Under the pieces are notes generated by a model, which searched no databases, was not told the origin of the DNA, and was given only the letters and a program-made list of their open reading frames with translations. This document shows, in pieces, positions 1 to 64,000 of a stretch of 64,000 nucleotides of DNA. Source of the stretch: Streptococcus viridans (GTDB lineage: Bacteria; Bacillota; Bacilli; Lactobacillales; Streptococcaceae); contig NZ_LR134266.1 of NCBI RefSeq assembly GCF_900636365.1, positions 1,005,501 to 1,069,500 of the forward strand, read 5' to 3'. Position 1 is the first letter of the stretch. Every line of letters starts with the position of its first letter. The position numbers and the translations under genes are program-made.

Positions 1-743
1 CTGAGTCGAGCTGTTAAGTTGTTATCGAACAAATCATTGGCTAACTTTTCAGGTGACAATTCATTCTCTTCTTCCAGTTGGTTGAAAATTGCTGATTTGA
101 CCTTGGATTGGAACTGAAAATCATCTTGTTGGAAGTTCTCAGCAATCCGTTGGGCCGTTTTTTCGATTTCTTTGATCGATTTTTTAGGTGAAATCTTGGG
201 TTGCTCCTGGAGGAGATTCTCAGAGAAATAGTTCAAGAAAGTCCCATTGTACTTGATTCGTTTTTCAATCAAATGGTACTTGCGACTTTGAAGATTGATG
301 ACCAAGGCTTCATCGGCCCCCGTTCCAAAGCCAGGTAGATTGTTTTGCGTTAGCTTGATTGGGTTATCTACTTCTCCTCCAAGATGGGTCAAGGTTTCCC
401 GTAAGGCGATCCGAAGAAAGGCAAAATGATCCACCCCTTCTTTTGAGAATTGGATAAACACCAAGTCGTTGGTCTTTTGATTCTCAGAGACGACAAATTC
501 TTCTTTCCAGCGATTGGCTAAGACTACTGAAGTTTCTAGGAGATCATCCGTTATCATCTCAAGGAATGGATTGTCTTCCTCAAAAATGCCGGTTTTCGCC
601 TCATCGGAATAGACCCGCTCAATCTTTTTGCGCAAGTATTCCTCAATTTTGGGGGTGATATTCAGGAATTTGTCTGCCAGATAAATATCGGTATCATCTG
701 GGCTAAATTGATGAATGATGGCTTTTTTTACGTAAATATCCAT
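1..743 (-). CDS. Nucleoid-associated protein, NdpA/YejK-like (partial, 3' end outside window)
   Basis: The minus-strand frame opens at an ATG (741-743) and runs without a stop to the window edge, giving 247 residues. It starts MDIYVKKAIIHQF and continues with a mixed helix/strand sequence rich in Lys and Glu. This resembles the 37-kDa nucleoid-associated family (NdpA/YejK, PF04245), whose members bind the nucleoid; no catalytic motif is expected or seen. The start lies only 8 bases beyond the glyA stop, so it is probably the last or next gene of the glyA operon. The family call is by recognition of the N-terminal pattern only. The C-terminal end is not visible. Confidence 0.75.
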   Translation of the reverse strand, partial: MDIYVKKAIIHQFSPDDTDIYLADKFLNITPKIEEYLRKKIERVYSDEAKTGIFEEDNPFLEMITDDLLETSVVLANRWKEEFVVSENQKTNDLVFIQFSKEGVDHFAFLRIALRETLTHLGGEVDNPIKLTQNNLPGFGTGADEALVINLQSRKYHLIEKRIKYNGTFLNYFSENLLQEQPKISPKKSIKEIEKTAQRIAENFQQDDFQFQSKVKSAIFNQLEEENELSPEKLANDLFDNNLTARL

Positions 744-751
744 AAGATGGT

Positions 752-2008
752 TTAGTCCTCGTAAAGTGGGAAGGCATCTGTCAAGGCTTTGACTTGGTTC
801 CGCACTTCTTCTAATACAGCTGGGTTCTCTGCGTTTTTCAAGGTTTTGATCATCAGTTCAGCCACTGTACGGCTTTCCTCTACTCCAAAACCACGAGCGG
901 TGATGGCTGCTGCACCGATCCGAATCCCACTGGTCTTGAATGGCGACAAAGTTTCATAAGGAATGGAGTTCTTGTTGAGAGTAATATTGACTTCATCTAG
1001 CAAGTTTTGCGCCACTTTCCCATTTTCAACGACTTTCGTCACATCGACAAGGAAAAGGTGGTTCTCAGTTCCGCCTGAAATGACACGGAAATCAGGATCT
1101 TGTAAGAAGACATCCGCCATAGCCTGACTGTTTTTAATGACGTTCGCTGCATACTCTTTAAAGGCTGGATCCAGTGCTTCCTTGAAGGCTACTGCTTTAG
1201 CTGCGATGACATGCTCCAAAGGTCCTCCTTGAATACCAGGGAAGATAGCTGAATTGATCTTCTTAGCCAAGTCTTCATCATTGGTCAAAATCAAGCCACC
1301 ACGAGGGCCACGAAGGGTCTTGTGAGTGGTCGTGGTCGTGATATGGGCATAAGGAACTGGACTTGGATGAAGACCTGCTGCTACTAGACCAGCAATATGG
1401 GCCATGTCAACCATGAGCTTGGCTCCTACTGCATCCGCAATCTCACGGAATTTTGAGAAATCAATAATCTGAGAGTAGGCTGATGCACCAGCAACGATGA
1501 GTTTTGGCTTCACTTCTTGGGCTTGTTTTAAAATGGCGTCAAAATCCAAGAGTTCTGTTTCAGGATCCACGCTGTAGGATACAAAGTTGTAGGTTTGCCC
1601 TGAGAAGCTCACAGAGGCACCGTGAGTTAAATGTCCACCAGCAGCCAGATCCATACCCATAACAGTATCGCCAGGCTCAATCAAGGCCATATAGGCAGCG
1701 CAGTTGGCCTGACTTCCTGAATGCGGTTGAACATTAGCGTACTTAGCTCCAAAGATTTCTTTAGCGCGTTCGATGGCGAAGCTTTCAACCACATCGACCA
1801 CATCTGTCCCGCCGTAGTAACGACGACCAGGGTAGCCTTCGGCATATTTATTGGTCAGAATAGATCCTTGAGCAGCCATAACCGCCTTAGAGACGACATT
1901 CTCAGAAGCAATCAACTCAATATTGTTTTGCTGGCGCTCTTCTTCTTTGGCAATGGCATTCCATAGGTCAGCATCATAGGCTTTGTAATCTTCTTTGTCA
2001 AAAATCAT
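752..2008 (-). CDS. glyA: Serine hydroxymethyltransferase
   Basis: The 418-residue, full-length enzyme converts serine and tetrahydrofolate to glycine and 5,10-methylene-THF in the cytosol. The PLP-binding lysine is Lys230 in the conserved [15 protein letters not shown] segment, and the substrate/cofactor motif [10 protein letters not shown] (58-67) is present. It sits downstream of the GNAT gene with 12 bases between them, in the order tdk-prfA-prmC-YrdC-GNAT-glyA that is typical of streptococci, so it is probably cotranscribed. Nothing is missing or unusual. The methylene-THF it makes is the cofactor used by ThyA, encoded at 49.3 kb in this window. Confidence 0.97.
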
Positions 2009-2020
2009 AGATCTACTCCT

Positions 2021-2452
2021 TTAAAAAAATTTTATAAAACGTTTTTGTAGCTTATCAGAGCTATAACCGACATGCTCGTAAAAAGCATGAGCCTCAGTGC
2101 GGTAGTCAGCAGAGTTTAAGCGAATAAAAGCGTATCCTCTTCGTTTGGCTTCTTCTTCTAATCCTTGAAACAAAATTTTCCCGATGCCTTTCCCTTGCTG
2201 ATCAGGTAAAACAGCAAGAGCCAGAACATTAAAACCTGGATCCGAGTAAAGAGATTGGTAAACTTCTGCATGAACATAACCAAGCAGTTGCTGGGTCTCG
2301 CTATCTTCAAACCCGATGAAAAAATGGTGGGAATCTTGGATCAATTTAGCTAGTTGCTGGGCTGTTTTCTCAGTAGAAAAAGAGTAGCCTAATGCTTGCT
2401 CGTTAATCTGACTTAAAGACTCCACATCCGTTAATAAAAGGTTACGTAACAT
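2021..2452 (-). CDS. GNAT family N-acetyltransferase
   Basis: A 144-residue GNAT fold. The acetyl-CoA loop is QGKGIGKILFQGLEEEAKRRG, preceded by the usual strand NVLALAVLP. The C-terminal NSADYRTEAHAFYEHVGY matches the end of RimI-like enzymes. I chose ATG at 2450-2452 because AGGAGGAAGA lies just upstream; a longer frame to 2515 would overlap the YrdC gene and lack a ribosome site. The substrate is unknown. RimI-type N-terminal acetylation is possible given the neighbouring translation genes, but the sequence does not prove it. Confidence 0.85.
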   Translation of the reverse strand: MLRNLLLTDVESLSQINEQALGYSFSTEKTAQQLAKLIQDSHHFFIGFEDSETQQLLGYVHAEVYQSLYSDPGFNVLALAVLPDQQGKGIGKILFQGLEEEAKRRGYAFIRLNSADYRTEAHAFYEHVGYSSDKLQKRFIKFF

Positions 2453-2462
2453 CTTCTTCCTC

Positions 2463-3053
2463 CTAGAAAGGAATCTCTGGTACACGCTCAAGGATCTCCG
2501 AACGTGTAATGGCACCCTGACGCAAGATTCGGGCTTTAGAACCCGAAAGGTCTAGAATAGTTGAGTCTTGTCCAGTTAGAAAGCTATCGTCTTCAAGTCC
2601 TAAAACACCATGGCCAAGTTCCTTAAGAATTTGCTGGCACTGGGTTCCACTAGCTTTCCCAGATAGATTGGCAGAAGGTCCGATCAAGGGACCTGTTTTA
2701 CGAATTAATTCCAATGTTTTTGGATGGGCTGGCATCCGAAAGCCAACCGTAGCCATCCCAGAATTGATCCAGTTTGGCACTTCTTTATTAGCCTCAAGGA
2801 TAATGGTTAAGGGTCCTGGTAAAAAACTTGCAATTAATTTGGATAGGTAGGATGGTTGGTTTTTCGAATAAAATCGAATTTCTGCTTCGCTGGAAATATT
2901 TAAATTCATAGCCTTTTCACGAGGGCGTTGCTTTAGAGCATATACATGATCAACTGCTGCTTCATCCAGAGCCTTGGCAAAGAGGCCATAGACGGTTTCT
3001 GTTGGTAAGATAACTGCATGTCCAGCTTCTAATTCTTTCTCAAATAGATCCAT
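2463..3053 (-). CDS. L-threonylcarbamoyladenylate synthase, YrdC/TsaC type
   Basis: A 196-residue single YrdC domain. It should make threonylcarbamoyl-AMP from threonine, bicarbonate and ATP for the t6A37 modification of ANN-decoding tRNAs. Visible motifs are PTETVYGLFAKA near residue 17, KQRPREKAMNL around 40, and GPSANLSGKASGT at the substrate pocket. Many Firmicutes carry a longer Sua5 protein with a second C-terminal domain; this one lacks it, as is usual for streptococci. It overlaps the prmC stop by 14 bases and is followed after 10 bases by the GNAT gene, indicating translational coupling in the tdk operon. Confidence 0.92.
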   Translation of the reverse strand: MDLFEKELEAGHAVILPTETVYGLFAKALDEAAVDHVYALKQRPREKAMNLNISSEAEIRFYSKNQPSYLSKLIASFLPGPLTIILEANKEVPNWINSGMATVGFRMPAHPKTLELIRKTGPLIGPSANLSGKASGTQCQQILKELGHGVLGLEDDSFLTGQDSTILDLSGSKARILRQGAITRSEILERVPEIPF

Positions 3054-3876
3054 TGTCTACTACTACCATTCTATCTTGTCCAAATTGATCTTTCAGAACG
3101 CGAACGCGTTTGTTGGGAAATGCCTCTTGAAAGAGTTCTTTTACTTTAGCTCCTTGCTTATAGCCAATTTCTAGATAAACCTTTCCATCTGCTGTTAAAA
3201 CACTTGGTGTCTGCTTGGCAATCTTTTCGTAGATGGCATATCCATCACGATCCGCAAAAAGAGCTAAGTGGGGTTCAGAGGCTAGTACGTTTGCTCCGAC
3301 TTCTTCTACATCATCCCGAGAAATATAGGGTGGGTTGGACACAATCAGGTCATAAGGACCTGATAACTGATCCAAAACATCTGAAGACTTGAAGGAAACG
3401 ACTGCTCCTAACTGTTTGGCATTTTCTTGAGCCAGGGATAAAGCTTCTTCTGACACATCACTAGCTTGAACCTGCCAGTTAGGTCTAGCAAGAGCTAAAC
3501 TAATAGCAATGGCCCCACTACCAGTTCCGATATCTAGAACTCGTAAGGCTTCCTCATCGTTTTCCTCCAGTATGAGATCCACCAACTCCTCTGTCTCTGG
3601 TCGTGGGATCAGCACGCGCTTGTCAACTGTAAAAACATGGCCACAGAAGTCTGCACTGCCAATAATATACTGGGCAGGCACGTGATGTTTCAGCTGCTCA
3701 AAGATGGATTCAAGCAAGGCCTGGTCCTCTGCTTCCACTTCTTTTTGCAAGGCAAAGACAAAGTCTGTAAAGGTCCAGTTTTTTAAAGCTCGATACGCGA
3801 AGGAGAGGCTTTCTGCTTCCTCTCCAACGGCTATTAATGCTTCTTCATACTGAGCTAATAATAGTCCCAACAACAT
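3040..3876 (-). CDS. prmC: Peptide chain release factor N5-glutamine methyltransferase
   Basis: The 278-residue enzyme methylates the glutamine of the GGQ loop of release factors using S-adenosylmethionine. The SAM-binding motif DIGTGSGAIA is at about 115-124 and the signature NPPYIS begins at 181, holding the target glutamine in this family. An N-terminal helical substrate-binding region (1-75) precedes the Rossmann domain. Its start shares one base with the prfA stop, so enzyme and substrate are translationally coupled. Length is normal for the family and all key motifs are intact. Confidence 0.96.
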   Translation of the reverse strand: MLLGLLLAQYEEALIAVGEEAESLSFAYRALKNWTFTDFVFALQKEVEAEDQALLESIFEQLKHHVPAQYIIGSADFCGHVFTVDKRVLIPRPETEELVDLILEENDEEALRVLDIGTGSGAIAISLALARPNWQVQASDVSEEALSLAQENAKQLGAVVSFKSSDVLDQLSGPYDLIVSNPPYISRDDVEEVGANVLASEPHLALFADRDGYAIYEKIAKQTPSVLTADGKVYLEIGYKQGAKVKELFQEAFPNKRVRVLKDQFGQDRMVVVDNGSI

Positions 3877-4955
3877 TATTTGTTCAACTCTTCAAGTTTT
3901 TGTGTTTGGTCATACAAGACCAAAGCATCGACCACTTCGTCCAGTTTACCAGATAAGATAGTATCCAGTTTTTGAAGGGTCAAGCCAATCCGGTGATCGG
4001 TCACACGGTTTTGAGGGAAGTTATAAGTCCGGATCCGCTCTGAACGGTCACCAGTACCGATAGTGGACTTCCGCTCAGCGTCTTGCTCGTCTTGGGCAAT
4101 CTGAGCAAAGTGGTCAGCCACACGCGCACGGATGATCTTCATGGCTTTTTCACGGTTCTTCTGTTGGGTCCGTTCTTCCTGCATCTCTACTTTGATGTTG
4201 GTAGGCAAGTGGACGATACGAACGGCTGTTGCGACCTTGTTGACGTTCTGTCCACCCGCACCAGATGCGTGGTAGATGTCAATCCGAAGATCTTTTGGAT
4301 CGATATCATACTCAACTTCTTCGATTTCTGGCATGACCAGAACGGTTGCTGTAGAGGTATGGACACGACCTTGGCTTTCAGTCACAGGAACGCGTTGTAC
4401 CCGGTGGGCACCAGATTCATACTTGAGTTTCGAGTAGACTGATTGACCAGAGACCATGGCTACGACTTCTTTGATCCCGCCAACGCCATTGTAGGATGCT
4501 TCCATGACTTCAAAGCGCCAGCCTTGGCTTTCTGCGTATTTTTGGTACATCTGCAATAGATCACCAGCGAACAACTGGGCTTCGTCTCCTCCTGCTGCCC
4601 CACGGATTTCCAAGATAATATTCTTGTCATCGTTTGGATCTTTTGGAAGAAGTAAGATTTTCAGTTTTTCTTCGTATTCTTCTTTTTCAGCCTTAGCATC
4701 CTTAAGTTCTTGCTTGGCCATTTCTTCCAAATCAGCGTCTCCACCTGATTCTTTAATCATTTCTTCAGCATCGACGATATTTTGAAGGACTTGTTTGTAC
4801 TCACGGTAAGCTGTCACCGTGTCACGAGTGGAAGCCTCTTCTTTTGAAAGCTCCATAAAGTGTTTGGTATCAGAGACCACATCTGGGTCACTCAATAACT
4901 CTCCTAACTCTTCGTATCGGTCTTCTACAGCTTGTAGTTGATCATAGATATTCAT
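3876..4955 (-). CDS. prfA: Peptide chain release factor 1
   Basis: A 359-residue class I release factor for UAA/UAG. The catalytic GGQ is at 234-236 inside [10 protein letters not shown] and the codon-recognition PxT tripeptide is PVT at 190-192, which identifies RF1 rather than RF2 (SPF). The N-terminal coiled region (about 1-100) is normal. It lies 9 bases downstream of tdk and overlaps prmC, the enzyme that methylates Gln236. This tdk-prfA-prmC arrangement is widespread in Firmicutes. Confidence 0.98.
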
Positions 4956-4964
4956 GTTTGCTCC

Positions 4965-5552
4965 TTAAGATTTCTTTTCTTGCTTAATATCTGGATTAAA
5001 ATAATGCTTGCGGCAAACCGAGATATAGGTCTCGTGTCCACCGATCTGGATCTGCTCTCCATCGTAGACGGGTTTTCCCGCTTGGGTACGCAAGACCATA
5101 GTCGCCTTGCGGGAACAGTATTGGCAGATAGTTTTGATCTCCTCAATCTTGTCCGCTAACAAGATGAGGTGTTTGGAACCTTCAAAGAGTTCATTTCGGA
5201 AATCATTTTTGAGGCCAAAAGCCATCACCGGCACATCCAGTTCATCAACAACCCTAGCCAAGTCATAGACATGGTGGCGTTTCAAAAACTGAGCTTCATC
5301 GATCAAGACACAATAGGGTTTCTCTTCCAAACTTTGGATATAACCGAAGATATCTGTCTCATCTTCAATGGCCATAGCTTCTCGTTTCATACCGATCCGG
5401 CTAGAAACTACTCCAACTCCATCTCGTGTATCGATTGCCGAGGTCATGATGACGACGCTCTTGCCTTGCTCTTCATAATTATGGGCCACCTTCAAGATTT
5501 CAATGGTTTTCCCTGAGTTCATGGTCCCATATTTATAATATAATTGTGCCAT
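4965..5552 (-). CDS. tdk: Thymidine kinase
   Basis: A 195-residue type II thymidine kinase that phosphorylates salvaged thymidine. The P-loop GTMNSGKT is at 9-16, the Walker-B-like segment VLIDEAQFL follows near 80-90, and zinc-site cysteines are present in [13 protein letters not shown] and in the C-terminal CRKHYF. The start is an ATG with GAAGGAAA before it. It is the first gene of the operon and has its own promoter (see 5588-5616). The C-terminal lysine-rich tail is unremarkable. Confidence 0.97.
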
Positions 5553-5587
5553 TTTCCTTCTGTTCTCTCTAAAATGTGTTTCATTAT

Positions 5588-5616
5588 ATTATAACACGGG
5601 CAGTAAATTAGGGCAA
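5588..5616 (-). promoter_or_regulatory. Promoter of the tdk-glyA operon
   Basis: On the minus strand TTGCCC is followed by a 17-base spacer and TATAAT, about 35 bases before the tdk start codon. A second overlapping TATAAT-like hexamer sits 5 bases further downstream. Spacing is ideal for the housekeeping sigma factor. Confidence 0.7.
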
Positions 5617-5740
5617 CTTATAGAGAGGTTCACCATTGGATGATGGACTATGGACGTAGAGTTCTACGAAGCCTTGTTTTTCCTGTTTGCACTAGCAAAA
5701 ATTTCACTCTGTTGCCACTTCATTTTTGTTATTTGAGAAT

Positions 5741-5803
5741 AAAAAAAGCGTCTATCATTTCCCTGACAAAATGACAAACGCATAGTGAGAGACCACTTCT
5801 CAC
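5741..5803 (-). ncRNA. Candidate two-hairpin small RNA (about 62 nt)
   Basis: A sigma-A-like promoter (5810-5838) predicts a transcript starting near 5803. The first hairpin has stem GTGAGA/TCTCAC (5785-5790 with 5798-5803) and a 7-base loop. The second hairpin pairs ACGC/GCGT and AAATGA/TCATTT (5748-5781) and is followed by seven U residues, the layout of an intrinsic terminator. There is no reading frame between them. The transcript would end upstream of the tdk promoter. I do not recognise it as one of the pneumococcal csRNAs, because their CiaR repeats are absent. Confidence 0.5.
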
Positions 5804-5809
5804 AAATTA

Positions 5810-5838
5810 ATTATACCATAATAAGTGAAGTTATGTAA
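5810..5838 (-). promoter_or_regulatory. Promoter of the candidate small RNA
   Basis: Reading the minus strand, TTACAT, a 17-base spacer and TATAAT. It is followed about 7 bases later by the first hairpin of the candidate small RNA. No coding start follows before the terminator-like hairpin. Confidence 0.5.
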
Positions 5839-5971
5839 GTAGGTAGTACTAAATATTGGTAAAAAATTTTTATATGGTTATTAAACTTATACTCGCAACA
5901 TCTACATAGACTCCTCCTTTTCATATAAAATGTGATAAAATAAGGTTAAGATTTATAAAGGAGGTGGCGCA

Positions 5972-6154
5972 ATGCCATTTGTACGTATTGATTTATTCGA
6001 AGGGCGCACCTTGGAGCAAAAGAAAGCTTTGGCCAAGGAAGTAACCGAGGCTGTCGTTCGGAATACAGGTGCTCCGCAATCTGCTGTTCATGTCATTATC
6101 AATGATATGCCTGAAGGAACCTACTTCCCTCAAGGTGAAATGCGCACTAAATAA
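5972..6154 (+). CDS. 4-oxalocrotonate tautomerase family protein
   Basis: A 60-residue protein beginning MPFVRIDLFEGR. After removal of Met, Pro1 is the general base of the tautomerase superfamily, and the Arg residues expected in DmpI/XylH-like enzymes are present around 12 and 38-40. The length matches the short, hexamer-forming 4-OT class. The ribosome site AAAGGAGGTGG is strong. The physiological substrate in streptococci is unknown, so this is a fold-level call. The stop codon is followed immediately by the 179-bp repeat, whose hairpins probably end the transcript. Confidence 0.9.
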   Translation: MPFVRIDLFEGRTLEQKKALAKEVTEAVVRNTGAPQSAVHVIINDMPEGTYFPQGEMRTK

Positions 6155-6333
6155 GAGAGTGGGACAGAAATCGGTAATTCGTTAGAATTCGATTTCGTTG
6201 TCCCACCTCCGCACAGTTGAGTAGGGCTGTAAAAGCTGATGAAATCAGCGTAGGAGAGCCCACTCAACCACTGCGTTTTGCTCGATAATCCAAAGATAAT
6301 TGAGAGGCTAGGACTTTTGTCCCAGCCTCTTTT
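6155..6333 (+). repeat. 179-bp three-hairpin intergenic repeat, copy 1
   Basis: Near-identical to copies at 57089-57267 and 63386-63564. It contains an outer hairpin GTGGGACAG...TTGTCCCAC, a long central hairpin with stem GTTGAGT...ACTCAAC, and a terminal hairpin GAGGCTAGGAC...GTCCCAGCCTC followed by TTTT. It fills the whole gap between convergent genes, from the tautomerase stop to the MATE stop (6332-6334), and is placed to serve as a bidirectional terminator. Confidence 0.85.
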
Positions 6334-7678
6334 AGGAATTTTGGTATTTCTTTTGTATCTGCCATAGTCGAAGTTGGTAGCAGATTCCACTCACGACAAG
6401 GCTAGAAATGAGGCCAATCCAATAAGCATAGGGACCGAGGTCAGTCACATGATCAAAGAAAATCCCTAGAGGAATAGAGATACTCCAATAACTAAAGACT
6501 CCTAATAAGAAAGGAACGGTTGTATCCTTATAGCCTCGCAAAATTCCTTGTAGGGGGGCTGCAAAGGTATCGGCTACTTGGAAAAAGAGACTAAAGGTCA
6601 TGAATATAGCTGTTTGCTGAACAAAGATTGGATCCTTGCCATACAATCCAGCCAGTTGGTAGCGGAATGTATATAGAAAGACAAGGGTAATAATCGCAAA
6701 GCCAAAGGCTGTCAATCGTCCCAAACGGCAATATTGTTTCACTACCTCCGGTCTTCCGGCTCCTAGTTCGTAAGATACAATAATGGCCATGGTGCTTGAG
6801 ATACTAACTGGGAAAGCATACATCATGTTTGAAAAGTTCATAGCAGATTGGTGACTAGCAATGGTGAGTGATGGGAATTTTGCCATGAGCAGTCCAACAA
6901 GTGAGAAGATGATGACTTCAGCAAAAACAATTCCCCCGATTGGAAGGCCAAGGTGCAATACTTCTTTGACCCCTTTAAGATCATAAGGTTGTGGCTTCCA
7001 CAATTGATAAGGAGTTACCTTGGGATGCTTGCATAAGATCAAAACTGCAATAATTAGTAGAACCCAGTAGGCCAGAGAGGTCCCCAGGCCTGCTCCTGCT
7101 CCTCCCATCTCTGGAACACCAAAGGCTCCATAGATAAGGACATAGTTAAAACAGGCATTCAAAGGCAAGAGCAAGAGCATTAAGTACATCGATAGACGCG
7201 TCATTCCCAACGTATCCAGGAAGGTTCGCACGATACTAAAGAGCAACAAGGGTAGGATTCCTAAAGAAAGGAAATATAAGTAGCGAATGGCTATCTGAGC
7301 AACAACATCTTCTAAGCCGATCTGCTTGAGTATGATTGGTGCAATCCCCCAGACAAAGCCTATTAAGAGAACAGCCATACCAAATGACATATAAAGAAAT
7401 TGATAAAAATCGCCAGCAATCCGTTCTTTGTCTCCCTTGCCTAGGTGATGCCCGACAATCGGCGTTAGGGCAGAGACAATTCCTGTCAGGAAAGTAAAAA
7501 AGGGATTCCATAGACTCGTAGCCGTAGAAACACCAGCCAAATCAAGGGTACGATACTGACCAGTCATGGCCGTATCCACAAAACTAGCAGAGTAGTTGGC
7601 GAGTTGATAGACCAGGAGAGGGATAAATAGACTGATAAACAAGCGTAAGCGCTCTTTAAAATGATGGGTTAGATACAT
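6332..7678 (-). CDS. MATE family multidrug efflux transporter
   Basis: A 448-residue integral membrane protein with about 12 hydrophobic segments in two related halves. Features typical of the NorM/DinF family are NYSASFVDTAMTGQY near residue 26 and the second-half repeat FAAPLQGILRGYKDTTVP. It should export cationic drugs using a Na+ or H+ gradient. The stop codon falls in the last bases of repeat copy 1. Its upstream gap holds the pbuX terminator; the ribosome site is weak (GAAGAGAG). The substrate cannot be inferred. Confidence 0.9.
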   Translation of the reverse strand: MYLTHHFKERLRLFISLFIPLLVYQLANYSASFVDTAMTGQYRTLDLAGVSTATSLWNPFFTFLTGIVSALTPIVGHHLGKGDKERIAGDFYQFLYMSFGMAVLLIGFVWGIAPIILKQIGLEDVVAQIAIRYLYFLSLGILPLLLFSIVRTFLDTLGMTRLSMYLMLLLLPLNACFNYVLIYGAFGVPEMGGAGAGLGTSLAYWVLLIIAVLILCKHPKVTPYQLWKPQPYDLKGVKEVLHLGLPIGGIVFAEVIIFSLVGLLMAKFPSLTIASHQSAMNFSNMMYAFPVSISSTMAIIVSYELGAGRPEVVKQYCRLGRLTAFGFAIITLVFLYTFRYQLAGLYGKDPIFVQQTAIFMTFSLFFQVADTFAAPLQGILRGYKDTTVPFLLGVFSYWSISIPLGIFFDHVTDLGPYAYWIGLISSLVVSGICYQLRLWQIQKKYQNS

Positions 7679-7754
7679 GGTAGGACTCTCTTCTTATCAT
7701 GGTGAAATTTTCTCTTACCACTCTACTATATGTCTCCTTAAATGTCAAAAAAAT

Positions 7755-7791
7755 TAAAAAACTGAAGATCTAACGGATCCTCAGTTTTTTT
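7755..7791 (-). terminator. Terminator downstream of xpt-pbuX
   Basis: An imperfect stem ACTGA-GATC / GATC-TCAGT (7761-7781) has A and T tracts on both sides, so it can act in either direction. It lies just beyond the pbuX stop. Confidence 0.7.
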
Positions 7792-7794
7792 AGA

Positions 7795-9057
7795 TTATTT
7801 TTTATTGCGGTTCAAGATGGCGTTCAGAATGATAGCCAAGACGCTGGCAACAACAATTCCGTTTGCAAAGAACATTTTAAAGGCACTTGGTAGGCCATTA
7901 AAGAGGGTGCTGTTGTTCAATCCTACCCCTGCTGCGATCGATACAGCTGCGATGAGGAAATTGTGCTCATTGTGCTCAAAATCAACACGCGCAAGGATCT
8001 GCATCCCTTGAATAGACACAAAACCAAACATGACTAGCATAGCTCCCCCAAGTACTGGACTTGGAATGATTTGCGCCAAAGCTCCAAACTTAGGAAGGAG
8101 ACCAAGGAGAACGAGGAAACCAGCCGCGTAGTAGATTGGAAGACGGGTCTTGATACCAGACAATTTCACCAAGCCGACATTTTGTGAGAATCCAGTGTAT
8201 GGGAAGGTGTTGAAGATACCACCGAGAAGGACGGCCAATCCTTCAGCACGGTAGCCATTACGAAGGCGCGTGCTATCAATTGGATCTTTTGTAATATCTG
8301 AAAGGGCAAGATAGACACCAGTTGATTCGACCATGGAAACAGTTGCGATGATACACATCATGACAATTGAAGTAATTTCAAACTTAGGAGCTCCAAAGAA
8401 GAATGGCGTCGGAACGTGAACAACTGGAGCTTGTGCTACAGGTGCGAAGTCCACCAAGCCCATTGAAGCTGCGATGGCTGTCCCAACAATCAACCCAATC
8501 AAAATAGAGATGGATTTGATAAAGCCAGTTGTATAGATGTTGACCACCAGAATGATGAGAATGGTAATCACGGCCAAGATCAGACTTTGAACTGTTGGTT
8601 CTTCAGCATTGTTCCCCATATTCCCAATCGCTACTGGAATCAAGGTCAAACCAATAGTCGTAATGACAGAACCCGTCACAATGGATGGGAAAAGGTTAGC
8701 GATTTTAGAGAAGAAACCTGAAACCAGAACCACATAAATCCCGGAAACAATCAAGGCACCAAACATGGCACCACTACCATGACTAGCTCCAATCATGCTG
8801 AGAGGTGCCACAGACTGGAAGGCTACCCCAAGAACGACCGGAAGACCAATCCCGAAGTATTTGTTTAATTGCAATTGCAAGAAAGTGGCTACCCCACACA
8901 TAAAGATATCTGTAGAGATGAGATAGGTCAATTGATGGGCATTATAACCCAAAGCACCTGCAATCATGATCGGTACTAAAATAGAGCCCGAATACATAGC
9001 CAATAGGTGCTGCAAGCCTAGAATGGCCGCCTGTGAATGGTTTTCTTGTTTTTGCAT
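7795..9057 (-). CDS. pbuX: Xanthine permease (NCS2 family)
   Basis: A 420-residue NCS2 nucleobase:cation symporter with about 14 membrane segments. It opens with HSQAAILGLQHLLAMYSGSI, the hallmark N-terminus, and carries the NCS2 motif region QNVGLVKLSGIKTR. It shares one base with the xpt stop codon, so uptake and salvage of xanthine are coupled. Control is expected from the purine riboswitch upstream of xpt. The specificity call rests on the xpt partner; close paralogues take uracil or guanine. Confidence 0.92.
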   Translation of the reverse strand: MQKQENHSQAAILGLQHLLAMYSGSILVPIMIAGALGYNAHQLTYLISTDIFMCGVATFLQLQLNKYFGIGLPVVLGVAFQSVAPLSMIGASHGSGAMFGALIVSGIYVVLVSGFFSKIANLFPSIVTGSVITTIGLTLIPVAIGNMGNNAEEPTVQSLILAVITILIILVVNIYTTGFIKSISILIGLIVGTAIAASMGLVDFAPVAQAPVVHVPTPFFFGAPKFEITSIVMMCIIATVSMVESTGVYLALSDITKDPIDSTRLRNGYRAEGLAVLLGGIFNTFPYTGFSQNVGLVKLSGIKTRLPIYYAAGFLVLLGLLPKFGALAQIIPSPVLGGAMLVMFGFVSIQGMQILARVDFEHNEHNFLIAAVSIAAGVGLNNSTLFNGLPSAFKMFFANGIVVASVLAIILNAILNRNKK

Positions 9058-9638
9058 TAGATGTCTGCCTCCTTAAATACAACCTGACCGTTTTCAAAAC
9101 GGTCCAAACGAGCTAGTGAAACAACTGGGTAGCCGAGTTCTTCTAGCAATCCACGGCCATCTTGGAAGGATTTCTCGATGACGATACCGACTGCTTCTAC
9201 ACTCGCACCCGCTTGTTCGATAATCTGGATCAAGCCCTTAGCTGCTTGGCCATTTGCTAGAAAGTCATCGACGATTAAGACGCGATCATCAGGTGTTAAA
9301 AACTTGCTAGCAATGGAAACCGTACTGGTCACTTGTTTGGTAAAGGAATAGACTTCTGCTGTCAAAATCCCTTCATTCATGGTAATATTCTTGGCTTTTT
9401 TGGCAAAGATCATGGGAAGTTCCAAAGCTTCTGCCACATAGAGGGCAGGAGCGATCCCGGAAGCTTCAATGGTCACAACCTTGGTCAAACCAGCATCTTT
9501 AAAGCGTTCCGCAAAAGCCTTCCCAATTTCTTTCATCAACTGGTAATCCACTTGGTGGGTCAAGAAGGAATCGACCTTGAGGATGTTTTCTCCCAGGACA
9601 TTTCCGTCTTTTAATATGCGTTCTTCTAATAATTTCAT
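9057..9638 (-). CDS. xpt: Xanthine phosphoribosyltransferase
   Basis: The 193-residue type I phosphoribosyltransferase makes XMP from xanthine and PRPP. The PRPP loop is [17 protein letters not shown] (about 120-136), and [14 protein letters not shown] follows the Xpt pattern. It is the first gene of the xpt-pbuX operon, preceded by a purine riboswitch and terminator in a roughly 150-base leader. The start has TAGGAGAAAAC in front. All expected motifs are present. Confidence 0.96.
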
Positions 9639-9661
9639 GTTTTCTCCTAAACAGTTTGGAA

Positions 9662-9693
9662 CAAAAAATAGAGACTTACCTAGTAAGCCTCTA
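9662..9693 (-). terminator. Riboswitch-controlled terminator before xpt
   Basis: In the minus-strand RNA, AGAGGCTTAC pairs with GTAAGTCTCT around a 3-base loop and is followed by TTTTTT. The 5' arm overlaps GTAGAGGC, which can alternatively pair with GTCTCTAC of the aptamer. This is the expected ligand-dependent switch: purine bound, terminator forms, xpt-pbuX is off. Confidence 0.85.
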
Positions 9694-9726
9694 CAGAATC
9701 CAAGTATCCCTGGATTAATCTAAGAC

Positions 9727-9793
9727 TTACTTATTGTTAGGTGTTCCGGTACCTTGTAGAGACCTTGCGCCAATCCGCAAGATAAATAAGTAA
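9727..9793 (-). promoter_or_regulatory. Purine (guanine-type) riboswitch aptamer
   Basis: Minus-strand RNA shows the three-way-junction layout. P1 is TTACTTATT / AATAAGTAA; P2 is TTGCG-loop-CGCAA; the core J2/3 is GTCTCTAC; P3 is AGGT-loop-ACCT. The J3/1 strand AAC carries the C that in this class pairs with guanine or xanthine, rather than the U that selects adenine. It lies directly upstream of the xpt terminator. The class call is firm from the fold; the exact ligand is inferred. Confidence 0.85.
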
Positions 9794-9801
9794 TTGTAGT
9801 T

Positions 9802-10785
9802 TTAATGAGAGTCACCATTCCAGATAGAATTCTTAACGATGACATAATCGACATGCTTGAGATCAGCAACCTTGCGGCCTCCAGCATAGGAAATAGAACT
9901 TTGCAAGTCTTGCTCCATCTCTGTTAAGGTATCTTGCAGATGACCTTTGGCTGGTAGGAGGATTTTCTTGCCTTCAACATTTTTATAAGCCCCTTTTTGG
10001 TACTCGGAAGCAGATCCATAATACTCCTTAAAGGATTCACCATCTACTTCAACCGTTTTCCCTGGGCTTTCGATGTGACCTGCAAAGAGAGAACCAATCA
10101 TGACCATGCTGGCACCAAAACGAATGGATTTAGCAATATCTCCATGGGTCCGAATGCCACCATCTGCAATAATGGGCTTGCGAGCTGCTTTTGAACACCA
10201 ACGAAGGGCGGCTAACTGCCAACCGCCAGTACCAAAGCCAGTCTTCACTTTTGTGATGCAGACCTTACCAGGACCGATCCCGACCTTGGTAGCATCTGCT
10301 CCAGCGTTTTCCAACTCACGAACGGCCTCTGGAGTTCCGACATTTCCTGCGATGACAAAGGTATCTGGCAATTCCTTCTTGATATGCTGGATCATTTGGA
10401 TCACACTATCTGCATGACCGTGAGCGATGTCGATGGTGATGTATTCAGGTGCATCGTCCTTGAGTTGAGTCACGAAGTCGTACTCATAGTCTTTTACTCC
10501 AACTGAGATGGAAGCAATCAAGCCCTGATCGTGCATCCGTTTGATAAAGGGAATGCGACCAGCTTCGTCAAAGCGGTGCATAATGTAAAAATAGCCCCCT
10601 TTAGCCAGTTGTTCGGCCACATCTTCATCCAGGATGGTCTGCATGTTGGCAGGTACGACTGGTAGCTTGAAGGTGTGCTTACCAAACTGAACTGTCGTGT
10701 CTGCTTCTGCACGACTTTTGATAATACACTTGTTAGGGATTAGTTGAATATCTTCGTAATCAAAGATTGGAAATTCGTTTAACAT
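9802..10785 (-). CDS. guaC: GMP reductase
   Basis: The enzyme reduces GMP to IMP with NADPH, returning guanine nucleotides to the adenine branch. The 327-residue form starting [19 protein letters not shown] matches the family; the catalytic loop [11 protein letters not shown] carries the active cysteine. An in-frame extension begins at 10854, but a good promoter (10860-10888) predicts transcription starting at about 10853, so that start would have no leader. The ATG at 10783-10785 is preferred although its ribosome site is weak. It sits upstream of the xpt riboswitch region, so purine interconversion and salvage genes are adjacent but separately promoted. Confidence 0.93.
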
Positions 10786-10859
10786 ACGGATTGAAATCTC
10801 GTTTCTAAATTTTAAATCGTGATGGATCATCACTTCGTCTTCCGACGTTTCCATTCAAG

Positions 10860-10888
10860 ATTATAACAAAGATACGGAGGCGATTCAA
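10860..10888 (-). promoter_or_regulatory. Promoter of guaC
   Basis: Minus strand TTGAAT, 17-base spacer, TATAAT. Predicted start is near 10853, giving a leader of about 68 bases that contains two small inverted repeats (CGTC/GACG and GTGATG/CATCAC). Confidence 0.7.
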
Positions 10889-10976
10889 ATAGAATGCTGA
10901 TTATATAAATAATGTTCGGAAATTACTAGACGAATGGATAGAACAACTTCTATATATGAGTTATTTATGAACAAAT

Positions 10977-11687
10977 TTAAATCCAATTGATGATTTCTTT
11001 ACTGACAAGCTCGGGAACTGCTGTATAAAAATCATGGCCTAGATCCTTTAAGAGCACCTTCTTAATAGAAGGATCTAAATTTTCAAGTGCACTAGCTCTC
11101 CATTCAGGCTCATCCTGGTATTTAGGACCGATGAACATGACCTTGCTATCCGTTAGTGGATACTGGAAAGATCGGAGCTCCCGTCTGAGTCTTAACAAGG
11201 AAAGAACATCTTGTGGATCCAAATCCAGTTCATAGTGATGGAGGTCAGGATTCCAACGATAACTGGATTGGATGGCCTTTATAGTTGCTGGCGAAGGGTT
11301 GTCATTGTCTCCAAGTTCACTTGCAACAGCTTCCTCTAGAGATGGAAATACCTGTTGCTTCAGATAAGAGAGAGTCTCTTCGATTTCCTGCTCTAGTGGT
11401 AAGATCTGGTCCATGTCAAGATAGCCACCATCTAGCAGAACCAGATTGGTAATTTGAGGCATATTGGTTGCTAGGTATCGCGCCAAATCTCCACCCAGTG
11501 AATGGGCAATGATACAAGTATTTTCGATAGAATCCGCATGTGCTTCAAACCAATCTACTAAATCTTGGGAAGATTCCAGCTTTACCTTATAGGGATCTAG
11601 ATAGGTGATGGGGTATGGAAAGCAGTGAGCAAATGCGCTTATATGATTTTCGTTACTTCCGAGTCCTCCGATAAAGTAAAACTTCAC
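10977..11687 (-). CDS. Alpha/beta hydrolase
   Basis: A 236-residue soluble protein with an alpha/beta-hydrolase core. The nucleophile elbow is CIIAHSLGGDLARY (Ser in HSLGG, about residue 63), a candidate acid follows later in the fold, and the C-terminal LLKDLGHDFY supplies the histidine. It has no signal peptide. It overlaps the acetyltransferase stop by 4 bases (ATGA), so the two are cotranslated. The substrate is not predictable; the closest general resemblance is small carboxylesterase/thioesterase-like hydrolases. Confidence 0.8.
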   Translation of the reverse strand: MKFYFIGGLGSNENHISAFAHCFPYPITYLDPYKVKLESSQDLVDWFEAHADSIENTCIIAHSLGGDLARYLATNMPQITNLVLLDGGYLDMDQILPLEQEIEETLSYLKQQVFPSLEEAVASELGDNDNPSPATIKAIQSSYRWNPDLHHYELDLDPQDVLSLLRLRRELRSFQYPLTDSKVMFIGPKYQDEPEWRASALENLDPSIKKVLLKDLGHDFYTAVPELVSKEIINWI

Positions 11688-12244
11688 TCTTTCACCTCTA
11701 TTTCCTTAATGATTCTGGCTGGATTACCAGCTAGGACTACATTATCCCCGAAGGATTTGGTCACCACTGCTCCTGCTCCAACGACGACATTATCGCCTAA
11801 GGTAACGCCTGGAAGGATGATAGCTCCACCACCCGCCCAGAAGTTATCTCCAATCGTTATCGGAGCTCCATATTCTTTTCCTGCATTCCGTTCATGCGGA
11901 TCTAGGGGATGGAGAGGGGTAAGAAATTGGCAATTGGGACCGATCATGGCGTTATTACCAATCCTGATCGGGCAGACATCCAGCATAGTTAGGTTCCAGT
12001 TGGCATAAAAGTTCTCTCCCAAGTGGATATTGACCCCATAGTCACAAGCCAAGAAGGGGTGCAAGGATAGATTTTCTCCAGTAGATCCGAACCAACTTTT
12101 TATAAGTTGACTCCGCTTCTCACCGTCTGCTTCTTGGTTAAAGGCAAATTGCTTTGTCCGAGCTTCTTGTGCTAACTTCCTCAATTCTGGATCAATGGGA
12201 CTGTAAAACTCGCCAGCAATCATCTTTTCATATTCCGTTTTCAT
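11684..12244 (-). CDS. Maltose/galactoside O-acetyltransferase family protein
   Basis: A 186-residue left-handed beta-helix acetyltransferase. The N-terminal MKTEYEKMIAGEFYSP-type segment is the Mac domain, followed by hexapeptide turns such as IGNNAMIGPN, IGDNFWAGGGA and LGDNVVVGAGAVVTKS. The ATG at 12244 has GGAG 7 bases upstream and the family's conserved start; an upstream ATG at 12274 lies in the preceding terminator and is rejected. It transfers acetyl from acetyl-CoA to a sugar hydroxyl; the physiological sugar is unknown. It lies downstream of the 41-residue membrane protein and its terminator, so expression may depend on read-through. Confidence 0.9.
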   Translation of the reverse strand: MKTEYEKMIAGEFYSPIDPELRKLAQEARTKQFAFNQEADGEKRSQLIKSWFGSTGENLSLHPFLACDYGVNIHLGENFYANWNLTMLDVCPIRIGNNAMIGPNCQFLTPLHPLDPHERNAGKEYGAPITIGDNFWAGGGAIILPGVTLGDNVVVGAGAVVTKSFGDNVVLAGNPARIIKEIEVKE

Positions 12245-12263
12245 AATTATCTCCGTCATATAG

Positions 12264-12289
12264 TAAAAAACCACTCATAGTGAGTGGGC
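12264..12289 (-). terminator. Terminator after the 41-residue membrane protein
   Basis: Minus-strand stem CCACTCA/TGAGTGG with a 3-base loop, followed by TTTTTT. It separates the small gene from the acetyltransferase gene only 20 bases before that start codon, so it may be partial. Confidence 0.8.
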
Positions 12290-12300
12290 TTGTTTATCTC

Positions 12301-12426
12301 TTAATGGTACATCAGGTAGCCATCGAAGAGCTCAAATATTTTTCCTATCGCTCGGAAAACAAGAGCCGCAACAAGGGCAACCAGCAAGAAGTAAGCTACA
12401 GCAAAAATCACACTAATGATCATCAT
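12301..12426 (-). CDS. Small 41-residue membrane protein
   Basis: A short frame starting with a double ATG (12421-12426) after AAGGAG at good spacing and ending at TAA 12301. Residues 3-24 are one long hydrophobic helix (Ile, Val, Ala, Leu, Phe), followed by an amphipathic tail containing RAIGKIFELFDGYL. It has its own promoter (12463-12491) and terminator (12264-12289), so it is a complete transcription unit. No family is recognised. A single-pass regulator or membrane-anchored micropeptide is possible; a toxin of the type I class is less likely because no antisense RNA promoter is evident. Confidence 0.65.
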   Translation of the reverse strand: MMIISVIFAVAYFLLVALVAALVFRAIGKIFELFDGYLMYH

Positions 12427-12462
12427 GACACACTCCTTTTTAATGTACTTTTTCCACCCTCT

Positions 12463-12491
12463 ATTATACTCCTGGCCAAATTTAGATTCAA
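12463..12491 (-). promoter_or_regulatory. Promoter of the 41-residue membrane protein gene
   Basis: Minus strand TTGAAT, 17-base spacer, TATAAT, ending about 37 bases before the start codon. Confidence 0.7.
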
Positions 12492-12505
12492 GGAAAACGC
12501 TATCA
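12492..12505 (-). promoter_or_regulatory. cre-like site abutting the -35 box
   Basis: Minus strand TGATAGCGTTTTCC matches the CcpA operator consensus TGWAANCGNTNWCA at 12 of 14 positions and lies directly upstream of the -35 hexamer. This position can give either activation or repression. Confidence 0.4.
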
Positions 12506-12554
12506 AAAGTTGATTTGTTTTCAATTTGTAATTTACAAAAATTTTCAGACGGTT

Positions 12555-12626
12555 CAATAATAACAAAAAGCAGGATTCATACTTAGATATCGTTTTAACG
12601 ATCTACTCCTGCTTTTGCTATTATTG
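12555..12626 (-). terminator. Long inverted repeat downstream of tatA
   Basis: Arms of about 20 bases (12555-12575 and 12607-12626; CAATAATA...AAAAGCAGGA against its complement) enclose a second small hairpin GATATCG/CGATC. It lies past the tatA stop, so it probably ends the efe-tat operon transcript. The internal T-tract is within an arm rather than after it, so it is not a classical terminator. Confidence 0.55.
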
Positions 12627-12680
12627 AAAATGAAAGAACAAAAGATAGTTCTGTCAGAAAATATCATGAAAGGCAAGCTA

Positions 12681-12878
12681 TTATTCTTCAGTCTTACCAG
12701 TCTTTTCTTTGTCCTCTTCTTTTTCAGTAGCACCATTGTTGACGGCTGACTTGAATTCAGAGAACATTTTCCCAAGTGAGCGCCCTAGCTCAGGCAAACG
12801 CTTTGGTCCAAAGATTAAGAGGGCTCCCAGGATGATAATAATCAGTCCTGGTGCACCGATATCACGTAAAATTCCCAT
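12681..12878 (-). CDS. tatA: Sec-independent protein translocase subunit TatA
   Basis: A 65-residue protein with a short N-terminal tail, one membrane helix (about 8-24) and the TatA/E hinge motif LIFGPKRLPELGRSLGK at 21-37. An amphipathic helix and an acidic/lysine-rich tail (EKEEDKEKTGKTEE) follow. It forms the transport pore of a minimal TatAC system with no separate TatB, as in Gram-positives. It is 3 bases after tatC, at the 3' end of the efe operon. Confidence 0.96.
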   Translation of the reverse strand: MGILRDIGAPGLIIIILGALLIFGPKRLPELGRSLGKMFSEFKSAVNNGATEKEEDKEKTGKTEE

Positions 12879-12881
12879 AAT

Positions 12882-13601
12882 TTATCTCCTTTTTTGTATA
12901 CGGTTATAGATGATGCGACTGATGCCCAGACTCACTTCATAGAGCAAGATAAGGGGCACGGTCATTGCTAAATCACTGATGAAATCAGCTGGCGTCAGGA
13001 CGACTGCTAGTACTAGCAATAGAAAGTAGGCTATTCGACGATAGCGCCTTAACCAGTCTGGCGTTAAGATATGAATCGAGGTCAAAAAGGCTACAAGGAC
13101 CGGCAATTCAAACAAGACACCCAAAGGTACTGTCGTATGAAAGATGAAGGCCAAGTAGTTCTGTGCCGTTAACTGGATGGTAAACTGGCCTTGTCCCAAC
13201 TTCAAGAGCACCTCGAGAATAGCTGGACTAACCAGATAATAGCCGAAGAGTAAGCCTAGCAAGAAACAAATCAAACTTGCCGGCACATAGAGCAGAATAG
13301 CTCCTGCTTCTCCCTTTCTCAAAGCTGGTTTTACAAATTGCCAGACTTGAAAGAGGGTGAAGGGCAGGGTGATGGTAAAGGCTATTAAGCTTGCCAACTG
13401 AAGGTAGATGCTTAAAATGTCATTAGGGCCAAGGACCAAGAGTTTCTCTCGAAATCCAGCCGTCAAAAAGGCATAAAGCTGGTCAGAAAACAAGAGGGCT
13501 CCACAAAAGACAATGAAAAAACAAAGGATACAAGCGATGAAGCGTCGTCTAAACTCACTTAAATGCTCTACAATAGTGAGCCTTCTATCTTCATTTTTCA
13601 T
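12882..13601 (-). CDS. tatC: Sec-independent protein translocase subunit TatC
   Basis: A 239-residue, six-helix membrane protein that recognises twin-arginine signals. It begins RRLTIVEHLSEFRRR, containing the conserved HLSEFRRR that contacts the signal peptide, and has the later FELPVLVAFL segment. It overlaps the efeU end by 11 bases. No other Tat gene or Tat substrate appears in the window apart from EfeB, which supports a dedicated role in EfeB export. Confidence 0.96.
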   Translation of the reverse strand: MKNEDRRLTIVEHLSEFRRRFIACILCFFIVFCGALLFSDQLYAFLTAGFREKLLVLGPNDILSIYLQLASLIAFTITLPFTLFQVWQFVKPALRKGEAGAILLYVPASLICFLLGLLFGYYLVSPAILEVLLKLGQGQFTIQLTAQNYLAFIFHTTVPLGVLFELPVLVAFLTSIHILTPDWLRRYRRIAYFLLLVLAVVLTPADFISDLAMTVPLILLYEVSLGISRIIYNRIQKRR

Positions 13602-15273
13602 GCTGCTTCACCGTCACAATCCCGACAATAAGAACGAATAGAACTTGGCAAGCAAGAACTTCCCAGCTCGGATAGATCCCCGCCCAATCAATGGTTGGGA
13701 AATTACTCAAGATATGATTGGGAAGCATATTGGTTAATTGAAGCGCGTGCAGGCTCACCCCCAGCATCTTAAAGGCCAGGGCATAGATCATCCAAGTCAG
13801 GATGAAGAAAATCTTATGTGGCTTGACTAGATGGCTTGCCTTGGTCATGAGAATAGCGAGAATGGCTAAAACTGCAAGTGCCAAGCCGATCCCTAGGAAG
13901 AAATCAAAGGAGCGAATACGAGGGAGGATCCCCACATAGAAAAGGATAGTCTCAGCCCCCTCACGGAAGACAGCTAAGAAACTGAGGGCAAACATAGAAA
14001 TGAAACTTCCAGTTGCTGTCACAGCCTTCATCTGACTTTCCATGAATTGGTTCCATTTTTGAACGGAGGACTTACGATGTAGCCAAATCCCAATGACAAT
14101 CATCATGCCTACTGCGATAATCCCTACTGCCCCTTCGATCACCTCGCGGTTTGAAGCCGAGGTCACAGCTGGGAATAAGAATTGAAGAGCGACTGCAATG
14201 GCTGCACTGGCTAGAATACCCAGAAGAGCACCTGCATAAACCCATTTCAATCCTTTGAATAGTTTTGCTGACTTGAGAACGGTCACTAAAGCCATGATAA
14301 TCAATAGAGCTTCGACTCCCTCGCGTAAGAGGATCAACATAGCATCAACCGCCGAATAAGAAGCGGTGGTATCAATAGCTGATAGATCACTAATCAGAGC
14401 TTCCAGTTGCTTTTGGTACTTGCTTTCCTTCCCCTTGACCATAATAACTGGACTTTGACTTTCTACCCGCGTATAGAGACTAGGATTGGTCGTGCTGACA
14501 TCTCCTTCGATCGTTGGCCAAATGGTAATGAACTCCTTCATGACTTGACTAGCTTGGCTAGTCTCATTGGCTTGAAAGAGACTAAGAGCTTTCTTGAGGA
14601 GCTTAATCCCGTCTGAAAGGGTCAGATTGGAACTTGTTTCCTCAATCTTTTCCCCACTGATAAACTGATCCAAGACATTTTTTAGGTCATTGTAAGAAGA
14701 TTGGATGGAGTCAAAGTTTGTAGGCTCTGTTTCGATCGCACTTCTCAAGAAGGAAATGGCTGTTTCTACCTTTCCGTAATAAGCGGTACTGTGATCTCTG
14801 ACAACCGCTTCATTCCGGGTCCAGGTGTTGTTTAAATCAGCGTAAGCTTTTCGTGTCGCTTGGAGATCCTTTGCTGTGATTGCCTCTTGTAGCTTCTCAA
14901 AGTAAGGTTGCAAGCGAGTTTCTAGCTTCTCCTTTTCAGCATCCAGATCGACTGGATTTTGCTCTTTTTCAAAGGCTAGCAAGGAAGTGGAGACAGTCAC
15001 CAATTGCTTTTCTGTGATCTCACCTTCCAAGTCCAGACTCTTCTGGACCTCTTTTCCTGCTTTGGAATCATGATTGGCCTTCTTTAGAAACTCTTCTTTT
15101 ATCTCTGCGACAAGAATGTGAGCCTTTTCTTGATCCTTATCCCGAACTGCTGTCGTTGCATCCGTGATTTTGATAAAGAGATCACTATAAGACTCAGCTT
15201 GGACAGGGGATACGTTGAAAAAGAGGCAGGCTACAAAGACAACTAATAATTTATTCAAATAAGTCTTGACCAA
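13591..15273 (-). CDS. efeU: FTR1-family iron permease EfeU with large extracellular domain
   Basis: The 560-residue protein has a signal peptide (about 1-26, ending VQA), an extracytoplasmic helical region to about 290, then seven membrane helices of the FTR1 family. The two REXXE iron motifs are visible as REGVEALLI and REGAETILF. It should move ferric iron produced at the EfeO/EfeB site through the membrane. The extra N-terminal domain is typical of streptococcal versions and longer than E. coli EfeU. The start overlaps the efeB stop by 23 bases, indicating tight coupling. Confidence 0.93.
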   Translation of the reverse strand: MVKTYLNKLLVVFVACLFFNVSPVQAESYSDLFIKITDATTAVRDKDQEKAHILVAEIKEEFLKKANHDSKAGKEVQKSLDLEGEITEKQLVTVSTSLLAFEKEQNPVDLDAEKEKLETRLQPYFEKLQEAITAKDLQATRKAYADLNNTWTRNEAVVRDHSTAYYGKVETAISFLRSAIETEPTNFDSIQSSYNDLKNVLDQFISGEKIEETSSNLTLSDGIKLLKKALSLFQANETSQASQVMKEFITIWPTIEGDVSTTNPSLYTRVESQSPVIMVKGKESKYQKQLEALISDLSAIDTTASYSAVDAMLILLREGVEALLIIMALVTVLKSAKLFKGLKWVYAGALLGILASAAIAVALQFLFPAVTSASNREVIEGAVGIIAVGMMIVIGIWLHRKSSVQKWNQFMESQMKAVTATGSFISMFALSFLAVFREGAETILFYVGILPRIRSFDFFLGIGLALAVLAILAILMTKASHLVKPHKIFFILTWMIYALAFKMLGVSLHALQLTNMLPNHILSNFPTIDWAGIYPSWEVLACQVLFVLIVGIVTVKQHEK

Positions 15274-16459
15274 TGTATCCTCCTTCCTTCACACCTCCGA
15301 AGCAGGCAAAGAGGCCACTGCCAATATGGGTTACATATTCATTCATCTTATCGTCTGCCCCAAGATTGGTTTGGATTTTCACAAAGCGGTCTGGATCCTT
15401 TTGAAAGGCAATAAATAGCAATCCTGCATCAAACTGCCCCGTTTTCGGATCAATCCCATCAGAGTATGAATAAGAGCGTCGCAAAATTGGCAGATCCACT
15501 TCTTTAGCCAAACGGACATGTGAGTCAACTGGTAAGAGGGAGAGGTCCACTTCGTCAAACTCGTTTTTCTTTCCAAATGGTGCGCCACTTTCTTTATAGC
15601 GTCCAAAGGTATTTTCTTGCTCCTGCAGGTTGGTCCGGTCCCAGGTCTCTAGGTGCATGATAATCCTGCGGACAGCCATGTAAGAGCCGTTTTTCATCCA
15701 GTCTTGACTATCAGCCCAGACGACCTTATCAAAATCTTTCTCCGTTGTAACGTTGGCAGTCCCATCCTTAAAGCCAAAAAGGTTCCGGGGCGTTTCCATG
15801 CGATCCCCAATAGCAGCAAATCCTGATTGGCTCCACTTCATGGTCACCTTATTGCGTCCTTTACGGATCAGATTACGGACGGCATGAAAGGCCACCTGCT
15901 CATCATCTGCGCATGCTTGGATAACGATATCACCACCCGTATACTGCTCTCTCAACTGTTCCTTAGGAAAAGCTGGCAGATCCCGGAAGAGTTTAGGACG
16001 TTTCTTCTCAAGGCCTAGTTTGGTCAAAAAGCTTGCCGAAACACCAAAGGTTAGGGTGAGGCGGTAAGGATTTAGTCCGACTGTTTCCCCAGTATCACTT
16101 GGAGGCAAGAGAGCGTTGGATCCATCTTTTTTGACCAGTTCTCCATTGACTAATTTCTGGCTATAATCTGTCCAGTCTTTAAACAACTGAATCAATTCGT
16201 TTTTATCTGTCGTCCGGAGATCGAGCACCACAAAATAGATATTCTTCTGCATGGGGGTGGTAATTCCAGCCTGATGCTTGCCGTAAAAGCTAATTTCTTC
16301 TTGACCGTCTGCGATATTTTTGGAGCCTTGCTCCTTATTAGCGAAAAAAGCAGAAGCACCGGATAGACCAAGTGCTAAGCCTGCTCCCCCAATACCTGCT
16401 TTTTTCAGAAATTCGCGACGATCCATCTTCTTTTCAAAAAATTTTTCGTCTTTTGTCAT
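15251..16459 (-). CDS. efeB: Tat-exported Dyp-type haem peroxidase EfeB
   Basis: A 402-residue DyP-type peroxidase that oxidises Fe2+ (and possibly handles haem) outside the membrane. The twin-arginine signal is at residues 12-40: DRREFLKK followed by a Gly/Ala-rich hydrophobic stretch and AFFA. The family motif GxxDG is GFKDG at 229-233, and the C-terminal YVTHIGSGLFACFGG is conserved. The protein needs to fold with haem in the cytosol, which explains the tatC-tatA genes in the same operon. It follows efeO by 2 bases. Confidence 0.95.
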   Translation of the reverse strand: MTKDEKFFEKKMDRREFLKKAGIGGAGLALGLSGASAFFANKEQGSKNIADGQEEISFYGKHQAGITTPMQKNIYFVVLDLRTTDKNELIQLFKDWTDYSQKLVNGELVKKDGSNALLPPSDTGETVGLNPYRLTLTFGVSASFLTKLGLEKKRPKLFRDLPAFPKEQLREQYTGGDIVIQACADDEQVAFHAVRNLIRKGRNKVTMKWSQSGFAAIGDRMETPRNLFGFKDGTANVTTEKDFDKVVWADSQDWMKNGSYMAVRRIIMHLETWDRTNLQEQENTFGRYKESGAPFGKKNEFDEVDLSLLPVDSHVRLAKEVDLPILRRSYSYSDGIDPKTGQFDAGLLFIAFQKDPDRFVKIQTNLGADDKMNEYVTHIGSGLFACFGGVKEGGYIGQDLFE

Positions 16460-16461
16460 TG

Positions 16462-17331
16462 TTATTTACCGTTTAAAATGATTCCCATTTGAGAGAGTGG
16501 TTCTCCCAATTTTGTAACTGCTTCTGCTAGTTCTTTGGTATCTTCTTCTGTTAGGTCTGTATATGATTTATAGTTGGAATCATCAGTCATATGTTTGTCT
16601 AACAAGTCATTCACCGCCTTGAATTCTGTTTCAAGGGTTTTCACTAGTTTGGCATCCTTTTTCTCAATGAGAGGTTTGAAGAGTGCAAAAATCTTCTCAG
16701 CCCCTTCGATATTGGCCCGGAAGTCATAGAGATCTGTATGAGAGAAAATTTCTTCTTCCCCAGTGATCTTTTGTGTCGCCACTTCATTTAAGAGGTCAAC
16801 CGCACCTGTCAACATCAAATCTGGCGTCACTTCTACTGTCGCAATCTTAGCTTTCAACTCTTTGATATCATTTACCAATTGCTCCGCATATTTTTCAGTG
16901 CCTTCGGTTGTATTTTGTTCCCAGAGGATGCGTTCGATACGGTGGAAGCCTGACCATCCTTCTTCTGATTTGTTTTCATCGACATAGTCAACCAAACGGA
17001 AGTCAATCTTGACATCAGACTCCCCAAAGCTTTCAGCAATTGGTTCAGAGCGTTCATAAGACATCCGAATCAAAGGATAGACCTTCTTAGCTTCTTCTAA
17101 ATCACCACTTTTGAGGACTCTTTGAAATTCCTCTGTATCTTTTAACAACTGGTCGATTTGGCCTTGCACAAACTCCTTGTATTCACTTGTCGCCTGGTCC
17201 AAGGCTTTTTGGTCCTCTTTTGACAATTTCACTGTCGAAGTGGAACTATTTGTAGTTGTGTTTTTTGAAGATGTATTGGCACAGCCCGCTAATAAAGCGA
17301 CTGATAAGAGTGCTACTGCAAGTTTTTTCAT
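16462..17331 (-). CDS. efeO: EfeO/EfeM-type iron-binding lipoprotein
   Basis: A 289-residue lipoprotein; the lipobox LLAG-C puts the lipidated cysteine at 17, followed by a Ser/Thr-rich linker (18-38). The rest is an M75/imelysin-like helical domain with the HxxE-type metal motif in GFHRIERILWE. It lacks the cupredoxin domain of E. coli EfeO and so is the shorter EfeM type. It is the first gene of efeO-efeB-efeU-tatC-tatA and presumably presents iron to EfeB and EfeU. A sigma-A promoter lies directly upstream. Confidence 0.92.
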   Translation of the reverse strand: MKKLAVALLSVALLAGCANTSSKNTTTNSSTSTVKLSKEDQKALDQATSEYKEFVQGQIDQLLKDTEEFQRVLKSGDLEEAKKVYPLIRMSYERSEPIAESFGESDVKIDFRLVDYVDENKSEEGWSGFHRIERILWEQNTTEGTEKYAEQLVNDIKELKAKIATVEVTPDLMLTGAVDLLNEVATQKITGEEEIFSHTDLYDFRANIEGAEKIFALFKPLIEKKDAKLVKTLETEFKAVNDLLDKHMTDDSNYKSYTDLTEEDTKELAEAVTKLGEPLSQMGIILNGK

Positions 17332-17366
17332 GGGAATTTTCTCCTGAATTCTTTTTTACGTGGACT

Positions 17367-17395
17367 ATTATAGCAAAGATTTTCTCATTTTTCAA
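17367..17395 (-). promoter_or_regulatory. Promoter of the efe-tat operon
   Basis: Minus strand TTGAAA, 17-base spacer, TATAAT, about 35 bases before the efeO ATG, with AGGAGAAAA as ribosome site. I could not see a clear Fur box. Confidence 0.75.
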
Positions 17396-17424
17396 CAATT
17401 GTCAGAAAACTTTAATAAAATGAA

Positions 17425-18966
17425 TTAAAGAAGTAATTCTTTCACTCGACCGATATCTGTCTCTTTTACTACTAGGTAGATACTATCTCCTAGATAGAGG
17501 CGGGTGCTGCCATGCACCGTACTATTTTTGCCATTATGCTGATGAGTTGTGATCAGGAGGTCTCTCGGTAGGTCTAAATCTCGAACCTGACGGCCTGCTA
17601 GTTTCTCCGATACTGGAATTTCGATCAGGGTTAAGACATCTGAACCGCTGGTCACTTCAGGCATCAATTGCTCCAGCATGGCTTCGTAGACAGGGGCTCC
17701 TTTTAGCAGATCCATGGTAATGTAAGCTGTCAAAGTCACCAAGCCAATCGGCATCAAGGTTCGTATATCTCCTACCATTTCAGTCACTAGAATCATGGCT
17801 GTCAAAGGCGCTTTTGATATGGCACTGAAATAACCACTCATTCCTAAAATAACAAACAAGGGGAGTTGATTAGAATGTATGAGACCAAACTTCAATAAAA
17901 CAGCCGCAACCAAGGCTCCTAAAACAGATCCAAGAGCTAGAATCGGAAGGAAGATGCCACCAGGAAGGCCACTGCCGTAACTGATCATACTCCAGATAAA
18001 CCGTATCACAAAATAAAAGACTAGTGTTTGGATACCAAGAGGGACATGCGCTAAGTTCAAAACCAACTGGTTACCACCGCCAAGTAAATGTGGGAAATAA
18101 TAACCGATCGGTAGGATCAAAAGAAAAGCAAAGAGTGGAAAATAGGGGGCAGATACTTTGAACCAGCTACCGAGCTTTTGATAAACACGACCAATATTTA
18201 AAACAGCAACTTCATAGAAATAACCAGTTAGGCCCAGAAAAATTCCCATGACTAAGAAAATCCAATAACTGGATAAATCGATATGGGGGATGTGGTCCGG
18301 CATGTTTAAAACAGGTGTTTGACCGAAAATATTGAGGGAGACAAAGTTTGCGACCAAACTCGCAGCCAAGGTCGATACCCAGAAGACACGAGAAAAATGA
18401 TGGTAGACTTCTTCTACTACAAAGAGTAGACCCGCAATCGGTGCATTGAAGGCTGCTGCCAAACCTGCTGCAGCACCGCTAGCAATCAAGGCTCTTTCTT
18501 CTACTGGACTAAGCGCAAGTTTCTTAGCCAGCCCCTTTCCTCCCATGGCGCCAAGTTGGATACTGGGACCTTCACGCCCCAACATCAGACCACTAGCAAT
18601 TGCTAAAATCCCTAAAATGTACTTCTGCCAAAGCGTAGCCCACCAGTCTATCTGTAGCAGTCCTTTTAATTCCGCTTCTACTTGAGGAATACCAGATCCT
18701 TTAACGTTTTTGTTCTTTTTGATGAGCTGGCTAGCTAGCAAAATAATAAAAAGATACATCGAAAGGATGATGATCCAATTGATCGGACTTCTTCCAAGAT
18801 CCTTATACAATCCCTGTACAATATGAAAGAGATGCTCAATAAAAAATCGAAAACTCGAGACAATCGCGCCGACTACAAGTCCTACTAAAACACCTCTGCT
18901 AACCTGAGATAAAATAGATCTCGAGGTCGATTGAAATTCTCTTTGGATTTGCTGACTTTGTTTCAT
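17425..18966 (-). CDS. ClC-family chloride/proton antiporter with C-terminal RCK domain
   Basis: A 513-residue membrane protein. ClC filter motifs are all present: GSGIPQVE near 92, GREGPSIQLG near 128, and GSGLPGGIFLPILALG near 330. The GREGP Glu is the gating/proton glutamate. After the last helix a cytoplasmic TrkA-C/RCK-like domain (about 440-513) follows, usually a ligand-sensing module. It likely exports Cl- or F- in exchange for protons, aiding acid resistance. It is a single gene with no obvious operon partner. Confidence 0.9.
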   Translation of the reverse strand: MKQSQQIQREFQSTSRSILSQVSRGVLVGLVVGAIVSSFRFFIEHLFHIVQGLYKDLGRSPINWIIILSMYLFIILLASQLIKKNKNVKGSGIPQVEAELKGLLQIDWWATLWQKYILGILAIASGLMLGREGPSIQLGAMGGKGLAKKLALSPVEERALIASGAAAGLAAAFNAPIAGLLFVVEEVYHHFSRVFWVSTLAASLVANFVSLNIFGQTPVLNMPDHIPHIDLSSYWIFLVMGIFLGLTGYFYEVAVLNIGRVYQKLGSWFKVSAPYFPLFAFLLILPIGYYFPHLLGGGNQLVLNLAHVPLGIQTLVFYFVIRFIWSMISYGSGLPGGIFLPILALGSVLGALVAAVLLKFGLIHSNQLPLFVILGMSGYFSAISKAPLTAMILVTEMVGDIRTLMPIGLVTLTAYITMDLLKGAPVYEAMLEQLMPEVTSGSDVLTLIEIPVSEKLAGRQVRDLDLPRDLLITTHQHNGKNSTVHGSTRLYLGDSIYLVVKETDIGRVKELLL

Positions 18967-19038
18967 ATATTCTTTTCAACTCCCAGATTTCTTGCTTTAA
19001 TTATACTATTTTTTATAGCTTTTGAGTAAGACAACAGC

Positions 19039-19065
19039 AAAAAAACGCCCTCATGAGCGTTTTTT
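19039..19065 (-). terminator. Terminator downstream of nox
   Basis: AAAAAACGC...GCGTTTTTT stem with a 7-base loop just past the nox stop; A/T tracts on both sides make it bidirectional. Confidence 0.85.
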
Positions 19066-19073
19066 GGACTTAG

Positions 19074-20450
19074 TTATTTAGCAGTAAGTGCTGCCATAGT
19101 AATGTAGTTGTATGGTTTGTTGAAGTGTGGCAAGAAGAATAGGTCTGTCAATGCCAATTTTTCAATTGTAACATGCTCTTGGATTGCCAATGAGAACATG
19201 TGGATACCCATTGAGATTGCAGCATCACGTGATACCATTTGAGCACCAAGGATTTCACGACTATCTTGATCATAAACGATCTTGATAGCAACTTCATGGT
19301 TATCATGTTTCATAAATTCTGGTTTTTGAAGGTCGTTAAATCCAGTTTCAGTTGCATTGTAGCCTGCAGCTTTTGCTTTTTCAAGTGTCAAACCAGTTGA
19401 AACCATGTGAAGACCATAGATAGAAATACCATTTGATCCTTGCACACCGATTCCTTCAAGTTCATGTCCACAAGCGTTGTACGCACCTACGATACCGGTA
19501 CGAACAGCGTTTGAAGCAAGCGCGATGTAGCTAGTGTCTTTACGAGCGTTGTCATAAACAGTCGCACAGTCACCTACTGCATAAACACCTGGAATTGATG
19601 TTTCTTGTTTCTTGTCAACAAGGAAGGCACCGTTACGGAAGAGTTCAATCTTACCGTCAGCAAGAGCTGTGTTTGGACGGAATCCAACTGCAAGAACAAC
19701 CATATCCACATCAAATGTTTCTTTGTCAGTGATCAAGCGTTCAACTTTACCTTCACCTTCGATAGCTTTAACAGTTTGTCCAAGAGCCAAACGGATGTTG
19801 TGGTCTTCCAAGTTTTTAGCCATCATTTGTGTGAAGTCTTTGTCATAGTATCCGTTCAATACTGTGTCAACGATATCAACAAGGACAACTTCTTTTCCAA
19901 GACGTTCGAAAGCTTCAGCAAGCTCAACACCAATGTAACCACCACCAACTACAGCGATACGTTCAAGGTGTTTGCTCTTATCAGCAAGTTTGTTGATAAC
20001 TTCTTCAGCATTTTGGTATAACTTAACAAATTGTACGTTTTCAAGAGTTGCTTTGAACTCACGGTTCCCTTTGACAATTTCAACACCTTCAATTGGAGGC
20101 AAAATTGGTGTAGAACCAGTAGCAAAGATCAACTTATCGTATGATTCTTTGTGTTCTTTTCCTTCAACTTCTGCAGTAACAACTTTGTTATCGTAGTCGA
20201 TTGAAAGTACAGGTGAGTTCATGTAAATTTTCGCACCTTTAGCTTCAAGCGTTTCTTTATCAGAGTAGAACAAGCCTTCAGGACCGTCGATTTGCTCACC
20301 GATCCAAAGAGCCATTCCACATCCAAGGAATGAAATATTTGAGTTTTGGTCAAATACAACGATTTCATTTTCGTTTCCAAATTTATCCAACATTGTGTTG
20401 ATACATGCAGTTCCAGCGTGGTTAGCACCCACAACTACGATTTTACTCAT
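19074..20450 (-). CDS. nox: Water-forming NADH oxidase
   Basis: The 458-residue flavoprotein reduces O2 to water with NADH, regenerating NAD+ and detoxifying oxygen. The FAD GxGxxG-like motif [11 protein letters not shown] is at the N-terminus and the redox-active cysteine is Cys44 in [10 protein letters not shown]. The NAD motif [15 protein letters not shown] and the second FAD motif [12 protein letters not shown] follow. The ATG at 20448-20450 matches the family start and is preceded by AAAGGTAGG; a longer frame to 20516 would cover the promoter. A Rex-like site lies upstream (20533-20550). Confidence 0.96.
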
Positions 20451-20486
20451 AGAAAAAATCCTACCTTTAATTTTATTTACCATACA

Positions 20487-20516
20487 ATTATAACATGAAA
20501 ATGATATCGTTTCCAA
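20487..20516 (-). promoter_or_regulatory. Promoter of nox
   Basis: Minus strand TTGGAA, 18-base spacer, TATAAT, about 36 bases before the nox ATG. Confidence 0.65.
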
Positions 20517-20532
20517 ATTTTTTGCTTACAAT

Positions 20533-20550
20533 TTGTGATATTATTTTCAA
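20533..20550. promoter_or_regulatory. Rex-like operator between nox and apbE
   Basis: TTGTGATATTATTTTCAA. The left half TTGTGA is a perfect Rex half-site; the right half TTTCAA matches 4 of 6 positions of TCACAA. It sits 17 bases upstream of the nox -35 box and near the divergent apbE promoter. Rex senses NADH/NAD+, which would suit both genes, but one half is weak. Confidence 0.35.
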
Positions 20551-20556
20551 ATCAAT

Positions 20557-20585
20557 TTGCATAAGTCCTGAAAAATGTCAATAAT
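20557..20585 (+). promoter_or_regulatory. Possible promoter of the apbE-FMN reductase operon
   Basis: TTGCAT, 17-base spacer, AATAAT on the plus strand, about 80 bases before the GTG start of apbE. The hexamers are imperfect. Confidence 0.4.
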
Positions 20586-20665
20586 TTTGCTTGGGGGGAT
20601 TGTGAAATGGCTTTCTTTTTGATAAACTTGAAGTAGGTGAATATTGGAAAGGTGGTTTACTATTT

Positions 20666-21589
20666 GTGGAACTAACTAGTCGATCTGAACGCCTAATGGG
20701 CTCCACCATAACCGTTTCGATTTCTCATCAACAAGCTGACCAAATACTGGCCGATTGCTTTAGTCTCCTGCGATCCTATGAGCATCGCTTTAGTGCCAAT
20801 GACTCTTCTTCTGAATTGATGGAGGTCAATCAAAAAGCTGGCATTGAACCCGTAAAGGTTCATCCAGATCTTTTTTCACTGATTGCTCTAGGAACTAGCC
20901 ATAGTCAGGCGCAAGGAAGTCATTTAAACATTGCGATTGGTCCACTTGTCCAAACCTGGAGAATTGGTTTTTCAGATGCTAGGAAGCCTGATCAAGTAGA
21001 AATTGAACAAGCCCTAACAGTCATTGACCCTCATCAGATTTGCTTAGATCCGAATCAACAAACTGTTTTTCTCAAAAGAAAAGGGATGAAAATTGATCTA
21101 GGTGCTTTAGCTAAGGGGTTTAGTGCTGATTTACTAGCTAACTATCTCAGGAGTCAGGGGATTGAACAGGCTTTAATTGATTTGGGAGGCAATATCCTTA
21201 CCCTTGGTCAAAACCCTGTCAGTCATCGCCCTTGGAGAATTGGGATTCAAGATCCTCATCTTCCAAGAGGAGAACATTTACTGGTTCTATCTGTAACAGA
21301 TAAGTCCGTCGTGACGTCAGGTACCTATGTTCGACACCTCGAAGTTGACGGCCAGTCCTTCCATCATATTTTTGATCCCCAAACCGGCTATCCTGTCGAA
21401 ACGGAACTGGCAAGTCTCACGATTATTTCTGATCGATCAGTTGACGGAGAGATTTGGACCACCCGCTTGTTCGGTGAAGAACCGAGCAACATTTTAAACA
21501 TTGTTGAAACCTTACCTGGCATGGATGCTATTCTAGTCTATCAGTCAGGTCGCCTCGCCTATACCAGTGGGCTACATGATTATTTATAA
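20666..21589 (+). CDS. apbE: FAD:protein FMN transferase, cytosolic ApbE
   Basis: The 307-residue enzyme links FMN to a Ser/Thr of target proteins through a phosphoester, using FAD and Mg2+. Family motifs are DLGALAKGFSADLL (about 144-157), LIDLGGNI, and SFHHIFDPQTGYPVET. The start is GTG after GGAAAGGTGG; an ATG at residue 11 is an alternative. Unlike most ApbE proteins it has no signal peptide or lipobox, so it should act in the cytosol. It is followed after 24 bases by two FMN reductases, the second of which carries two target motifs, making it the obvious substrate. Confidence 0.93.
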   Translation: MELTSRSERLMGSTITVSISHQQADQILADCFSLLRSYEHRFSANDSSSELMEVNQKAGIEPVKVHPDLFSLIALGTSHSQAQGSHLNIAIGPLVQTWRIGFSDARKPDQVEIEQALTVIDPHQICLDPNQQTVFLKRKGMKIDLGALAKGFSADLLANYLRSQGIEQALIDLGGNILTLGQNPVSHRPWRIGIQDPHLPRGEHLLVLSVTDKSVVTSGTYVRHLEVDGQSFHHIFDPQTGYPVETELASLTIISDRSVDGEIWTTRLFGEEPSNILNIVETLPGMDAILVYQSGRLAYTSGLHDYL

Positions 21590-21613
21590 TTTTAATTTCA
21601 GAAAGGAATTTCC

Positions 21614-22219
21614 ATGACAAAACTTATTGCGATCGTTGGAACAAACTCCAAACGTTCAACAAACCGCCAACTACTTCAATACATGCAAAAGCATTTTGCT
21701 GACAAGGCAGAGATTGAGTTAGTTGAGATCAAAGATATCCCTGTCTTCAACAAACCAGCCAACAAACAAGTTCCTGAAGCTATCTTAGAGATTGCTGCGA
21801 AAATTGAGGAAGCTGATGGCGTCATCATTGGCACACCAGAATATGATCACTCCATCCCTGCTGTATTGATGAGTGCACTTGCTTGGCTATCTTATGGGAT
21901 CTACCCATTATTAAGCAAACCAGTGATGATTACTGGTGCTTCTTATGGTACACTTGGTTCATCTCGTGCCCAATTGCAACTGCGTCAAATCTTGAACTCA
22001 CCAGAAATTAAAGCCACTGTCCTTCCAGACGAATTCTTGCTTTCTCACTCTCTTCAAGCATTTGATCAAAATGGTGACTTAGTAGATCTTGACGTCATCA
22101 AGAAATTGGATGCTATCTTTGATGACTTCCGTATCTTTGTTAAAGTTACTGAAAAATTGCGCAACGCTCAAGAATTACTTCGTAAAGATGCCGAAGACTT
22201 CGACTGGGAAAACTTGTAA
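21614..22219 (+). CDS. NADPH-dependent FMN reductase family protein
   Basis: A 201-residue flavodoxin-fold FMN_red protein. The FMN phosphate loop is GTNSKRSTNRQL (9-20) and the flavin-contact motif is GTPEYDHSIPAVLMSALAWL (about 74-93), followed by GASYGTLGSSRAQLQLR. It has no ApbE target motif. It is paired 18 bases upstream of a longer paralogue, and the two may form a heteromer or a reductase/acceptor couple. Predicted reaction: NAD(P)H-driven reduction of flavin or a flavin-linked acceptor; the final acceptor is unknown. Confidence 0.9.
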   Translation: MTKLIAIVGTNSKRSTNRQLLQYMQKHFADKAEIELVEIKDIPVFNKPANKQVPEAILEIAAKIEEADGVIIGTPEYDHSIPAVLMSALAWLSYGIYPLLSKPVMITGASYGTLGSSRAQLQLRQILNSPEIKATVLPDEFLLSHSLQAFDQNGDLVDLDVIKKLDAIFDDFRIFVKVTEKLRNAQELLRKDAEDFDWENL

Positions 22220-22237
22220 GATAGGAGACATACTAGC

Positions 22238-23473
22238 ATGAAATTTGTAGGACTTGTAGGATCTAACTACGACCAATCATATAACCGCAAACTTTTGGAA
22301 TTCATCCGTCGTCATTTTAAGATCAAATTTGAATTAGAAGTTCTTGAAATCGACGAAGTTCCAATGTTCAACCAAGATGAAAAATGGGACGAAAGCTTCC
22401 AATTGCGTCTCCTTAACAATAAAATCACTCGTGCCGATGGTGTGATTATTGCAACTCCTGAACACAACCACACCATTTCAGCAGGACTAAAATCTGTTTT
22501 AGAATGGCTTTCCTATGAAGTGCATCCTTTTGAAAGCAAACCTGTCATGATTGTAGGTGCTTCTTACTACGACCAAGGGACTTCTCGTGCTCAAGTTCAC
22601 CTTCGTAAAATACTTGATGCTCCAGGTGTCAATGCCTATACCCTTCCAGGGAACGAATTCCTTCTAGGAAAAGCGAAAGAAGCTTTTGATGCAGATGGCA
22701 ACATCACGAACGAAGGAACAGTTAAATTCCTTGAAACTTGTTTAGATAACTTTGTGAAATACGTAGGAGTCGTTTCTAAATTGAAAAAACCAAAACCAAT
22801 TGAACCAGAAGATTTGGATTGCGGAAAACCAATCGCTACTACCATCACTGAGGTTGACCCAGATGATCCAGATTGGGTAGAAAAAGTTGCAGAAATTACA
22901 GGTGCTGTATCAGGCGATACTTATGTCAAATTGGACCACGGTATCCTGACTGTTAATCAAATCGATATGTTCTTAAAAGCTATGCCTTTCGAATTGACAT
23001 ACGCAGATGACAACAACCAGTTCCTCTACTACAACAATGCCCACCAAGATCCAGATACCATGTTTGCGAAACGCGTGCCACCTCAATCAGGTAGCCGGAT
23101 GTCAACCGTTCACGGTTCTCTTCCACCAGCACGTATGAAAAACGTTGAATGGGTCATTGGTACTCTTCGCAACGGAAACCAAGAATATGTTCGTACCATT
23201 GTTCCAGGCTCTCCTGAAGGCGTGATCAATACTCACAACTATCAAGCTATGTACTATCCAGATGGTTCATATGCTGGTATCAACGAAATCGTCTTTAACT
23301 TCCAGCCATGGTTGGACTGGTACCTTCAAACAACTGGTCAACGCTTAGTAGGCGGTAGCGGACCATTCGCTCCTGCTGGCGGCCATGGGGATGCAGACGC
23401 TACTTCAGGTGCTTCAGATGCTGGAGGACACGGTGACGCAGCTGCTGATGCTACATCTGGTGCAAGCAACTAA
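22238..23473 (+). CDS. FMN reductase-PAS fusion with two C-terminal flavinylation motifs
   Basis: A 411-residue protein with three parts. Residues 1-180 are an FMN_red flavodoxin fold (GTSRAQVHLRK and TPEHNHTISAGLKSVLEWL visible). Residues 237-365 resemble the PAS-like C-terminal domain of DUF438 proteins (LTVNQIDMFLKAMPFELTYAD, then the SRMSTVHGSLPP region). Residues 372-411 are a flexible Gly/His/Asp tail with a duplicated unit. It contains DATSGAS at 387-393 and again at 404-410, each matching the ApbE target consensus Dxx(S/T)GA(T/S), with predicted flavin on Ser393 and Ser410. The two copies differ synonymously at five of seven codons. There is no signal peptide, so the reaction should be cytosolic, like the neighbouring ApbE. 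The electron route is inferred. Confidence 0.8.
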   Translation: MKFVGLVGSNYDQSYNRKLLEFIRRHFKIKFELEVLEIDEVPMFNQDEKWDESFQLRLLNNKITRADGVIIATPEHNHTISAGLKSVLEWLSYEVHPFESKPVMIVGASYYDQGTSRAQVHLRKILDAPGVNAYTLPGNEFLLGKAKEAFDADGNITNEGTVKFLETCLDNFVKYVGVVSKLKKPKPIEPEDLDCGKPIATTITEVDPDDPDWVEKVAEITGAVSGDTYVKLDHGILTVNQIDMFLKAMPFELTYADDNNQFLYYNNAHQDPDTMFAKRVPPQSGSRMSTVHGSLPPARMKNVEWVIGTLRNGNQEYVRTIVPGSPEGVINTHNYQAMYYPDGSYAGINEIVFNFQPWLDWYLQTTGQRLVGGSGPFAPAGGHGDADATSGASDAGGHGDAAADATSGASN

Positions 23474-23474
23474 T

Positions 23475-23505
23475 AAAAAAATGAAGCTTTATGCTTCATT
23501 TTTTT
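23475..23505. terminator. Bidirectional terminator between convergent operons
   Basis: AAAAAAATGAAGC-loop-GCTTCATTTTTTT. It closes the plus-strand flavin operon and, on the minus strand, overlaps the stop of the TlpA-like gene. Confidence 0.9.
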
Positions 23506-24076
23506 ATTTCAACTCTTTGATAATCTTCTTAGCATCTTCGTTTGAAATTACCCCTAATTGAACATGTCCAATCTTTCCTTGGCTATCGATAAAGACTTCC
23601 GTAGGAATGGAACGAACTTGATAATTCATAAAGGCAGATCCATCTGGATTGTACAAAACAGGCACTGATTGATAGTCTTGTTGGGCAAACCATTCAACGA
23701 ATTCTTCTTCAGTTTTTTCACCCTGCATCCCTGGTGCCATAACTGTGAGAATCTCAAAGTCACGGTCCTTTTCTTCGACCAGTTTATTCAGTTCAGGCAT
23801 ACTTTGTCGGCAAGGACCACACCAAGTCGCCCAGAATTTCAAGTAAACCTTTTTGCCTCTATAGTCTGAAAGTTTAACCGTGTTCCCCTTCATATCCTTT
23901 AGCTCGAAGTCACTAGCTTCTTTTCCTACTAAAGGATGTTTACTTGTGCTAGTATTGGTCATTGATTGATTATTCATGGATTGATTATTCATGCCGCTTT
24001 CGGACTGATTCATAGAGCAAGCAGTCAGGATAGACAGAGAAAGAAGCGAAAAACTGGCGTATTTAATAACTTTCAT
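23504..24076 (-). CDS. TlpA-like thioredoxin-fold lipoprotein
   Basis: A 190-residue extracellular lipoprotein. The signal peptide ends in a lipobox LTA-C (Cys20). A linker with the duplicated unit MNNQS follows, then a thioredoxin fold with active site WATWCGPCRQSMPEL and cis-Pro segment VRSIPTEVF. It is predicted to reduce disulfides or sulfenic acids of surface proteins, drawing electrons from the CcdA encoded 22 bases upstream. This matches the CcdA/Etrx pairs described in pneumococcus. No methionine sulfoxide reductase gene is adjacent, so the client is not indicated. Confidence 0.9.
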   Translation of the reverse strand: MKVIKYASFSLLSLSILTACSMNQSESGMNNQSMNNQSMTNTSTSKHPLVGKEASDFELKDMKGNTVKLSDYRGKKVYLKFWATWCGPCRQSMPELNKLVEEKDRDFEILTVMAPGMQGEKTEEEFVEWFAQQDYQSVPVLYNPDGSAFMNYQVRSIPTEVFIDSQGKIGHVQLGVISNEDAKKIIKELK

Positions 24077-24098
24077 AATGAGTAAACCTCCATTTAAT

Positions 24099-24806
24099 TT
24101 ATGAAAAGATAGCAGACAAGCTATTCAATTGTCCCAAGAGTAACAAAATCCCCATAATGATGATGATCAAGCCACCAATTTTCTTCAGTAACAAGAGATG
24201 GGGTTTTAGACGATTAAAGTATGGGAGAACAATCCCAGACGCTAAGGCCAAAAGTAAAAACGGAATAGCCATCCCTAGTGTATAGATAAAGAGATAGAGA
24301 GCACCCATGAGGGCATCTTGACCATTGGACGCTGCTAAGGCAAGGACAGAGCCTAGAACCGGACCGATACATGGCGTCCAGCCAAAGCTAAAACCAAGCC
24401 CAAGCAAAAAAGCTGAAAGTAATTCATTCTTGTGTTTGTTGGCTCCAAAATCCATTGTCTTTTGCTTTTCTAAGAAGTTAAAGTGAAAGACTTCCATCTG
24501 ATGAAGACCAAGGATAATGATCAGCGCTCCCATCAAGTATCGGAACCAGTTGGTGTACATAATTTGCCCAAGTAGACCTGCCCCAAAACCAATAATGAGG
24601 AAAATGACAGAAATCCCTGCGATAAAACACAAGGTCTTTACAAGACCATGCCAGCGAATCTTCTTCCCAAAAATCTGAATGGATTTTTCCTGATCACTTC
24701 CTAACAAGACACCGATATAAACTGGAAGCAAAGGAAATACACAGGGAGAGAAAAAGGAGAGAATCCCTGCCAGAAAGACTGTGAAGGAGAAAACGATTTG
24801 ATTCAT
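24099..24806 (-). CDS. ccdA: CcdA-type thiol-disulfide electron transporter
   Basis: A 235-residue membrane protein with six helices. The redox cysteines of the family are in the first helix (SPCVFPLLP) and in the fourth (GWTPCIGPVLGSVLA), each with the conserved CxxP/PC context. It moves electrons from cytosolic thioredoxin to an outside acceptor, here presumably the TlpA-like lipoprotein encoded just downstream. A promoter-like TATACT lies 30 bases upstream with a weak -35. Confidence 0.93.
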   Translation of the reverse strand: MNQIVFSFTVFLAGILSFFSPCVFPLLPVYIGVLLGSDQEKSIQIFGKKIRWHGLVKTLCFIAGISVIFLIIGFGAGLLGQIMYTNWFRYLMGALIIILGLHQMEVFHFNFLEKQKTMDFGANKHKNELLSAFLLGLGFSFGWTPCIGPVLGSVLALAASNGQDALMGALYLFIYTLGMAIPFLLLALASGIVLPYFNRLKPHLLLLKKIGGLIIIIMGILLLLGQLNSLSAIFS

Positions 24807-24920
24807 AAAACACTCCGTATATTGATATGCTACAACTAGTATAACACTCCAACTCCTAAATTAAAAATTTCTGCTACGCTTTGATTTCTAATGGATCATT
24901 TAGAAACTAGTTTCAAAGCC

Positions 24921-24953
24921 AAACAAAAACTCCAAAGCATATCACTTTGGAGT
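24921..24953 (-). terminator. Terminator downstream of brnQ
   Basis: Stem ACTCCAAAG/CTTTGGAGT with a 7-base loop followed on the minus strand by a T-rich tract, 16 bases past the brnQ stop. Confidence 0.8.
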
Positions 24954-24968
24954 TCAATTGACGACTTA

Positions 24969-26285
24969 TTATTCTTCTGCGCTTTGTTTATTTGGCAAGA
25001 AAAGAGAGAGGACAATACCAACTACTGCTGGGAGTAACCATGGAAGGGACTGGGCGGCAAATGGTAAAGTTTTAATGACGTTTGCCAGACCTGTAAGTTT
25101 GAAGGTGCTTGCAAGAACATCTGCAATCGCCACCAAGCTAACTAAGAAAATAGTCAGTTGCATTCCTGGTTTTGATAGTTGAGTAAATTTGTTTACAATC
25201 ACAATCAACACTATAGTAATGGTGATTGGATAGAGGATCATCAAGACAGGCAATGAATAGGCAATAATGGCGCTCAAGCCAAGATTGGCAATCGCAAAAC
25301 CAATCAAAGTGAAGACTGTCGCATAGACCTTGTAAGAGATTTTAGGGAAGGTGTTATGGAAGAATTCCCCGGTTGACACTATCAAACCGGCTGTTGTCGT
25401 GAAGCAAGTCACCGTCACCATACCCGCAAGGAAGATTTGAGCAGCTGGTCCAAAGATAGCCTTGGTTGCTTCTGAAAGGACATAGACCCCTTTATTGGCA
25501 TCAGATGCCATTACTTTTGCTGGAATTGGGAAATGATTTCCAAGGTAACCCAAGCCAATGTATAAAATACTAAAGCCGATGGCTACGACAATCCCAACGA
25601 TCCAGATGGTTTTAATGTATTCTTTCTTGCTGGTGAAACCAAGTTGATTAAGGGTAGTTACCGCAATCACACTAAAGGCTACTGAAGCGAGGGCATCCAA
25701 GGTATTATACCCTTCAAGGAAACCTTGACCAAAGGCAGATGCTTGGTAGGCTTCTGTTGCCACTTGTGGCGCGTGTCCGCTGTATTTGAAGGTGCCGAGG
25801 ACAACCAATACAACAATCAAGATAGCAAAAACAGGAGTTAAAATCCGACCAATACTATCTAAGATTTTAGAAGGGTGAAGGGCAATCAAATAGGCTAAAC
25901 AGAAATAAACCAAGGTGAAAACGAAGAGACTAAGTTTTCCACTTGAATTTCCTAACAAGGGCGCAATCCCAACTTCGTAGGAAACGGTAGCCGTTCTCGG
26001 AATGGCAAAGAAAGGACCAATAGACAAATACAAAGCTACCAGATAAACGATGGCAAACCAAGGTGCGATTTTACGTGAAATCTCATGAATATAGCCTTTA
26101 GGATTGAGCGTCCCAATGATCAAGGTAATAATCGCAATTCCTACTCCTGATAAGACAAATCCAGCAATAGCTGGCCAAAAATGGCTACCCGATTGGGCAC
26201 CCAGTGCAGGCGGAAAGATTAAGTTCCCTGCACCGAAGAAAATACCAAATAACAGTAAACCTGTTAAGGAACCTTTTCGTAACAT
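24969..26285 (-). CDS. brnQ: Branched-chain amino acid transport protein BrnQ
   Basis: A 438-residue LIVCS-family cation symporter for Leu, Ile and Val with 12 membrane helices. The N-terminus MLRKGSLTGLLLFGIFFGAGNLIFPPALG is the family signature. I chose ATG 26283-26285 because AAAGGAGAACAC precedes it; a longer frame to 26345 lacks a ribosome site and family similarity. Single-gene unit with its own terminator. Confidence 0.94.
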   Translation of the reverse strand: MLRKGSLTGLLLFGIFFGAGNLIFPPALGAQSGSHFWPAIAGFVLSGVGIAIITLIIGTLNPKGYIHEISRKIAPWFAIVYLVALYLSIGPFFAIPRTATVSYEVGIAPLLGNSSGKLSLFVFTLVYFCLAYLIALHPSKILDSIGRILTPVFAILIVVLVVLGTFKYSGHAPQVATEAYQASAFGQGFLEGYNTLDALASVAFSVIAVTTLNQLGFTSKKEYIKTIWIVGIVVAIGFSILYIGLGYLGNHFPIPAKVMASDANKGVYVLSEATKAIFGPAAQIFLAGMVTVTCFTTTAGLIVSTGEFFHNTFPKISYKVYATVFTLIGFAIANLGLSAIIAYSLPVLMILYPITITIVLIVIVNKFTQLSKPGMQLTIFLVSLVAIADVLASTFKLTGLANVIKTLPFAAQSLPWLLPAVVGIVLSLFLPNKQSAEE

Positions 26286-26435
26286 GTGTTCTCCTTTACA
26301 TTTTTCAATCTTATCTAGTATAACAGCTTTCTTCCACCACGGCAATTCTTTTTACTGGAATAATTGCATTTAAAAATAACTTAAGACAAAGAAGACTCTA
26401 CTGTAGATTCTTATATACTTCTTCATCCATTAATT

Positions 26436-26476
26436 AAAAAAGTGCTTCTCTGCAATCTAACAGAGAAGCACTTTTT
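26436..26476 (-). terminator. Terminator downstream of the GNAT gene
   Basis: A long perfect stem AAAAGTGCTTCTCTG paired with CAGAGAAGCACTTTTT around an 8-base loop, directly after the stop at 26481. Confidence 0.9.
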
Positions 26477-26480
26477 GTTT

Positions 26481-27035
26481 TTAATCTTCACTAAAGCGTC
26501 GGTATTGGATGCGAAAATCAAAATAATTCTCTTCCTGAAGTTTACGGAAGATATCACGGTAGGCCTCCTCATCGAAGCCCTCTCCTCGGTAGAGAATCTC
26601 GAAACTAAGGTCTTCGTATTCAAGAAAAGCATTGGCTGTTTTAAAGCCATTTCGAATATAGAAATCCATCCGAGCTTGACGTTGCTCTAGATTATCACAT
26701 TCTTCATCCAATCGCTCAACTTCTAACAACATGGTCCGTTGGTAAAATTCCACTAATTTTTCAATAATTTCTTGACCATAGCCGTGACTCCGCAAGTGAG
26801 GCATAATGGCAAAGAAACTGACGTAAAAGGCCTTAGCATTTGAAATAGCAAAGGCAAATCCGACAAATTCATCCTCATTGTAAAAAGCGAAAAAGTGAGC
26901 GTCGTCATTATCCGTATAGCGTAAAAACTCCGATAAAGGAATCCGTTCCTCTTCTGGAAAAGCTTCAATGTTAAGCCTTTCGACCTTATCCAAATCTGGG
27001 AACGTTTCAGTGATTAATTGGCTGGTTAAGCGCAT
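26481..27035 (-). CDS. GNAT family N-acetyltransferase
   Basis: A 184-residue GNAT protein. The acetyl-CoA motif is MPHLRSHGYGQEIIEKL at about 86-102 and is followed by LLEVERLDEECDNLEQRQARMDFYIRNGF, the usual C-terminal strand-helix unit. The start ATG at 27033-27035 has GGAGG 5 bases upstream; the longer frame upstream lacks one. Acetyl acceptor unknown. Transcribed alone with a strong terminator. Confidence 0.85.
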   Translation of the reverse strand: MRLTSQLITETFPDLDKVERLNIEAFPEEERIPLSEFLRYTDNDDAHFFAFYNEDEFVGFAFAISNAKAFYVSFFAIMPHLRSHGYGQEIIEKLVEFYQRTMLLEVERLDEECDNLEQRQARMDFYIRNGFKTANAFLEYEDLSFEILYRGEGFDEEAYRDIFRKLQEENYFDFRIQYRRFSED

Positions 27036-27128
27036 AAAGCCTCCATTTCTGCTACGATTATAGCAAATAAAACAACCACCTTCAAGAAATCCGACTTCTA
27101 ACAAAATGAAGTGTTTTGCCTAACAAAC

Positions 27129-27148
27129 AAGAGCGACGGCTCTTTTTT
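27129..27148 (-). terminator. Terminator of the ABC exporter operon
   Basis: AAGAGC-GACG-GCTCTT stem with T/A tracts, 8 bases beyond the stop of the second exporter subunit. Confidence 0.75.
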
Positions 27149-27155
27149 GACGTTT

Positions 27156-28937
27156 TTATTGAGCTTCTACTTTCTTGGAAAATTGGCTCATGTACAAGTC
27201 GTAATAGAATCCTTTTGCTTCCAAAAGAGACTCATGGTTCCCCTGTTCGATGATTTGCCCCTCTTTAAGAACTAAAATCTTATCCGCTTCTTGGATTGTA
27301 GACAAGCGGTGAGCAATGACAAAGCTAGTCCGTCCCTTCATCAAGTTCTTCATAGCCTTTTGAATCAAGAGTTCCAGACGGGTATCCACTGAGGATGTCG
27401 CTTCATCCAAAATCAAAATTTTAGGATCAGCTAGCAGGGCACGCGCAATAGTCAACAACTGCTTCTGTCCCAAAGAGATATTACTAGACTCTTGGTTCAT
27501 CTCCATATTGTAGCCCCCCGGAAGCGTCCGGATAAAGTGGTCTACATTGGCAGCTTTGGCAGCAGCGACAATCTCTTCGTCTGTTGCATCCAAGTTTCCA
27601 AAGCGCAGATTTTCTTTAATGGTCCCTTCATAAAGCCAAGCGTCCTGAAGAACCATCCCAAACTGCTTGCGATAATCTTGGCGAGATAGGTCGCGGATAT
27701 CATGTCCATCTACCGTAATAGCCCCCTTGGTCACGTCATAGAAACGCATCAGCAGATTGATGAGCGTGGTTTTTCCTGCACCTGTAGGTCCGACAATGGC
27801 CACCATCTCACCAGGCTTGACCTCTAGGTTAAAATCACGGATTAATGGTTTATCTTCCACATATTGAAAGTCCACATGATTAAAGCTAACCTGTCCAGTC
27901 AATTCCTTGTCCAGAGCTTCATTTTTACCAAGTACTTCATCTGGTTCATCAAGTACTTGGAAGACCCGGTCCAGTGAAGATTTAGCACTTTGCAAGGTTC
28001 CAGCTAACTGGCTCAAGTTTTGAATAGGCTGATTGATCTGCCAGACATACTGGACAAAAGCCTGCATGTTCCCAACTGTCAAACGACCTGCAAGAACTTG
28101 AATGGCTCCGATAACTGCGACCAAAAGATAGGTCAAATCAGAGATTGCATTCAGAATAGGCATCATCAGTCCAGAAATAAAATTCGCTTTAAATCCAACT
28201 TGCTGCAGACGACGGGTAATGTCACGGAAGTCTTCTTGCGATGATTCTTCCCGTACATAGAGTTTTAAGACGTTGAAACCACTCAAGTTTTCCTGAACAA
28301 AACCATTTAGAGCTCCAAGGACATCAGCCTGCTCCTTAAAGTAAGGCTGGGATTTCTTCATAATCAACTGGGCACCGAAGAAGGTGATCGGGATAGAAGC
28401 AATCACAATTAGACCCAAAGTGAGGTTGAGATAGAGCACCATAGCGATGACCAAGCTTAAGGTGAAAATGGCATTCACAATTTGAAGGAAGGACTGCTGC
28501 AAGGCGTTTGAAACCGTCTCGACATCGCTGGTAAAGCGACCCAGAAGATCCCCAAATTGGTGCTGATCAAAGTAAGAAATCGGGATGCGATTGATCTTTT
28601 TAGATAGGTCATTACGCATATCCTCGATCATGCTTTGGACGGCATTGGTCATGAAATAGTTGGAATAATAAGATCCAAGCTCATATAAAACTCCACGGAA
28701 GAGATAGACAATCATAACCCAACCAACATAGCCAGCGTTAATCTCAGCTCCCGCTACTCCTCTAGCCATATCTGTCAGGTTAGCTGTCAATTTTGTGATA
28801 GCGAGTCCAAGAATATAGGGCTCAATAACACTCATAACCACACTCAGAATCTTTAGGAGTGTAGCGAAAATAACGGCAAAACGATAAGCTCTTAGATAGC
28901 CCCAAAGACGTACAAAACTGGAACGTTTTTCTTTCAT
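27156..28937 (-). CDS. ABC multidrug exporter subunit (second half-transporter)
   Basis: A 593-residue half-transporter with six membrane helices (1-320) then an ATPase domain. Walker A is VGPTGAGKTT, Walker B is ILILDEATSSVD with the catalytic Glu present, and the H-loop is IAHRLSTI. The signature is the variant ISLGQKQ instead of LSGGQ. Its partner 12 bases upstream has the reverse pattern: canonical LSGGQ but Asp replacing the Walker B Glu. Each nucleotide site of the heterodimer would thus be asymmetric, as in LmrCD, BmrCD and TM287/288. The substrate is unknown; drug export is the family expectation. Confidence 0.9.
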   Translation of the reverse strand: MKEKRSSFVRLWGYLRAYRFAVIFATLLKILSVVMSVIEPYILGLAITKLTANLTDMARGVAGAEINAGYVGWVMIVYLFRGVLYELGSYYSNYFMTNAVQSMIEDMRNDLSKKINRIPISYFDQHQFGDLLGRFTSDVETVSNALQQSFLQIVNAIFTLSLVIAMVLYLNLTLGLIVIASIPITFFGAQLIMKKSQPYFKEQADVLGALNGFVQENLSGFNVLKLYVREESSQEDFRDITRRLQQVGFKANFISGLMMPILNAISDLTYLLVAVIGAIQVLAGRLTVGNMQAFVQYVWQINQPIQNLSQLAGTLQSAKSSLDRVFQVLDEPDEVLGKNEALDKELTGQVSFNHVDFQYVEDKPLIRDFNLEVKPGEMVAIVGPTGAGKTTLINLLMRFYDVTKGAITVDGHDIRDLSRQDYRKQFGMVLQDAWLYEGTIKENLRFGNLDATDEEIVAAAKAANVDHFIRTLPGGYNMEMNQESSNISLGQKQLLTIARALLADPKILILDEATSSVDTRLELLIQKAMKNLMKGRTSFVIAHRLSTIQEADKILVLKEGQIIEQGNHESLLEAKGFYYDLYMSQFSKKVEAQ

Positions 28938-28949
28938 TTTCTCCCCCTC

Positions 28950-30686
28950 CTATTCTTCTGTTAATGATTGGTTATTCAACTGAGAGCGAGCAATCTCACT
29001 GTAGATTTCATTGGTTGCTAGAAGTTCCTCGTGGGTACCACGACCGACGATTTCTCCATGATCCAAGACGATGATTTGATCCGCATCCATGATGGTCCCA
29101 ACCCGCTGGGCTACGATCAAGACGGTCGCATCTCCTGTTACTTCCTTGAGACGTTTTCTCAGTGTAGCATCTGTCTTGTAGTCAAGAGCCGAGAAGGAAT
29201 CATCAAAGATATAGATATCCGGCTCTTTAACAACTGCACGCGCAATGGATAGACGTTGTTTCTGTCCACCAGAAAGGTTGCTTCCCCCTTCTGCTAAATG
29301 AGTGTCAAACTGCTCTTCCTTGCTTTCGATAAACTCTTTAGCTTGGGCCACATCTGCTGCCTTGTCTAGCTCCTCAATGCTGGCATCTTCTTTTCCGTAA
29401 CGAAGGTTTTCGGCAATAGTCCCCGTGAAGAGTAAGGCCTTCTGTGGGATGAATCCAATCTTATGGCGCAAGGCTTTAACATTAAAATCACGCACATCTA
29501 CACCATCCACTAAGATTTTCCCTAAGGTCACATCATAGAATCGAGGAATGAGCTGGACCAGAGAGGATTTCCCAGAACCGGTCGATCCAATAAAAGCAAT
29601 GGTCTCCCCCGGCTTAGCCTTAAAGGAAATATTATGAAGGACTGGACTCTCTGTCTCACCAGGATAGGCGAAGGTTACATTGTCAAACTCCAAATACCCC
29701 TTGGTTTCAGTCTCAGTAACTCCATTTTCATTTGGATCGATAGAAATCGGCATGTCCATAATTTCTTTCAAACGATGACTAGAGACAGCCGTCCGTGGGT
29801 ACATGGTAAAGAGATTAGCTAGGAATAGGAAAGAAAGCAAGGCATGGAAACTGTATTCGATAAAGGCGACAAGATTCCCGATTTCTAAACTTCCATCCCC
29901 TAGAGGATCCAAGGCGAACCATACAATAGCTACAATCATGGCGATGATGATTTGAACAAAGAGCGGCTCCGTCAAGCCGGTCAATTTAAAGAGTCTATTC
30001 GAGTTGTCCGCATAGATTGCATTGGCTTGGCCAAATTTTTCCTCTTGGAATTCCTCACGGGCAAAGGCACGAATAACCCGAAGGCCTGTGAGGTTTTCTC
30101 GCGCATATTGATTGAGCTTATCCAAGGTTTCCTGCTGCTTCTCTGACAAAGGTCTGGTCTTGATAGCTACATACCAGACGACCACGGCCAAAAATGGCAT
30201 CGAAATCGCCACAATCCAAGCAAGCGATGGACTCGTTTGTAAAATCAACAGAATACTTGACAGCATCATGATAGGGGTAATGACCCCAAGTTTTAACATC
30301 TGGTCAGAAAACTGCATCAGGACAAAAGCGTCAGACGTCATCCGCGTCACTAAGGAAGAAACACCAATCTTTTCATACTCATGGTGAGAATATTCCTGAA
30401 GCTTCTCATAAAGGTCATTGCGCATATCCATGACCATGGTTGTAGTAATCTTCCCAACCGCATAGGCTAGAACGATTCGCCCGAGAATCCCTATGATGAT
30501 CACACCAAACATAACCCAGGCCCAGAAATAAACTCGCTCTATATCTCTCGGATTGATCCCCTCATCAATCATACGAGCCAGAACAGTTGGCAGACCGAGG
30601 TTAACAATCACAAAAAAGATGGCAGCTGTAAAATTCAAGCACAACCATTTTGGATATTTTCTCAAATAAGACCAAATATATCCCAT
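28950..30686 (-). CDS. ABC multidrug exporter subunit (first half-transporter)
   Basis: A 578-residue half-transporter: six helices, then an ATPase domain with Walker A IGSTGSGKSS and signature NLSGGQKQRL. The Walker B is IYIFDDSFSALD, with Asp in place of the catalytic Glu. This marks the non-hydrolysing side of a heterodimeric exporter. The start is ATG at 30684-30686 after GGGAGGAGAAAGG; the in-frame TTG 7 codons earlier is rejected. Its leader has a terminator-like hairpin and a competing pairing (30706-30752), which suggests transcription attenuation as described for pneumococcal patAB, though these proteins look more like EfrAB/LmrCD than PatAB. Confidence 0.9.
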   Translation of the reverse strand: MGYIWSYLRKYPKWLCLNFTAAIFFVIVNLGLPTVLARMIDEGINPRDIERVYFWAWVMFGVIIIGILGRIVLAYAVGKITTTMVMDMRNDLYEKLQEYSHHEYEKIGVSSLVTRMTSDAFVLMQFSDQMLKLGVITPIMMLSSILLILQTSPSLAWIVAISMPFLAVVVWYVAIKTRPLSEKQQETLDKLNQYARENLTGLRVIRAFAREEFQEEKFGQANAIYADNSNRLFKLTGLTEPLFVQIIIAMIVAIVWFALDPLGDGSLEIGNLVAFIEYSFHALLSFLFLANLFTMYPRTAVSSHRLKEIMDMPISIDPNENGVTETETKGYLEFDNVTFAYPGETESPVLHNISFKAKPGETIAFIGSTGSGKSSLVQLIPRFYDVTLGKILVDGVDVRDFNVKALRHKIGFIPQKALLFTGTIAENLRYGKEDASIEELDKAADVAQAKEFIESKEEQFDTHLAEGGSNLSGGQKQRLSIARAVVKEPDIYIFDDSFSALDYKTDATLRKRLKEVTGDATVLIVAQRVGTIMDADQIIVLDHGEIVGRGTHEELLATNEIYSEIARSQLNNQSLTEE

Positions 30687-30705
30687 ACCTTTCTCCTCCC
30701 TATAC

Positions 30706-30752
30706 AATAAAAAAGCACCCTTAAGTACTTTTTAAGCTGTTTTAGAAAGCAC
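30706..30752 (-). promoter_or_regulatory. Leader attenuator of the ABC exporter operon
   Basis: In the minus-strand leader AAAAGTAC (30725-30732) pairs with GTGCTTTT (30711-30718) around a UUAAGG loop, followed by U residues: an intrinsic terminator ending about 20 bases before the start codon. An upstream GTGCTTT (30746-30752) can pair with the same AAAGTAC strand and would block the terminator. The two states are mutually exclusive. Confidence 0.6.
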
Positions 30753-30775
30753 GTTGCCTTCTTTAATTCATCCCT

Positions 30776-30804
30776 ATTATATCAGAACCCCCTTAGGCTA
30801 GCAA
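30776..30804 (-). promoter_or_regulatory. Promoter of the ABC exporter operon
   Basis: Minus strand TTGCTA, 17-base spacer, TATAAT. Predicted start about 30769, leaving a leader of about 83 bases containing the attenuator. Confidence 0.6.
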
Positions 30805-30831
30805 GGAAAAGAGCAGATGAAAAGCAAGGAA

Positions 30832-30859
30832 TAAAAAAGAGGATAGACTCAGCTATCCC
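30832..30859 (-). terminator. Terminator of the small lipoprotein gene
   Basis: GGATAG/CTATCC stem followed on the minus strand by TCTTTTTT, 13 bases past the stop at 30872. Confidence 0.75.
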
Positions 30860-30871
30860 TTCTAGATACGA

Positions 30872-31324
30872 TTATTTTTGACGTTTGAATTTTGCATCTT
30901 TGAAGAAAGCAAAAACTTCATAATCACTAGATTCTGCTTTTGATACATCCAAAGTCAAAACATCACCATCAATCTTATACTTGACTTTATCTTTACCACC
31001 TTCTGCTGATTCAAGAGTTTTACCATTCTGATCAGCTTTCAGGTCAATTGTTTTCTCTTTGCTTTCACCAAGAGCATCCATTTTGATAATCATCTTAGCT
31101 TTTGTATCTTTAATTTCAATTGTCATTGTCAATGATAATTGATCAATGACCTGCTCAAGTTGCTCTTCAGTAGCCCCTTGCTTTTTAAGGATACTTTTAA
31201 TTTGATCCTTCTCAGCTTTATAGACATATTTCCCATTATCGCTAGTTGTAGAGCCACAAGCTACAAGGAAAAACGCACCAACTGCCAACAAAGCAGCAAA
31301 GACAAGACGTTTAAAGTATTTCAT
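30872..31324 (-). CDS. Putative lipoprotein of unknown function
   Basis: A 150-residue protein with a signal peptide and lipobox FLVA-C (lipidated Cys23). The mature part is about 125 residues, rich in Lys and Asp/Glu with alternating strands (MTIEIKDTKAKMIIKMD, TLDVSKAESSDYEVF), suggesting a small beta-rich domain like other streptococcal surface lipoproteins. No catalytic motif is seen and no family is recognised. The gene stands alone with a terminator. Confidence 0.7.
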   Translation of the reverse strand: MKYFKRLVFAALLAVGAFFLVACGSTTSDNGKYVYKAEKDQIKSILKKQGATEEQLEQVIDQLSLTMTIEIKDTKAKMIIKMDALGESKEKTIDLKADQNGKTLESAEGGKDKVKYKIDGDVLTLDVSKAESSDYEVFAFFKDAKFKRQK

Positions 31325-31779
31325 CAGAAATCTCCTTTTTTGTTTATAGGAACTATTTTAGCAAAAAAATAGAAGTCTAACAACATAATAAATTAGTAAG
31401 AACTTGAAAAGATATGGAAGTGGCTTGTGATTATAGAATCGCTAAACGAGATTTAAAGGTGAAAGTTTATTGTATGAGTTAAAAACTGTATTTTAAGAGT
31501 ACAATACTTTTTCTTGTAAATATAAAATATTTCCAATATATTGAATAATAGAATTTAAATTTAAGGCAGTTTATTTATGAAAGTAAACGATCATTCTAAA
31601 GACAAAGATTAATACTCTCCTTTTACTTATTAATAATTTCAAATTGTTAAAATGCTATATATACTCCAATAAGACTTAGATACTATCTAGAAATATAGCT
31701 TTTCATTAAAGAAAATTATAACAAGGGTCATACACTCGACATAGGACAAAAGTAAATCTGTACAAATATAGATCTAATT
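31325..31779. other. AT-rich intergenic region without genes
   Basis: About 455 bases, very AT-rich, with no convincing start/ribosome-site pair on either strand. The only structure noted is a spaced inverted repeat TGTACAA ... TTGTACA near 31760-31793, next to the displaced rplL terminator. By position this is the original chromosome downstream of rplL. Confidence 0.6.
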
Positions 31780-31792
31780 TCAAAATTGTACA

Positions 31793-31823
31793 CAAAAAAA
31801 ACCGAGGTCTAAACCTCGGTTTT
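31793..31823 (-). terminator. Displaced native rplJL terminator
   Basis: AAAACCGAGGT-CTAA-ACCTCGGTTTT with a long T tract on the minus strand. It lies 20 bases beyond the distal att repeat, exactly where the rplL terminator would be before insertion of the element. Confidence 0.75.
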
Positions 31824-31842
31824 CATTTTGATTGGAAACTCG

Positions 31843-31874
31843 ATTATTTAAGAGTAACTGAAGCTCCAGCTTCT
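31843..31874 (-). repeat. Distal attachment-site repeat (32 bp)
   Basis: Identical over 32 bases to the 3' end of rplL at 35979-36010. It includes TTATTTAAGAGTAAC, which I recall as the core att site of rplL-integrating ICEs. It marks the far end of the inserted element. Confidence 0.85.
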
Positions 31875-31950
31875 CAGCTGCCTTGGAGATACTCCCCTCC
31901 TCAGCAATAGTAATAAAATAACGAAGCACTCTTAACTCCATGCCATCCTC

Positions 31951-33504
31951 CTAATTTTCCTCATAAGATTTAAACGGTTGATTCTTCTCAGGATATCGGT
32001 CTGGTGTAATGGCGAGTCCCATTTGCTCTTTTTCGTGATATAACTCTTTCATAAGCGACCACATCATCAACACTAGTACTATGGAAAATGGAAAAGCGAC
32101 AATAATGAGCGTGTTTTGTAAAGCTGTCAATCCACCAGAAAACATGAGTGCAATAGCAATCAAGGCCAGCATGACACCCCAAATCACCTTATTACGATTA
32201 CTTGGATTTAGATTGCCATCTTCAGACAACATGGCCAAAACATAGGTGGCAGAATCCGCCGAGGTCACAAAGAAGGTTAAAACTAAAGTAATTGCCAGGA
32301 GTGAAAGGACACTTCCCAGAGGATATTCATTAAAAGAGGCAAAAAGAATTTCTTCTGTGGCAAAACGTATCAAATCAACCCCCGAATCTTGTAGTGAAGT
32401 AGATAAGGTACCAAAAGCAGAAAACCAGATAAAACTAAGGACTGTTGGTGCCAAAAGCACTACTGTCAAAAATTCGCGAATAGTCCGACCTTTTGAGATA
32501 CGGGCAATAAAGACGCCCACAAAAGGTGACCAGGAAATCCACCATGCCCAGTAAAAAATGGTCCATTGGTTAATCCAAGCCCGCTTGGTCTCATCAAAAG
32601 CCGCCGCCCGAAAACTCATACGGAAGAAGTTTTGAAAATAAAGGCCGATAGAGTCTGTCATGGTGTCAAATATCTTAACCGTTGGCCCCAAAACTATGAC
32701 TCCAGCAAGCAAGACAACAGCTAAAATCAAGTTTGTATTAGATAGGATTTTAACACCCTTTCCTAAACCTGATAAGGCAGAAATAAGAAAAAGAATTGTC
32801 GCAATGATGATAATGATGACTTGCACAAGACTATTATTAGGAATACCAAAGACATAGGAGAGACCACCATTGATTTGTGAGGCACCAAAGCCGAGCGTTG
32901 TCGCTACCCCAATCACTGTCGCAATAATGGTGATGGTATCGATAATGGTTGCTATTGGTCCGTCCGCATATTTTCCCAAAAGAGGCTTAAAGACGACTGA
33001 GAGCTGATATTTCTCCCGTTTACGAAAGCCAAAATAAGCCAAAGACAATCCCACCAGGGCATAGACCGCCCAAGCATGAAATCCCCAGTGAAAAAAAGTA
33101 AAACGAAAAGCATCTGCGAGAGCATCCGCACTGCCTATTTCTGCATTGGGCGTCGAGATAGCAAAGTGACTCAAAGGCTCTGCTGCCCCATAAAAGACCA
33201 GACCAATCCCCATTCCAGCAGAAAACATCATGGCAATCCATGACGTCGTCGAATGCTCTGGCCGACTCGTGGGATTACCCAAGCGAATCTGCCCTATCGG
33301 ACTTACAATTAAAAAGACACAAAAAATTAAAATCCCCGTAACCAATAACAAGTAAAACCAGCCAACACTAGTTGTTAAGAGATTTTTTAAGTAAGAACTA
33401 ATATTTTGAAACTGCTGGGGAACAAAGAGCCCTAACAAGACTAAAATAAATATGATGACGAGCGAAAGCTGAAAAACTTTTGTTATTTTAGAATGCTTCA
33501 CCAT
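31951..33504 (-). CDS. BCCT-family betaine/carnitine/choline transporter
   Basis: The 517-residue protein has 12 membrane segments. It contains the glycine-rich helix GMGIGLVFYGAAEP and the BCCT signature WWISWSPFVGVFIARISKGRTIREF. It should take up a compatible solute such as glycine betaine with Na+ or H+. The GMGIG version of the motif is typical of Na+-coupled betaine carriers. The start has GGAGGTAAA before it. It lies inside the rplL-integrated element next to a LysR fragment, so it is likely cargo. The C-terminal tail is short, so osmosensing through a long C-terminal helix is not evident. Confidence 0.9.
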   Translation of the reverse strand: MVKHSKITKVFQLSLVIIFILVLLGLFVPQQFQNISSYLKNLLTTSVGWFYLLLVTGILIFCVFLIVSPIGQIRLGNPTSRPEHSTTSWIAMMFSAGMGIGLVFYGAAEPLSHFAISTPNAEIGSADALADAFRFTFFHWGFHAWAVYALVGLSLAYFGFRKREKYQLSVVFKPLLGKYADGPIATIIDTITIIATVIGVATTLGFGASQINGGLSYVFGIPNNSLVQVIIIIIATILFLISALSGLGKGVKILSNTNLILAVVLLAGVIVLGPTVKIFDTMTDSIGLYFQNFFRMSFRAAAFDETKRAWINQWTIFYWAWWISWSPFVGVFIARISKGRTIREFLTVVLLAPTVLSFIWFSAFGTLSTSLQDSGVDLIRFATEEILFASFNEYPLGSVLSLLAITLVLTFFVTSADSATYVLAMLSEDGNLNPSNRNKVIWGVMLALIAIALMFSGGLTALQNTLIIVAFPFSIVLVLMMWSLMKELYHEKEQMGLAITPDRYPEKNQPFKSYEEN

Positions 33505-33651
33505 TTTACCTCCTTATGTGTTCTTAGTTATCGAAAGTTTTTGAGAAAACTTAAAATTCTATATGGTTTCATTGTAACACAATTGTTTAATTTATACATA
33601 TAACAACCGAATACATCTAACATATTCGCACCGTATTCTTCAAATATTTGA

Positions 33652-33735
33652 CTAATCTTTTGAGAAAGAGATCCCTTTTTCTTTTGCAATATTCTCGATT
33701 TTAGCTTTGAAACTATTAGCATTTGAAAATTTCAC
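33652..33735 (-). pseudogene. AbiEii toxin, truncated after about 23 codons
   Basis: A GTG at 33733-33735 overlaps the abiEi stop as GTGA, the normal abiE arrangement. It opens (M)KFSNANSFKAKIENIAKEKG, which is the start of AbiEii-type nucleotidyltransferases, then hits a TAG at 33652. The catalytic nucleotidyltransferase motif is absent. The following 150 bases hold only fragments in other frames before the BCCT gene. Confidence 0.75.
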
Positions 33736-34325
33736 GACAAGACCTCCACATATGATTGTAGTTTTTCGGTTACTTTAAATAGTTGTGCATAGTGATACAA
33801 CTTGGCATAATCAACAGCTCCTTTTTTAAAGTAAGCTTGAAAAGCTGGAGCAATAACTTGAATATCGACATGATAAGCTGTTCTCAAACACTCCACTAAT
33901 GTTCGTTCCATATCATATACTGAGATAAACTGTCCAGCCTGTCGCTCCAGTCTAATAATACCGATTTCATGATACTTTCTAGCGACAATTGGCTTGACAC
34001 CAGCTTCTTTCATTTGCCTCGTATTTGTCCCGAAAGGAAAAGTCATCACAGGCTCAAATGGAATAGTAAGGGACAGACTATGTAACCAAAGTGCTATTTC
34101 TAAGGAATAAATTCCTTTTGGAAAACGGTACTGTAAACTAAAATAGTCATCGATATAGGTATCTGGCAGATGATAGATACCTCTTTCAATTGATTCCACT
34201 TTCCCTTTTGAGACTAATTGATTCAGTTGTTGATAAGAAAAGTTAAGCTCTTCCATATCACGAAAAGTTATTACTCCATGATTATTTTTAATATAATTAT
34301 AAACGGGTTTCTCTAACAAATCCAT
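33732..34325 (-). CDS. abiEi: AbiEi-type antitoxin (type IV toxin-antitoxin)
   Basis: A 197-residue protein. The N-terminal winged helix (about 1-55: DLLEKPVYNYIKNNHGVITFRDMEEL) binds DNA in this family. The rest matches AbiEi: ERGIYHLPDTYIDDYFSLQYRFPKGIYS, VYDMERTLVECLR, and QAYFKKGAVDYAKLYHYAQLF. Start ATG 34323-34325 has GGAGGTGGTG in front. AbiEi represses the operon and blocks the AbiEii nucleotidyltransferase by keeping it non-toxic. Here the toxin is truncated, leaving an orphan antitoxin. It lies inside the ICE remnant, where abiE systems are common cargo. Confidence 0.88.
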   Translation of the reverse strand: MDLLEKPVYNYIKNNHGVITFRDMEELNFSYQQLNQLVSKGKVESIERGIYHLPDTYIDDYFSLQYRFPKGIYSLEIALWLHSLSLTIPFEPVMTFPFGTNTRQMKEAGVKPIVARKYHEIGIIRLERQAGQFISVYDMERTLVECLRTAYHVDIQVIAPAFQAYFKKGAVDYAKLYHYAQLFKVTEKLQSYVEVLS

Positions 34326-34383
34326 ATCACCACCTCCAAAACAATATGCTAACAAATACGATTATTGTTAGCATATACTTTTT

Positions 34384-35469
34384 TTATTTCGTCGTATAAG
34401 CAAAACTCAAACTACTATCCACTACAGATAATTTACGGAAGGTATAGTTTGGATTACCATTGTAGTTGGTTTCTGAGATAAGAAATGAACCGTCTGGGTA
34501 GACTTTCTCCACAAAAGCCACATGTCCATATTCTGTTGGTGTACCATGTCCTCCTCCCGCAAAGGAAAGAATAGCTCCTGCTTGTGGACTTGTCCCTGAC
34601 TCTCCACCGAGACTTGTGGCTGTACGCACCCAATCTTGGCCATTGCCCATGGTACTGATAATTGGAATCTTCTCACCGTTTTTTCCTTTGAGTTTTAGAC
34701 CCAGTTGGTTGATACGGGCTGCGACTCCCCAAGTACATTGGCCGTAAGCGTAACCCATACCATCACCACCTCCTGGAATAGAGTTTTCAAAAAAGTCTCC
34801 TCGTACAGCTTCAAGTGCTTTTAGATCACTTTGTGCTGTCCCGCCGTTGGGTTGACTAAAGCCTTTTTCAATTTGGTAATACCACTCACTGGCTCGTGTC
34901 TGACGTTCAAGTAGTTTATCACCACTATTTCCTTCCCAGTAAATGAGAAAGAGTTGGGCGATATTTTGCAAGATTGGTACTAGACTCATATTCCAAGAGC
35001 TAACTGTTGAGGTTTGTTCGGCGAAGTCTGGGATTTCTCCGACATTAGCAAACTCATCCAGATAGCTTCTAACATGGATAGGCAGTTGCCCTTTAAAGTC
35101 CACATCAGCCTGTCTGGTCAAAGTGGAGAAAACCATAGAGAAAAATAAAGCAGATAGAAAACGAAAGGTAGTATCATTATCTGGAATAACAAGATAGACC
35201 ATAGTCTTCTGAGTGCCCCACGTTTTCAAGTCCATAGAGTCTTTTTGCGTCAAATCAATCACCGATTGGATATTAAAAAGGGCAAACTTCGCTGTTGTGA
35301 CCGCAATTACCAAATCCAACGTCTTATCCTTATAGTATTGAAAATCTGCCCAGTTTCTCATGGTAAAGTTCTCGTGACCATATTTTTTAGCGTAATCTTC
35401 AAACAAGACTTTTGGGAGTTTATAATAACGCTCTGATGTCTGAAATTGATTAGCAGTAATACGTTTCAT
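34384..35469 (-). CDS. In-frame chimera of RepA_N start, TraG/VirD4 middle and CHAP hydrolase end
   Basis: One open 361-codon frame made of three unrelated pieces. Residues 1-24 (MKRITANQFQTSERYYKLPK...) are the start of a RepA_N-type replication initiator. Residues about 25-173 are from a TraG/VirD4 coupling protein, with DLVIAVTTAKFALFNIQSV, the Walker B region YLDEFANVGEIPDF and MSLVPILQNIAQL; its Walker A part is missing. Residues about 174-361 are the C-terminal CHAP amidase of the conjugation hydrolase, with catalytic Cys245 (GQCTWGVAAR) and His316 (GHVAFVEKV). It has a good ribosome site (GGAGGGATAATC). There is no signal peptide, so the CHAP domain would stay in the cytosol. It is probably a deletion scar rather than a working protein. 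Confidence 0.85.
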   Translation of the reverse strand: MKRITANQFQTSERYYKLPKVLFEDYAKKYGHENFTMRNWADFQYYKDKTLDLVIAVTTAKFALFNIQSVIDLTQKDSMDLKTWGTQKTMVYLVIPDNDTTFRFLSALFFSMVFSTLTRQADVDFKGQLPIHVRSYLDEFANVGEIPDFAEQTSTVSSWNMSLVPILQNIAQLFLIYWEGNSGDKLLERQTRASEWYYQIEKGFSQPNGGTAQSDLKALEAVRGDFFENSIPGGGDGMGYAYGQCTWGVAARINQLGLKLKGKNGEKIPIISTMGNGQDWVRTATSLGGESGTSPQAGAILSFAGGGHGTPTEYGHVAFVEKVYPDGSFLISETNYNGNPNYTFRKLSVVDSSLSFAYTTK

Positions 35470-35516
35470 GATTATCCCTCCAAGACTAAAATTCCAAAAT
35501 TCCCGAATTCCTCAAA

Positions 35517-35639
35517 TCAGATTAAACCTGTTTGTTCCATTTCATTTACCAGTTGAGTTGCTTTTAGATTATCAACTCCCATGATGGTCATGATATGGCT
35601 CTTCACGATTTGACATGATGACTGTTCTTCCTTTTGCAT
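35517..35639 (-). CDS. Small 40-residue ICE-associated protein
   Basis: An ATG at 35637-35639 after CGGAGGTAATT starts a 40-codon frame: MQKEEQSSCQIVKSHIMTIM followed by GVDNLKATQLVNEMEQTGLI. The last half looks like one helix-turn-helix unit similar in flavour to FtsK-gamma winged helices (ATQLVNEMEQTGLI). Such small genes usually precede repA in this ICE family. It lies 47 bases upstream of the chimeric gene and may share its transcript. Function unknown. Confidence 0.6.
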   Translation of the reverse strand: MQKEEQSSCQIVKSHIMTIMGVDNLKATQLVNEMEQTGLI

Positions 35640-35656
35640 AATTACCTCCGAAACGC

Positions 35657-35687
35657 AAAAAAAGGGTAGACAATCTAGTGTCTACCC
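35657..35687 (-). terminator. Terminator upstream of the 40-residue gene
   Basis: GGGTAGAC/GTCTACCC stem (35664-35687) with an 8-base loop, then TTTTTTT on the minus strand. It would stop transcripts coming from the rplL side before the element genes. Confidence 0.8.
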
Positions 35688-35705
35688 CCGAAAGTTTATT
35701 AAAAC

Positions 35706-35740
35706 AAAAATCCTGCCAAAGAATTGTTGGCAGGATTTTT
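35706..35740. terminator. Bidirectional terminator inside the element end
   Basis: CCTGCCAA/TTGGCAGG stem with AAAAA and TTTTT flanks on both sides. A second partial copy of GGCAGGA follows immediately. Confidence 0.7.
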
Positions 35741-35836
35741 GGCAGGAAACCAAATCAATTTATCAGTTTCTATCAATCGCTTATCGCTCTCAAAGACTGG
35801 TAAATAGGGATTCCGCAATCTAATTATGATGTGACT

Positions 35837-35852
35837 CTTATTTAAGAGTTGT
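35837..35852. repeat. Partial att-core copy in an inverted repeat
   Basis: TTATTTAAGAGT repeats 12 of the 15 bases of the att core about 130 bases inside the element. It forms an inverted repeat ACTCTTA-TT-TAAGAGT. It could be an arm-type integrase binding site, or a relic of an earlier insertion. Confidence 0.45.
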
Positions 35853-35914
35853 TGATGTCCTGGATAAAATTTACAAATAGTTTGCCCCTTTTTTGCCCCT
35901 TCTAGAACAAAAAG

Positions 35915-35947
35915 AAAAACCGCTACTCCTAAGAATAGCGGTTTAAT
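35915..35947 (-). terminator. Replacement terminator after rplL
   Basis: AAACCGCTA...TAGCGGTTT stem with T tract on the minus strand, 33 bases beyond the rplL stop inside the element. It now ends the rplJL transcript in place of the displaced one at 31793-31823. Confidence 0.85.
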
Positions 35948-35978
35948 CATGTTTTTAAGCTACAAATGTAGTCGCTCT

Positions 35979-36010
35979 ATTATTTAAGAGTAACTGAAGC
36001 TCCAGCTTCT
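35979..36010 (-). repeat. Proximal attachment-site repeat at rplL (32 bp)
   Basis: The last 32 bases of this copy cover the rplL stop codon and final codons; identical to 31843-31874. The integration leaves rplL intact because the element supplies the same tail. Confidence 0.85.
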
Positions 36011-36348
36011 TCCAATTTAGCTTTGATTTCTTCAGCTTCAGCTGTAGCAACACCTTCTTTAACAACTGCTGGTGCTCCATCAACAAGTTCTTTAGCTTCT
36101 TTAAGACCAAGACCTGTGATTTCACGTACAACTTTGATAACGCCGACTTTCTTGTCGCCTGCAGATGTCAATTCAACGTCGAATGAATCTTTAGCAGCAC
36201 CAGCGTCAGCAGCACCAGCTGCAGCAACTGCTACAGGAGCAGCCGCAGTTACACCAAATTCTTCTTCGATAGCTTTTACAAGGTCGTTCAATTCAAGGAT
36301 TGAAGCTTCTTTAATTTCAGCAATAATGTTTTCAATGTTCAATGCCAT
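35980..36348 (-). CDS. rplL: Ribosomal protein L7/L12
   Basis: The 122-residue ribosomal stalk protein recruits elongation factors. The N-terminal dimerisation helices (1-32), the Ala/Gly-rich hinge (around 38-55: [18 protein letters not shown]) and the C-terminal factor-binding domain ([24 protein letters not shown]) are all present. The ATG at 36346-36348 after GGAGGAAATAAC gives the family start MALNIEN. Its 3' end is the integration target of the ICE remnant but the coding sequence is unchanged. It is cotranscribed with rplJ. Confidence 0.98.
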
Positions 36349-36403
36349 TGTTATTTCCTCCAAATAAGTTTTAAATTTTTTATTTATATTGTTTTGTAGC
36401 TAG

Positions 36404-36418
36404 GCTACGCTGCGTAGC
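36404..36418 (-). other. Small palindrome between rplJ and rplL
   Basis: GCTACGC-T-GCGTAGC just past the rplJ stop with no T tract. It may be a processing or partial attenuation hairpin that allows more L7/L12 than L10. Confidence 0.4.
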
Positions 36419-36424
36419 TTAGGA

Positions 36425-36925
36425 TTAAGCTGCGTCTTCTTTGTTGTCTGCAACCGCTTTGACTGCAAGAGCAACGTTGCGCACTGGCGCTTGAAGTACA
36501 GAAAGGAGCATAGAAAGAAGTCCTTCGCGGTTTGGAAGAGTTGCAAGAGCAAGGATCTCTTCTTTTGATGCGACAGCGCCTTCGATTGCACCACCCTTGA
36601 TTTCAAGTGCGTCAGCAGTTTTAGAAAAATCGTTCAAGATTTTCGCTGGTGCAATAACATCTTCGTTAGAAAATGCTACAGCAGATGGTCCAACAAACAC
36701 AGATGCAAGATCTTCAAGTCCAGCTTTTTCAGCTGCACGACGTAAGATTGAGTTTTTAATAACTTTGTACTCAACTTCGCTTCCACGAAGCTCACGACGA
36801 AGAACTGTATCTTGGTCAACTGTCAAACCACGAGCGTCAACAACGACGATAGATGCAGCAGCTTTCATTTTCTCAGCCACTACGTCAACTAGTTCCGCTT
36901 TTTTAGCAATAATTGCTTCACTCAT
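36425..36925 (-). CDS. rplJ: Ribosomal protein L10
   Basis: A 166-residue protein that anchors the L7/L12 stalk to 23S rRNA. The N-terminal RNA-binding part ([29 protein letters not shown]) and the C-terminal helix that binds L12 dimers ([24 protein letters not shown]) are clear. The start ATG 36923-36925 follows GGAGGTGAACACACTA; a longer upstream frame runs through the leader and is rejected. Autoregulation through the leader structure is expected. Confidence 0.97.
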
Positions 36926-36954
36926 TAGTGTGTTCACCTCCGTAATTATTTTGC

Positions 36955-37085
36955 TTGGGGAATTTTTCCAAAAGAAAAACGCGCCCAAACCTAGACACGA
37001 AAGTACAATACGCTTCTTTTACATGATACGTTTTGTCCTCGGTAGGATCTTTATGAGTCGAGCTCCCCTACTGTCTTAGGCAGTT
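36955..37085 (-). promoter_or_regulatory. L10 leader (ribosomal protein autoregulatory RNA)
   Basis: The roughly 190-base leader of rplJ has the conserved CCTAAGACAGTAGG / CCTACCGAGGA pairing (37035-37046 with 37067-37080) and the downstream CGCG...CCCAA region that together form the L10(L12)4 binding site in Firmicutes. Binding of surplus L10-L12 represses the operon. Confidence 0.8.
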
Positions 37086-37109
37086 TTTTCAAACCGTTAT
37101 TTAGTGTAT

Positions 37110-37140
37110 CACATAAAAAAAAAGAATGCAAGTATTTTTG
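37110..37140 (-). promoter_or_regulatory. Promoter of rplJ-rplL
   Basis: Minus strand TTGCAT, 17-base spacer with a long T run, TACACT. It precedes the L10 leader. Confidence 0.55.
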
Positions 37141-37160
37141 CAAACTTTTTTTAAAAATAA

Positions 37161-37958
37161 TTAATCTTTGTAAATAGTCTGGGTACGATTGAGCCATGCA
37201 TAGGCCAAGCCCATGATGACTCCTCCTCCTACCCAGTTCCCTACAAAAGTGACAGTGTAATGACGAAGAACATTGAAGAACTCTAGGTGAGGCAAATCTT
37301 TAGAAATAGAATTAAACGTAGCCAGTGAGAAGGAAGCAAAGTTTGCAGCAATGTGTTCATTGGTAAGGAAAACAAACATATAAATTGCTGACAAAGCCAT
37401 CAGAACTTTCGCTGTTTCATCTTTAAAGAATAAATAGGACAAAATAGCTATATTAACAAAGATGTTGGCAATAATCCCTTCAAAGAAGACCAATTGATTA
37501 GAGCGTTGCAATTTCATCTCTACAACCGAACCAAGGAAGCCCTTTGGATTCAAATTAGCAAAAGCACTTGTCTGACTGAAGAGAAATGCGAGTAACAAGG
37601 CACCAACTAGATTAAAAAATGTGCAATAGAGTAAAATTTCTAAAGCTTTCTTCCAATCAATCTTCTTTAGATAAACACCAGCTGTCAGGTACATCATATT
37701 TGAAGTCGTTAACTCACTATTTAAGAATAGTAAATAAACCAATCCCCACGCAAAAATAAATGGGAATAAGAAACGACCAGAACCTGGCAAGAAAGTGTTG
37801 AGAAGATCTGCCCCCACAATCCCTACAGCAGTACTCATTGTCAAAAACGCACCCGCGAACATAGAGCGAACCGCATAACGAGCTTTAGATGCCGTATACA
37901 ATTCTTCCTTCTTCTGACATGCTGCTTCTACCTTAAGAACAAAATTTGATTCTCCCAT
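37161..37958 (-). CDS. Formate/nitrite-type anion channel (FNT family)
   Basis: A 265-residue protein with six membrane helices in the FocA/NirC fold. Recognisable regions are AGAFLTMSTAVGIVGAD after helix 1 and NSELTTSNMMYLTAGVYLK (the FNT L-gate region). The C-terminal FVGNWVGGGVIMGLAYAWLN is the family signature. It exports or imports small monovalent anions; formate is most likely in a fermenting streptococcus. I chose ATG 37956-37958 with AAGGAGATTCAG upstream over the ATG 13 codons earlier. Stand-alone gene. Confidence 0.88.
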   Translation of the reverse strand: MGESNFVLKVEAACQKKEELYTASKARYAVRSMFAGAFLTMSTAVGIVGADLLNTFLPGSGRFLFPFIFAWGLVYLLFLNSELTTSNMMYLTAGVYLKKIDWKKALEILLYCTFFNLVGALLLAFLFSQTSAFANLNPKGFLGSVVEMKLQRSNQLVFFEGIIANIFVNIAILSYLFFKDETAKVLMALSAIYMFVFLTNEHIAANFASFSLATFNSISKDLPHLEFFNVLRHYTVTFVGNWVGGGVIMGLAYAWLNRTQTIYKD

Positions 37959-38104
37959 CTGAATCTCCTTATATATTGAATTTGTGAACTTCTTCATTAT
38001 ATCATAGAATAGACTTTCTGAAAAGGTTTTCAGAAAAATTTAAAGTAAAAATCCTGAGTCCCACAAGAAAAATAAATAAATCGATTTAAAACGATAAAAT
38101 AAAA

Positions 38105-38127
38105 AAACAGACTTTGAGAGTCTGTTT
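38105..38127 (-). terminator. Terminator of the glucosaminidase gene
   Basis: AAACAGACT-TTGAG-AGTCTGTTT with a preceding A run that reads as T run on the minus strand, 23 bases past the stop. Confidence 0.8.
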
Positions 38128-38149
38128 GAAATTCAATTTAAATCATATC

Positions 38150-38848
38150 TTACAAGAAACGATTCGCCCAAGCGATATCCAAGTTCAAGATTTCTTGAGT
38201 TGTATATTGTTGGCGATAAGGGTTGTAGACAGTACCTTCATAGCCACCATACACACTAGGTGAATCATACTGAGTAAGGTTGTAAGTTTCAATGATATGG
38301 TTCAATTTTGCATAGTAACTAGTGTCAGTAGCATAGACACCAGTTAAAGCAGCTGTTGCATCCTGATAGCTTGTTGTATTGCTCTTCCAAGCTCCTGCAA
38401 AATGACCTTGTTTCAAAACCGCAACGTAGTCTTGCAATGATTCATAGTAGCTAGGGTATGAACGGAAAGCATCATTGATGGTATAGGCATTTCCAGCACC
38501 GTCATCTTCCCAAGTTTGCATCACTGCAGATTGACCAGCATAGCTCCCTTTAATACCAAAAAGGTTATAGTGTGGATACGATGACAAACCAGATTGACCT
38601 GAACCACTTTCTAAAATGGCTTGAGCAATCATAACAGATGCATACAGATCATTTTCTTGACCAAGTTGGCGAGCAGATTCACCGATTTGTGAGATGAAGG
38701 CTTCTGTCGGATCTGCATATTGAGAATATGCTTCATCATTTGCTCCAACGTTTCCTACGTGCTCACTCATGGCTGCTGCTACTGTTCCTGCAGCTACCAG
38801 AGCTACTAAGGATCCAATCAATTTCGATTTATTTAGTATTTTTTTCAA
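38150..38848 (-). CDS. Secreted glucosaminidase-domain peptidoglycan hydrolase
   Basis: A 232-residue protein with an N-terminal signal (about 1-36, KSKLIGSLVALVAAGTVAAA then a cut near GAN-D). A GH73/LytG-like glucosaminidase domain follows: ASVMIAQAILESGSGQSGLS contains the catalytic Glu, then NLFGIKGSY, FRSYPSYYESLQDYV and YATDTSYYAKLNHIIETYNL. It cleaves glycan strands in the wall. It lacks wall-binding repeats and an anchor. Promoter TATAAT and AGGAGATTATCAC ribosome site lie upstream. Confidence 0.92.
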   Translation of the reverse strand: MKKILNKSKLIGSLVALVAAGTVAAAMSEHVGNVGANDEAYSQYADPTEAFISQIGESARQLGQENDLYASVMIAQAILESGSGQSGLSSYPHYNLFGIKGSYAGQSAVMQTWEDDGAGNAYTINDAFRSYPSYYESLQDYVAVLKQGHFAGAWKSNTTSYQDATAALTGVYATDTSYYAKLNHIIETYNLTQYDSPSVYGGYEGTVYNPYRQQYTTQEILNLDIAWANRFL

Positions 38849-38994
38849 TGTGATAATCTCCTAATGTTATAATGAAAACTCTTTAAGATGATTATAGCAC
38901 AGAAAAGCATTAAATTGTTGAGTTCAATATTACGTTTTAATTACAATATCGAGATAAATCAAACAAATAAATAACAGATCAGTAATAATACGAT

Positions 38995-39591
38995 TTATTC
39001 CGAAAAACTAAAGTTAAAAATTACATCCCAAGCTTCTTCTACTCCAGTTTTATTGACCGATGAAAAGATGATAAAGGTATCTGTTTTATCAAAATCCAAT
39101 TTCTTCTTGATCATGGATTCATGCTTGTTCCATTTTCCTCTTGGAATTTTGTCGGCTTTCGTCGCAACCAAGATAACAGGGATCTCGTAATATTTTAAAA
39201 ACTCGTACATCTGGACATCATCTGCTGAGGGTTCATGACGAAGATCTACCAAGCTGACAACCGCTCTTAAATTTTCTCTCGTTGTCAGATATTCTTCAAT
39301 CATCTTGCCCCATTTCTCGCGTTCTTTTTTGGAGACACGGGCATACCCATAGCCGGGTACATCGACAAAACGAAGTTTGTCATCGATATTGAAAAAGTTT
39401 AACAACTGTGTTTTTCCTGGTTTTCCAGATGTACGGGCCAAGTTCTTGCGATTTAGCATGGTATTTATAAAAGAAGACTTGCCGACATTTGATCGACCGG
39501 CAAGTGCAACTTCTGGGATATCATCTTGAGGATAATGGCTTTTATTAGCAGCACTCAAGAGGATATCCGCATTATGAGTATTTACTTTCAT
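38995..39591 (-). CDS. engB: Ribosome biogenesis GTPase YsxC/EngB
   Basis: The 198-residue TrmE-Era-EngA-like GTPase is needed for 50S subunit assembly. G1 is [10 protein letters not shown] (about 32-41), the G3 region is [12 protein letters not shown], and G4 is ATKADKIPR. It lies 11 bases after clpX, an order conserved in streptococci, and is likely cotranscribed with it. Length and motifs are normal. Confidence 0.97.
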
Positions 39592-39602
39592 AGAATTTCT
39601 TT

Positions 39603-40835
39603 CTAGGCAGTTTCTAAAATTGGTTTTTCAGTTCCGTTAACTGCTTCTTTGGTGATCCGAACCATTTTGACGTCTTCTTGACTTGGAACTTCAAACATCA
39701 CATCCAACATAGTTTCTTCGATGATGGAGCGTAGTCCGCGAGCACCAGTCTTGCGTTCAATGGCTTTACTTGCAATTTCTTCTAGCGCTTCGTCATCAAA
39801 TTCTAATTCAACATCATCGAAGGATAAGAGAGCCTGATATTGTTTCACCAAGGCATTTCTTGGTTCTTTCAAAATACGAACCAAGTCATCCACTGTCAAT
39901 TGCTCTAATGCAGCAAGAACTGGAAGACGACCGATTAACTCAGGAATAATACCGAATTTTTGGATATCTTCTGCAATGATTTCTTGCATGTAAGAGCTGG
40001 ATTCATCAATGGCTTTGTTGTTTTGACCAAACCCAATAATCTTTTCACCTAGACGTTGTTTCACAATTTCTTCAATTCCATCAAAGGCTCCACCAACGAT
40101 GAAAAGAATGTTTTTGGTGTCAACTTGGATCATCTCTTGTTGAGGATGCTTGCGTCCGCCTTGAGGTGGAACACTCGCTACAGTACCCTCGATGATCTTC
40201 AAGAGGGCTTGCTGTACCCCTTCACCAGATACATCACGAGTAATCGAGACGTTCTCACTCTTCTTGGCAATCTTATCGATTTCATCAACATAGATGATGC
40301 CTCGCTCAGCACGTTCGATATTGAAATCAGCTGCTTGCAAGAGCTTAAGAAGGATGTTCTCAACGTCTTCTCCGACGTAACCCGCTTCTGTCAAGGCTGT
40401 TGCATCGGCGATGGCAAATGGCACATTTAAACTCTTAGCAAGCGTTTGAGCTAAGAAAGTTTTTCCTGAACCTGTAGGACCGACCATCAAAATGTTTGAT
40501 TTTTGTAGATCCACATCGTTGTCATCTTCACGATTTTCGTGGAAGTTAATCCGTTTGTAGTGATTGTAGACAGCTACTGCTAGTGCTCGTTTAGCACGAT
40601 CTTGACCGATGACATAGTGGTTAAGGATATTGAGAAGTTCGATTGGTTTTGGAACCTCTGAAAGGTCTGCCAAGACTTCCTCAGCTAATTCTTCTCGAAT
40701 GATTTCTTGAGCTAACTCAACACATTCATTACAGATAAAGGCATTGTTCCCAGCAATAATCTTCTGTACTTCGTCTTGGTTCTTACCACAAAACGAACAA
40801 TAAACCATCATATCGTTTGATTGATTTGTAGGCAT
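39603..40835 (-). CDS. clpX: ATP-dependent Clp protease ATP-binding subunit ClpX
   Basis: A 410-residue AAA+ unfoldase that feeds substrates to ClpP. The zinc-binding domain has Cys13, Cys16, Cys35 and Cys38. Walker A is VGPTGSGKT, Walker B is [11 protein letters not shown], and the pore GYVGED motif and ClpP-binding IGF loop ([10 protein letters not shown]) are present. It is followed by engB and preceded by a 57-codon small gene and folA. Confidence 0.98.
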
Positions 40836-40868
40836 TTTCTTCTCCCGATTCTATAGTCTGTTTGTAAT

Positions 40869-41042
40869 TTATTTAAATAAAGTCATATAAAAGGCGTGAA
40901 TAGAATTCACAAGATTAGTAAAGGCATTTAATAAGAAGAGGGTGGCTAAGCCATAGCGCTTTTTCCGAAGAGTCTGGGAAGCACATACCAGGCAAATCAC
41001 GCATAAAACTGCTGTAAAAAAGCCAAAGATACTACGTTCCAT
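40869..41042 (-). CDS. Small 57-residue membrane protein between folA and clpX
   Basis: A 57-codon frame starting ATG 41040-41042 with AAGGAAG upstream; it begins 3 bases after the folA stop. Residues about 5-21 form a hydrophobic helix (FGFFTAVLCVICLVCA), a basic loop TLRKKRYG follows, and a second hydrophobic stretch covers 31-53. A similar small protein lies in the same place between dfr and clpX in pneumococcus, as I recall (SP_1570 position). Function unknown; synteny suggests it is real. Confidence 0.7.
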   Translation of the reverse strand: MERSIFGFFTAVLCVICLVCASQTLRKKRYGLATLFLLNAFTNLVNSIHAFYMTLFK

Positions 41043-41045
41043 CAA

Positions 41046-41558
41046 CTAGTCTTCCTTTCTTTCAAAATGTCTAATAGTAAAGTCGTAAGGGTTTTTTTCA
41101 TCTTTTTCGAATGTCCGCTCGTCTAATAATTGAAACTGGTCCCACCGGAAATCTTCTGGGAAGTAGGTATCTCCTTCCAATTCGGCATCGATGACAGTCT
41201 GATAGAGCTCCTCTAGATGAGGCTCGAAAAGACGGATGACCTTCTCACCACCGATAATAAAGAGTGACAAATCCTGTCCCTTATACCAGTTTAAAACGTC
41301 TTCAACTGAGGTTTTTAGCAAAACCTTTTCATTCTCTACATCATACTTGTCATCTCTAGAGAGAATGATATTGGTCCGATTTGGGAGGACGCGTTTGTTT
41401 AAACCTTCGTAGGTAACTCTTCCCATGAGGATCGCATGGCCTGTAGTCGTTTGTTTAAAGTGCTGCAATTCAGCAGGTAAATGCCAAGGCATGACCTGAT
41501 CTTTGCCGATCACTCCACTCTTCGTCTGAGCCCAAATGCCAATTACTTTCTTACTCAT
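41046..41558 (-). CDS. folA: Dihydrofolate reductase
   Basis: A 170-residue enzyme making tetrahydrofolate. It opens VIGIWAQTKSGVIGKDQVMPWHLPAELQHFKQTT, with the active-site acidic residue in the PAEL segment and the Trp/Leu pocket typical of the family. NADPH contacts are in HAILMGRVTYEGL and LFIIGGEKVIRLFE. It is the target of trimethoprim. It acts in the same folate cycle as ThyA and GlyA in this window. Confidence 0.96.
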   Translation of the reverse strand: MSKKVIGIWAQTKSGVIGKDQVMPWHLPAELQHFKQTTTGHAILMGRVTYEGLNKRVLPNRTNIILSRDDKYDVENEKVLLKTSVEDVLNWYKGQDLSLFIIGGEKVIRLFEPHLEELYQTVIDAELEGDTYFPEDFRWDQFQLLDERTFEKDEKNPYDFTIRHFERKED

Positions 41559-41660
41559 TTTTACATCCTTTATACTGATACTTCTATTTTATCAAATTTT
41601 TCAAGAAAAGACTGTTTCTAACTATTGCTTCCTTGAGCAAAACTTCCCATTTTTTCCCTC

Positions 41661-41687
41661 AAAAAAACCGCGATTTCTCGCGGTTTT
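41661..41687 (-). terminator. Terminator of the cshA-like gene
   Basis: AAAACCGCGA-TTTC-TCGCGGTTTT with seven T on the minus strand, 21 bases after the stop. Confidence 0.9.
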
Positions 41688-41707
41688 AATGAGACAAATC
41701 CTAGATC

Positions 41708-44700
41708 TTAGTCTTCTTTTTTGCGTTTAGCAAGTCCGAATAATGAGAGACCTGTCAAGGCGCTAAGAATAGCAAGACCAGTTTTAGAAGTTTCCTCAGT
41801 ACCAGTTTCAGGAAGAACTGCTGTTTCATCAGATGGATTGATAAATTTAGTTTCCTTAGTTTCTGGAACTGGTTTTGGATCTGGAGTTGGAACTGGATCT
41901 GGAGTTGGAACTGGATCTGGAGTCGGTGTTGGTGTTGGTGTAGGAACCGGAGTTGGTGTTGGTGTTGGAGTTGGTGTAGGAGTCGGTGTTGGTGTTGGTG
42001 TCACCGTCTTCTTGTAAATGTGTTGAGTATTACCGTTCTCATCTACAATTGTCTTAACAAACTCGTAACCTGGAATATCTTTCTTCGGTTGCTCACCATC
42101 TTCTGTTGGATAACCAGGAATTGGTTTTCCATTTTCATCTACGTGTGAAGTTGTAACTTTCTCGTAGACGTGCTCTGTATCACCATTAGGTAATTTCTTG
42201 GTTTCAACGAAACGGTAACCTGGAATTTCAGCTTTTGGCTCTTCTCCATCAACTGTAGGATATCCTGGGATTTCCTTACCTTCTTTATCAACAAACTTAG
42301 TGATTGGAAGAACAGTCGGTGTATAAGTTGCAGAAGCTTTTGTTCCGTTCACATCTTCACGAACTACTGTCACTGCTGGTGCAGTACCAGTAAATTCAGG
42401 TTCTGGAGTGAAAGTTACAGTTCCGTCTGCTGCTACTGTGTAAGTACCAACACCTGGAATCGTCTTCGTAGTTGAGCCATCTTCAAAGGTTGCTGGAACT
42501 TCGTCGTTCATTGGTACACGGCTGTCACCTTCGGTGAAGCTTGGTTTACCTGTTTGAGTAGCACCCTTCTTACCAATTGAAGTAACTGGTTCTCCTGTTG
42601 GTGCAACTGGAGTCACAGTTGGTGTGTACTTAGCTTTCACAACTGTACCATTCTTATCTTGGCGTTGAACCACGATTCCTGATGCAGTTCCAACAAATGA
42701 TTTCTCTGGTACGAAGGTTACAGTTCCATCTGGAGCAACTGTGTAAGTTCCTTCTCCTGGAACAACCTTAGTAGTTGAGCCATCAACAAATGTTGCAGGT
42801 ACATCATCGTCCATTGGTACTGCAGGATTTCCTTCAGTGAAGCTTGGTTTGCCTGTTTGAGTAGCACCTTGAATATCAGTTGATGTAGCTGGTTCTGCTG
42901 TTGGAACTACCGGAGTGATGAATGGTGTGTACGTTGTACGTGCAAAGGTACCATTTGCATCTTCCATTGAAACACCTACAGGAAGAACTTCACCTGAGTA
43001 AGCTTTGTTAGTTGGGGTGAAGATCACTTCGCCTTTCTCTTTATCAACTGTGAATTTACCGATGATATCGCCATTAGGTGCGAAGGCATCCAATTGGTCA
43101 GCTGGGTTACCAGAATCATCGTAAAGTCTCAAGGTTGAAGGGTTCATAGGAGCAATTGGATCCCCTTCAGTGAAGGTTGGTTTGCCTGTTTGAACAATTC
43201 CTTGAGGAGCTTTTGATGTAGCTGGTTCTGCTGTTGGAGTAACTGGTGTTACAGTTGGTGTGTAGGTTGCAGAAGCTTTTGTTCCGTTCATATCTTCACG
43301 AACAACTGTTACTGCTGGTGCTTCACCTACAAAGCGTGGATCTGGTGTGAAGGTTACAGTACCATCAGCTGCTACTGTGTAAATACCAACACCAAGAATT
43401 TCTTTCTTAGTTGAACCATCTTCAAAGGTTGCTGGAACTTCGTCGTTCAAAGGAACATTTTCATGACCAGCTGTGAAGGTTGGTTTACCTGTTTGGGTTT
43501 GACCTTGCTTGTCAGTTGAAGTTGCTGGCTCAGCAGTTGGGGTTACTGGTGTTACAGTTGGTGTGTAAGTTGCAGTAACTGGAGTACCGTTCTTATCAAC
43601 ACGTTTCACTGTTACCCCTGTACCTGTTCCAGTGAATGATTTTTCTGGTACGAAGGTTACAGTTCCGTCTGGAGCTACTGTGTAAGTTCCTTCTCCTGGA
43701 ATTGTCTTCGTAGTTGATCCATCTTCAAAGGTTGCTGGAACTTCATCATCCATTGGAATTGCAGGGTTACCAGGTGTAAAGCTTGGTGTACCTGTTTGTG
43801 TTTTACCTTGGATGTCTGTAGATGTTGCAGGTTCAGCAGTTGGTACAACTGGAGTAATCTTAGGTGTGTATGTTGTTTCAGCTGGAGTGCCGTTTGCATC
43901 CTTGGCTTGAACCTTAACTGAAACTACATCACCTGAGTATGACTTATCAGTTGGTGTGAAGGTTACAAGGCCTGTTTCTTTATCAACTGTGAAAGTACCG
44001 ATTTCTTTACCTTCTGGTGATTTAGCAACTACAGATTCTGCTGGTTGACCATTTTCATCAAGAAGAGTAATGGTATCTTTGTCGATTGGTGCAACTGAGT
44101 CACCTTCGGTGAAGGTCACAGTTCCAGTTTGAACCACACCTTGAGGTGCTTCTGATTCAGCCGGAGTTGCTGTTGGTGTTACTGGAGTTACAGTTGGTGT
44201 GTACTTAGCTGTTACTGGTGTACCGTTCTTATCTACACGTTTAACAGTCACGCCTGTTCCTGTTCCTGTGAATGATTTTTCTGGTACGAAGGTTACTGTT
44301 CCGTCTGGAGCTACTGTGTAAGTTCCTTCTCCTGGAATTGTTTTCGTAGTTGAACCATCTTCAAAGGTTGCAGGTGTATCATCATCCATTGGGACGTTTT
44401 CGTTACCTGGTGTGAAGGTTGGTTTACCAGATTGTTCTTGACCTTGTTTATCAGTTGAAGTTGCATCTTCTGCTGTTGGTGTTACTGGAGTTACAGTTGG
44501 TGTGTAGGTTGCAGATGCTTTCGTTCCGTTCTTATCTTCGCGGACAACGGTTACTGCTGGTGCAGTTCCTACGAATGATTTTTCTGGTACAAATGTAACA
44601 GTACCGTCTGCTGCTACTGTGTATGTACCAACACCTTCTACTGTCTTAGTTGTTGAACCGTCGTCGAATGTTGCTGGAACATCTTCGTTGATTTCAACAG

Positions 44701-47700
44701 TCTTCTCAACACCATTAACCGTTACAGTTCCACCCTTGAATTCAGGTTTACCTTTTTGAGTAGCACCTTGGATGTCAGTTGTTTCAGCTGGTGTTGCTTC
44801 AGGTGTTACAGGTAATACTGTTGGTGTGTAGGTCGCTGAAGCTTTTGTTCCGTTCTTATCTTCGCGGACAACTGTCACGGCTGGTGCAGTTCCTACGAAT
44901 GATTTTTCTGGTACAAATGTAACAGTACCGTCTGCTGCTACTGTGTATGTACCAACACCTTCTACTGTCTTAGTTGTTGATCCGTCGTCGAATGTTGCTG
45001 GAACATCTTCGTTGATTTCAACAGTTTTCTCAACACCATCAACCGTTACAGTTCCACCCTTGAATTCAGGTTTACCTGTTTGAGTAGCACCTTGGATGTC
45101 TTTGGTTTCAGCAGGTGTTGCTTCAGGTGTTACTGGCAATACTGTTGGTGTGTAGGTCGCTGAAGCTTTTGTTCCGTTCTTATCTTCGCGGACAACTGTC
45201 ACAGCTGGTGCAGTTCCTACAAATGATTTTTCTGGTACAAATGTAACAGTACCGTCTGCTGCTACTGTGTATGTACCAACACCTTCTACTGTCTTAGTTG
45301 TTGAACCGTCATCGAATGTTGCTGGAACATCTTCGTTGATTTCAACAGTCTTTTCAACGCCATCAACCGTTACAGTTCCACCCTTGAATTCAGGTTTACC
45401 TGTTTGAGTAGCACCTTGAACATCTTTTGTTTCAGCTGGTGTTGCAGTTGGTGTTACTGGAACAATCTCTGGAGTGTAAGTTGTATCAACCTTGATTCCG
45501 TTTGAGCTTTCAGCTTGAACCTTAACTGGCGTTACTTTACCTGTGTAAGACTTATCAGTTGGTGTGAAGGTTACAGCACCAGTTGCTGGGTCGATCGTGA
45601 ATGTACCGATTGGTGTTGTTCCATCTTCCGCGTAAGCTGTTGTAGTTGAAACTTCGTTACCATCTTTATCCAAAAGTGTGTAGCTGTTATCTTTAATAGT
45701 GATTTTTTTGTCTTCACCATTTACAGAAACAGTTGTACCCGCAAAGGTTGGAGTACCTGTTTGAGTGGCACCTTGGATATCTTTAGATGTAGCTGGATCT
45801 GCTGTTGGTACAGCTGCTTTTACAGTAGGTGTGTAGCTTGCATCAGAAGTGATAGTTGCAGTTTTACCATTAGCATTTGTAACAGTCGCAGTTGCTTGGA
45901 CTTTAACCCCTTTAGCAGTTCCGACAAAGTCTTTCTCAGGAGTGAAGGTTACCGCACCTGTAGTAGGATTAATTGAATATGTTCCTTCACCTTCTACTGT
46001 CACAGTAGTTTCATCAGTAGGTTGACCAGTTGCTGGGTCTACCAATTTCTTACTTGTGATTTTCGCAGTCTTATCGTTGCTCAAGTCAAATGTAGGAGTT
46101 TGAGTTTGTGGAACGTTTTGGATATCCTCAGAAACCTTGTCTGTTGGAGTGATAGCAATTGGAGTTACAGTTGGAGTGTACTTAGCTGTAGCTGTCTTAA
46201 CGTACTCCTTTTGAACCTTACCGTCTTTATTACGTCCAACTGGCGCTGATAATGTAACATCCACACCTTTGGCTGTTCCAACAAAGTCTGGTTCTGGAGT
46301 GAAGGTTACTTCACCTGTTGAAGGATTGATCGTGTATGTTCCTTCCCCTTCAACTGTTACAGATGGCGCATCCGTAGTAAGACCTGTAGCTGGGTCTACC
46401 AACTTAGCCGGGTATTCTGCACTTGGAGTGACTGCAATCTTGTCGCCATTTAAGTTAGTAGCAGTTGTATTAAAGGTAGGTGTTTCTTTTTGAGTTGCCC
46501 CTTGAACATCAGTCGATGTCTTGTCAACTCCTTCGATTTCAATAGGAGTAACTGTTGGAACGTATTGACCATCCATGGTATTTAACTGACCATTAATGTT
46601 TGGTTCTTGGTCTGGGAATTTTGTTGACCAACCCGTATCGTAACCATTGTTATCTACACGACGGATAGAGATACCATCTGCAGTTCCTAGGAAATTATCT
46701 TCTGGGATAAACTCAACGTCTACGTCTTTACCATTGGCAGTAATCTTGTATTTCCCTTGACCTGGTACGACATAGTAACCTTCAGCATCAAGAGTTGCAC
46801 GGTTGCCATCTTTATCAACGATGTATGGTTCTACAGTTTCGTCGATGACTGCCTGAGAGTTACGGTCATACTTGTGTTCACCACGAGCTGTAAAGGTTAC
46901 TGTTGCTGTTTGTTTAGTAGCTTGAGGACCAGAAGTTTCCTTGAATTCCCCTTTTGGTGGATGGGTGATTTGAGTCTTGAAGTCTTCTACTTCCCCTGAA
47001 AAGGCCATACCCGTTGGGCTTTCAATCTCAGTAGCTTTCTTAGCAATACGGACACGAGCACCAAGCTCGTTGACGCTAGGATCGATGTAAGTCTTGCTGT
47101 TTGCAAAGGTCAACTCAACAGTGCCATCTTGTGTGATTGTAGCGAGATTTGAGCGTTCATCCTCATCGAATTTACCATTTTGGTTAAAGTCTACCCAACC
47201 ATAAATATGTGCTTCTGAAGCTCCATCCAAATGGGCTTGAACTGACATCTTGTAGTTACCTGGACGTGTACGGTCCATCTTGATCATCTCATTGGTTGTC
47301 CCTTTGAGTTCATCTGGAAGCAATTGGTTAATTCCTTCATCGGCCGTAGTTGCCTTATCATCACCGAACCAGTCAAGAGTCGTATTCTCATCCATATCTG
47401 GGCTTACGCTACCAAGATACGGTTGATTTACTTTAGCTCCAGTAACGCCATCTACAGTTGCAATGGTATGAACTGCCTTACCGTATGACTCAGGAGCATC
47501 CCCTTCATCAAGTGGGAAGAATCCTAGCATAGCAGACTGTTTACCACCCGAAGCGATGTAAAGTCCAACTTCAGAGGCACCACGTGTCATCACGAGTGGA
47601 ACAGTATAATTACCTGCAGAAATGTTTGGTCCAAAGATACCAGTTCCTAGACCACCAGTTACTTGGTCAGGATTTCCGAAATATTTCCAAGCTACTGGTT

Positions 47701-49081
47701 TCTTTTCTGGTCCAACTTGATCAGAATCACGAAGTTGTCTTAGGTTAATGTTATTATATTTAGGTTTAGGTCCAAAAAGGTTCTCTGTATCTTGTGGTTC
47801 ATAAGGTACAGAGGTGGCTGGTCTGGTAGACTTTTTCCATTCTCCAAGGTGCTGCCAACCTTGTCCGTTGGTAGTGAACATAACAAATTCACCAGGGTTA
47901 GCAGACTCCCCATCAGCCATAACAATAGCTGGCTTAACTTTCTTTCCACGGAAGGTTGCAGAGATTTCAAACTGAACTCCAATATTTCCACCATTCATAG
48001 CTGAACCCATGGTAGTCTTCTTGGCTTTCGTATCAACGTTTTCATGTCTAACTTCAGTCCAATTATTTTGAGCATCAGCGACAACGTCGGCTTCTTCGCC
48101 ATCATTAAAAGCTTTTTTAGCCCCTGTTGAAGTAACACCCTTTACATATCCATTTTTTGCATTTGGATCATAGGTTGCTTTTTCAGCTTCTGTAGCCCCT
48201 TGCTCTTCCATCCGTTTTTTATAGATTTCAGTCGCTTGGAAAGGTTTCAAAGATTTAACTTTTACAGTGACTACATAGCCAGGCATGATTTCCTTGGTAT
48301 AGGTTGCCCCAACTTGAAGAGCCAGTCTTTCTTCTAAATCTTTATCAGGAAATTGGTCATTTTTAGGAACAATGACTGTTTTTGCACCTGTCCAGTTGGC
48401 TACATCTCCAAAGTCCAACCAAGTAATCTGGCTAGTCATAGATTTGGCATCAAGATCTGTTGTAAATCCTGGTTTTTCAACTTTTGGAGTTGAAGTTGCG
48501 TCTTCAACGTCATCCCCAATCAAGCTTTCGTCATTAGCGTCTCCAACAGCACGACGAGTACGTTTACTACGTTTACCACCAGAAGTTTCTGCTGTCACAG
48601 CATTGTTTTCTGACGCTGGTGCTACGACACCTGCAGCCACTTCTTCTTTCTTATCTGTTGCAGCTGCTTCAGTTGCCTTGTTGTTAGGGTTTGTTGAAGC
48701 TTCTGTTGCTACAGGAGTAGCTACAGAAGCTTTATCTTCAGTAGTAGCTGTAGATGTTGGTTCTGTCGCTGCAGCTGGTGCTACACCTGCGGCAGTTACT
48801 GGAGCTTCAGCTTTATAAGTTGTAGCTGCAGTTGGAGCTTCACTTGTTGTAGTGGGTGCTTCAGTTGTCGTAGAAGCAGCAGCTTCTGTTGTTGTAGCAG
48901 GTTGAGCCCCTTCTTCTGTTGCCTTTGCAACAGTTGCTGGGTTCTCTGCGTTTTCTTCGGCTGCTACGCTAGACGCTGTACCAACCATAACGAGTGTTCC
49001 TAAAAGGACAGAGCAAACTCCGACATTCAATTTACGAATCGAAAATCTGCTAATGCGATCATTAAATAAATCTTTGCCCAT
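41708..49081 (-). CDS. cshA: CshA-type fibrillar surface adhesin with LPXTG anchor
   Basis: A 2457-residue surface protein. The start ATG is 49079-49081 (MGKDLFND) with GGAGGAAAAT in front; the ATG four codons earlier overlaps that site. A YSIRK-class signal (FSIRKLNVGVCSVLLGT) is cleaved near VAA-EEN, followed by a Thr/Ala/Pro-rich stretch to about 190. A non-repetitive adhesive region continues to about 720, then roughly 14 CshA fibril repeats (core GTYTV..DGTVTFVPEKSFVGT). Two MucBP-like repeats (KEIPGYP, KPIPGYP), a Thr-Pro spacer and LPETG with a membrane helix and KRKKED tail end the protein. It resembles S. gordonii CshA, which binds fibronectin and other oral microbes. Three repeats are nearly identical (44499-45420). 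Confidence 0.93.
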   Translation of the reverse strand: MGKDLFNDRISRFSIRKLNVGVCSVLLGTLVMVGTASSVAAEENAENPATVAKATEEGAQPATTTEAAASTTTEAPTTTSEAPTAATTYKAEAPVTAAGVAPAAATEPTSTATTEDKASVATPVATEASTNPNNKATEAAATDKKEEVAAGVVAPASENNAVTAETSGGKRSKRTRRAVGDANDESLIGDDVEDATSTPKVEKPGFTTDLDAKSMTSQITWLDFGDVANWTGAKTVIVPKNDQFPDKDLEERLALQVGATYTKEIMPGYVVTVKVKSLKPFQATEIYKKRMEEQGATEAEKATYDPNAKNGYVKGVTSTGAKKAFNDGEEADVVADAQNNWTEVRHENVDTKAKKTTMGSAMNGGNIGVQFEISATFRGKKVKPAIVMADGESANPGEFVMFTTNGQGWQHLGEWKKSTRPATSVPYEPQDTENLFGPKPKYNNINLRQLRDSDQVGPEKKPVAWKYFGNPDQVTGGLGTGIFGPNISAGNYTVPLVMTRGASEVGLYIASGGKQSAMLGFFPLDEGDAPESYGKAVHTIATVDGVTGAKVNQPYLGSVSPDMDENTTLDWFGDDKATTADEGINQLLPDELKGTTNEMIKMDRTRPGNYKMSVQAHLDGASEAHIYGWVDFNQNGKFDEDERSNLATITQDGTVELTFANSKTYIDPSVNELGARVRIAKKATEIESPTGMAFSGEVEDFKTQITHPPKGEFKETSGPQATKQTATVTFTARGEHKYDRNSQAVIDETVEPYIVDKDGNRATLDAEGYYVVPGQGKYKITANGKDVDVEFIPEDNFLGTADGISIRRVDNNGYDTGWSTKFPDQEPNINGQLNTMDGQYVPTVTPIEIEGVDKTSTDVQGATQKETPTFNTTATNLNGDKIAVTPSAEYPAKLVDPATGLTTDAPSVTVEGEGTYTINPSTGEVTFTPEPDFVGTAKGVDVTLSAPVGRNKDGKVQKEYVKTATAKYTPTVTPIAITPTDKVSEDIQNVPQTQTPTFDLSNDKTAKITSKKLVDPATGQPTDETTVTVEGEGTYSINPTTGAVTFTPEKDFVGTAKGVKVQATATVTNANGKTATITSDASYTPTVKAAVPTADPATSKDIQGATQTGTPTFAGTTVSVNGEDKKITIKDNSYTLLDKDGNEVSTTTAYAEDGTTPIGTFTIDPATGAVTFTPTDKSYTGKVTPVKVQAESSNGIKVDTTYTPEIVPVTPTATPAETKDVQGATQTGKPEFKGGTVTVDGVEKTVEINEDVPATFDDGSTTKTVEGVGTYTVAADGTVTFVPEKSFVGTAPAVTVVREDKNGTKASATYTPTVLPVTPEATPAETKDIQGATQTGKPEFKGGTVTVDGVEKTVEINEDVPATFDDGSTTKTVEGVGTYTVAADGTVTFVPEKSFVGTAPAVTVVREDKNGTKASATYTPTVLPVTPEATPAETTDIQGATQKGKPEFKGGTVTVNGVEKTVEINEDVPATFDDGSTTKTVEGVGTYTVAADGTVTFVPEKSFVGTAPAVTVVREDKNGTKASATYTPTVTPVTPTAEDATSTDKQGQEQSGKPTFTPGNENVPMDDDTPATFEDGSTTKTIPGEGTYTVAPDGTVTFVPEKSFTGTGTGVTVKRVDKNGTPVTAKYTPTVTPVTPTATPAESEAPQGVVQTGTVTFTEGDSVAPIDKDTITLLDENGQPAESVVAKSPEGKEIGTFTVDKETGLVTFTPTDKSYSGDVVSVKVQAKDANGTPAETTYTPKITPVVPTAEPATSTDIQGKTQTGTPSFTPGNPAIPMDDEVPATFEDGSTTKTIPGEGTYTVAPDGTVTFVPEKSFTGTGTGVTVKRVDKNGTPVTATYTPTVTPVTPTAEPATSTDKQGQTQTGKPTFTAGHENVPLNDEVPATFEDGSTKKEILGVGIYTVAADGTVTFTPDPRFVGEAPAVTVVREDMNGTKASATYTPTVTPVTPTAEPATSKAPQGIVQTGKPTFTEGDPIAPMNPSTLRLYDDSGNPADQLDAFAPNGDIIGKFTVDKEKGEVIFTPTNKAYSGEVLPVGVSMEDANGTFARTTYTPFITPVVPTAEPATSTDIQGATQTGKPSFTEGNPAVPMDDDVPATFVDGSTTKVVPGEGTYTVAPDGTVTFVPEKSFVGTASGIVVQRQDKNGTVVKAKYTPTVTPVAPTGEPVTSIGKKGATQTGKPSFTEGDSRVPMNDEVPATFEDGSTTKTIPGVGTYTVAADGTVTFTPEPEFTGTAPAVTVVREDVNGTKASATYTPTVLPITKFVDKEGKEIPGYPTVDGEEPKAEIPGYRFVETKKLPNGDTEHVYEKVTTSHVDENGKPIPGYPTEDGEQPKKDIPGYEFVKTIVDENGNTQHIYKKTVTPTPTPTPTPTPTPTPTPVPTPTPTPTPDPVPTPDPVPTPDPKPVPETKETKFINPSDETAVLPETGTEETSKTGLAILSALTGLSLFGLAKRKKED
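44499..45470 (-). repeat. Three near-identical 324-bp tandem repeats within cshA
   Basis: Units starting at about 44499, 44823 and 45147 encode 108-residue fibril repeats that differ by only a few bases, whereas the other roughly 11 units are diverged. The match suggests recent duplication or gene conversion, and a likely site of length variation between strains. Confidence 0.8.
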
Positions 49082-49319
49082 ATTTTCCTCCATAATTTTT
49101 TACAATTAATAAGCTAATTTATTGGCCTATATTTTAAACCTTATATATTCTATCAGATTAGTTAAAAATATCAAAGTGAAATGACTCAAAAAACTAATCA
49201 TTTTTAAAATTTTTGATGATATTACTAATCATTAAATTTAAATAATAGGAAGTATGGTTCATTTTTATGAAAAAACTTAAACTTTCTTCCTATCTATATA
49301 GTGATTTTTTGTTTAAAGC
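49082..49319. other. Intergenic region upstream of cshA
   Basis: About 240 AT-rich bases between thyA and cshA with no gene. The cshA promoter must lie here, but no strong -35/-10 pair stands out; a TATATT-like box is near 49140-49150. Confidence 0.4.
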
Positions 49320-50159
49320 CTAAATAGCCAAATCAAACTTCAATTGAGGTTTGACTGGATCATAATCTTCCAAAACAAAGTCCTCGGCTTTAATATCAAA
49401 AAAATTGGTGCCATCTGGTACATTCAATACCAAACGAGGCTGGCAATCAGATGGCTCGCGCCGAAGTAATTCTTCTGCCTGTTCGAATTGGTTATCATAG
49501 ATGTGGAGGTTGTTAATAAAGTAAAAGAACTTGCCAACCTTCCAGCCAAAATGCTTGGCAATCATCATTTGAAGAGCCACGTATTGCATGGCATTGATAT
49601 GGTGCGCTACCAACATGTCATTCGAACGTTGGGTCAAGGTCGCATCCAGATAGATTTCCCCATCGACACGACGTACATCAAACATGGTTTGAAAAGCACA
49701 AGGCAAGAGTCCTTCTGACTCTTCAAAGGCTTGGTAGTCCCATAGAGAAATGATATTACGACGATTCCAGGGATTGGCTTCCAGCTGTTTGAGAATTTTG
49801 TTGATGATGTCGTGCTTTTTAACGACAGCACCATAACGCTCTCCAATTGTTCCCGTATCTCCTACTTCCCAGTCGTTCCAGTAATGAACTTGGTACTTGT
49901 CGTTTAGGAGTTCCAGACTATTGGACTGGTCCTGGTAGATCCAGAGCAACTCTTTGATGGCTGACTTGATGGCAATAGGACGAAGAGTCGTAATAGGGAA
50001 CTCGCCCTTGGCCAGATCGAACTCCATAAAAGCCCCAGTGATGTACTTGGAATTGGCAGTTGTGCCATCCTTGTACTTAGGCCGAGCCTGCTCAGACCAG
50101 ACGCCTTCTTCCATAATTCTTCGAATATTTTCTTTAAAAAGGATATCTGCTTTTGTCAT
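49320..50159 (-). CDS. thyA: Thymidylate synthase
   Basis: The 279-residue enzyme converts dUMP to dTMP with methylene-THF. The catalytic cysteine is Cys154 in [12 protein letters not shown]; the dUMP/folate loop RRNIISLWD and the C-terminal [12 protein letters not shown] and [14 protein letters not shown] regions are conserved. It has the normal length for the streptococcal enzyme. It is separate from folA (8 kb away) but in the same pathway. No operon partner is apparent. Confidence 0.97.
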
Positions 50160-50253
50160 TAAACCTCCTTAGATACTTTAATACCTACATTATAACACAG
50201 GATAAATAAAAAGAGTTCTAAATAATACAATTTAAAACTCTTTCCGTATGATT

Positions 50254-51213
50254 CTATTGTAGGACAAGTGACGCAGCACCAATCACACCTGCATCATTTC
50301 CAAGATTAGCAAGCACCAGTTGGGTTGATGTCCGAACTTGTGGGAAGGTATTTTCATCAAAGACCTTTTGAACCCCATCCAAGAGGAATTGACCAGCTGC
50401 TGATACACCACCACCAATGACGATGTTGGCTGGGTTCAAGACACTAGCGATGTTGGCACAAGCAATACCCAAGTATTGAGAGAAATGACGGTAGACAATC
50501 AAGGCCAACTCATCTCCATCTTTAGCCAAATCAAAGACTGTCTTAGCTGTAACTTCTTCGCCATTATCAATGAGACGTTTCAAGGTCGCATCTCCTGCAT
50601 ATTCATCTGCATAGCGACGAGTCAAATTGACAATCCCGGTTGCTGAAGCTACGGTCTCCAAGCAACCTTTTTTACCACAGGTACAATCAAATGGACGATC
50701 GAAGTCTACTGTGATATGGCCAAGCTCACCAGCTACACCACCGGCACCGTGCAAGAGTTTTCCTTCCGCAACGATACCGCCACCAACACCAGTTCCAAGT
50801 GTCATGAAGACGACATCTGGTTGATTTTCACCAGCACCTTTCCAGCGTTCTCCAAGGGCAGCTACGTTGGCATCATTATCGATGAAGAAAGGAATTCCCA
50901 AGGCAGATTCAATATCTTTCTTGATGGGTTGTACGGTTTTCCAGTTGAGGTTGTATGCTCCAACGACAGTTCCTTCGAAGCGATCCACTGCACCAGGAGA
51001 TCCCATCCCAATTCCAATAAAATCTTCTGCGGATAAGTTTAACAACTCCAAGTGGTGTTGAATGGAAGCGATGATATCAGGAACGATGTGGCTTCCTTCG
51101 TCAAGGATGTTGGTCTTGATAGACCACTTCTCTTGAATCTCTCCTTCTTGCGTTAAAATGGCAAATTTGACAGATGTTCCACCTAAGTCAATACCAATAA
51201 TTTTTTTGGACAT
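50254..51213 (-). CDS. glk: ROK-family glucokinase
   Basis: A 319-residue cytosolic kinase that phosphorylates glucose at C6. The ATP phosphate motif GIDLGGTSVKFAIL is at 7-20. The catalytic Asp is in IDNDANVAALGE (about 112-122). The ROK zinc motif has Cys177, Cys179 and Cys184 (CTCGKKGCLE), with the HGAGGVAGELGH histidine before it. It serves non-PTS glucose and glucose from disaccharides. Expressed alone, with a weak terminator-like pairing (AAAGAGTT/AACTCTTT) past its stop. Confidence 0.95.
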   Translation of the reverse strand: MSKKIIGIDLGGTSVKFAILTQEGEIQEKWSIKTNILDEGSHIVPDIIASIQHHLELLNLSAEDFIGIGMGSPGAVDRFEGTVVGAYNLNWKTVQPIKKDIESALGIPFFIDNDANVAALGERWKGAGENQPDVVFMTLGTGVGGGIVAEGKLLHGAGGVAGELGHITVDFDRPFDCTCGKKGCLETVASATGIVNLTRRYADEYAGDATLKRLIDNGEEVTAKTVFDLAKDGDELALIVYRHFSQYLGIACANIASVLNPANIVIGGGVSAAGQFLLDGVQKVFDENTFPQVRTSTQLVLANLGNDAGVIGAASLVLQ

Positions 51214-51310
51214 TTTATACTCCTTTGTTCCTATTCTCTTGACACTAGTATACCAAAATGTGAAAAGGGTTTCAATTGTTTTTCAAGAATTCTCTCAATT
51301 TCATTTGCAA

Positions 51311-51342
51311 AAAAAGAACCCTGTCTGCAAAAACACAGACAG
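51311..51342 (-). terminator. Terminator of the HdeD-like/ABC-F operon
   Basis: CTGTCTG-loop-CAGACAG followed on the minus strand by a T-rich tract, before the glk promoter region. Confidence 0.7.
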
Positions 51343-51348
51343 ATTTCT

Positions 51349-51879
51349 TTACTCTTCGTTATGTAGTTTTAAAAAGAGTCTCAAGGATTGAACGCCAATT
51401 ATGAAAAAGAACAATCCCAAAATATGTAACAAGAAGACACTAATAGATAGAGGACTAACAATGAGAAACAATCCTGTAAACAGTTGAATCAACCCCCAAA
51501 AAGTAAACTTCTTGGATAATTCTTCAGATCGTTTGGAAAGATAGTGAGCCTTACGCAAACTCAAAGCAGACTTATATAAGAGCCAAATTCCAAGTGTGAT
51601 CGGAAAGACAATCGGCAAGGTCTTGTAGCCATATAGCAAGAGATAGACTGCAAAGACTAGCGAGACCACACTTTGAAATAAATAGGGATCCGACAAGGTC
51701 GCTTGAGCCCGTAGACGATAGTAACGTGATAAGCGCGAAACTGAAATCAAGAAAAAGCCCAGAGAAATCAACCAACTAAAGGTGGCAATTTTTTCGATTG
51801 GATTCACAAAGAGAATAAAACCAATGCCACAAAATAAAAATGATGACAATAACAGACTGTATTTGCTAATATGATGCAT
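51349..51879 (-). CDS. DUF308/HdeD-like membrane protein
   Basis: A 176-residue protein with six short membrane helices in pairs, the arrangement of DUF308/HdeD proteins. Start ATG 51877-51879 has AAAGGAGGAAGA before it; a frame ten codons longer overlaps the ABC-F gene. HdeD is linked to acid resistance in enterobacteria; in streptococci the role is unknown. It is the last gene of the degV-dapB-cca-ABC-F cluster. Confidence 0.7.
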   Translation of the reverse strand: MHHISKYSLLLSSFLFCGIGFILFVNPIEKIATFSWLISLGFFLISVSRLSRYYRLRAQATLSDPYLFQSVVSLVFAVYLLLYGYKTLPIVFPITLGIWLLYKSALSLRKAHYLSKRSEELSKKFTFWGLIQLFTGLFLIVSPLSISVFLLHILGLFFFIIGVQSLRLFLKLHNEE

Positions 51880-51889
51880 TCTTCCTCCT

Positions 51890-53761
51890 TTAGTTTTCTG
51901 CCAACTCACTCAAGTACTCATACCGTTCATACTTGGCTAAGAGCCGCTCGTTTTCTTCATCCATCTGACGTTGGAGACTAGCCAACTTACCGAAGTCAGA
52001 ACCATTCTCATTCATCTCATCCTCGATGGTTGCAATCTTGTTTTCGATCTCTTCGATCTCACTCTCAATGGTCGCCCACTCCTGCTTTTCCTGGTAGCTC
52101 ATCCGTTTCTTTTCTTCCCGGACTTTGACTACCTTTTCTTTTTCAGGTTTGCTACTTTCAGCAACCATTTCTAACTCAAACTTTTTCTCATCTAAGTAAT
52201 CCGTATAATTTCCAAAGAATTCGCGGATGCCACCATTTTCAAAAGCTAAAATTTTTGAAGCAACCTTATCTAGAAAATAACGATCGTGGCTAACGGTAAT
52301 GACTGGTCCACCAAAGCCTTGTAGGAAGTTCTCTAACACTGTCAAGGTCGCGATATCCAAATCATTGGTCGGTTCGTCCAAGAGCAAGACATTTGGTTTT
52401 TCGATGAGAAGTTTCAAGAGATAAAGACGCTTCTTCTCCCCACCAGAAAGTTTTTCAATCAAGGTGCCATGGGTCGAACGCGGAAAAAGAAATTGTTCCA
52501 GTAGCTCCGCAATCGAAGTAGATCCTGCACTAGTCTTGACTTCTTCTGCTACCTCCTGCAGGAAGTTAATCATCCGCTTACTTTCATCTAAACCTTCGAT
52601 CTGCTGCGAGAAGTAAGCAATTCGTACCGTTTCTCCGATAACGACCTTTCCAGCAGTCGGTTGGAGTTTCCCGGCAATCAGATTGAGCAGGGTTGATTTC
52701 CCAACACCATTATCACCCACAATTCCAATCCGATCCTTGTTTTGAACCAGTAGGTTAAACTGCTGCAGAATCGGCCCTTGGTCATAGGCGAAATCGACAT
52801 CTTGAAATTCAATGACTTTCTTACCGATCCGACTAGTTTCAAAAGACATTTCCAAATCTGTTTCTGTCGTCTGATGGGATAGATCCTTCTTGAGGTCGTG
52901 GAAGCGATTGATCCGCGCCTGTTGCTTGGTAGCACGCGCTTGCGGTTGCCGACGCATCCAGGTTAATTCTTGCTTATAGAGTTGCTGCTTCTTGTGAAGA
53001 AGAGCCGCATCTCGTTCGTCCTGCTCAGCTTTCAAGCGGACATAATCCTGGTAGTTCCCTTGGTATTCAACTAAACCAGCGCGATCCAGCTCAAAAATAC
53101 GAGTTGAAATATTGTCCAAGAAATAACGGTCATGGGTAATGAAAAGAACGGTTTTCTTAGAGTTCTTCAAAAAATTGGTCAACCATTCGATGGTATCAAT
53201 ATCCAAATGGTTGGTTGGTTCATCCAACAGCAGCAAATCATGGTCTCCAAGGAGAACTTGTGCCAGCTGGACACGGCGACGCAAGCCACCTGACAAACTA
53301 CCAACCTTAGCAGATAGGTCCTGAATGCCCAGTTTGGTCAGGACTGTTTTGACCTGGCTTTCGATCTCCCATGCATTGAGAGAATCCATCTCCGCCATGA
53401 CTTTTTCCAGTTTCACTTGCTGACTTTCATCGTACTGGCTCGTCAACAGTTCATACTGACGAATCAATTGGAGTTCTTTCACATCTTCTGACAACACTGT
53501 ATCGAGGACCGTCTTGCTATCATCAAATTGAGGTTCTTGGGTCAGATAACCAATCTTATAATCATTCTTTGCAGAAAAAGGAGAACGATCTCCGTCATAG
53601 CCTGAACGACCAGACAAAACATCTAAGAGAGTTGTTTTCCCAGTCCCATTGACCCCGATTAGTCCAATCCGGTCCAGCTCATGAATGATAAAAGAAATCT
53701 CTTTAAAGACCGTCTTATCCCCGACGGACTTGGTTAGTTTTTCAACGATAAAATCGCTCAT
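51890..53761 (-). CDS. ABC-F family ATPase
   Basis: A 623-residue cytosolic protein with two ATPase domains and no membrane helices. Domain 1 has [20 protein letters not shown] and [12 protein letters not shown]; domain 2 has [20 protein letters not shown] and [11 protein letters not shown]. The linker between them (about 240-310) is the ribosome-reaching arm, and a C-terminal coiled coil (540-615) follows, as in Uup/EttA-like proteins. ABC-F proteins act on the ribosomal E site; some give antibiotic resistance. This one is most likely a housekeeping Uup-type factor. It overlaps cca by 4 bases. Confidence 0.9.
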
Positions 53762-54978
53762 GCTTCTCCCTTCATCTCTTCAAGATAGTGGCTCAAAAAA
53801 TTCCCAATCGCTTTCTTGTCATTCTCTAATTCCCCATCTACAATGGCCCATTCAATGGCAGATAGTAATTGTCCTAGACTTGGACCTGGTTTTAAGCCGT
53901 ATTCCTTCATCAGCATCCCACCATTGACTACAATTTCGTGTTTATCATGAATAGCTAGACTATCATACAATTCTTCGATGACTTGGAAATCTATGGGCAA
54001 GCCATGAGCCTGATGTAGTTCTTCCGCTGACAAGAGGAGATTACGATCGTAACGATACACATCCCGGCGATTTAAGCTGGACTTTTCACGCAAGCGGTAG
54101 ATTTCAACCAGCTGTTCTACCTTCTTAGCAAAGTCACGTGACGTTTTCCATTTCTTGAAAAAAGCAGAGACCTTATTCTCATCTAAGGTTAAGAGTAAGG
54201 CAGCCCAAGCTTGTTCTGAACTCGTAAAGGTATAGTCCATGGAGAGCTGGAACAGTTTCTCTAGTGACGAGCGACTATTCTGTAAGAGAGGAAGATACTG
54301 ATAGCTCTGGCTAGCAATCACACCCTCCAAGCCCTTGCGCCAAAAAGGAGCTAAGAGGAGCTTATCCAATTCAATAAAGATACGCTCGACAGAGATTTTC
54401 TCCAACAAGGGGGCGCAATCTGCCATGGCCTTAAAGGTCTCTTCTTCTAGATCAAACCCAAGACTGGCCTGAAAGCGAAAACCACGCATGATTCGAAGGG
54501 CATCTTCGTTAAAACGTTCTGTCGCTACACCTACAGCTCGTAAAACCCGATTCTCCAAATCTTCTAGTCCGTTGAAGAGGTCAATAATTTCCCCTTCCTC
54601 ACTCAACGCAAAGGCATTGACTGTAAAATCGCGACGTTTAAGATCTTCCTCCAAGGAACGGACAAAATTAACCGCACTGGGTCTGCGAAAATCGACGTAG
54701 ACATCCTCTGTTCGAAAGGTTGTAATTTCATATTCTTGATGGTTTTCAAGAACCAGAACCGTCCCGTGTTCAATCCCGACATCAATGGTTCGCTCAAAAA
54801 TAGCCTTGGTCTCTTCTGGGTAAGAGGAGGAAGCGATATCGACATCGTGGATGGGACGACCTAAAATGGCGTCTCTCACAGAGCCCCCGACGAAATAAGC
54901 TTCATATCCAGCTTTTCGAATCTTTTCTAATATTGGCAAAGCCTCCTGAAATTCAGAAGGCAGTTTTTTTAATCTCAT
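53758..54978 (-). CDS. cca: CCA-adding tRNA nucleotidyltransferase
   Basis: The 406-residue class II nucleotidyltransferase adds or repairs the 3'-CCA of tRNAs without a template. The catalytic motif is [23 protein letters not shown], with the two metal-binding Asp residues in DVD. Then [11 protein letters not shown] and [12 protein letters not shown] (nucleotide-selecting helix) follow. The gene overlaps dapB by 4 bases and the ABC-F gene by 4 bases. Confidence 0.96.
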
Positions 54979-55742
54979 AATAGATGTTCTAAACCATAGA
55001 CAAGCTCATGACGCTTGACTACTTCTTTTACTCCTAGATTGACCCCTGTCATGAAGGACACCCGATCATAGGAATCGTGGCGTAAGGTCAATCCTTCTCC
55101 TTGACTACCGAAAATCACTTCTTGATGGGCTACCAGACCAGGCAAGCGCACCGAATGGATGTGCATGCCTTGGTAGTTAGCACCGCGTGCACCTGGAAGG
55201 CTCTCTTCTTCATCTGGCGCTCCCTGCTCTTGTGGTTGACGGACCTGACTGATCAGCTCAGCTGTCTTCACAGCAGTCCCACTCGGTGCATCCTTCTTCT
55301 TATCATGATGCAACTCGATAATCTCTACATTCGGGAAATACTTAGCTGCCTGTGCTGCAAATTGCATGAGCAAAACTGCTCCTATAGCAAAGTTTGGCGC
55401 GATGAGGCCTCCAAGATTCTTCTCACGAGACAATTCAATCAAATCAGTGATTTCTTCTGTTGTAAATCCAGTTGTCCCAACCACAGGCGCTAGTCCATGC
55501 TCCAAAGCAAAGCGGGTATGTTCATACGCCACTTTAGGGATGGTGAAGTCAATCCACACATCCGCATCCAGCGACAAAACACCTTCCTTGGTGGTAAAGA
55601 TTGGAACACCTGCTAGTTCTTTTTCAGACGCATGGGGATCAATCAAGCCGACTAATTCTAGCTCAGGATCCTCTAACACCATGTGATAAGCTGCTTGACC
55701 CATTCGCCCTTTAAAACCTGCAATCACTACTTTAATCGGCAT
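54975..55742 (-). CDS. dapB: 4-hydroxy-tetrahydrodipicolinate reductase
   Basis: A 255-residue enzyme of the lysine/diaminopimelate pathway. The NAD(P)H motif is [17 protein letters not shown] (5-21); the catalytic [20 protein letters not shown] holds the conserved His pair and substrate loop. It lies between degV and cca in a compact operon, with 9 bases to degV. Streptococci have L-Lys in their peptidoglycan and make it through this pathway. Confidence 0.96.
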
Positions 55743-55751
55743 GTTTTCTCC

Positions 55752-56600
55752 TTATACTTTTGGTACAAAACTAATAGCAACGCTATGATTTCCTAAGTGT
55801 GTACCAATGACACTGCCAAAAGTCGCAAATGGAATCTCACCAGCAAAACCTTCTTGATGAAGAATATCGCGAAGTGTTTCTGCTTTATCCAGTGCATTCC
55901 CATGAATGATAATGATCTGATGGTCTTTATCCGCAGTTCCTTCTTTGACAATCTCAGCTAAACGTTTAATGGCTTTTTTCTCAGTACGAACTTTCTCATA
56001 CACTTCAATCACGCCTTCCTCGTTAAAATAGAGGATGGGCTTGATGCTGAGAAGGTTCCCAAGGATTGCTGCTCCATTAGAGAGACGGCCACCTTTGACC
56101 AAATGATTGAGATCATCCACCATGATATAGGCAGAAGTCCCATCAATTTGCATCTGAATATTGGCCAGGATTTCATCGAACGATCGACCTTCACCTGCCC
56201 ATTTGATTGCTTCTTCGGCCATCCACCCAAGTGGGGCACTGGTGATCTTAGAATCTGGAAAAGCAATAGTTAGATTCGGGAACTCTTCCTTCAAATACTG
56301 GATATTCTGATAAAATCCAGAAATGCCAGAAGAAAGGAAAATCCCTAAAACATGGGTATAGCCTTTAGCTTCTAGTTGCGGCAAGAGTTCTTCTAATTCC
56401 GCGATACTAGGTTGGCTAGTTTTCGGAAGTTCAGACGAAGCTTCCATCTTTTGATAGAACTCTTCTGCTGTCAGGTTTTTACCTTCTACGTAAGATACTC
56501 CATCAATGACAACTGGAATATCTAGGACAAATAAATTATCGTGTCCTCTTGATTCATCTGATAGATAGGCAGAAGAATCCGTGATGACTGCTAATTTCAT
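55752..56600 (-). CDS. DegV family fatty-acid-binding protein
   Basis: A 282-residue FakB-like protein. DegV-family hallmarks are [13 protein letters not shown] at the start, [27 protein letters not shown] and the C-terminal [16 protein letters not shown]. It binds a fatty acid that FakA phosphorylates for phospholipid synthesis. Streptococci carry several FakB paralogues with different chain preferences; which one this is cannot be told. It lies 3 bases after the DUF1149 gene. Confidence 0.92.
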
Positions 56601-56603
56601 GCA

Positions 56604-56978
56604 TTAAAACTCCAAATTGATTCCTGGTAAATCAAGGGCGATTTCAGTAACTTCATAGGTCAAACGATTCAGCATATTCAAGCAAGGACGAGCTAGTTCT
56701 TCTACTTCTTCTTTGCTGAATTCGCTTGGCTCGTTGACTAAACGATTGTGAATGTGGTTGATTTGGGTAATGGTCCCGCTGATGACAAAGCCATCAAAGA
56801 CAATCATATAGGTCAAAATAACGATTAAAGAGGTTGTTTTTAACTCTGTATCGCGTTGAATCAATTGAAAGTTAACGTCTACTTTCGTCTCGGGAGTTCC
56901 ATTTTCTTTTTCCCATTCAAAGTTACGAGCATCATAATGATACTGGCTGACGAATTCTTTTTCACGTTGAATATCCAT
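56604..56978 (-). CDS. DUF1149 family protein
   Basis: A 124-residue cytosolic protein of the SecB-like DUF1149 family. The start MDIQREKEFVSQYHYDARNFEW and the repeated beta-strand pattern (VDVNFQLIQRD, TSLIVILTYMIVFDGFVISG) fit that fold. It is the first gene of the DUF1149-degV-dapB-cca-ABC-F operon in streptococci. Function is not known; a SecB-like chaperone role has been suggested by fold only. Confidence 0.88.
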   Translation of the reverse strand: MDIQREKEFVSQYHYDARNFEWEKENGTPETKVDVNFQLIQRDTELKTTSLIVILTYMIVFDGFVISGTITQINHIHNRLVNEPSEFSKEEVEELARPCLNMLNRLTYEVTEIALDLPGINLEF

Positions 56979-57088
56979 ACTTGTTCTCCTAAAAATAAGC
57001 GTTATGAAAATTATACCACAAATTAAATCAAGATTCTATTGCAGAACTATGTCTTTTCACACTGTTTTCTATCACAGAAAGAAGAAAA

Positions 57089-57267
57089 GAGAGTGGGACA
57101 GAAATCGGTAATTCGTTAGAATTCGATTTCGTCGTCCCACCTCCGCACAGTTGAGTAGGGCTGTAAAAGCTGATGAAATCAGCGTAGTAGAGCCCACTCA
57201 ACCACTGCGTCTTGCTCGACAATCCAAAAACAATTGAGAGGCTAGGACTTTTGTCCCAGCCTCTGTT
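57089..57267 (+). repeat. 179-bp three-hairpin intergenic repeat, copy 2
   Basis: Same sequence as copy 1 (about 95% identity). It lies between fruA (stop 57276) and the DUF1149 operon, both on the minus strand, so its orientation is opposite to the genes. Its outer hairpin is followed on the minus strand by a T-rich tract, so it may end the fru transcript. Confidence 0.85.
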
Positions 57268-57275
57268 AGATATGA

Positions 57276-59246
57276 TTAATTTTTAGGTTTGCGAAGCAAT
57301 CCGAACAAGATACCACTTACAACTGCACCGATCAATACGAACAAGATGTAAAGAAGTGGATTTGATGTAAGGGCGATAACGAAGATTCCTCCGTGAGGAG
57401 CCATGAGTTTCAATCCTGCAAGACCAACAAGGGCACCTGTCAAAGCAGAACCAGCGATGAAGCTTGGGATGGCACGAGCTGGGTCAGCTGCACCGAATGG
57501 AATGGCACCTTCTGTGATGAAGGAAAGACCCATGATAATGTTTGTCAAACCTGAGTTGCGCTCTTCTTCTGTAAATTTGTCTTTGAATAAGACAGATGCT
57601 ACAAAGACTGCCAATGGAGGAACCATACCAGCTGCCATAACAGCCGCCATAACGGTTGAACCACCACTAGTAAGGGCTGAAGCTGTCAACGTACTTGTAC
57701 CAAATACATAAGCTGCTTTGTTGACTGGTCCACCCATATCGACAGCCATCATACCACCAACAAGGAGACCAAGAAGAACTGCAGAGCTACCTGACAAGCT
57801 AGTCAAGAAGTTGTTCAAAGAGGTATTGATCGCTGACATTGGAATATTAATAAGGAACATCAAGAATCCTGTCAAACCAACACCAAGTAATGGCAAGAGA
57901 AGGATCGAGCGGATACCTTCGAGTGAACGTGGAAGACCTGCCAGGGCTTTGCGTAGGAAGAGAACGACTCCACCCGCAAGGAAACCACCTACCAAAGCTC
58001 CAAGGAAACCAGATGATACGGCGGCTGGCAATTCACCTTTAGCAGCACCGAAAGCGATGTTACCAAATGCTGAACCTGAGCTCGCAATGGAACCAGCAAC
58101 GAAACCTGCTACAAAACCAGGTTTTTCAGCGATGGAGAATCCGATGTACCCTGCAAGTACAGGAAGCATGAAGCCAAAGGCTGCACCACCGATTGTTTTA
58201 AATTGAGCTGCTAATTCATGGTATGAACCAAGTTGAGACAATTGATCTTGAGGCACCCCAAGAATTTGGTCGATCAAGAAGGCAAGGGCGATCAAGATCC
58301 CTCCACCGATAACGAATGGAAGCATTTGAGAAACCCCACTCATCAAGTGTTTGTAGAAGGCTCCACCCAAGCTCAATTTTTCTTGGCTTGCGCTAGCTTC
58401 TGCAGCATATTCTGCGTGGAAGACTTCTGCTTTGCCATCTAAGATGGTTTGGATCAATTCTTCGGTTTGACGGATACCAGCTGCGACTGGTTTAGAGATC
58501 AATTTTTTGCCATCGAAACGAGCTGTTTCAACTGCCTTATCAGCTGCAATGATCACTCCTTCAGCTTTGGCGATTTCTTCAGCTGTCAAGCGGTTGCCGA
58601 CACCGGATGCCCCATTTGTTTCAACACGAACCGTAACACCCATTTCTTCACCTTTTTTGATGAGGGCTTCCTCTGCCATGTAAGTGTGGGCGATACCAGT
58701 TGTACATGCTGTAACGGCAACGATCAGAGGTTTGTCAGATGATGCTGCTTCTTTGACTGCTTCTGCTTTTTTGGCTTCTTCTGCTGCAGCTACTTGCTCC
58801 TCCGCATCAAAGGCTGCGATCACTTGCTCAGGCGTGCTTGCTTGGCGAAGTTTATCCGCAAATCCTGGTTTCATCAAGTACTTAGACAATTCAGCAAGGG
58901 CTGCCAAGTGAGTGTCGTTTGCTCCTTCTGGAGCTGCGATCATGAAGAACAAATCAGTCGGTTGCCCATCAAGTGATGCGTAATCAACACCTTTGTTTGA
59001 TTTTGCAAACAAGACCGTTGCTTCTTTGACAGCTTCATTTTTGCTGTGCGGCATAGCAATTCCGTCACCCAAACCAGTTGAAGTTTGTGCTTCACGGTTC
59101 ATAATCCCAGTCTTGAAGGTTTCAAAATCTGTCACCACACCATTGTCAACGAGCGATTGGACCATCTCATTGATCACGCCCTCTTTATCTGTTGCCTGAA
59201 GATCAAACAACATCACGTTTTTATTTAAAACGTCTTGAATTTTCAT
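57276..59246 (-). CDS. fruA: PTS fructose transporter, fused IIABC
   Basis: The 656-residue permease takes up and phosphorylates fructose to fructose-1-phosphate. IIA (1-150) has His67 in GDGIAMPHSKNEA. IIB (about 172-265) has Cys181 in VTACTTGIAHTYMAEEAL. IIC (about 295-656) has ten membrane segments and the GGPVNKAAYVFGT motif. Order A-B-C is the usual streptococcal FruA. It overlaps the fruK stop by 4 bases and is the last gene of fruR-fruK-fruA. Confidence 0.96.
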   Translation of the reverse strand: MKIQDVLNKNVMLFDLQATDKEGVINEMVQSLVDNGVVTDFETFKTGIMNREAQTSTGLGDGIAMPHSKNEAVKEATVLFAKSNKGVDYASLDGQPTDLFFMIAAPEGANDTHLAALAELSKYLMKPGFADKLRQASTPEQVIAAFDAEEQVAAAEEAKKAEAVKEAASSDKPLIVAVTACTTGIAHTYMAEEALIKKGEEMGVTVRVETNGASGVGNRLTAEEIAKAEGVIIAADKAVETARFDGKKLISKPVAAGIRQTEELIQTILDGKAEVFHAEYAAEASASQEKLSLGGAFYKHLMSGVSQMLPFVIGGGILIALAFLIDQILGVPQDQLSQLGSYHELAAQFKTIGGAAFGFMLPVLAGYIGFSIAEKPGFVAGFVAGSIASSGSAFGNIAFGAAKGELPAAVSSGFLGALVGGFLAGGVVLFLRKALAGLPRSLEGIRSILLLPLLGVGLTGFLMFLINIPMSAINTSLNNFLTSLSGSSAVLLGLLVGGMMAVDMGGPVNKAAYVFGTSTLTASALTSGGSTVMAAVMAAGMVPPLAVFVASVLFKDKFTEEERNSGLTNIIMGLSFITEGAIPFGAADPARAIPSFIAGSALTGALVGLAGLKLMAPHGGIFVIALTSNPLLYILFVLIGAVVSGILFGLLRKPKN

Positions 59247-60154
59247 AGTTTTTCTACCTCTACTTTTTCATAAGTTTCTTTAATATAGTCAGCTGTCGCC
59301 AAATCATCTGAGAAGGTGGTCGCAGTTCCACAAGCCACTCCCCATTTGAAGGCTTCGATGACATCTCCTGTCGTTGCGAGCTTCCCAGTGAAGCCTGCTA
59401 CCATAGAATCGCCAGCTCCGACTGAATTCTTCACTTGCCCTTTGATTGGTTTTGCGAAGTAAGTGCCGCTTGGACTGACAAGAAGAGCACCATCACCCGC
59501 CATGGAAATAATGACGTTTTGTGCACCCTTTGCCAAGATTTCTTTGGCATAGCGTTCGATTTCTGGCAATTCCGTCAAGGTAACGCCAAAAATATCTCCC
59601 AACTCATGGTTGTTTGGTTTGACCAATTGCGGATTGAATTCCAAGGAATCAATCAAGGTTTGCCCTTCAAAGTCGCAAACCACTTGCGCACCTGTCTCAC
59701 GAGTTGCTGCGATCAATTGTTTGTAAACGGCATTTCCAAGTGAAGATGGGGCAGATCCTGCAAAGACTACCACATCATCTGCTGTTAAGCTTGATAGGAT
59801 GCTGAGCAATTCTTGCAACTGAGCTTCCGTCACTTCTGGGCCATTGCCATTGATCTCCGTTTCCTCATCGGCTTTGATTTTGACGTTGATCCGGGTATCT
59901 TGGTCCACTGTCACAAAGTTGGTTGAAATGGCTTCGCTGGTCAGTACGTCTTCTAGGAAGCGTCCTGTGAAGCCACCGATAAATCCTGTCGATGTGTTCT
60001 CGATATCAAGCCGCTTCAAGACACGACTGACATTGATTCCCTTACCACCGGCGAATTTATCTTCCGAAGCCATCCGATTGACCGCCCCTGTCTCAACATG
60101 ATCGAGACGGACGATGTAATCAATAGCTGGATTTAATGTAACTGTATAAATCAA
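59243..60154 (-). CDS. fruK: 1-phosphofructokinase
   Basis: The 303-residue PfkB-family kinase turns fructose-1-phosphate into fructose-1,6-bisphosphate. The substrate motif KFAGGKGINVSRVLKRL is near residues 34-50. The ATP/catalytic motif KNSVGAGDSMVAGF near 245-258 holds the general-base Asp. It overlaps fruR and fruA by 4 bases each, so all three are translated as one unit. Confidence 0.96.
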   Translation of the reverse strand: MIYTVTLNPAIDYIVRLDHVETGAVNRMASEDKFAGGKGINVSRVLKRLDIENTSTGFIGGFTGRFLEDVLTSEAISTNFVTVDQDTRINVKIKADEETEINGNGPEVTEAQLQELLSILSSLTADDVVVFAGSAPSSLGNAVYKQLIAATRETGAQVVCDFEGQTLIDSLEFNPQLVKPNNHELGDIFGVTLTELPEIERYAKEILAKGAQNVIISMAGDGALLVSPSGTYFAKPIKGQVKNSVGAGDSMVAGFTGKLATTGDVIEAFKWGVACGTATTFSDDLATADYIKETYEKVEVEKL

Positions 60155-60894
60155 ACCTCTATAACCTCCGTTTTTTCTTTTAATTTAGAAAGGATTTCAG
60201 TATCTGAAGCATTGGTAATGATGGTTGCTCTCTTAACCGGAGCTACCTTAACAAAAGATGTCCGCCCAAGTTTCGACGAGTCTAGAAGAATGTAAGTATT
60301 CTTTGCATTCTCTAGAATAGCGCGTTTAACCGCCCCTTCTTCAAGATCTGGTGTGCTGTAAGACTCCAGATCGACGCCATTCATACCAATAAAAGCTCGA
60401 TCGAAGCTCAACTGGCCGATTTGATTCAAGGCTATTCCTCCGATGCTAGCGTCAGTCGATGTTTTGACCATCCCGCCGATGATGACCGTCGGAATGTCTC
60501 TCTCCACTAAACTCGCTGCATGGTGAATGGAATTGGTCACAACTGTAACGGTTGGATTGGCTAATTCATGAACCAATAATTCATTGGTGGTTCCTGCATC
60601 GATAAAGATAACTTCAAAATCTTTGATCAATTCTGCTGCTTTTTTTGCAATGGCAGATTTTTCTTGCACGTTTTTGATTGCTTTATCTTTATTGCTTTCT
60701 TCTTCTTGCAAGGAATGGAGACTTTCTGCCCCACCGTGAATTCGTCTTAGTTTATTCTCAGCTTCTAGTTCATCTAAATCGCGCCGAACCGTTGATTCTG
60801 AAGAGTTTAACTCTTGAACCAAATCCTCAATAGAGACGATTCGCTCTTTGATAACCTTTTCTAAAATGATATGTTTTCGTTCAGATTTTAACAT
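60151..60894 (-). CDS. fruR: DeoR-family fructose operon repressor
   Basis: A 247-residue repressor. The N-terminal DeoR helix-turn-helix is MLKSERKHIILEKV through SSESTVRRDLDELEAENKLRRIHGGA. The C-terminal effector domain contains VIFIDAGTTNELLVHELA, the conserved sugar-phosphate-binding loop. Fructose-1-phosphate, made by FruA, is the expected inducer. It represses its own operon from the control region just upstream. Confidence 0.93.
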   Translation of the reverse strand: MLKSERKHIILEKVIKERIVSIEDLVQELNSSESTVRRDLDELEAENKLRRIHGGAESLHSLQEEESNKDKAIKNVQEKSAIAKKAAELIKDFEVIFIDAGTTNELLVHELANPTVTVVTNSIHHAASLVERDIPTVIIGGMVKTSTDASIGGIALNQIGQLSFDRAFIGMNGVDLESYSTPDLEEGAVKRAILENAKNTYILLDSSKLGRTSFVKVAPVKRATIITNASDTEILSKLKEKTEVIEV

Positions 60895-60907
60895 ATAACC
60901 CCCTTTT

Positions 60908-60921
60908 CGGAAACGATTACA
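60908..60921 (-). promoter_or_regulatory. cre site at the fru transcription start
   Basis: Minus strand TGTAATCGTTTCCG matches the CcpA consensus TGWAANCGNTNWCA at 12 of 14 bases. It overlaps the predicted transcription start, a roadblock/repression position, giving glucose repression. Confidence 0.7.
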
Positions 60922-60927
60922 AGGACT

Positions 60928-60955
60928 ATTATACTCTCTTATCTTTCAAAGTCAA
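60928..60955 (-). promoter_or_regulatory. Promoter of fruR-fruK-fruA
   Basis: Minus strand TTGACT, 16-base spacer, TATAAT. The start codon of fruR follows about 33 bases later after AAAGGGGG. Confidence 0.75.
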
Positions 60956-60963
60956 GCACTAAA

Positions 60964-60993
60964 TATCATTTTCTTTCATTTTCTATCATTTTC
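60964..60993 (-). promoter_or_regulatory. Three phased 10-bp repeats upstream of the fru promoter
   Basis: Plus-strand units TATCATTTTC, TTTCATTTTC, TATCATTTTC in a row with an exact 10-base period, 9 bases upstream of the -35 box. One helical turn per unit places all copies on the same DNA face; a likely FruR operator. Confidence 0.6.
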
Positions 60994-61085
60994 TCCAAAA
61001 ATGTCCATTGTTCTCTCTTTAAATCTAGCTACTTAACGCTTGAACAATTCCTCCATCCCCTTAAACTCAGCAACAAATTTCTGAC

Positions 61086-61116
61086 AGAACAAAAAAGGTA
61101 TCACTAGGATACCTTC
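61086..61116 (-). terminator. Terminator of the Tyr/Asn-rich surface protein gene
   Basis: AAGGTATC-ACTAG-GATACCTT, then T tract on the minus strand, about 45 bases past the stop. Confidence 0.85.
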
Positions 61117-61162
61117 TTTGATATTACATAAGCAATCTGGAAATGTTTATCCAGAATAGACA

Positions 61163-62950
61163 TTATTTATAATTATAAGCCCAGTAATAGTAACCATCTC
61201 CATTAACAACTGCTGCTACAGCTCCTTCAGTTGCGTTTGGATCTAGTAACAATTCACGCAAGCCACTGTTGAACCATTTCATTGCTACAGTTGCTGGGTC
61301 TTCTTCACGACGAGCCACAAATCCAGTGCTATCATATTGTCTTGAGATTTGGTTTGCTTTTGGAAGAGAAAGCTTGTTGTAGATATCATCAGACCAAGTC
61401 AACTCTTTCAAGCCTTGAGCTTTTCTTAGTTCATTGATTTTAGCAAATGCTTCTTTGGCCTTATCTAAAGAAATATAGTTGGTATCGTCTGTCGCTTCCA
61501 CACGGAAGACGAATTTCACATAACCAAATTCAACATCCTTGTATTCTTTTTCGTCGACACCACTCTTCAAGTTAGCAATCAAGACATAATCTTTTGCCCA
61601 AGGATTTTCTTTTGATTGTTCAAAAAGTTCAGGGTCTTCGATTTCCCACTCAACTTTACAATCCCAACCAGCGTTGTCAATGAACTTAGGATTCATTTTT
61701 TCAATGACATAGTTCTTAAATTCTTCGACGTTTTTGAACGGTAACGGTTGGCCAGCTTTGACTGTTTCTACTACATTGGTAGAGTATAGTTTCACACTTG
61801 AGTCACGATCGCTATAAGCGTACTCGTCATCTTTTGCATCTTCATGGAATTTTGGATCGACGACAGGGTCATTTGGATCTGTCATTCCTTGAAGTTTCCA
61901 TTTACCATCAATCCACTTCCAGTATGCAGAATATCCTGTAGCCTCTGTATCAGATGGAACATAGTAGTAATGAGTTGTCCCATCAAAGTAATAGTTCTTA
62001 TCGTTACGCAAAGCAGCTGATCCAGGCTTACCAGGTGGGTAGACTAGCTTAGGTACACGACCATTTGGCGCCCAAGGAAGGTGTTCCAATCCTTCTGCTG
62101 GTGTCTCAACGTATGGTGGAATTTGGTTTTCACTTGGCTGGTCAGTTGTTACCAATCCGTCATTACCAGGTACTTCTGGTTGAACCGGAACTTCTGGCTT
62201 CGGCTCAGCTGGATTCTCAGGAGTTGGAGCGAATGGATCGAATTCACCATCTGCGCCTACAAATGGCGGATTCTCAGGAAAGACCAAGTTACCTGTATCT
62301 TCAGGTGTAGCTGGTTCTGATGGTTCCACCGGTTGATCTGGTTTATCAGACGGATTTGGTTCCTCCGGTGTTGGGGTTGGAGTTGGGGTTGGAGTATCCG
62401 GCGTTACAGGATTTTCTGTTTCGCTAGAATTCTTCACAAATACCCACTTACCATTTTGATAGTAATAGTAATCCCCATTCTCTAATAAATAGTAATGGTA
62501 ACCATTCTCGTAAAGGTAATGAGGATCGTTGGCTAGATTATTTCTAGAGTTGTTACGATTGGTCAACGGTAGCCATTGCCCATTGCGATAGATCCGGTAA
62601 CTTCCATCACTCATGCGATAGTAGTGGTTGCCATTCCAGTAAATGTAATTCTCATCATGTGTGAGATTGTTATAGCCATAGTAGTTATTCCAGTTATTAT
62701 AACCGTAGTTATAGCCATAATTGTAATTATTATAGCCGTAATTGTTATAACCATAGTAATAATCATAGTTGTTATAGCCGTAGTTATAGTTGTAATTGTT
62801 GTAACCATAACTTGGAGTATAGTAACTGTAGATATAACGACTGGTGTTCCAACTATAGCTCTCAGCCTGAACATTCGACGCGACAAATACTGGAACTGCT
62901 ACAGCAGAGGCTAAGATAGCCCGAGTTACATATCTATATTTTTTATCCAT
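61163..62950 (-). CDS. Secreted Tyr/Asn-rich protein with degenerate CAP-like C-terminus
   Basis: A 595-residue secreted protein. A signal peptide ends near SNVQA-ES (residue 29). Residues 39-95 are almost only Tyr, Asn and Gly (25 Tyr, 18 Asn, 7 Gly of 57) in YGYNNY-like repeats. Then come two HYY...G..Y..Y.NGxW units (102-129, 145-172), a Pro/Glu-rich linker, a third such unit (320-353), and a C-terminal segment (494-595). The end resembles a CAP/SCP domain (INELRKAQGLKELTWSDDIYN, WFNSGLRELLLDP, GDGYYYWAYNY) without the catalytic His pattern. There is no LPXTG or membrane anchor. Start ATG 62948-62950 has GGAGATTATTGAT before it. Function unknown; adhesive or matrix-forming role possible. 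Confidence 0.75.
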   Translation of the reverse strand: MDKKYRYVTRAILASAVAVPVFVASNVQAESYSWNTSRYIYSYYTPSYGYNNYNYNYGYNNYDYYYGYNNYGYNNYNYGYNYGYNNWNNYYGYNNLTHDENYIYWNGNHYYRMSDGSYRIYRNGQWLPLTNRNNSRNNLANDPHYLYENGYHYYLLENGDYYYYQNGKWVFVKNSSETENPVTPDTPTPTPTPTPEEPNPSDKPDQPVEPSEPATPEDTGNLVFPENPPFVGADGEFDPFAPTPENPAEPKPEVPVQPEVPGNDGLVTTDQPSENQIPPYVETPAEGLEHLPWAPNGRVPKLVYPPGKPGSAALRNDKNYYFDGTTHYYYVPSDTEATGYSAYWKWIDGKWKLQGMTDPNDPVVDPKFHEDAKDDEYAYSDRDSSVKLYSTNVVETVKAGQPLPFKNVEEFKNYVIEKMNPKFIDNAGWDCKVEWEIEDPELFEQSKENPWAKDYVLIANLKSGVDEKEYKDVEFGYVKFVFRVEATDDTNYISLDKAKEAFAKINELRKAQGLKELTWSDDIYNKLSLPKANQISRQYDSTGFVARREEDPATVAMKWFNSGLRELLLDPNATEGAVAAVVNGDGYYYWAYNYK

Positions 62951-63385
62951 ATCAATAATCTCCATTAGGATAGTATTATAAATAAAAAGGATGAAAAAAA
63001 CCTATGCATAAGTGTAATTCAACCATTCTTCCAGTTTATATAGGTAAAGAGAGCTCCTGAATGAGACGTTCATTTTATTTTAAGGCCTATTTAAAAAATG
63101 AACACATCAGTCAGATTCCCACATATTTTTGCCTAAAAAACTGATATTGACGGCATATTTTGTATCGACACTTTTTCTTCCTTTGTGAAAATTATAGCAC
63201 AGAAAGTTTTGAATAGCAAATAATTTGAGAACCTTCTTATTTTACTCATAGAACTATACTCATTCTTTATGCAGATAATTTTTACCCTACTATTCTCTGG
63301 TTGAATGGTAGGGTTATAAAGGATAAAACAATAGGATAGTATTATACTATTGTTTTATCCTGTTTCTATTACTGCTAGATTATAC
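62951..63385. other. Intergenic region upstream of the Tyr/Asn-rich gene
   Basis: About 435 AT-rich bases with no gene. It includes the promoter zone of the secreted protein and a short inverted repeat of ATAGTATTATA type near 63330-63360 next to repeat copy 3. No CRISPR-like or coding structure is seen. Confidence 0.5.
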
Positions 63386-63564
63386 AAAAGAGGCTGGGAC
63401 AAAAGTCCTAGCCTCTCAATTGTCTTTGGATAATCGAGCAAGACGCAGTGGTTGAGTGGGCTCTACTACGCTGATTTCATCAGCTTTTACAGCCCTACTC
63501 AACTGTGCAGAGGTGGGACGACGAAATCGAATTCTAACGAATTACCGATTTCTGTCCCACTCTC
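63386..63564 (-). repeat. 179-bp three-hairpin intergenic repeat, copy 3
   Basis: Inverted copy of the element at 6155 and 57089. In this orientation its TTTT-ended hairpin lies downstream of the minus-strand coiled-coil gene, whose stop codon is 10 bases away, the same arrangement as at copy 1. Confidence 0.85.
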
Positions 63565-63574
63565 ACTTTAACAA

Positions 63575-64000
63575 CTATTCATCTTTTTTAAACCCAAGCC
63601 CTCGGAACCATTTGGATAATCCCTTTTTACTTTTGTGTTCGTCTTTTCCAGTAGCTTTCTCAAGGTTAGCTTCGTCTTGCAAGTGATCTTCTGATTGAGT
63701 AGAAGCCAGTAACGAAACTTGGGCCTGATCAGTAACTTCTTCCTCTCTTGCTACTGCAGATTTGTTACCTTCCTCAATTGACAGAATTTTCTCTATCCGA
63801 CTTCTGAACTCACTAGCTTCCTTTTGATAAGCCATAAAACTTGCAAAGGCTGTTTCAAATTCTACTTTTTTCTCTTCGAGTTCAGATTTTGCGGAAGCCA
63901 CTAAGGCCTGGGCATCAACTAGTAGTTCAGATGAATTGGTAAACAGTTTCAGATGACCTTTGGCTTGCGTTAATTGTTTTTGAGCGATTTGAAGTTGGGC
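63575..64000 (-). CDS. Coiled-coil protein, C-terminal part (start outside window)
   Basis: A minus-strand frame open from the window edge to a TAG at 63575, giving 141 residues. Residues 1-75 are heptad-like and rich in Ala, Lys, Glu and Gln (LQIAQKQLTQAKGHLKLF, ASAKSELEEKKVEFETAF), predicting a long coiled coil. An acidic linker and a basic tail KSKKGLSKWFRGLGF end the protein. There is no LPXTG, so it is not wall-anchored by sortase. The pattern fits a cytosolic or membrane-bound coiled-coil protein; no family is recognised. Confidence 0.6.
   Translation of the reverse strand, partial: AQLQIAQKQLTQAKGHLKLFTNSSELLVDAQALVASAKSELEEKKVEFETAFASFMAYQKEASEFRSRIEKILSIEEGNKSAVAREEEVTDQAQVSLLASTQSEDHLQDEANLEKATGKDEHKSKKGLSKWFRGLGFKKDE

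Follow-up and report, generated by a model that had tools for sequence, protein, structure and literature searches.

The locus and the question it raises

The window analyzed here, a 64,000-nucleotide stretch of a complete, 2.0-Mb Streptococcus genome, raises the question of why an apparently cytosolic FMN reductase should carry two flavinylation motifs at its C-terminus. The reductase gene is the last of a trio on the + strand, in the order apbE (20666-21589), which encodes an FAD:protein FMN transferase of 307 aa with a GTG start as listed; a gene for a 201-aa FMN_red protein without a flavinylation motif (21614-22219; Pfam E 4e-35), the tandem partner of the tailed reductase; and the gene for the tailed reductase itself (22238-23473), a 411-aa FMN_red-PAS_10-tail protein as defined by its open reading frame, Pfam, and an AlphaFold2 model. 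The best named match of the latter is a protein of Streptococcus rubneri, with 100% identity across the 411 residues. The ApbE domain (Pfam E 5e-77) is full-length and above the cut-off (259 bits versus 25.6; model positions 1-266 of 266). By eye, the ApbE protein has no obvious signal peptide or lipobox, and the N-terminus of the 411-aa protein is not signal-peptide-like, in agreement with the first-pass annotation. That annotation had also placed an apbE gene next to the reductase; the two indeed belong to the same cluster, with one FMN_red gene between them.

This arrangement is seen widely. An FMN_red gene of ~180-315 aa lies immediately 5' of the tailed reductase gene in nearly all loci examined, and the synteny apbE, FMN_red, FMN_red-PAS-tail, with apbE 5' of the paired FMN_red genes, is present in most loci with enough flank. 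In two Streptococcus genomes (five loci), the FMN_red-PAS gene is apparently split or broken, and in one of them its two halves lie far apart on the chromosome. In the window, the trio is followed by a convergent pair on the - strand (23504-24806), named by eye as a TlpA-like thioredoxin lipoprotein (23504-24076) and a CcdA-like membrane protein (24099-24806).

It had been proposed that the protein is simply a reductase with a flexible tail. The tail is indeed disordered, but a PAS_10 domain lying between the two had been overlooked. Both domains are confident in the AlphaFold2 model, which has a mean pLDDT of 86.9. The FMN_red domain (PF03358; residues 1-147, + strand 22238-22678; Pfam E 1.7e-32) matches the fold of ChrR (3svl; Foldseek TM-score 0.89 on the target) and thus that of the ChrR-type NAD(P)H flavin reductases. 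Residues S14, N16, T73, E75, H76, G107, and S109 are invariant in 60 homologues, and since they lie in stretches expected to hold non-covalent FMN, the reductase probably keeps this flavin besides any tethered ones. The PAS_10 domain (PF13596; residues 242-355, + strand 22961-23302; Pfam E 5.1e-21, 75.8 bits versus a curated cut-off of 22.1) matches 2qkp, the PAS domain of SMU_1151c, with a TM-score of 0.86-0.88 on the target. Fold and family are thus common to this domain and the DUF438-type PAS_10 proteins; however, the latter have other domain partners and no tail with flavinylation motifs (no match in a sample of the phylum). To our knowledge, PAS_10 has no known flavin binding. Apart from FMN_red, PAS_10, and a sub-threshold Flavodoxin_2 match, Pfam finds nothing in the 411-aa protein, including no FAD_binding_2. 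The first-pass annotation had also noted the lack of an FMN_bind domain (PF04205), and none is matched by Pfam either in the protein or in its own genome; the idea that such a domain might be concealed in the tail or lie at another place in the genome was consequently rejected.

The upstream region contains a predicted sigma-70 promoter for the operon (TTGTGA, 17 bp, TAAACT; + strand 20600-20628), recognized by eye and by the phylogenetic footprint TTGTGAAAACGNTNTCTTTTTGATATACTA, which is found 5' of apbE in several Streptococcus loci. In several of these loci, a conserved cre-like (CcpA) sequence can be seen by eye between the -35 and -10 elements of the apbE promoter, and another is seen in the promoter region of the divergent nox gene (20450-20520); in the window, both are imperfect. 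A Rex site 5' of apbE was considered and rejected, as the sole match, at 20533, has three mismatches, and the window contains four such matches versus 1.1 expected. The divergent neighbor, nox (19074-20450, - strand), encodes an NADH oxidase-like flavoprotein. Of 80 Streptococcus loci, 74 have a nox homologue no more than ~4 kb away, and at one locus from another family a more distant homologue (33% identity) is found 3' of the trio; this neighborhood hints at a link to NADH and oxygen balance. Elsewhere, a regulator of ~285-295 aa with an MNIERFIEARK-like start lies directly 5' of the trio (nine loci). On an Enterococcus faecium plasmid (locus L304), the regulator 5' of the trio (1543-2400) is an HTH-TPR protein by Pfam, and on a Lactococcus lactis plasmid, a Crp/Fnr-family regulator is found upstream.

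Flavinylation motifs in the tail

The Gly/His/Asp-rich tail (residues 371-411, + strand 23348-23470; pLDDT <50 for residues 373-411) contains DATSGAS twice, at residues 387-393 (23396-23416) and 404-410 (23447-23467), with FMN predicted on Ser393 and Ser410. A recount bears out exactly what had been reported for these motifs: they are 17 residues apart and differ at five of seven codons (GAC GCT ACT TCA GGT GCT TCA in motif 1; GAT GCT ACA TCT GGT GCA AGC in motif 2). It had been argued from these codons that the peptide is conserved rather than recently copied. Conservation is supported, since the motif is kept across homologues, but copying did probably take part at an earlier time: GGHGD is common to both linkers of the tail, which in this lineage therefore resembles an old duplication of 17 residues in which the motif has been kept while the linker drifted. 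Across many genera, the linkers vary in length and sequence and the motifs are kept.

The comparison of homologues that had been proposed as a check gave a clear answer. The tails of 60 homologues (after residue 370) contain 97 strict motifs, versus a mean of 0.32 and a maximum of 2 when each tail is shuffled individually and the motifs are recounted. A chance origin is ruled out by these shuffles together with the genome-wide motif search described below. Among the 68 Streptococcus tails that could be parsed, the number of strict motifs is exactly two in 64 and three in 3; the other 12 of the 80 tails, in which the joined match started in the upstream gene, are outside these counts. There is also a variant form of the motif. 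DxxSSAS or DxxTSAS replaces DxxSGAS in 50 of 149 relaxed motifs; the homologues concerned are numerous, and the E. faecium plasmid copy is one of them. In some relatives, the tail has solely DxxSSAS, with Ser for Gly, or is more degenerate, and the sites are putative. Eight of the loci collected, L304 among them, have tails of the DxxSSAS/DxxTSAS kind. A search of 38 pairs for covariation between ApbE positions and the G or S form gave no column that cleanly separated the groups.

The genome itself points to a single target for its ApbE. Profile matching of the whole genome found one ApbE. The motif, back-translated and run as a DNA pattern, gave 19 matches in the genome, and in open reading frames of at least 80 aa, D..[ST]GA[ST] is encoded solely by the two tail motifs. 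Because there is one ApbE, no FMN_bind domain, and no other open reading frame of that size with the motif, the 411-aa protein is the sole apparent ApbE target to which the motif points. Furthermore, among 398 Lactobacillales genomes, ApbE is present in all 197 that have the PAS-tail module versus 157 of 201 without it (Fisher p 9e-15, with relatedness ignored).

Relation to known flavinylated proteins

The first-pass annotation had set the tail motifs of a cytosolic reductase apart from the usual FMN_bind setting. This core claim is not undescribed, as tail flavinylation of FMN_red proteins was published in 2024. Huang et al. (mSystems, PMC11334425) reported FMN_red proteins, mainly from Firmicutes, in which a C-terminal extension carries one to two flavinylation motifs and whose genes are adjacent to apbE. 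Two such Lactococcus proteins were shown by co-expression and UV gels to be flavinylated, and flavinylation was lost on alanine substitution; in addition, AlphaFold-multimer models placed the L. lactis sites near conserved FMN sites (PMC11334425). The 411-aa protein has the same features, namely an FMN_red domain, an unstructured C-terminal extension with two DATSGAS motifs, and a co-located, same-strand apbE two genes upstream. Given the conserved motifs, the single, apparently cytosolic ApbE, and the flavinylation of the Lactococcus proteins, it is likely that the protein is soluble, is driven by NAD(P)H, and carries more than one flavin. The earlier proposal of a two-flavin NAD(P)H shuttle is thus supported in its multi-flavin part, but the number two is not fixed, as relatives have one to nine motif-like sites.

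The PAS domain is not mentioned in the main text of Huang et al. 2024 (PMC11334425), and stand-alone PAS-tail carriers and plasmid spread, both covered here, are not mentioned there either. The PAS_10 partner, the stand-alone and multi-site relatives, and the plasmid spread thus go beyond that account. A search covering part of the literature on ApbE or flavinylation together with PAS gave no account of a PAS-tail module, and a search for the pneumococcal orthologues, by locus tag, gave nothing useful. Multi-flavinylated FMN_bind proteins are a second point of comparison. These carry several covalent FMNs per polypeptide, the number varying between relatives, but they are mostly predicted to be extracytosolic and use folded FMN_bind domains (PMC8238504, PMC10339131), whereas here the predicted sites are short peptides on an apparently cytosolic protein.

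A third known system is the CrdAB type, the cinnamate reductase of Vibrio ruber, in which an NADH-dependent FMN_red-FMN_bind-FAD_binding_2 reductase is accompanied by a small FMN_red partner. Both systems have a small and a large FMN_red protein in tandem and are soluble, and in the CrdAB type an ApbE motif follows the reductase and precedes the last domain. There, however, the motif is part of a folded FMN_bind domain, after which comes a catalytic FAD domain, whereas here it lies in a disordered tail after the PAS domain. Proteins of 804-826 aa with the FMN_red-FMN_bind-FAD_binding_2 architecture are also present among the loci collected (L041, 510-2924; L042, 6801-9281; L043, 2690-5104; L044, 2728-5178). 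Their domains were scanned in L041 and L042; the set is apparently the same throughout, with a folded FMN_bind, and each gene adjoins a small FMN_red gene, in what appears to be a sister system.

Distribution and architectures of the PAS-tail module

When whole genomes were searched with profiles, 197 of 398 from the Lactobacillales, representing 48 of 80 genera, proved to have the PAS-tail module. In the phylum sample (399 genomes), strong full-length matches occur in Streptococcus alone. Strong matches outside the Lactobacillales were considered as further modules and rejected, as they cover the PAS part only, in frames mostly of ~400-500 aa; they are consistent with DUF438-type proteins.

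Within the family, the number of motifs and their context vary considerably. The common number of motifs in FMN_red-PAS-tail relatives is two or three, with a range of one to four, apart from one (locus L137) that has seven. In five loci, among them L036 (4006-4740), stand-alone PAS-tail proteins carry one to three motifs. One lipoprotein (L141) combines FMN_bind and PAS and ends in a motif-like site, and in an 882-aa protein (L128) three PAS domains come after FMN_red, together with nine motif-like sites. The stand-alone, lipoprotein, and three-PAS forms indicate that the motifs can outnumber the reductase sites or dispense with them. An unusual extracytosolic relative, a predicted lipoprotein with FMN_bind, PAS_10, and three motif-like sites, was also observed (L281, 8648-9850).

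Conversely, FMN_red-tail proteins without PAS are found in three loci, and there is no PAS gene near these or in a fourth (L295), which indicates that PAS is not indispensable. In a Lactococcus-like genus, the components are split: an FMN_red-tail gene, apbE, and a separate, motif-less PAS gene lie side by side (three loci). The genus is presumed to be Lactococcus, since a protein from one of its genomes shares 99% identity with the counterpart on the L. lactis plasmid pGdh442, and both short PAS-less and PAS-containing forms are present in Lactococcus or Lactococcus-like genomes. Since PAS and tail form one protein in one lineage and are encoded by neighboring genes in another, the PAS domain and the predicted flavinylated tail look like working partners. 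The motif-less PAS protein of the split form could equally be a sensor.

The trio is also carried by plasmids, in L. lactis, Lacticaseibacillus paracasei, and 95 Enterococcus records. In 94 of the latter, the plasmid trio has at least 99% identity, and most of those listed come from human isolates. In the one E. faecium plasmid examined (L304), IS1216 copies flank a stretch containing the trio and an HTH regulator. The fact that the trio travels with at most a regulator argues against a dedicated partner protein.

Possible functions of the tethered flavins

Given all of these observations, a model can be put forward in which the trio would be a self-contained cytosolic redox device. ApbE would link FMN to Ser393 and Ser410 through phosphoester bonds, by homology to the flavinylated Lactococcus proteins. 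Hydride from NAD(P)H would enter the non-covalent FMN of the two FMN_red domains, and the 201- and 411-aa proteins, judging from gene order, would probably form a heterodimer. The tail-tethered FMNs could then swing, picking up electrons at the reductase site and delivering them at or near PAS_10, which might be a dock for the reduced flavin or for its acceptor. The number of tethered flavins would be tunable by added motifs. As the cassette moves between species without a dedicated acceptor gene, the final acceptor would most likely be small and diffusible, such as oxygen, a quinone, or free flavin. We give an even chance to this model of an NAD(P)H-fed carrier in the cytosol, in which tethered FMNs would move back and forth between the FMN of the reductase and a site close to PAS.

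The main rival holds that the tail does no more than fix FMN covalently in the site that the reductase already has for it, preventing loss of the cofactor, with the second motif a spare or intended for the dimer partner, a view suggested for Lactococcus by Huang et al. (PMC11334425). Both the demonstrated flavinylation and the modeled position of the L. lactis sites (PMC11334425) fit it well, as do the FMN_red-tail proteins without PAS; moreover, the 201-aa partner is motif-less, so two motifs could serve both sites of a heterodimer. Locking thus explains the simple forms. It does not explain PAS-tail proteins that have no FMN_red domain and yet carry one to three motifs, or the three-PAS protein with its nine motif-like sites, and the FMN_bind lipoprotein that ends in PAS and a motif-like site is also difficult to accommodate. 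On balance, it is considered rather unlikely.

PAS domains are classic sensors, and the tethered flavins might signal the state of NAD(P)H or oxygen to this domain, which would in turn alter partner binding or gene expression. The HTH-like regulator directly 5' of apbE in several genera (HTH-TPR on the E. faecium plasmid) and the Crp/Fnr-family regulator on the L. lactis plasmid would suit such a role. However, the 411-aa protein has no output domain, a regulator is missing from many loci including the window, and the lipoprotein form lies outside the cytosol, all of which make a redox sensor improbable. Another proposal, modeled on the FMN_red-FMN_bind-FAD_binding_2 reductases, is that of a reductase specific for a substrate such as a quinone or an unsaturated acid, which PAS_10 would bind and to which the covalent FMN would donate directly. 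Other Lactobacillales loci, including Streptococcus, do pair a small FMN_red with the 804-826 aa proteins, in which a catalytic domain occupies the place held here by PAS. Nevertheless, the conserved residues of PAS_10 in these proteins form no recognized active site, and we know of no catalytic role for PAS_10, so this proposal appears very unlikely.

Implications for fermentative bacteria

Taken together, these results have led to a broader but tentative hypothesis, to which we give somewhat less than an even chance. It holds that PAS_10 and a multi-motif tail together define a class of ApbE substrates that is new, namely a modular flavin carrier that occurs alone, repeated, fused to an NAD(P)H reductase, on a surface lipoprotein, and in a three-gene cassette spread by plasmids; in this carrier, the PAS domain would serve a number of flavins held by a short tail. 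The literature treats ApbE flavinylation mainly as a means to retain flavins on extracytosolic proteins. Here, a cytosolic ApbE apparently serves a single cytosolic target, within a three-gene unit that is kept across much of the Lactobacillales and carried on plasmids in lactococci, lactobacilli, and E. faecium. If the hypothesis is correct, fermentative bacteria would possess a soluble, tunable multi-flavin electron carrier in the cytosol, and if the tethered flavins work with the PAS domain, PAS_10 would gain a role as a redox carrier. The predicted number of flavins, from one to ~9, would then offer a natural series in which the purpose of tethering flavins in the cytosol could be tested.
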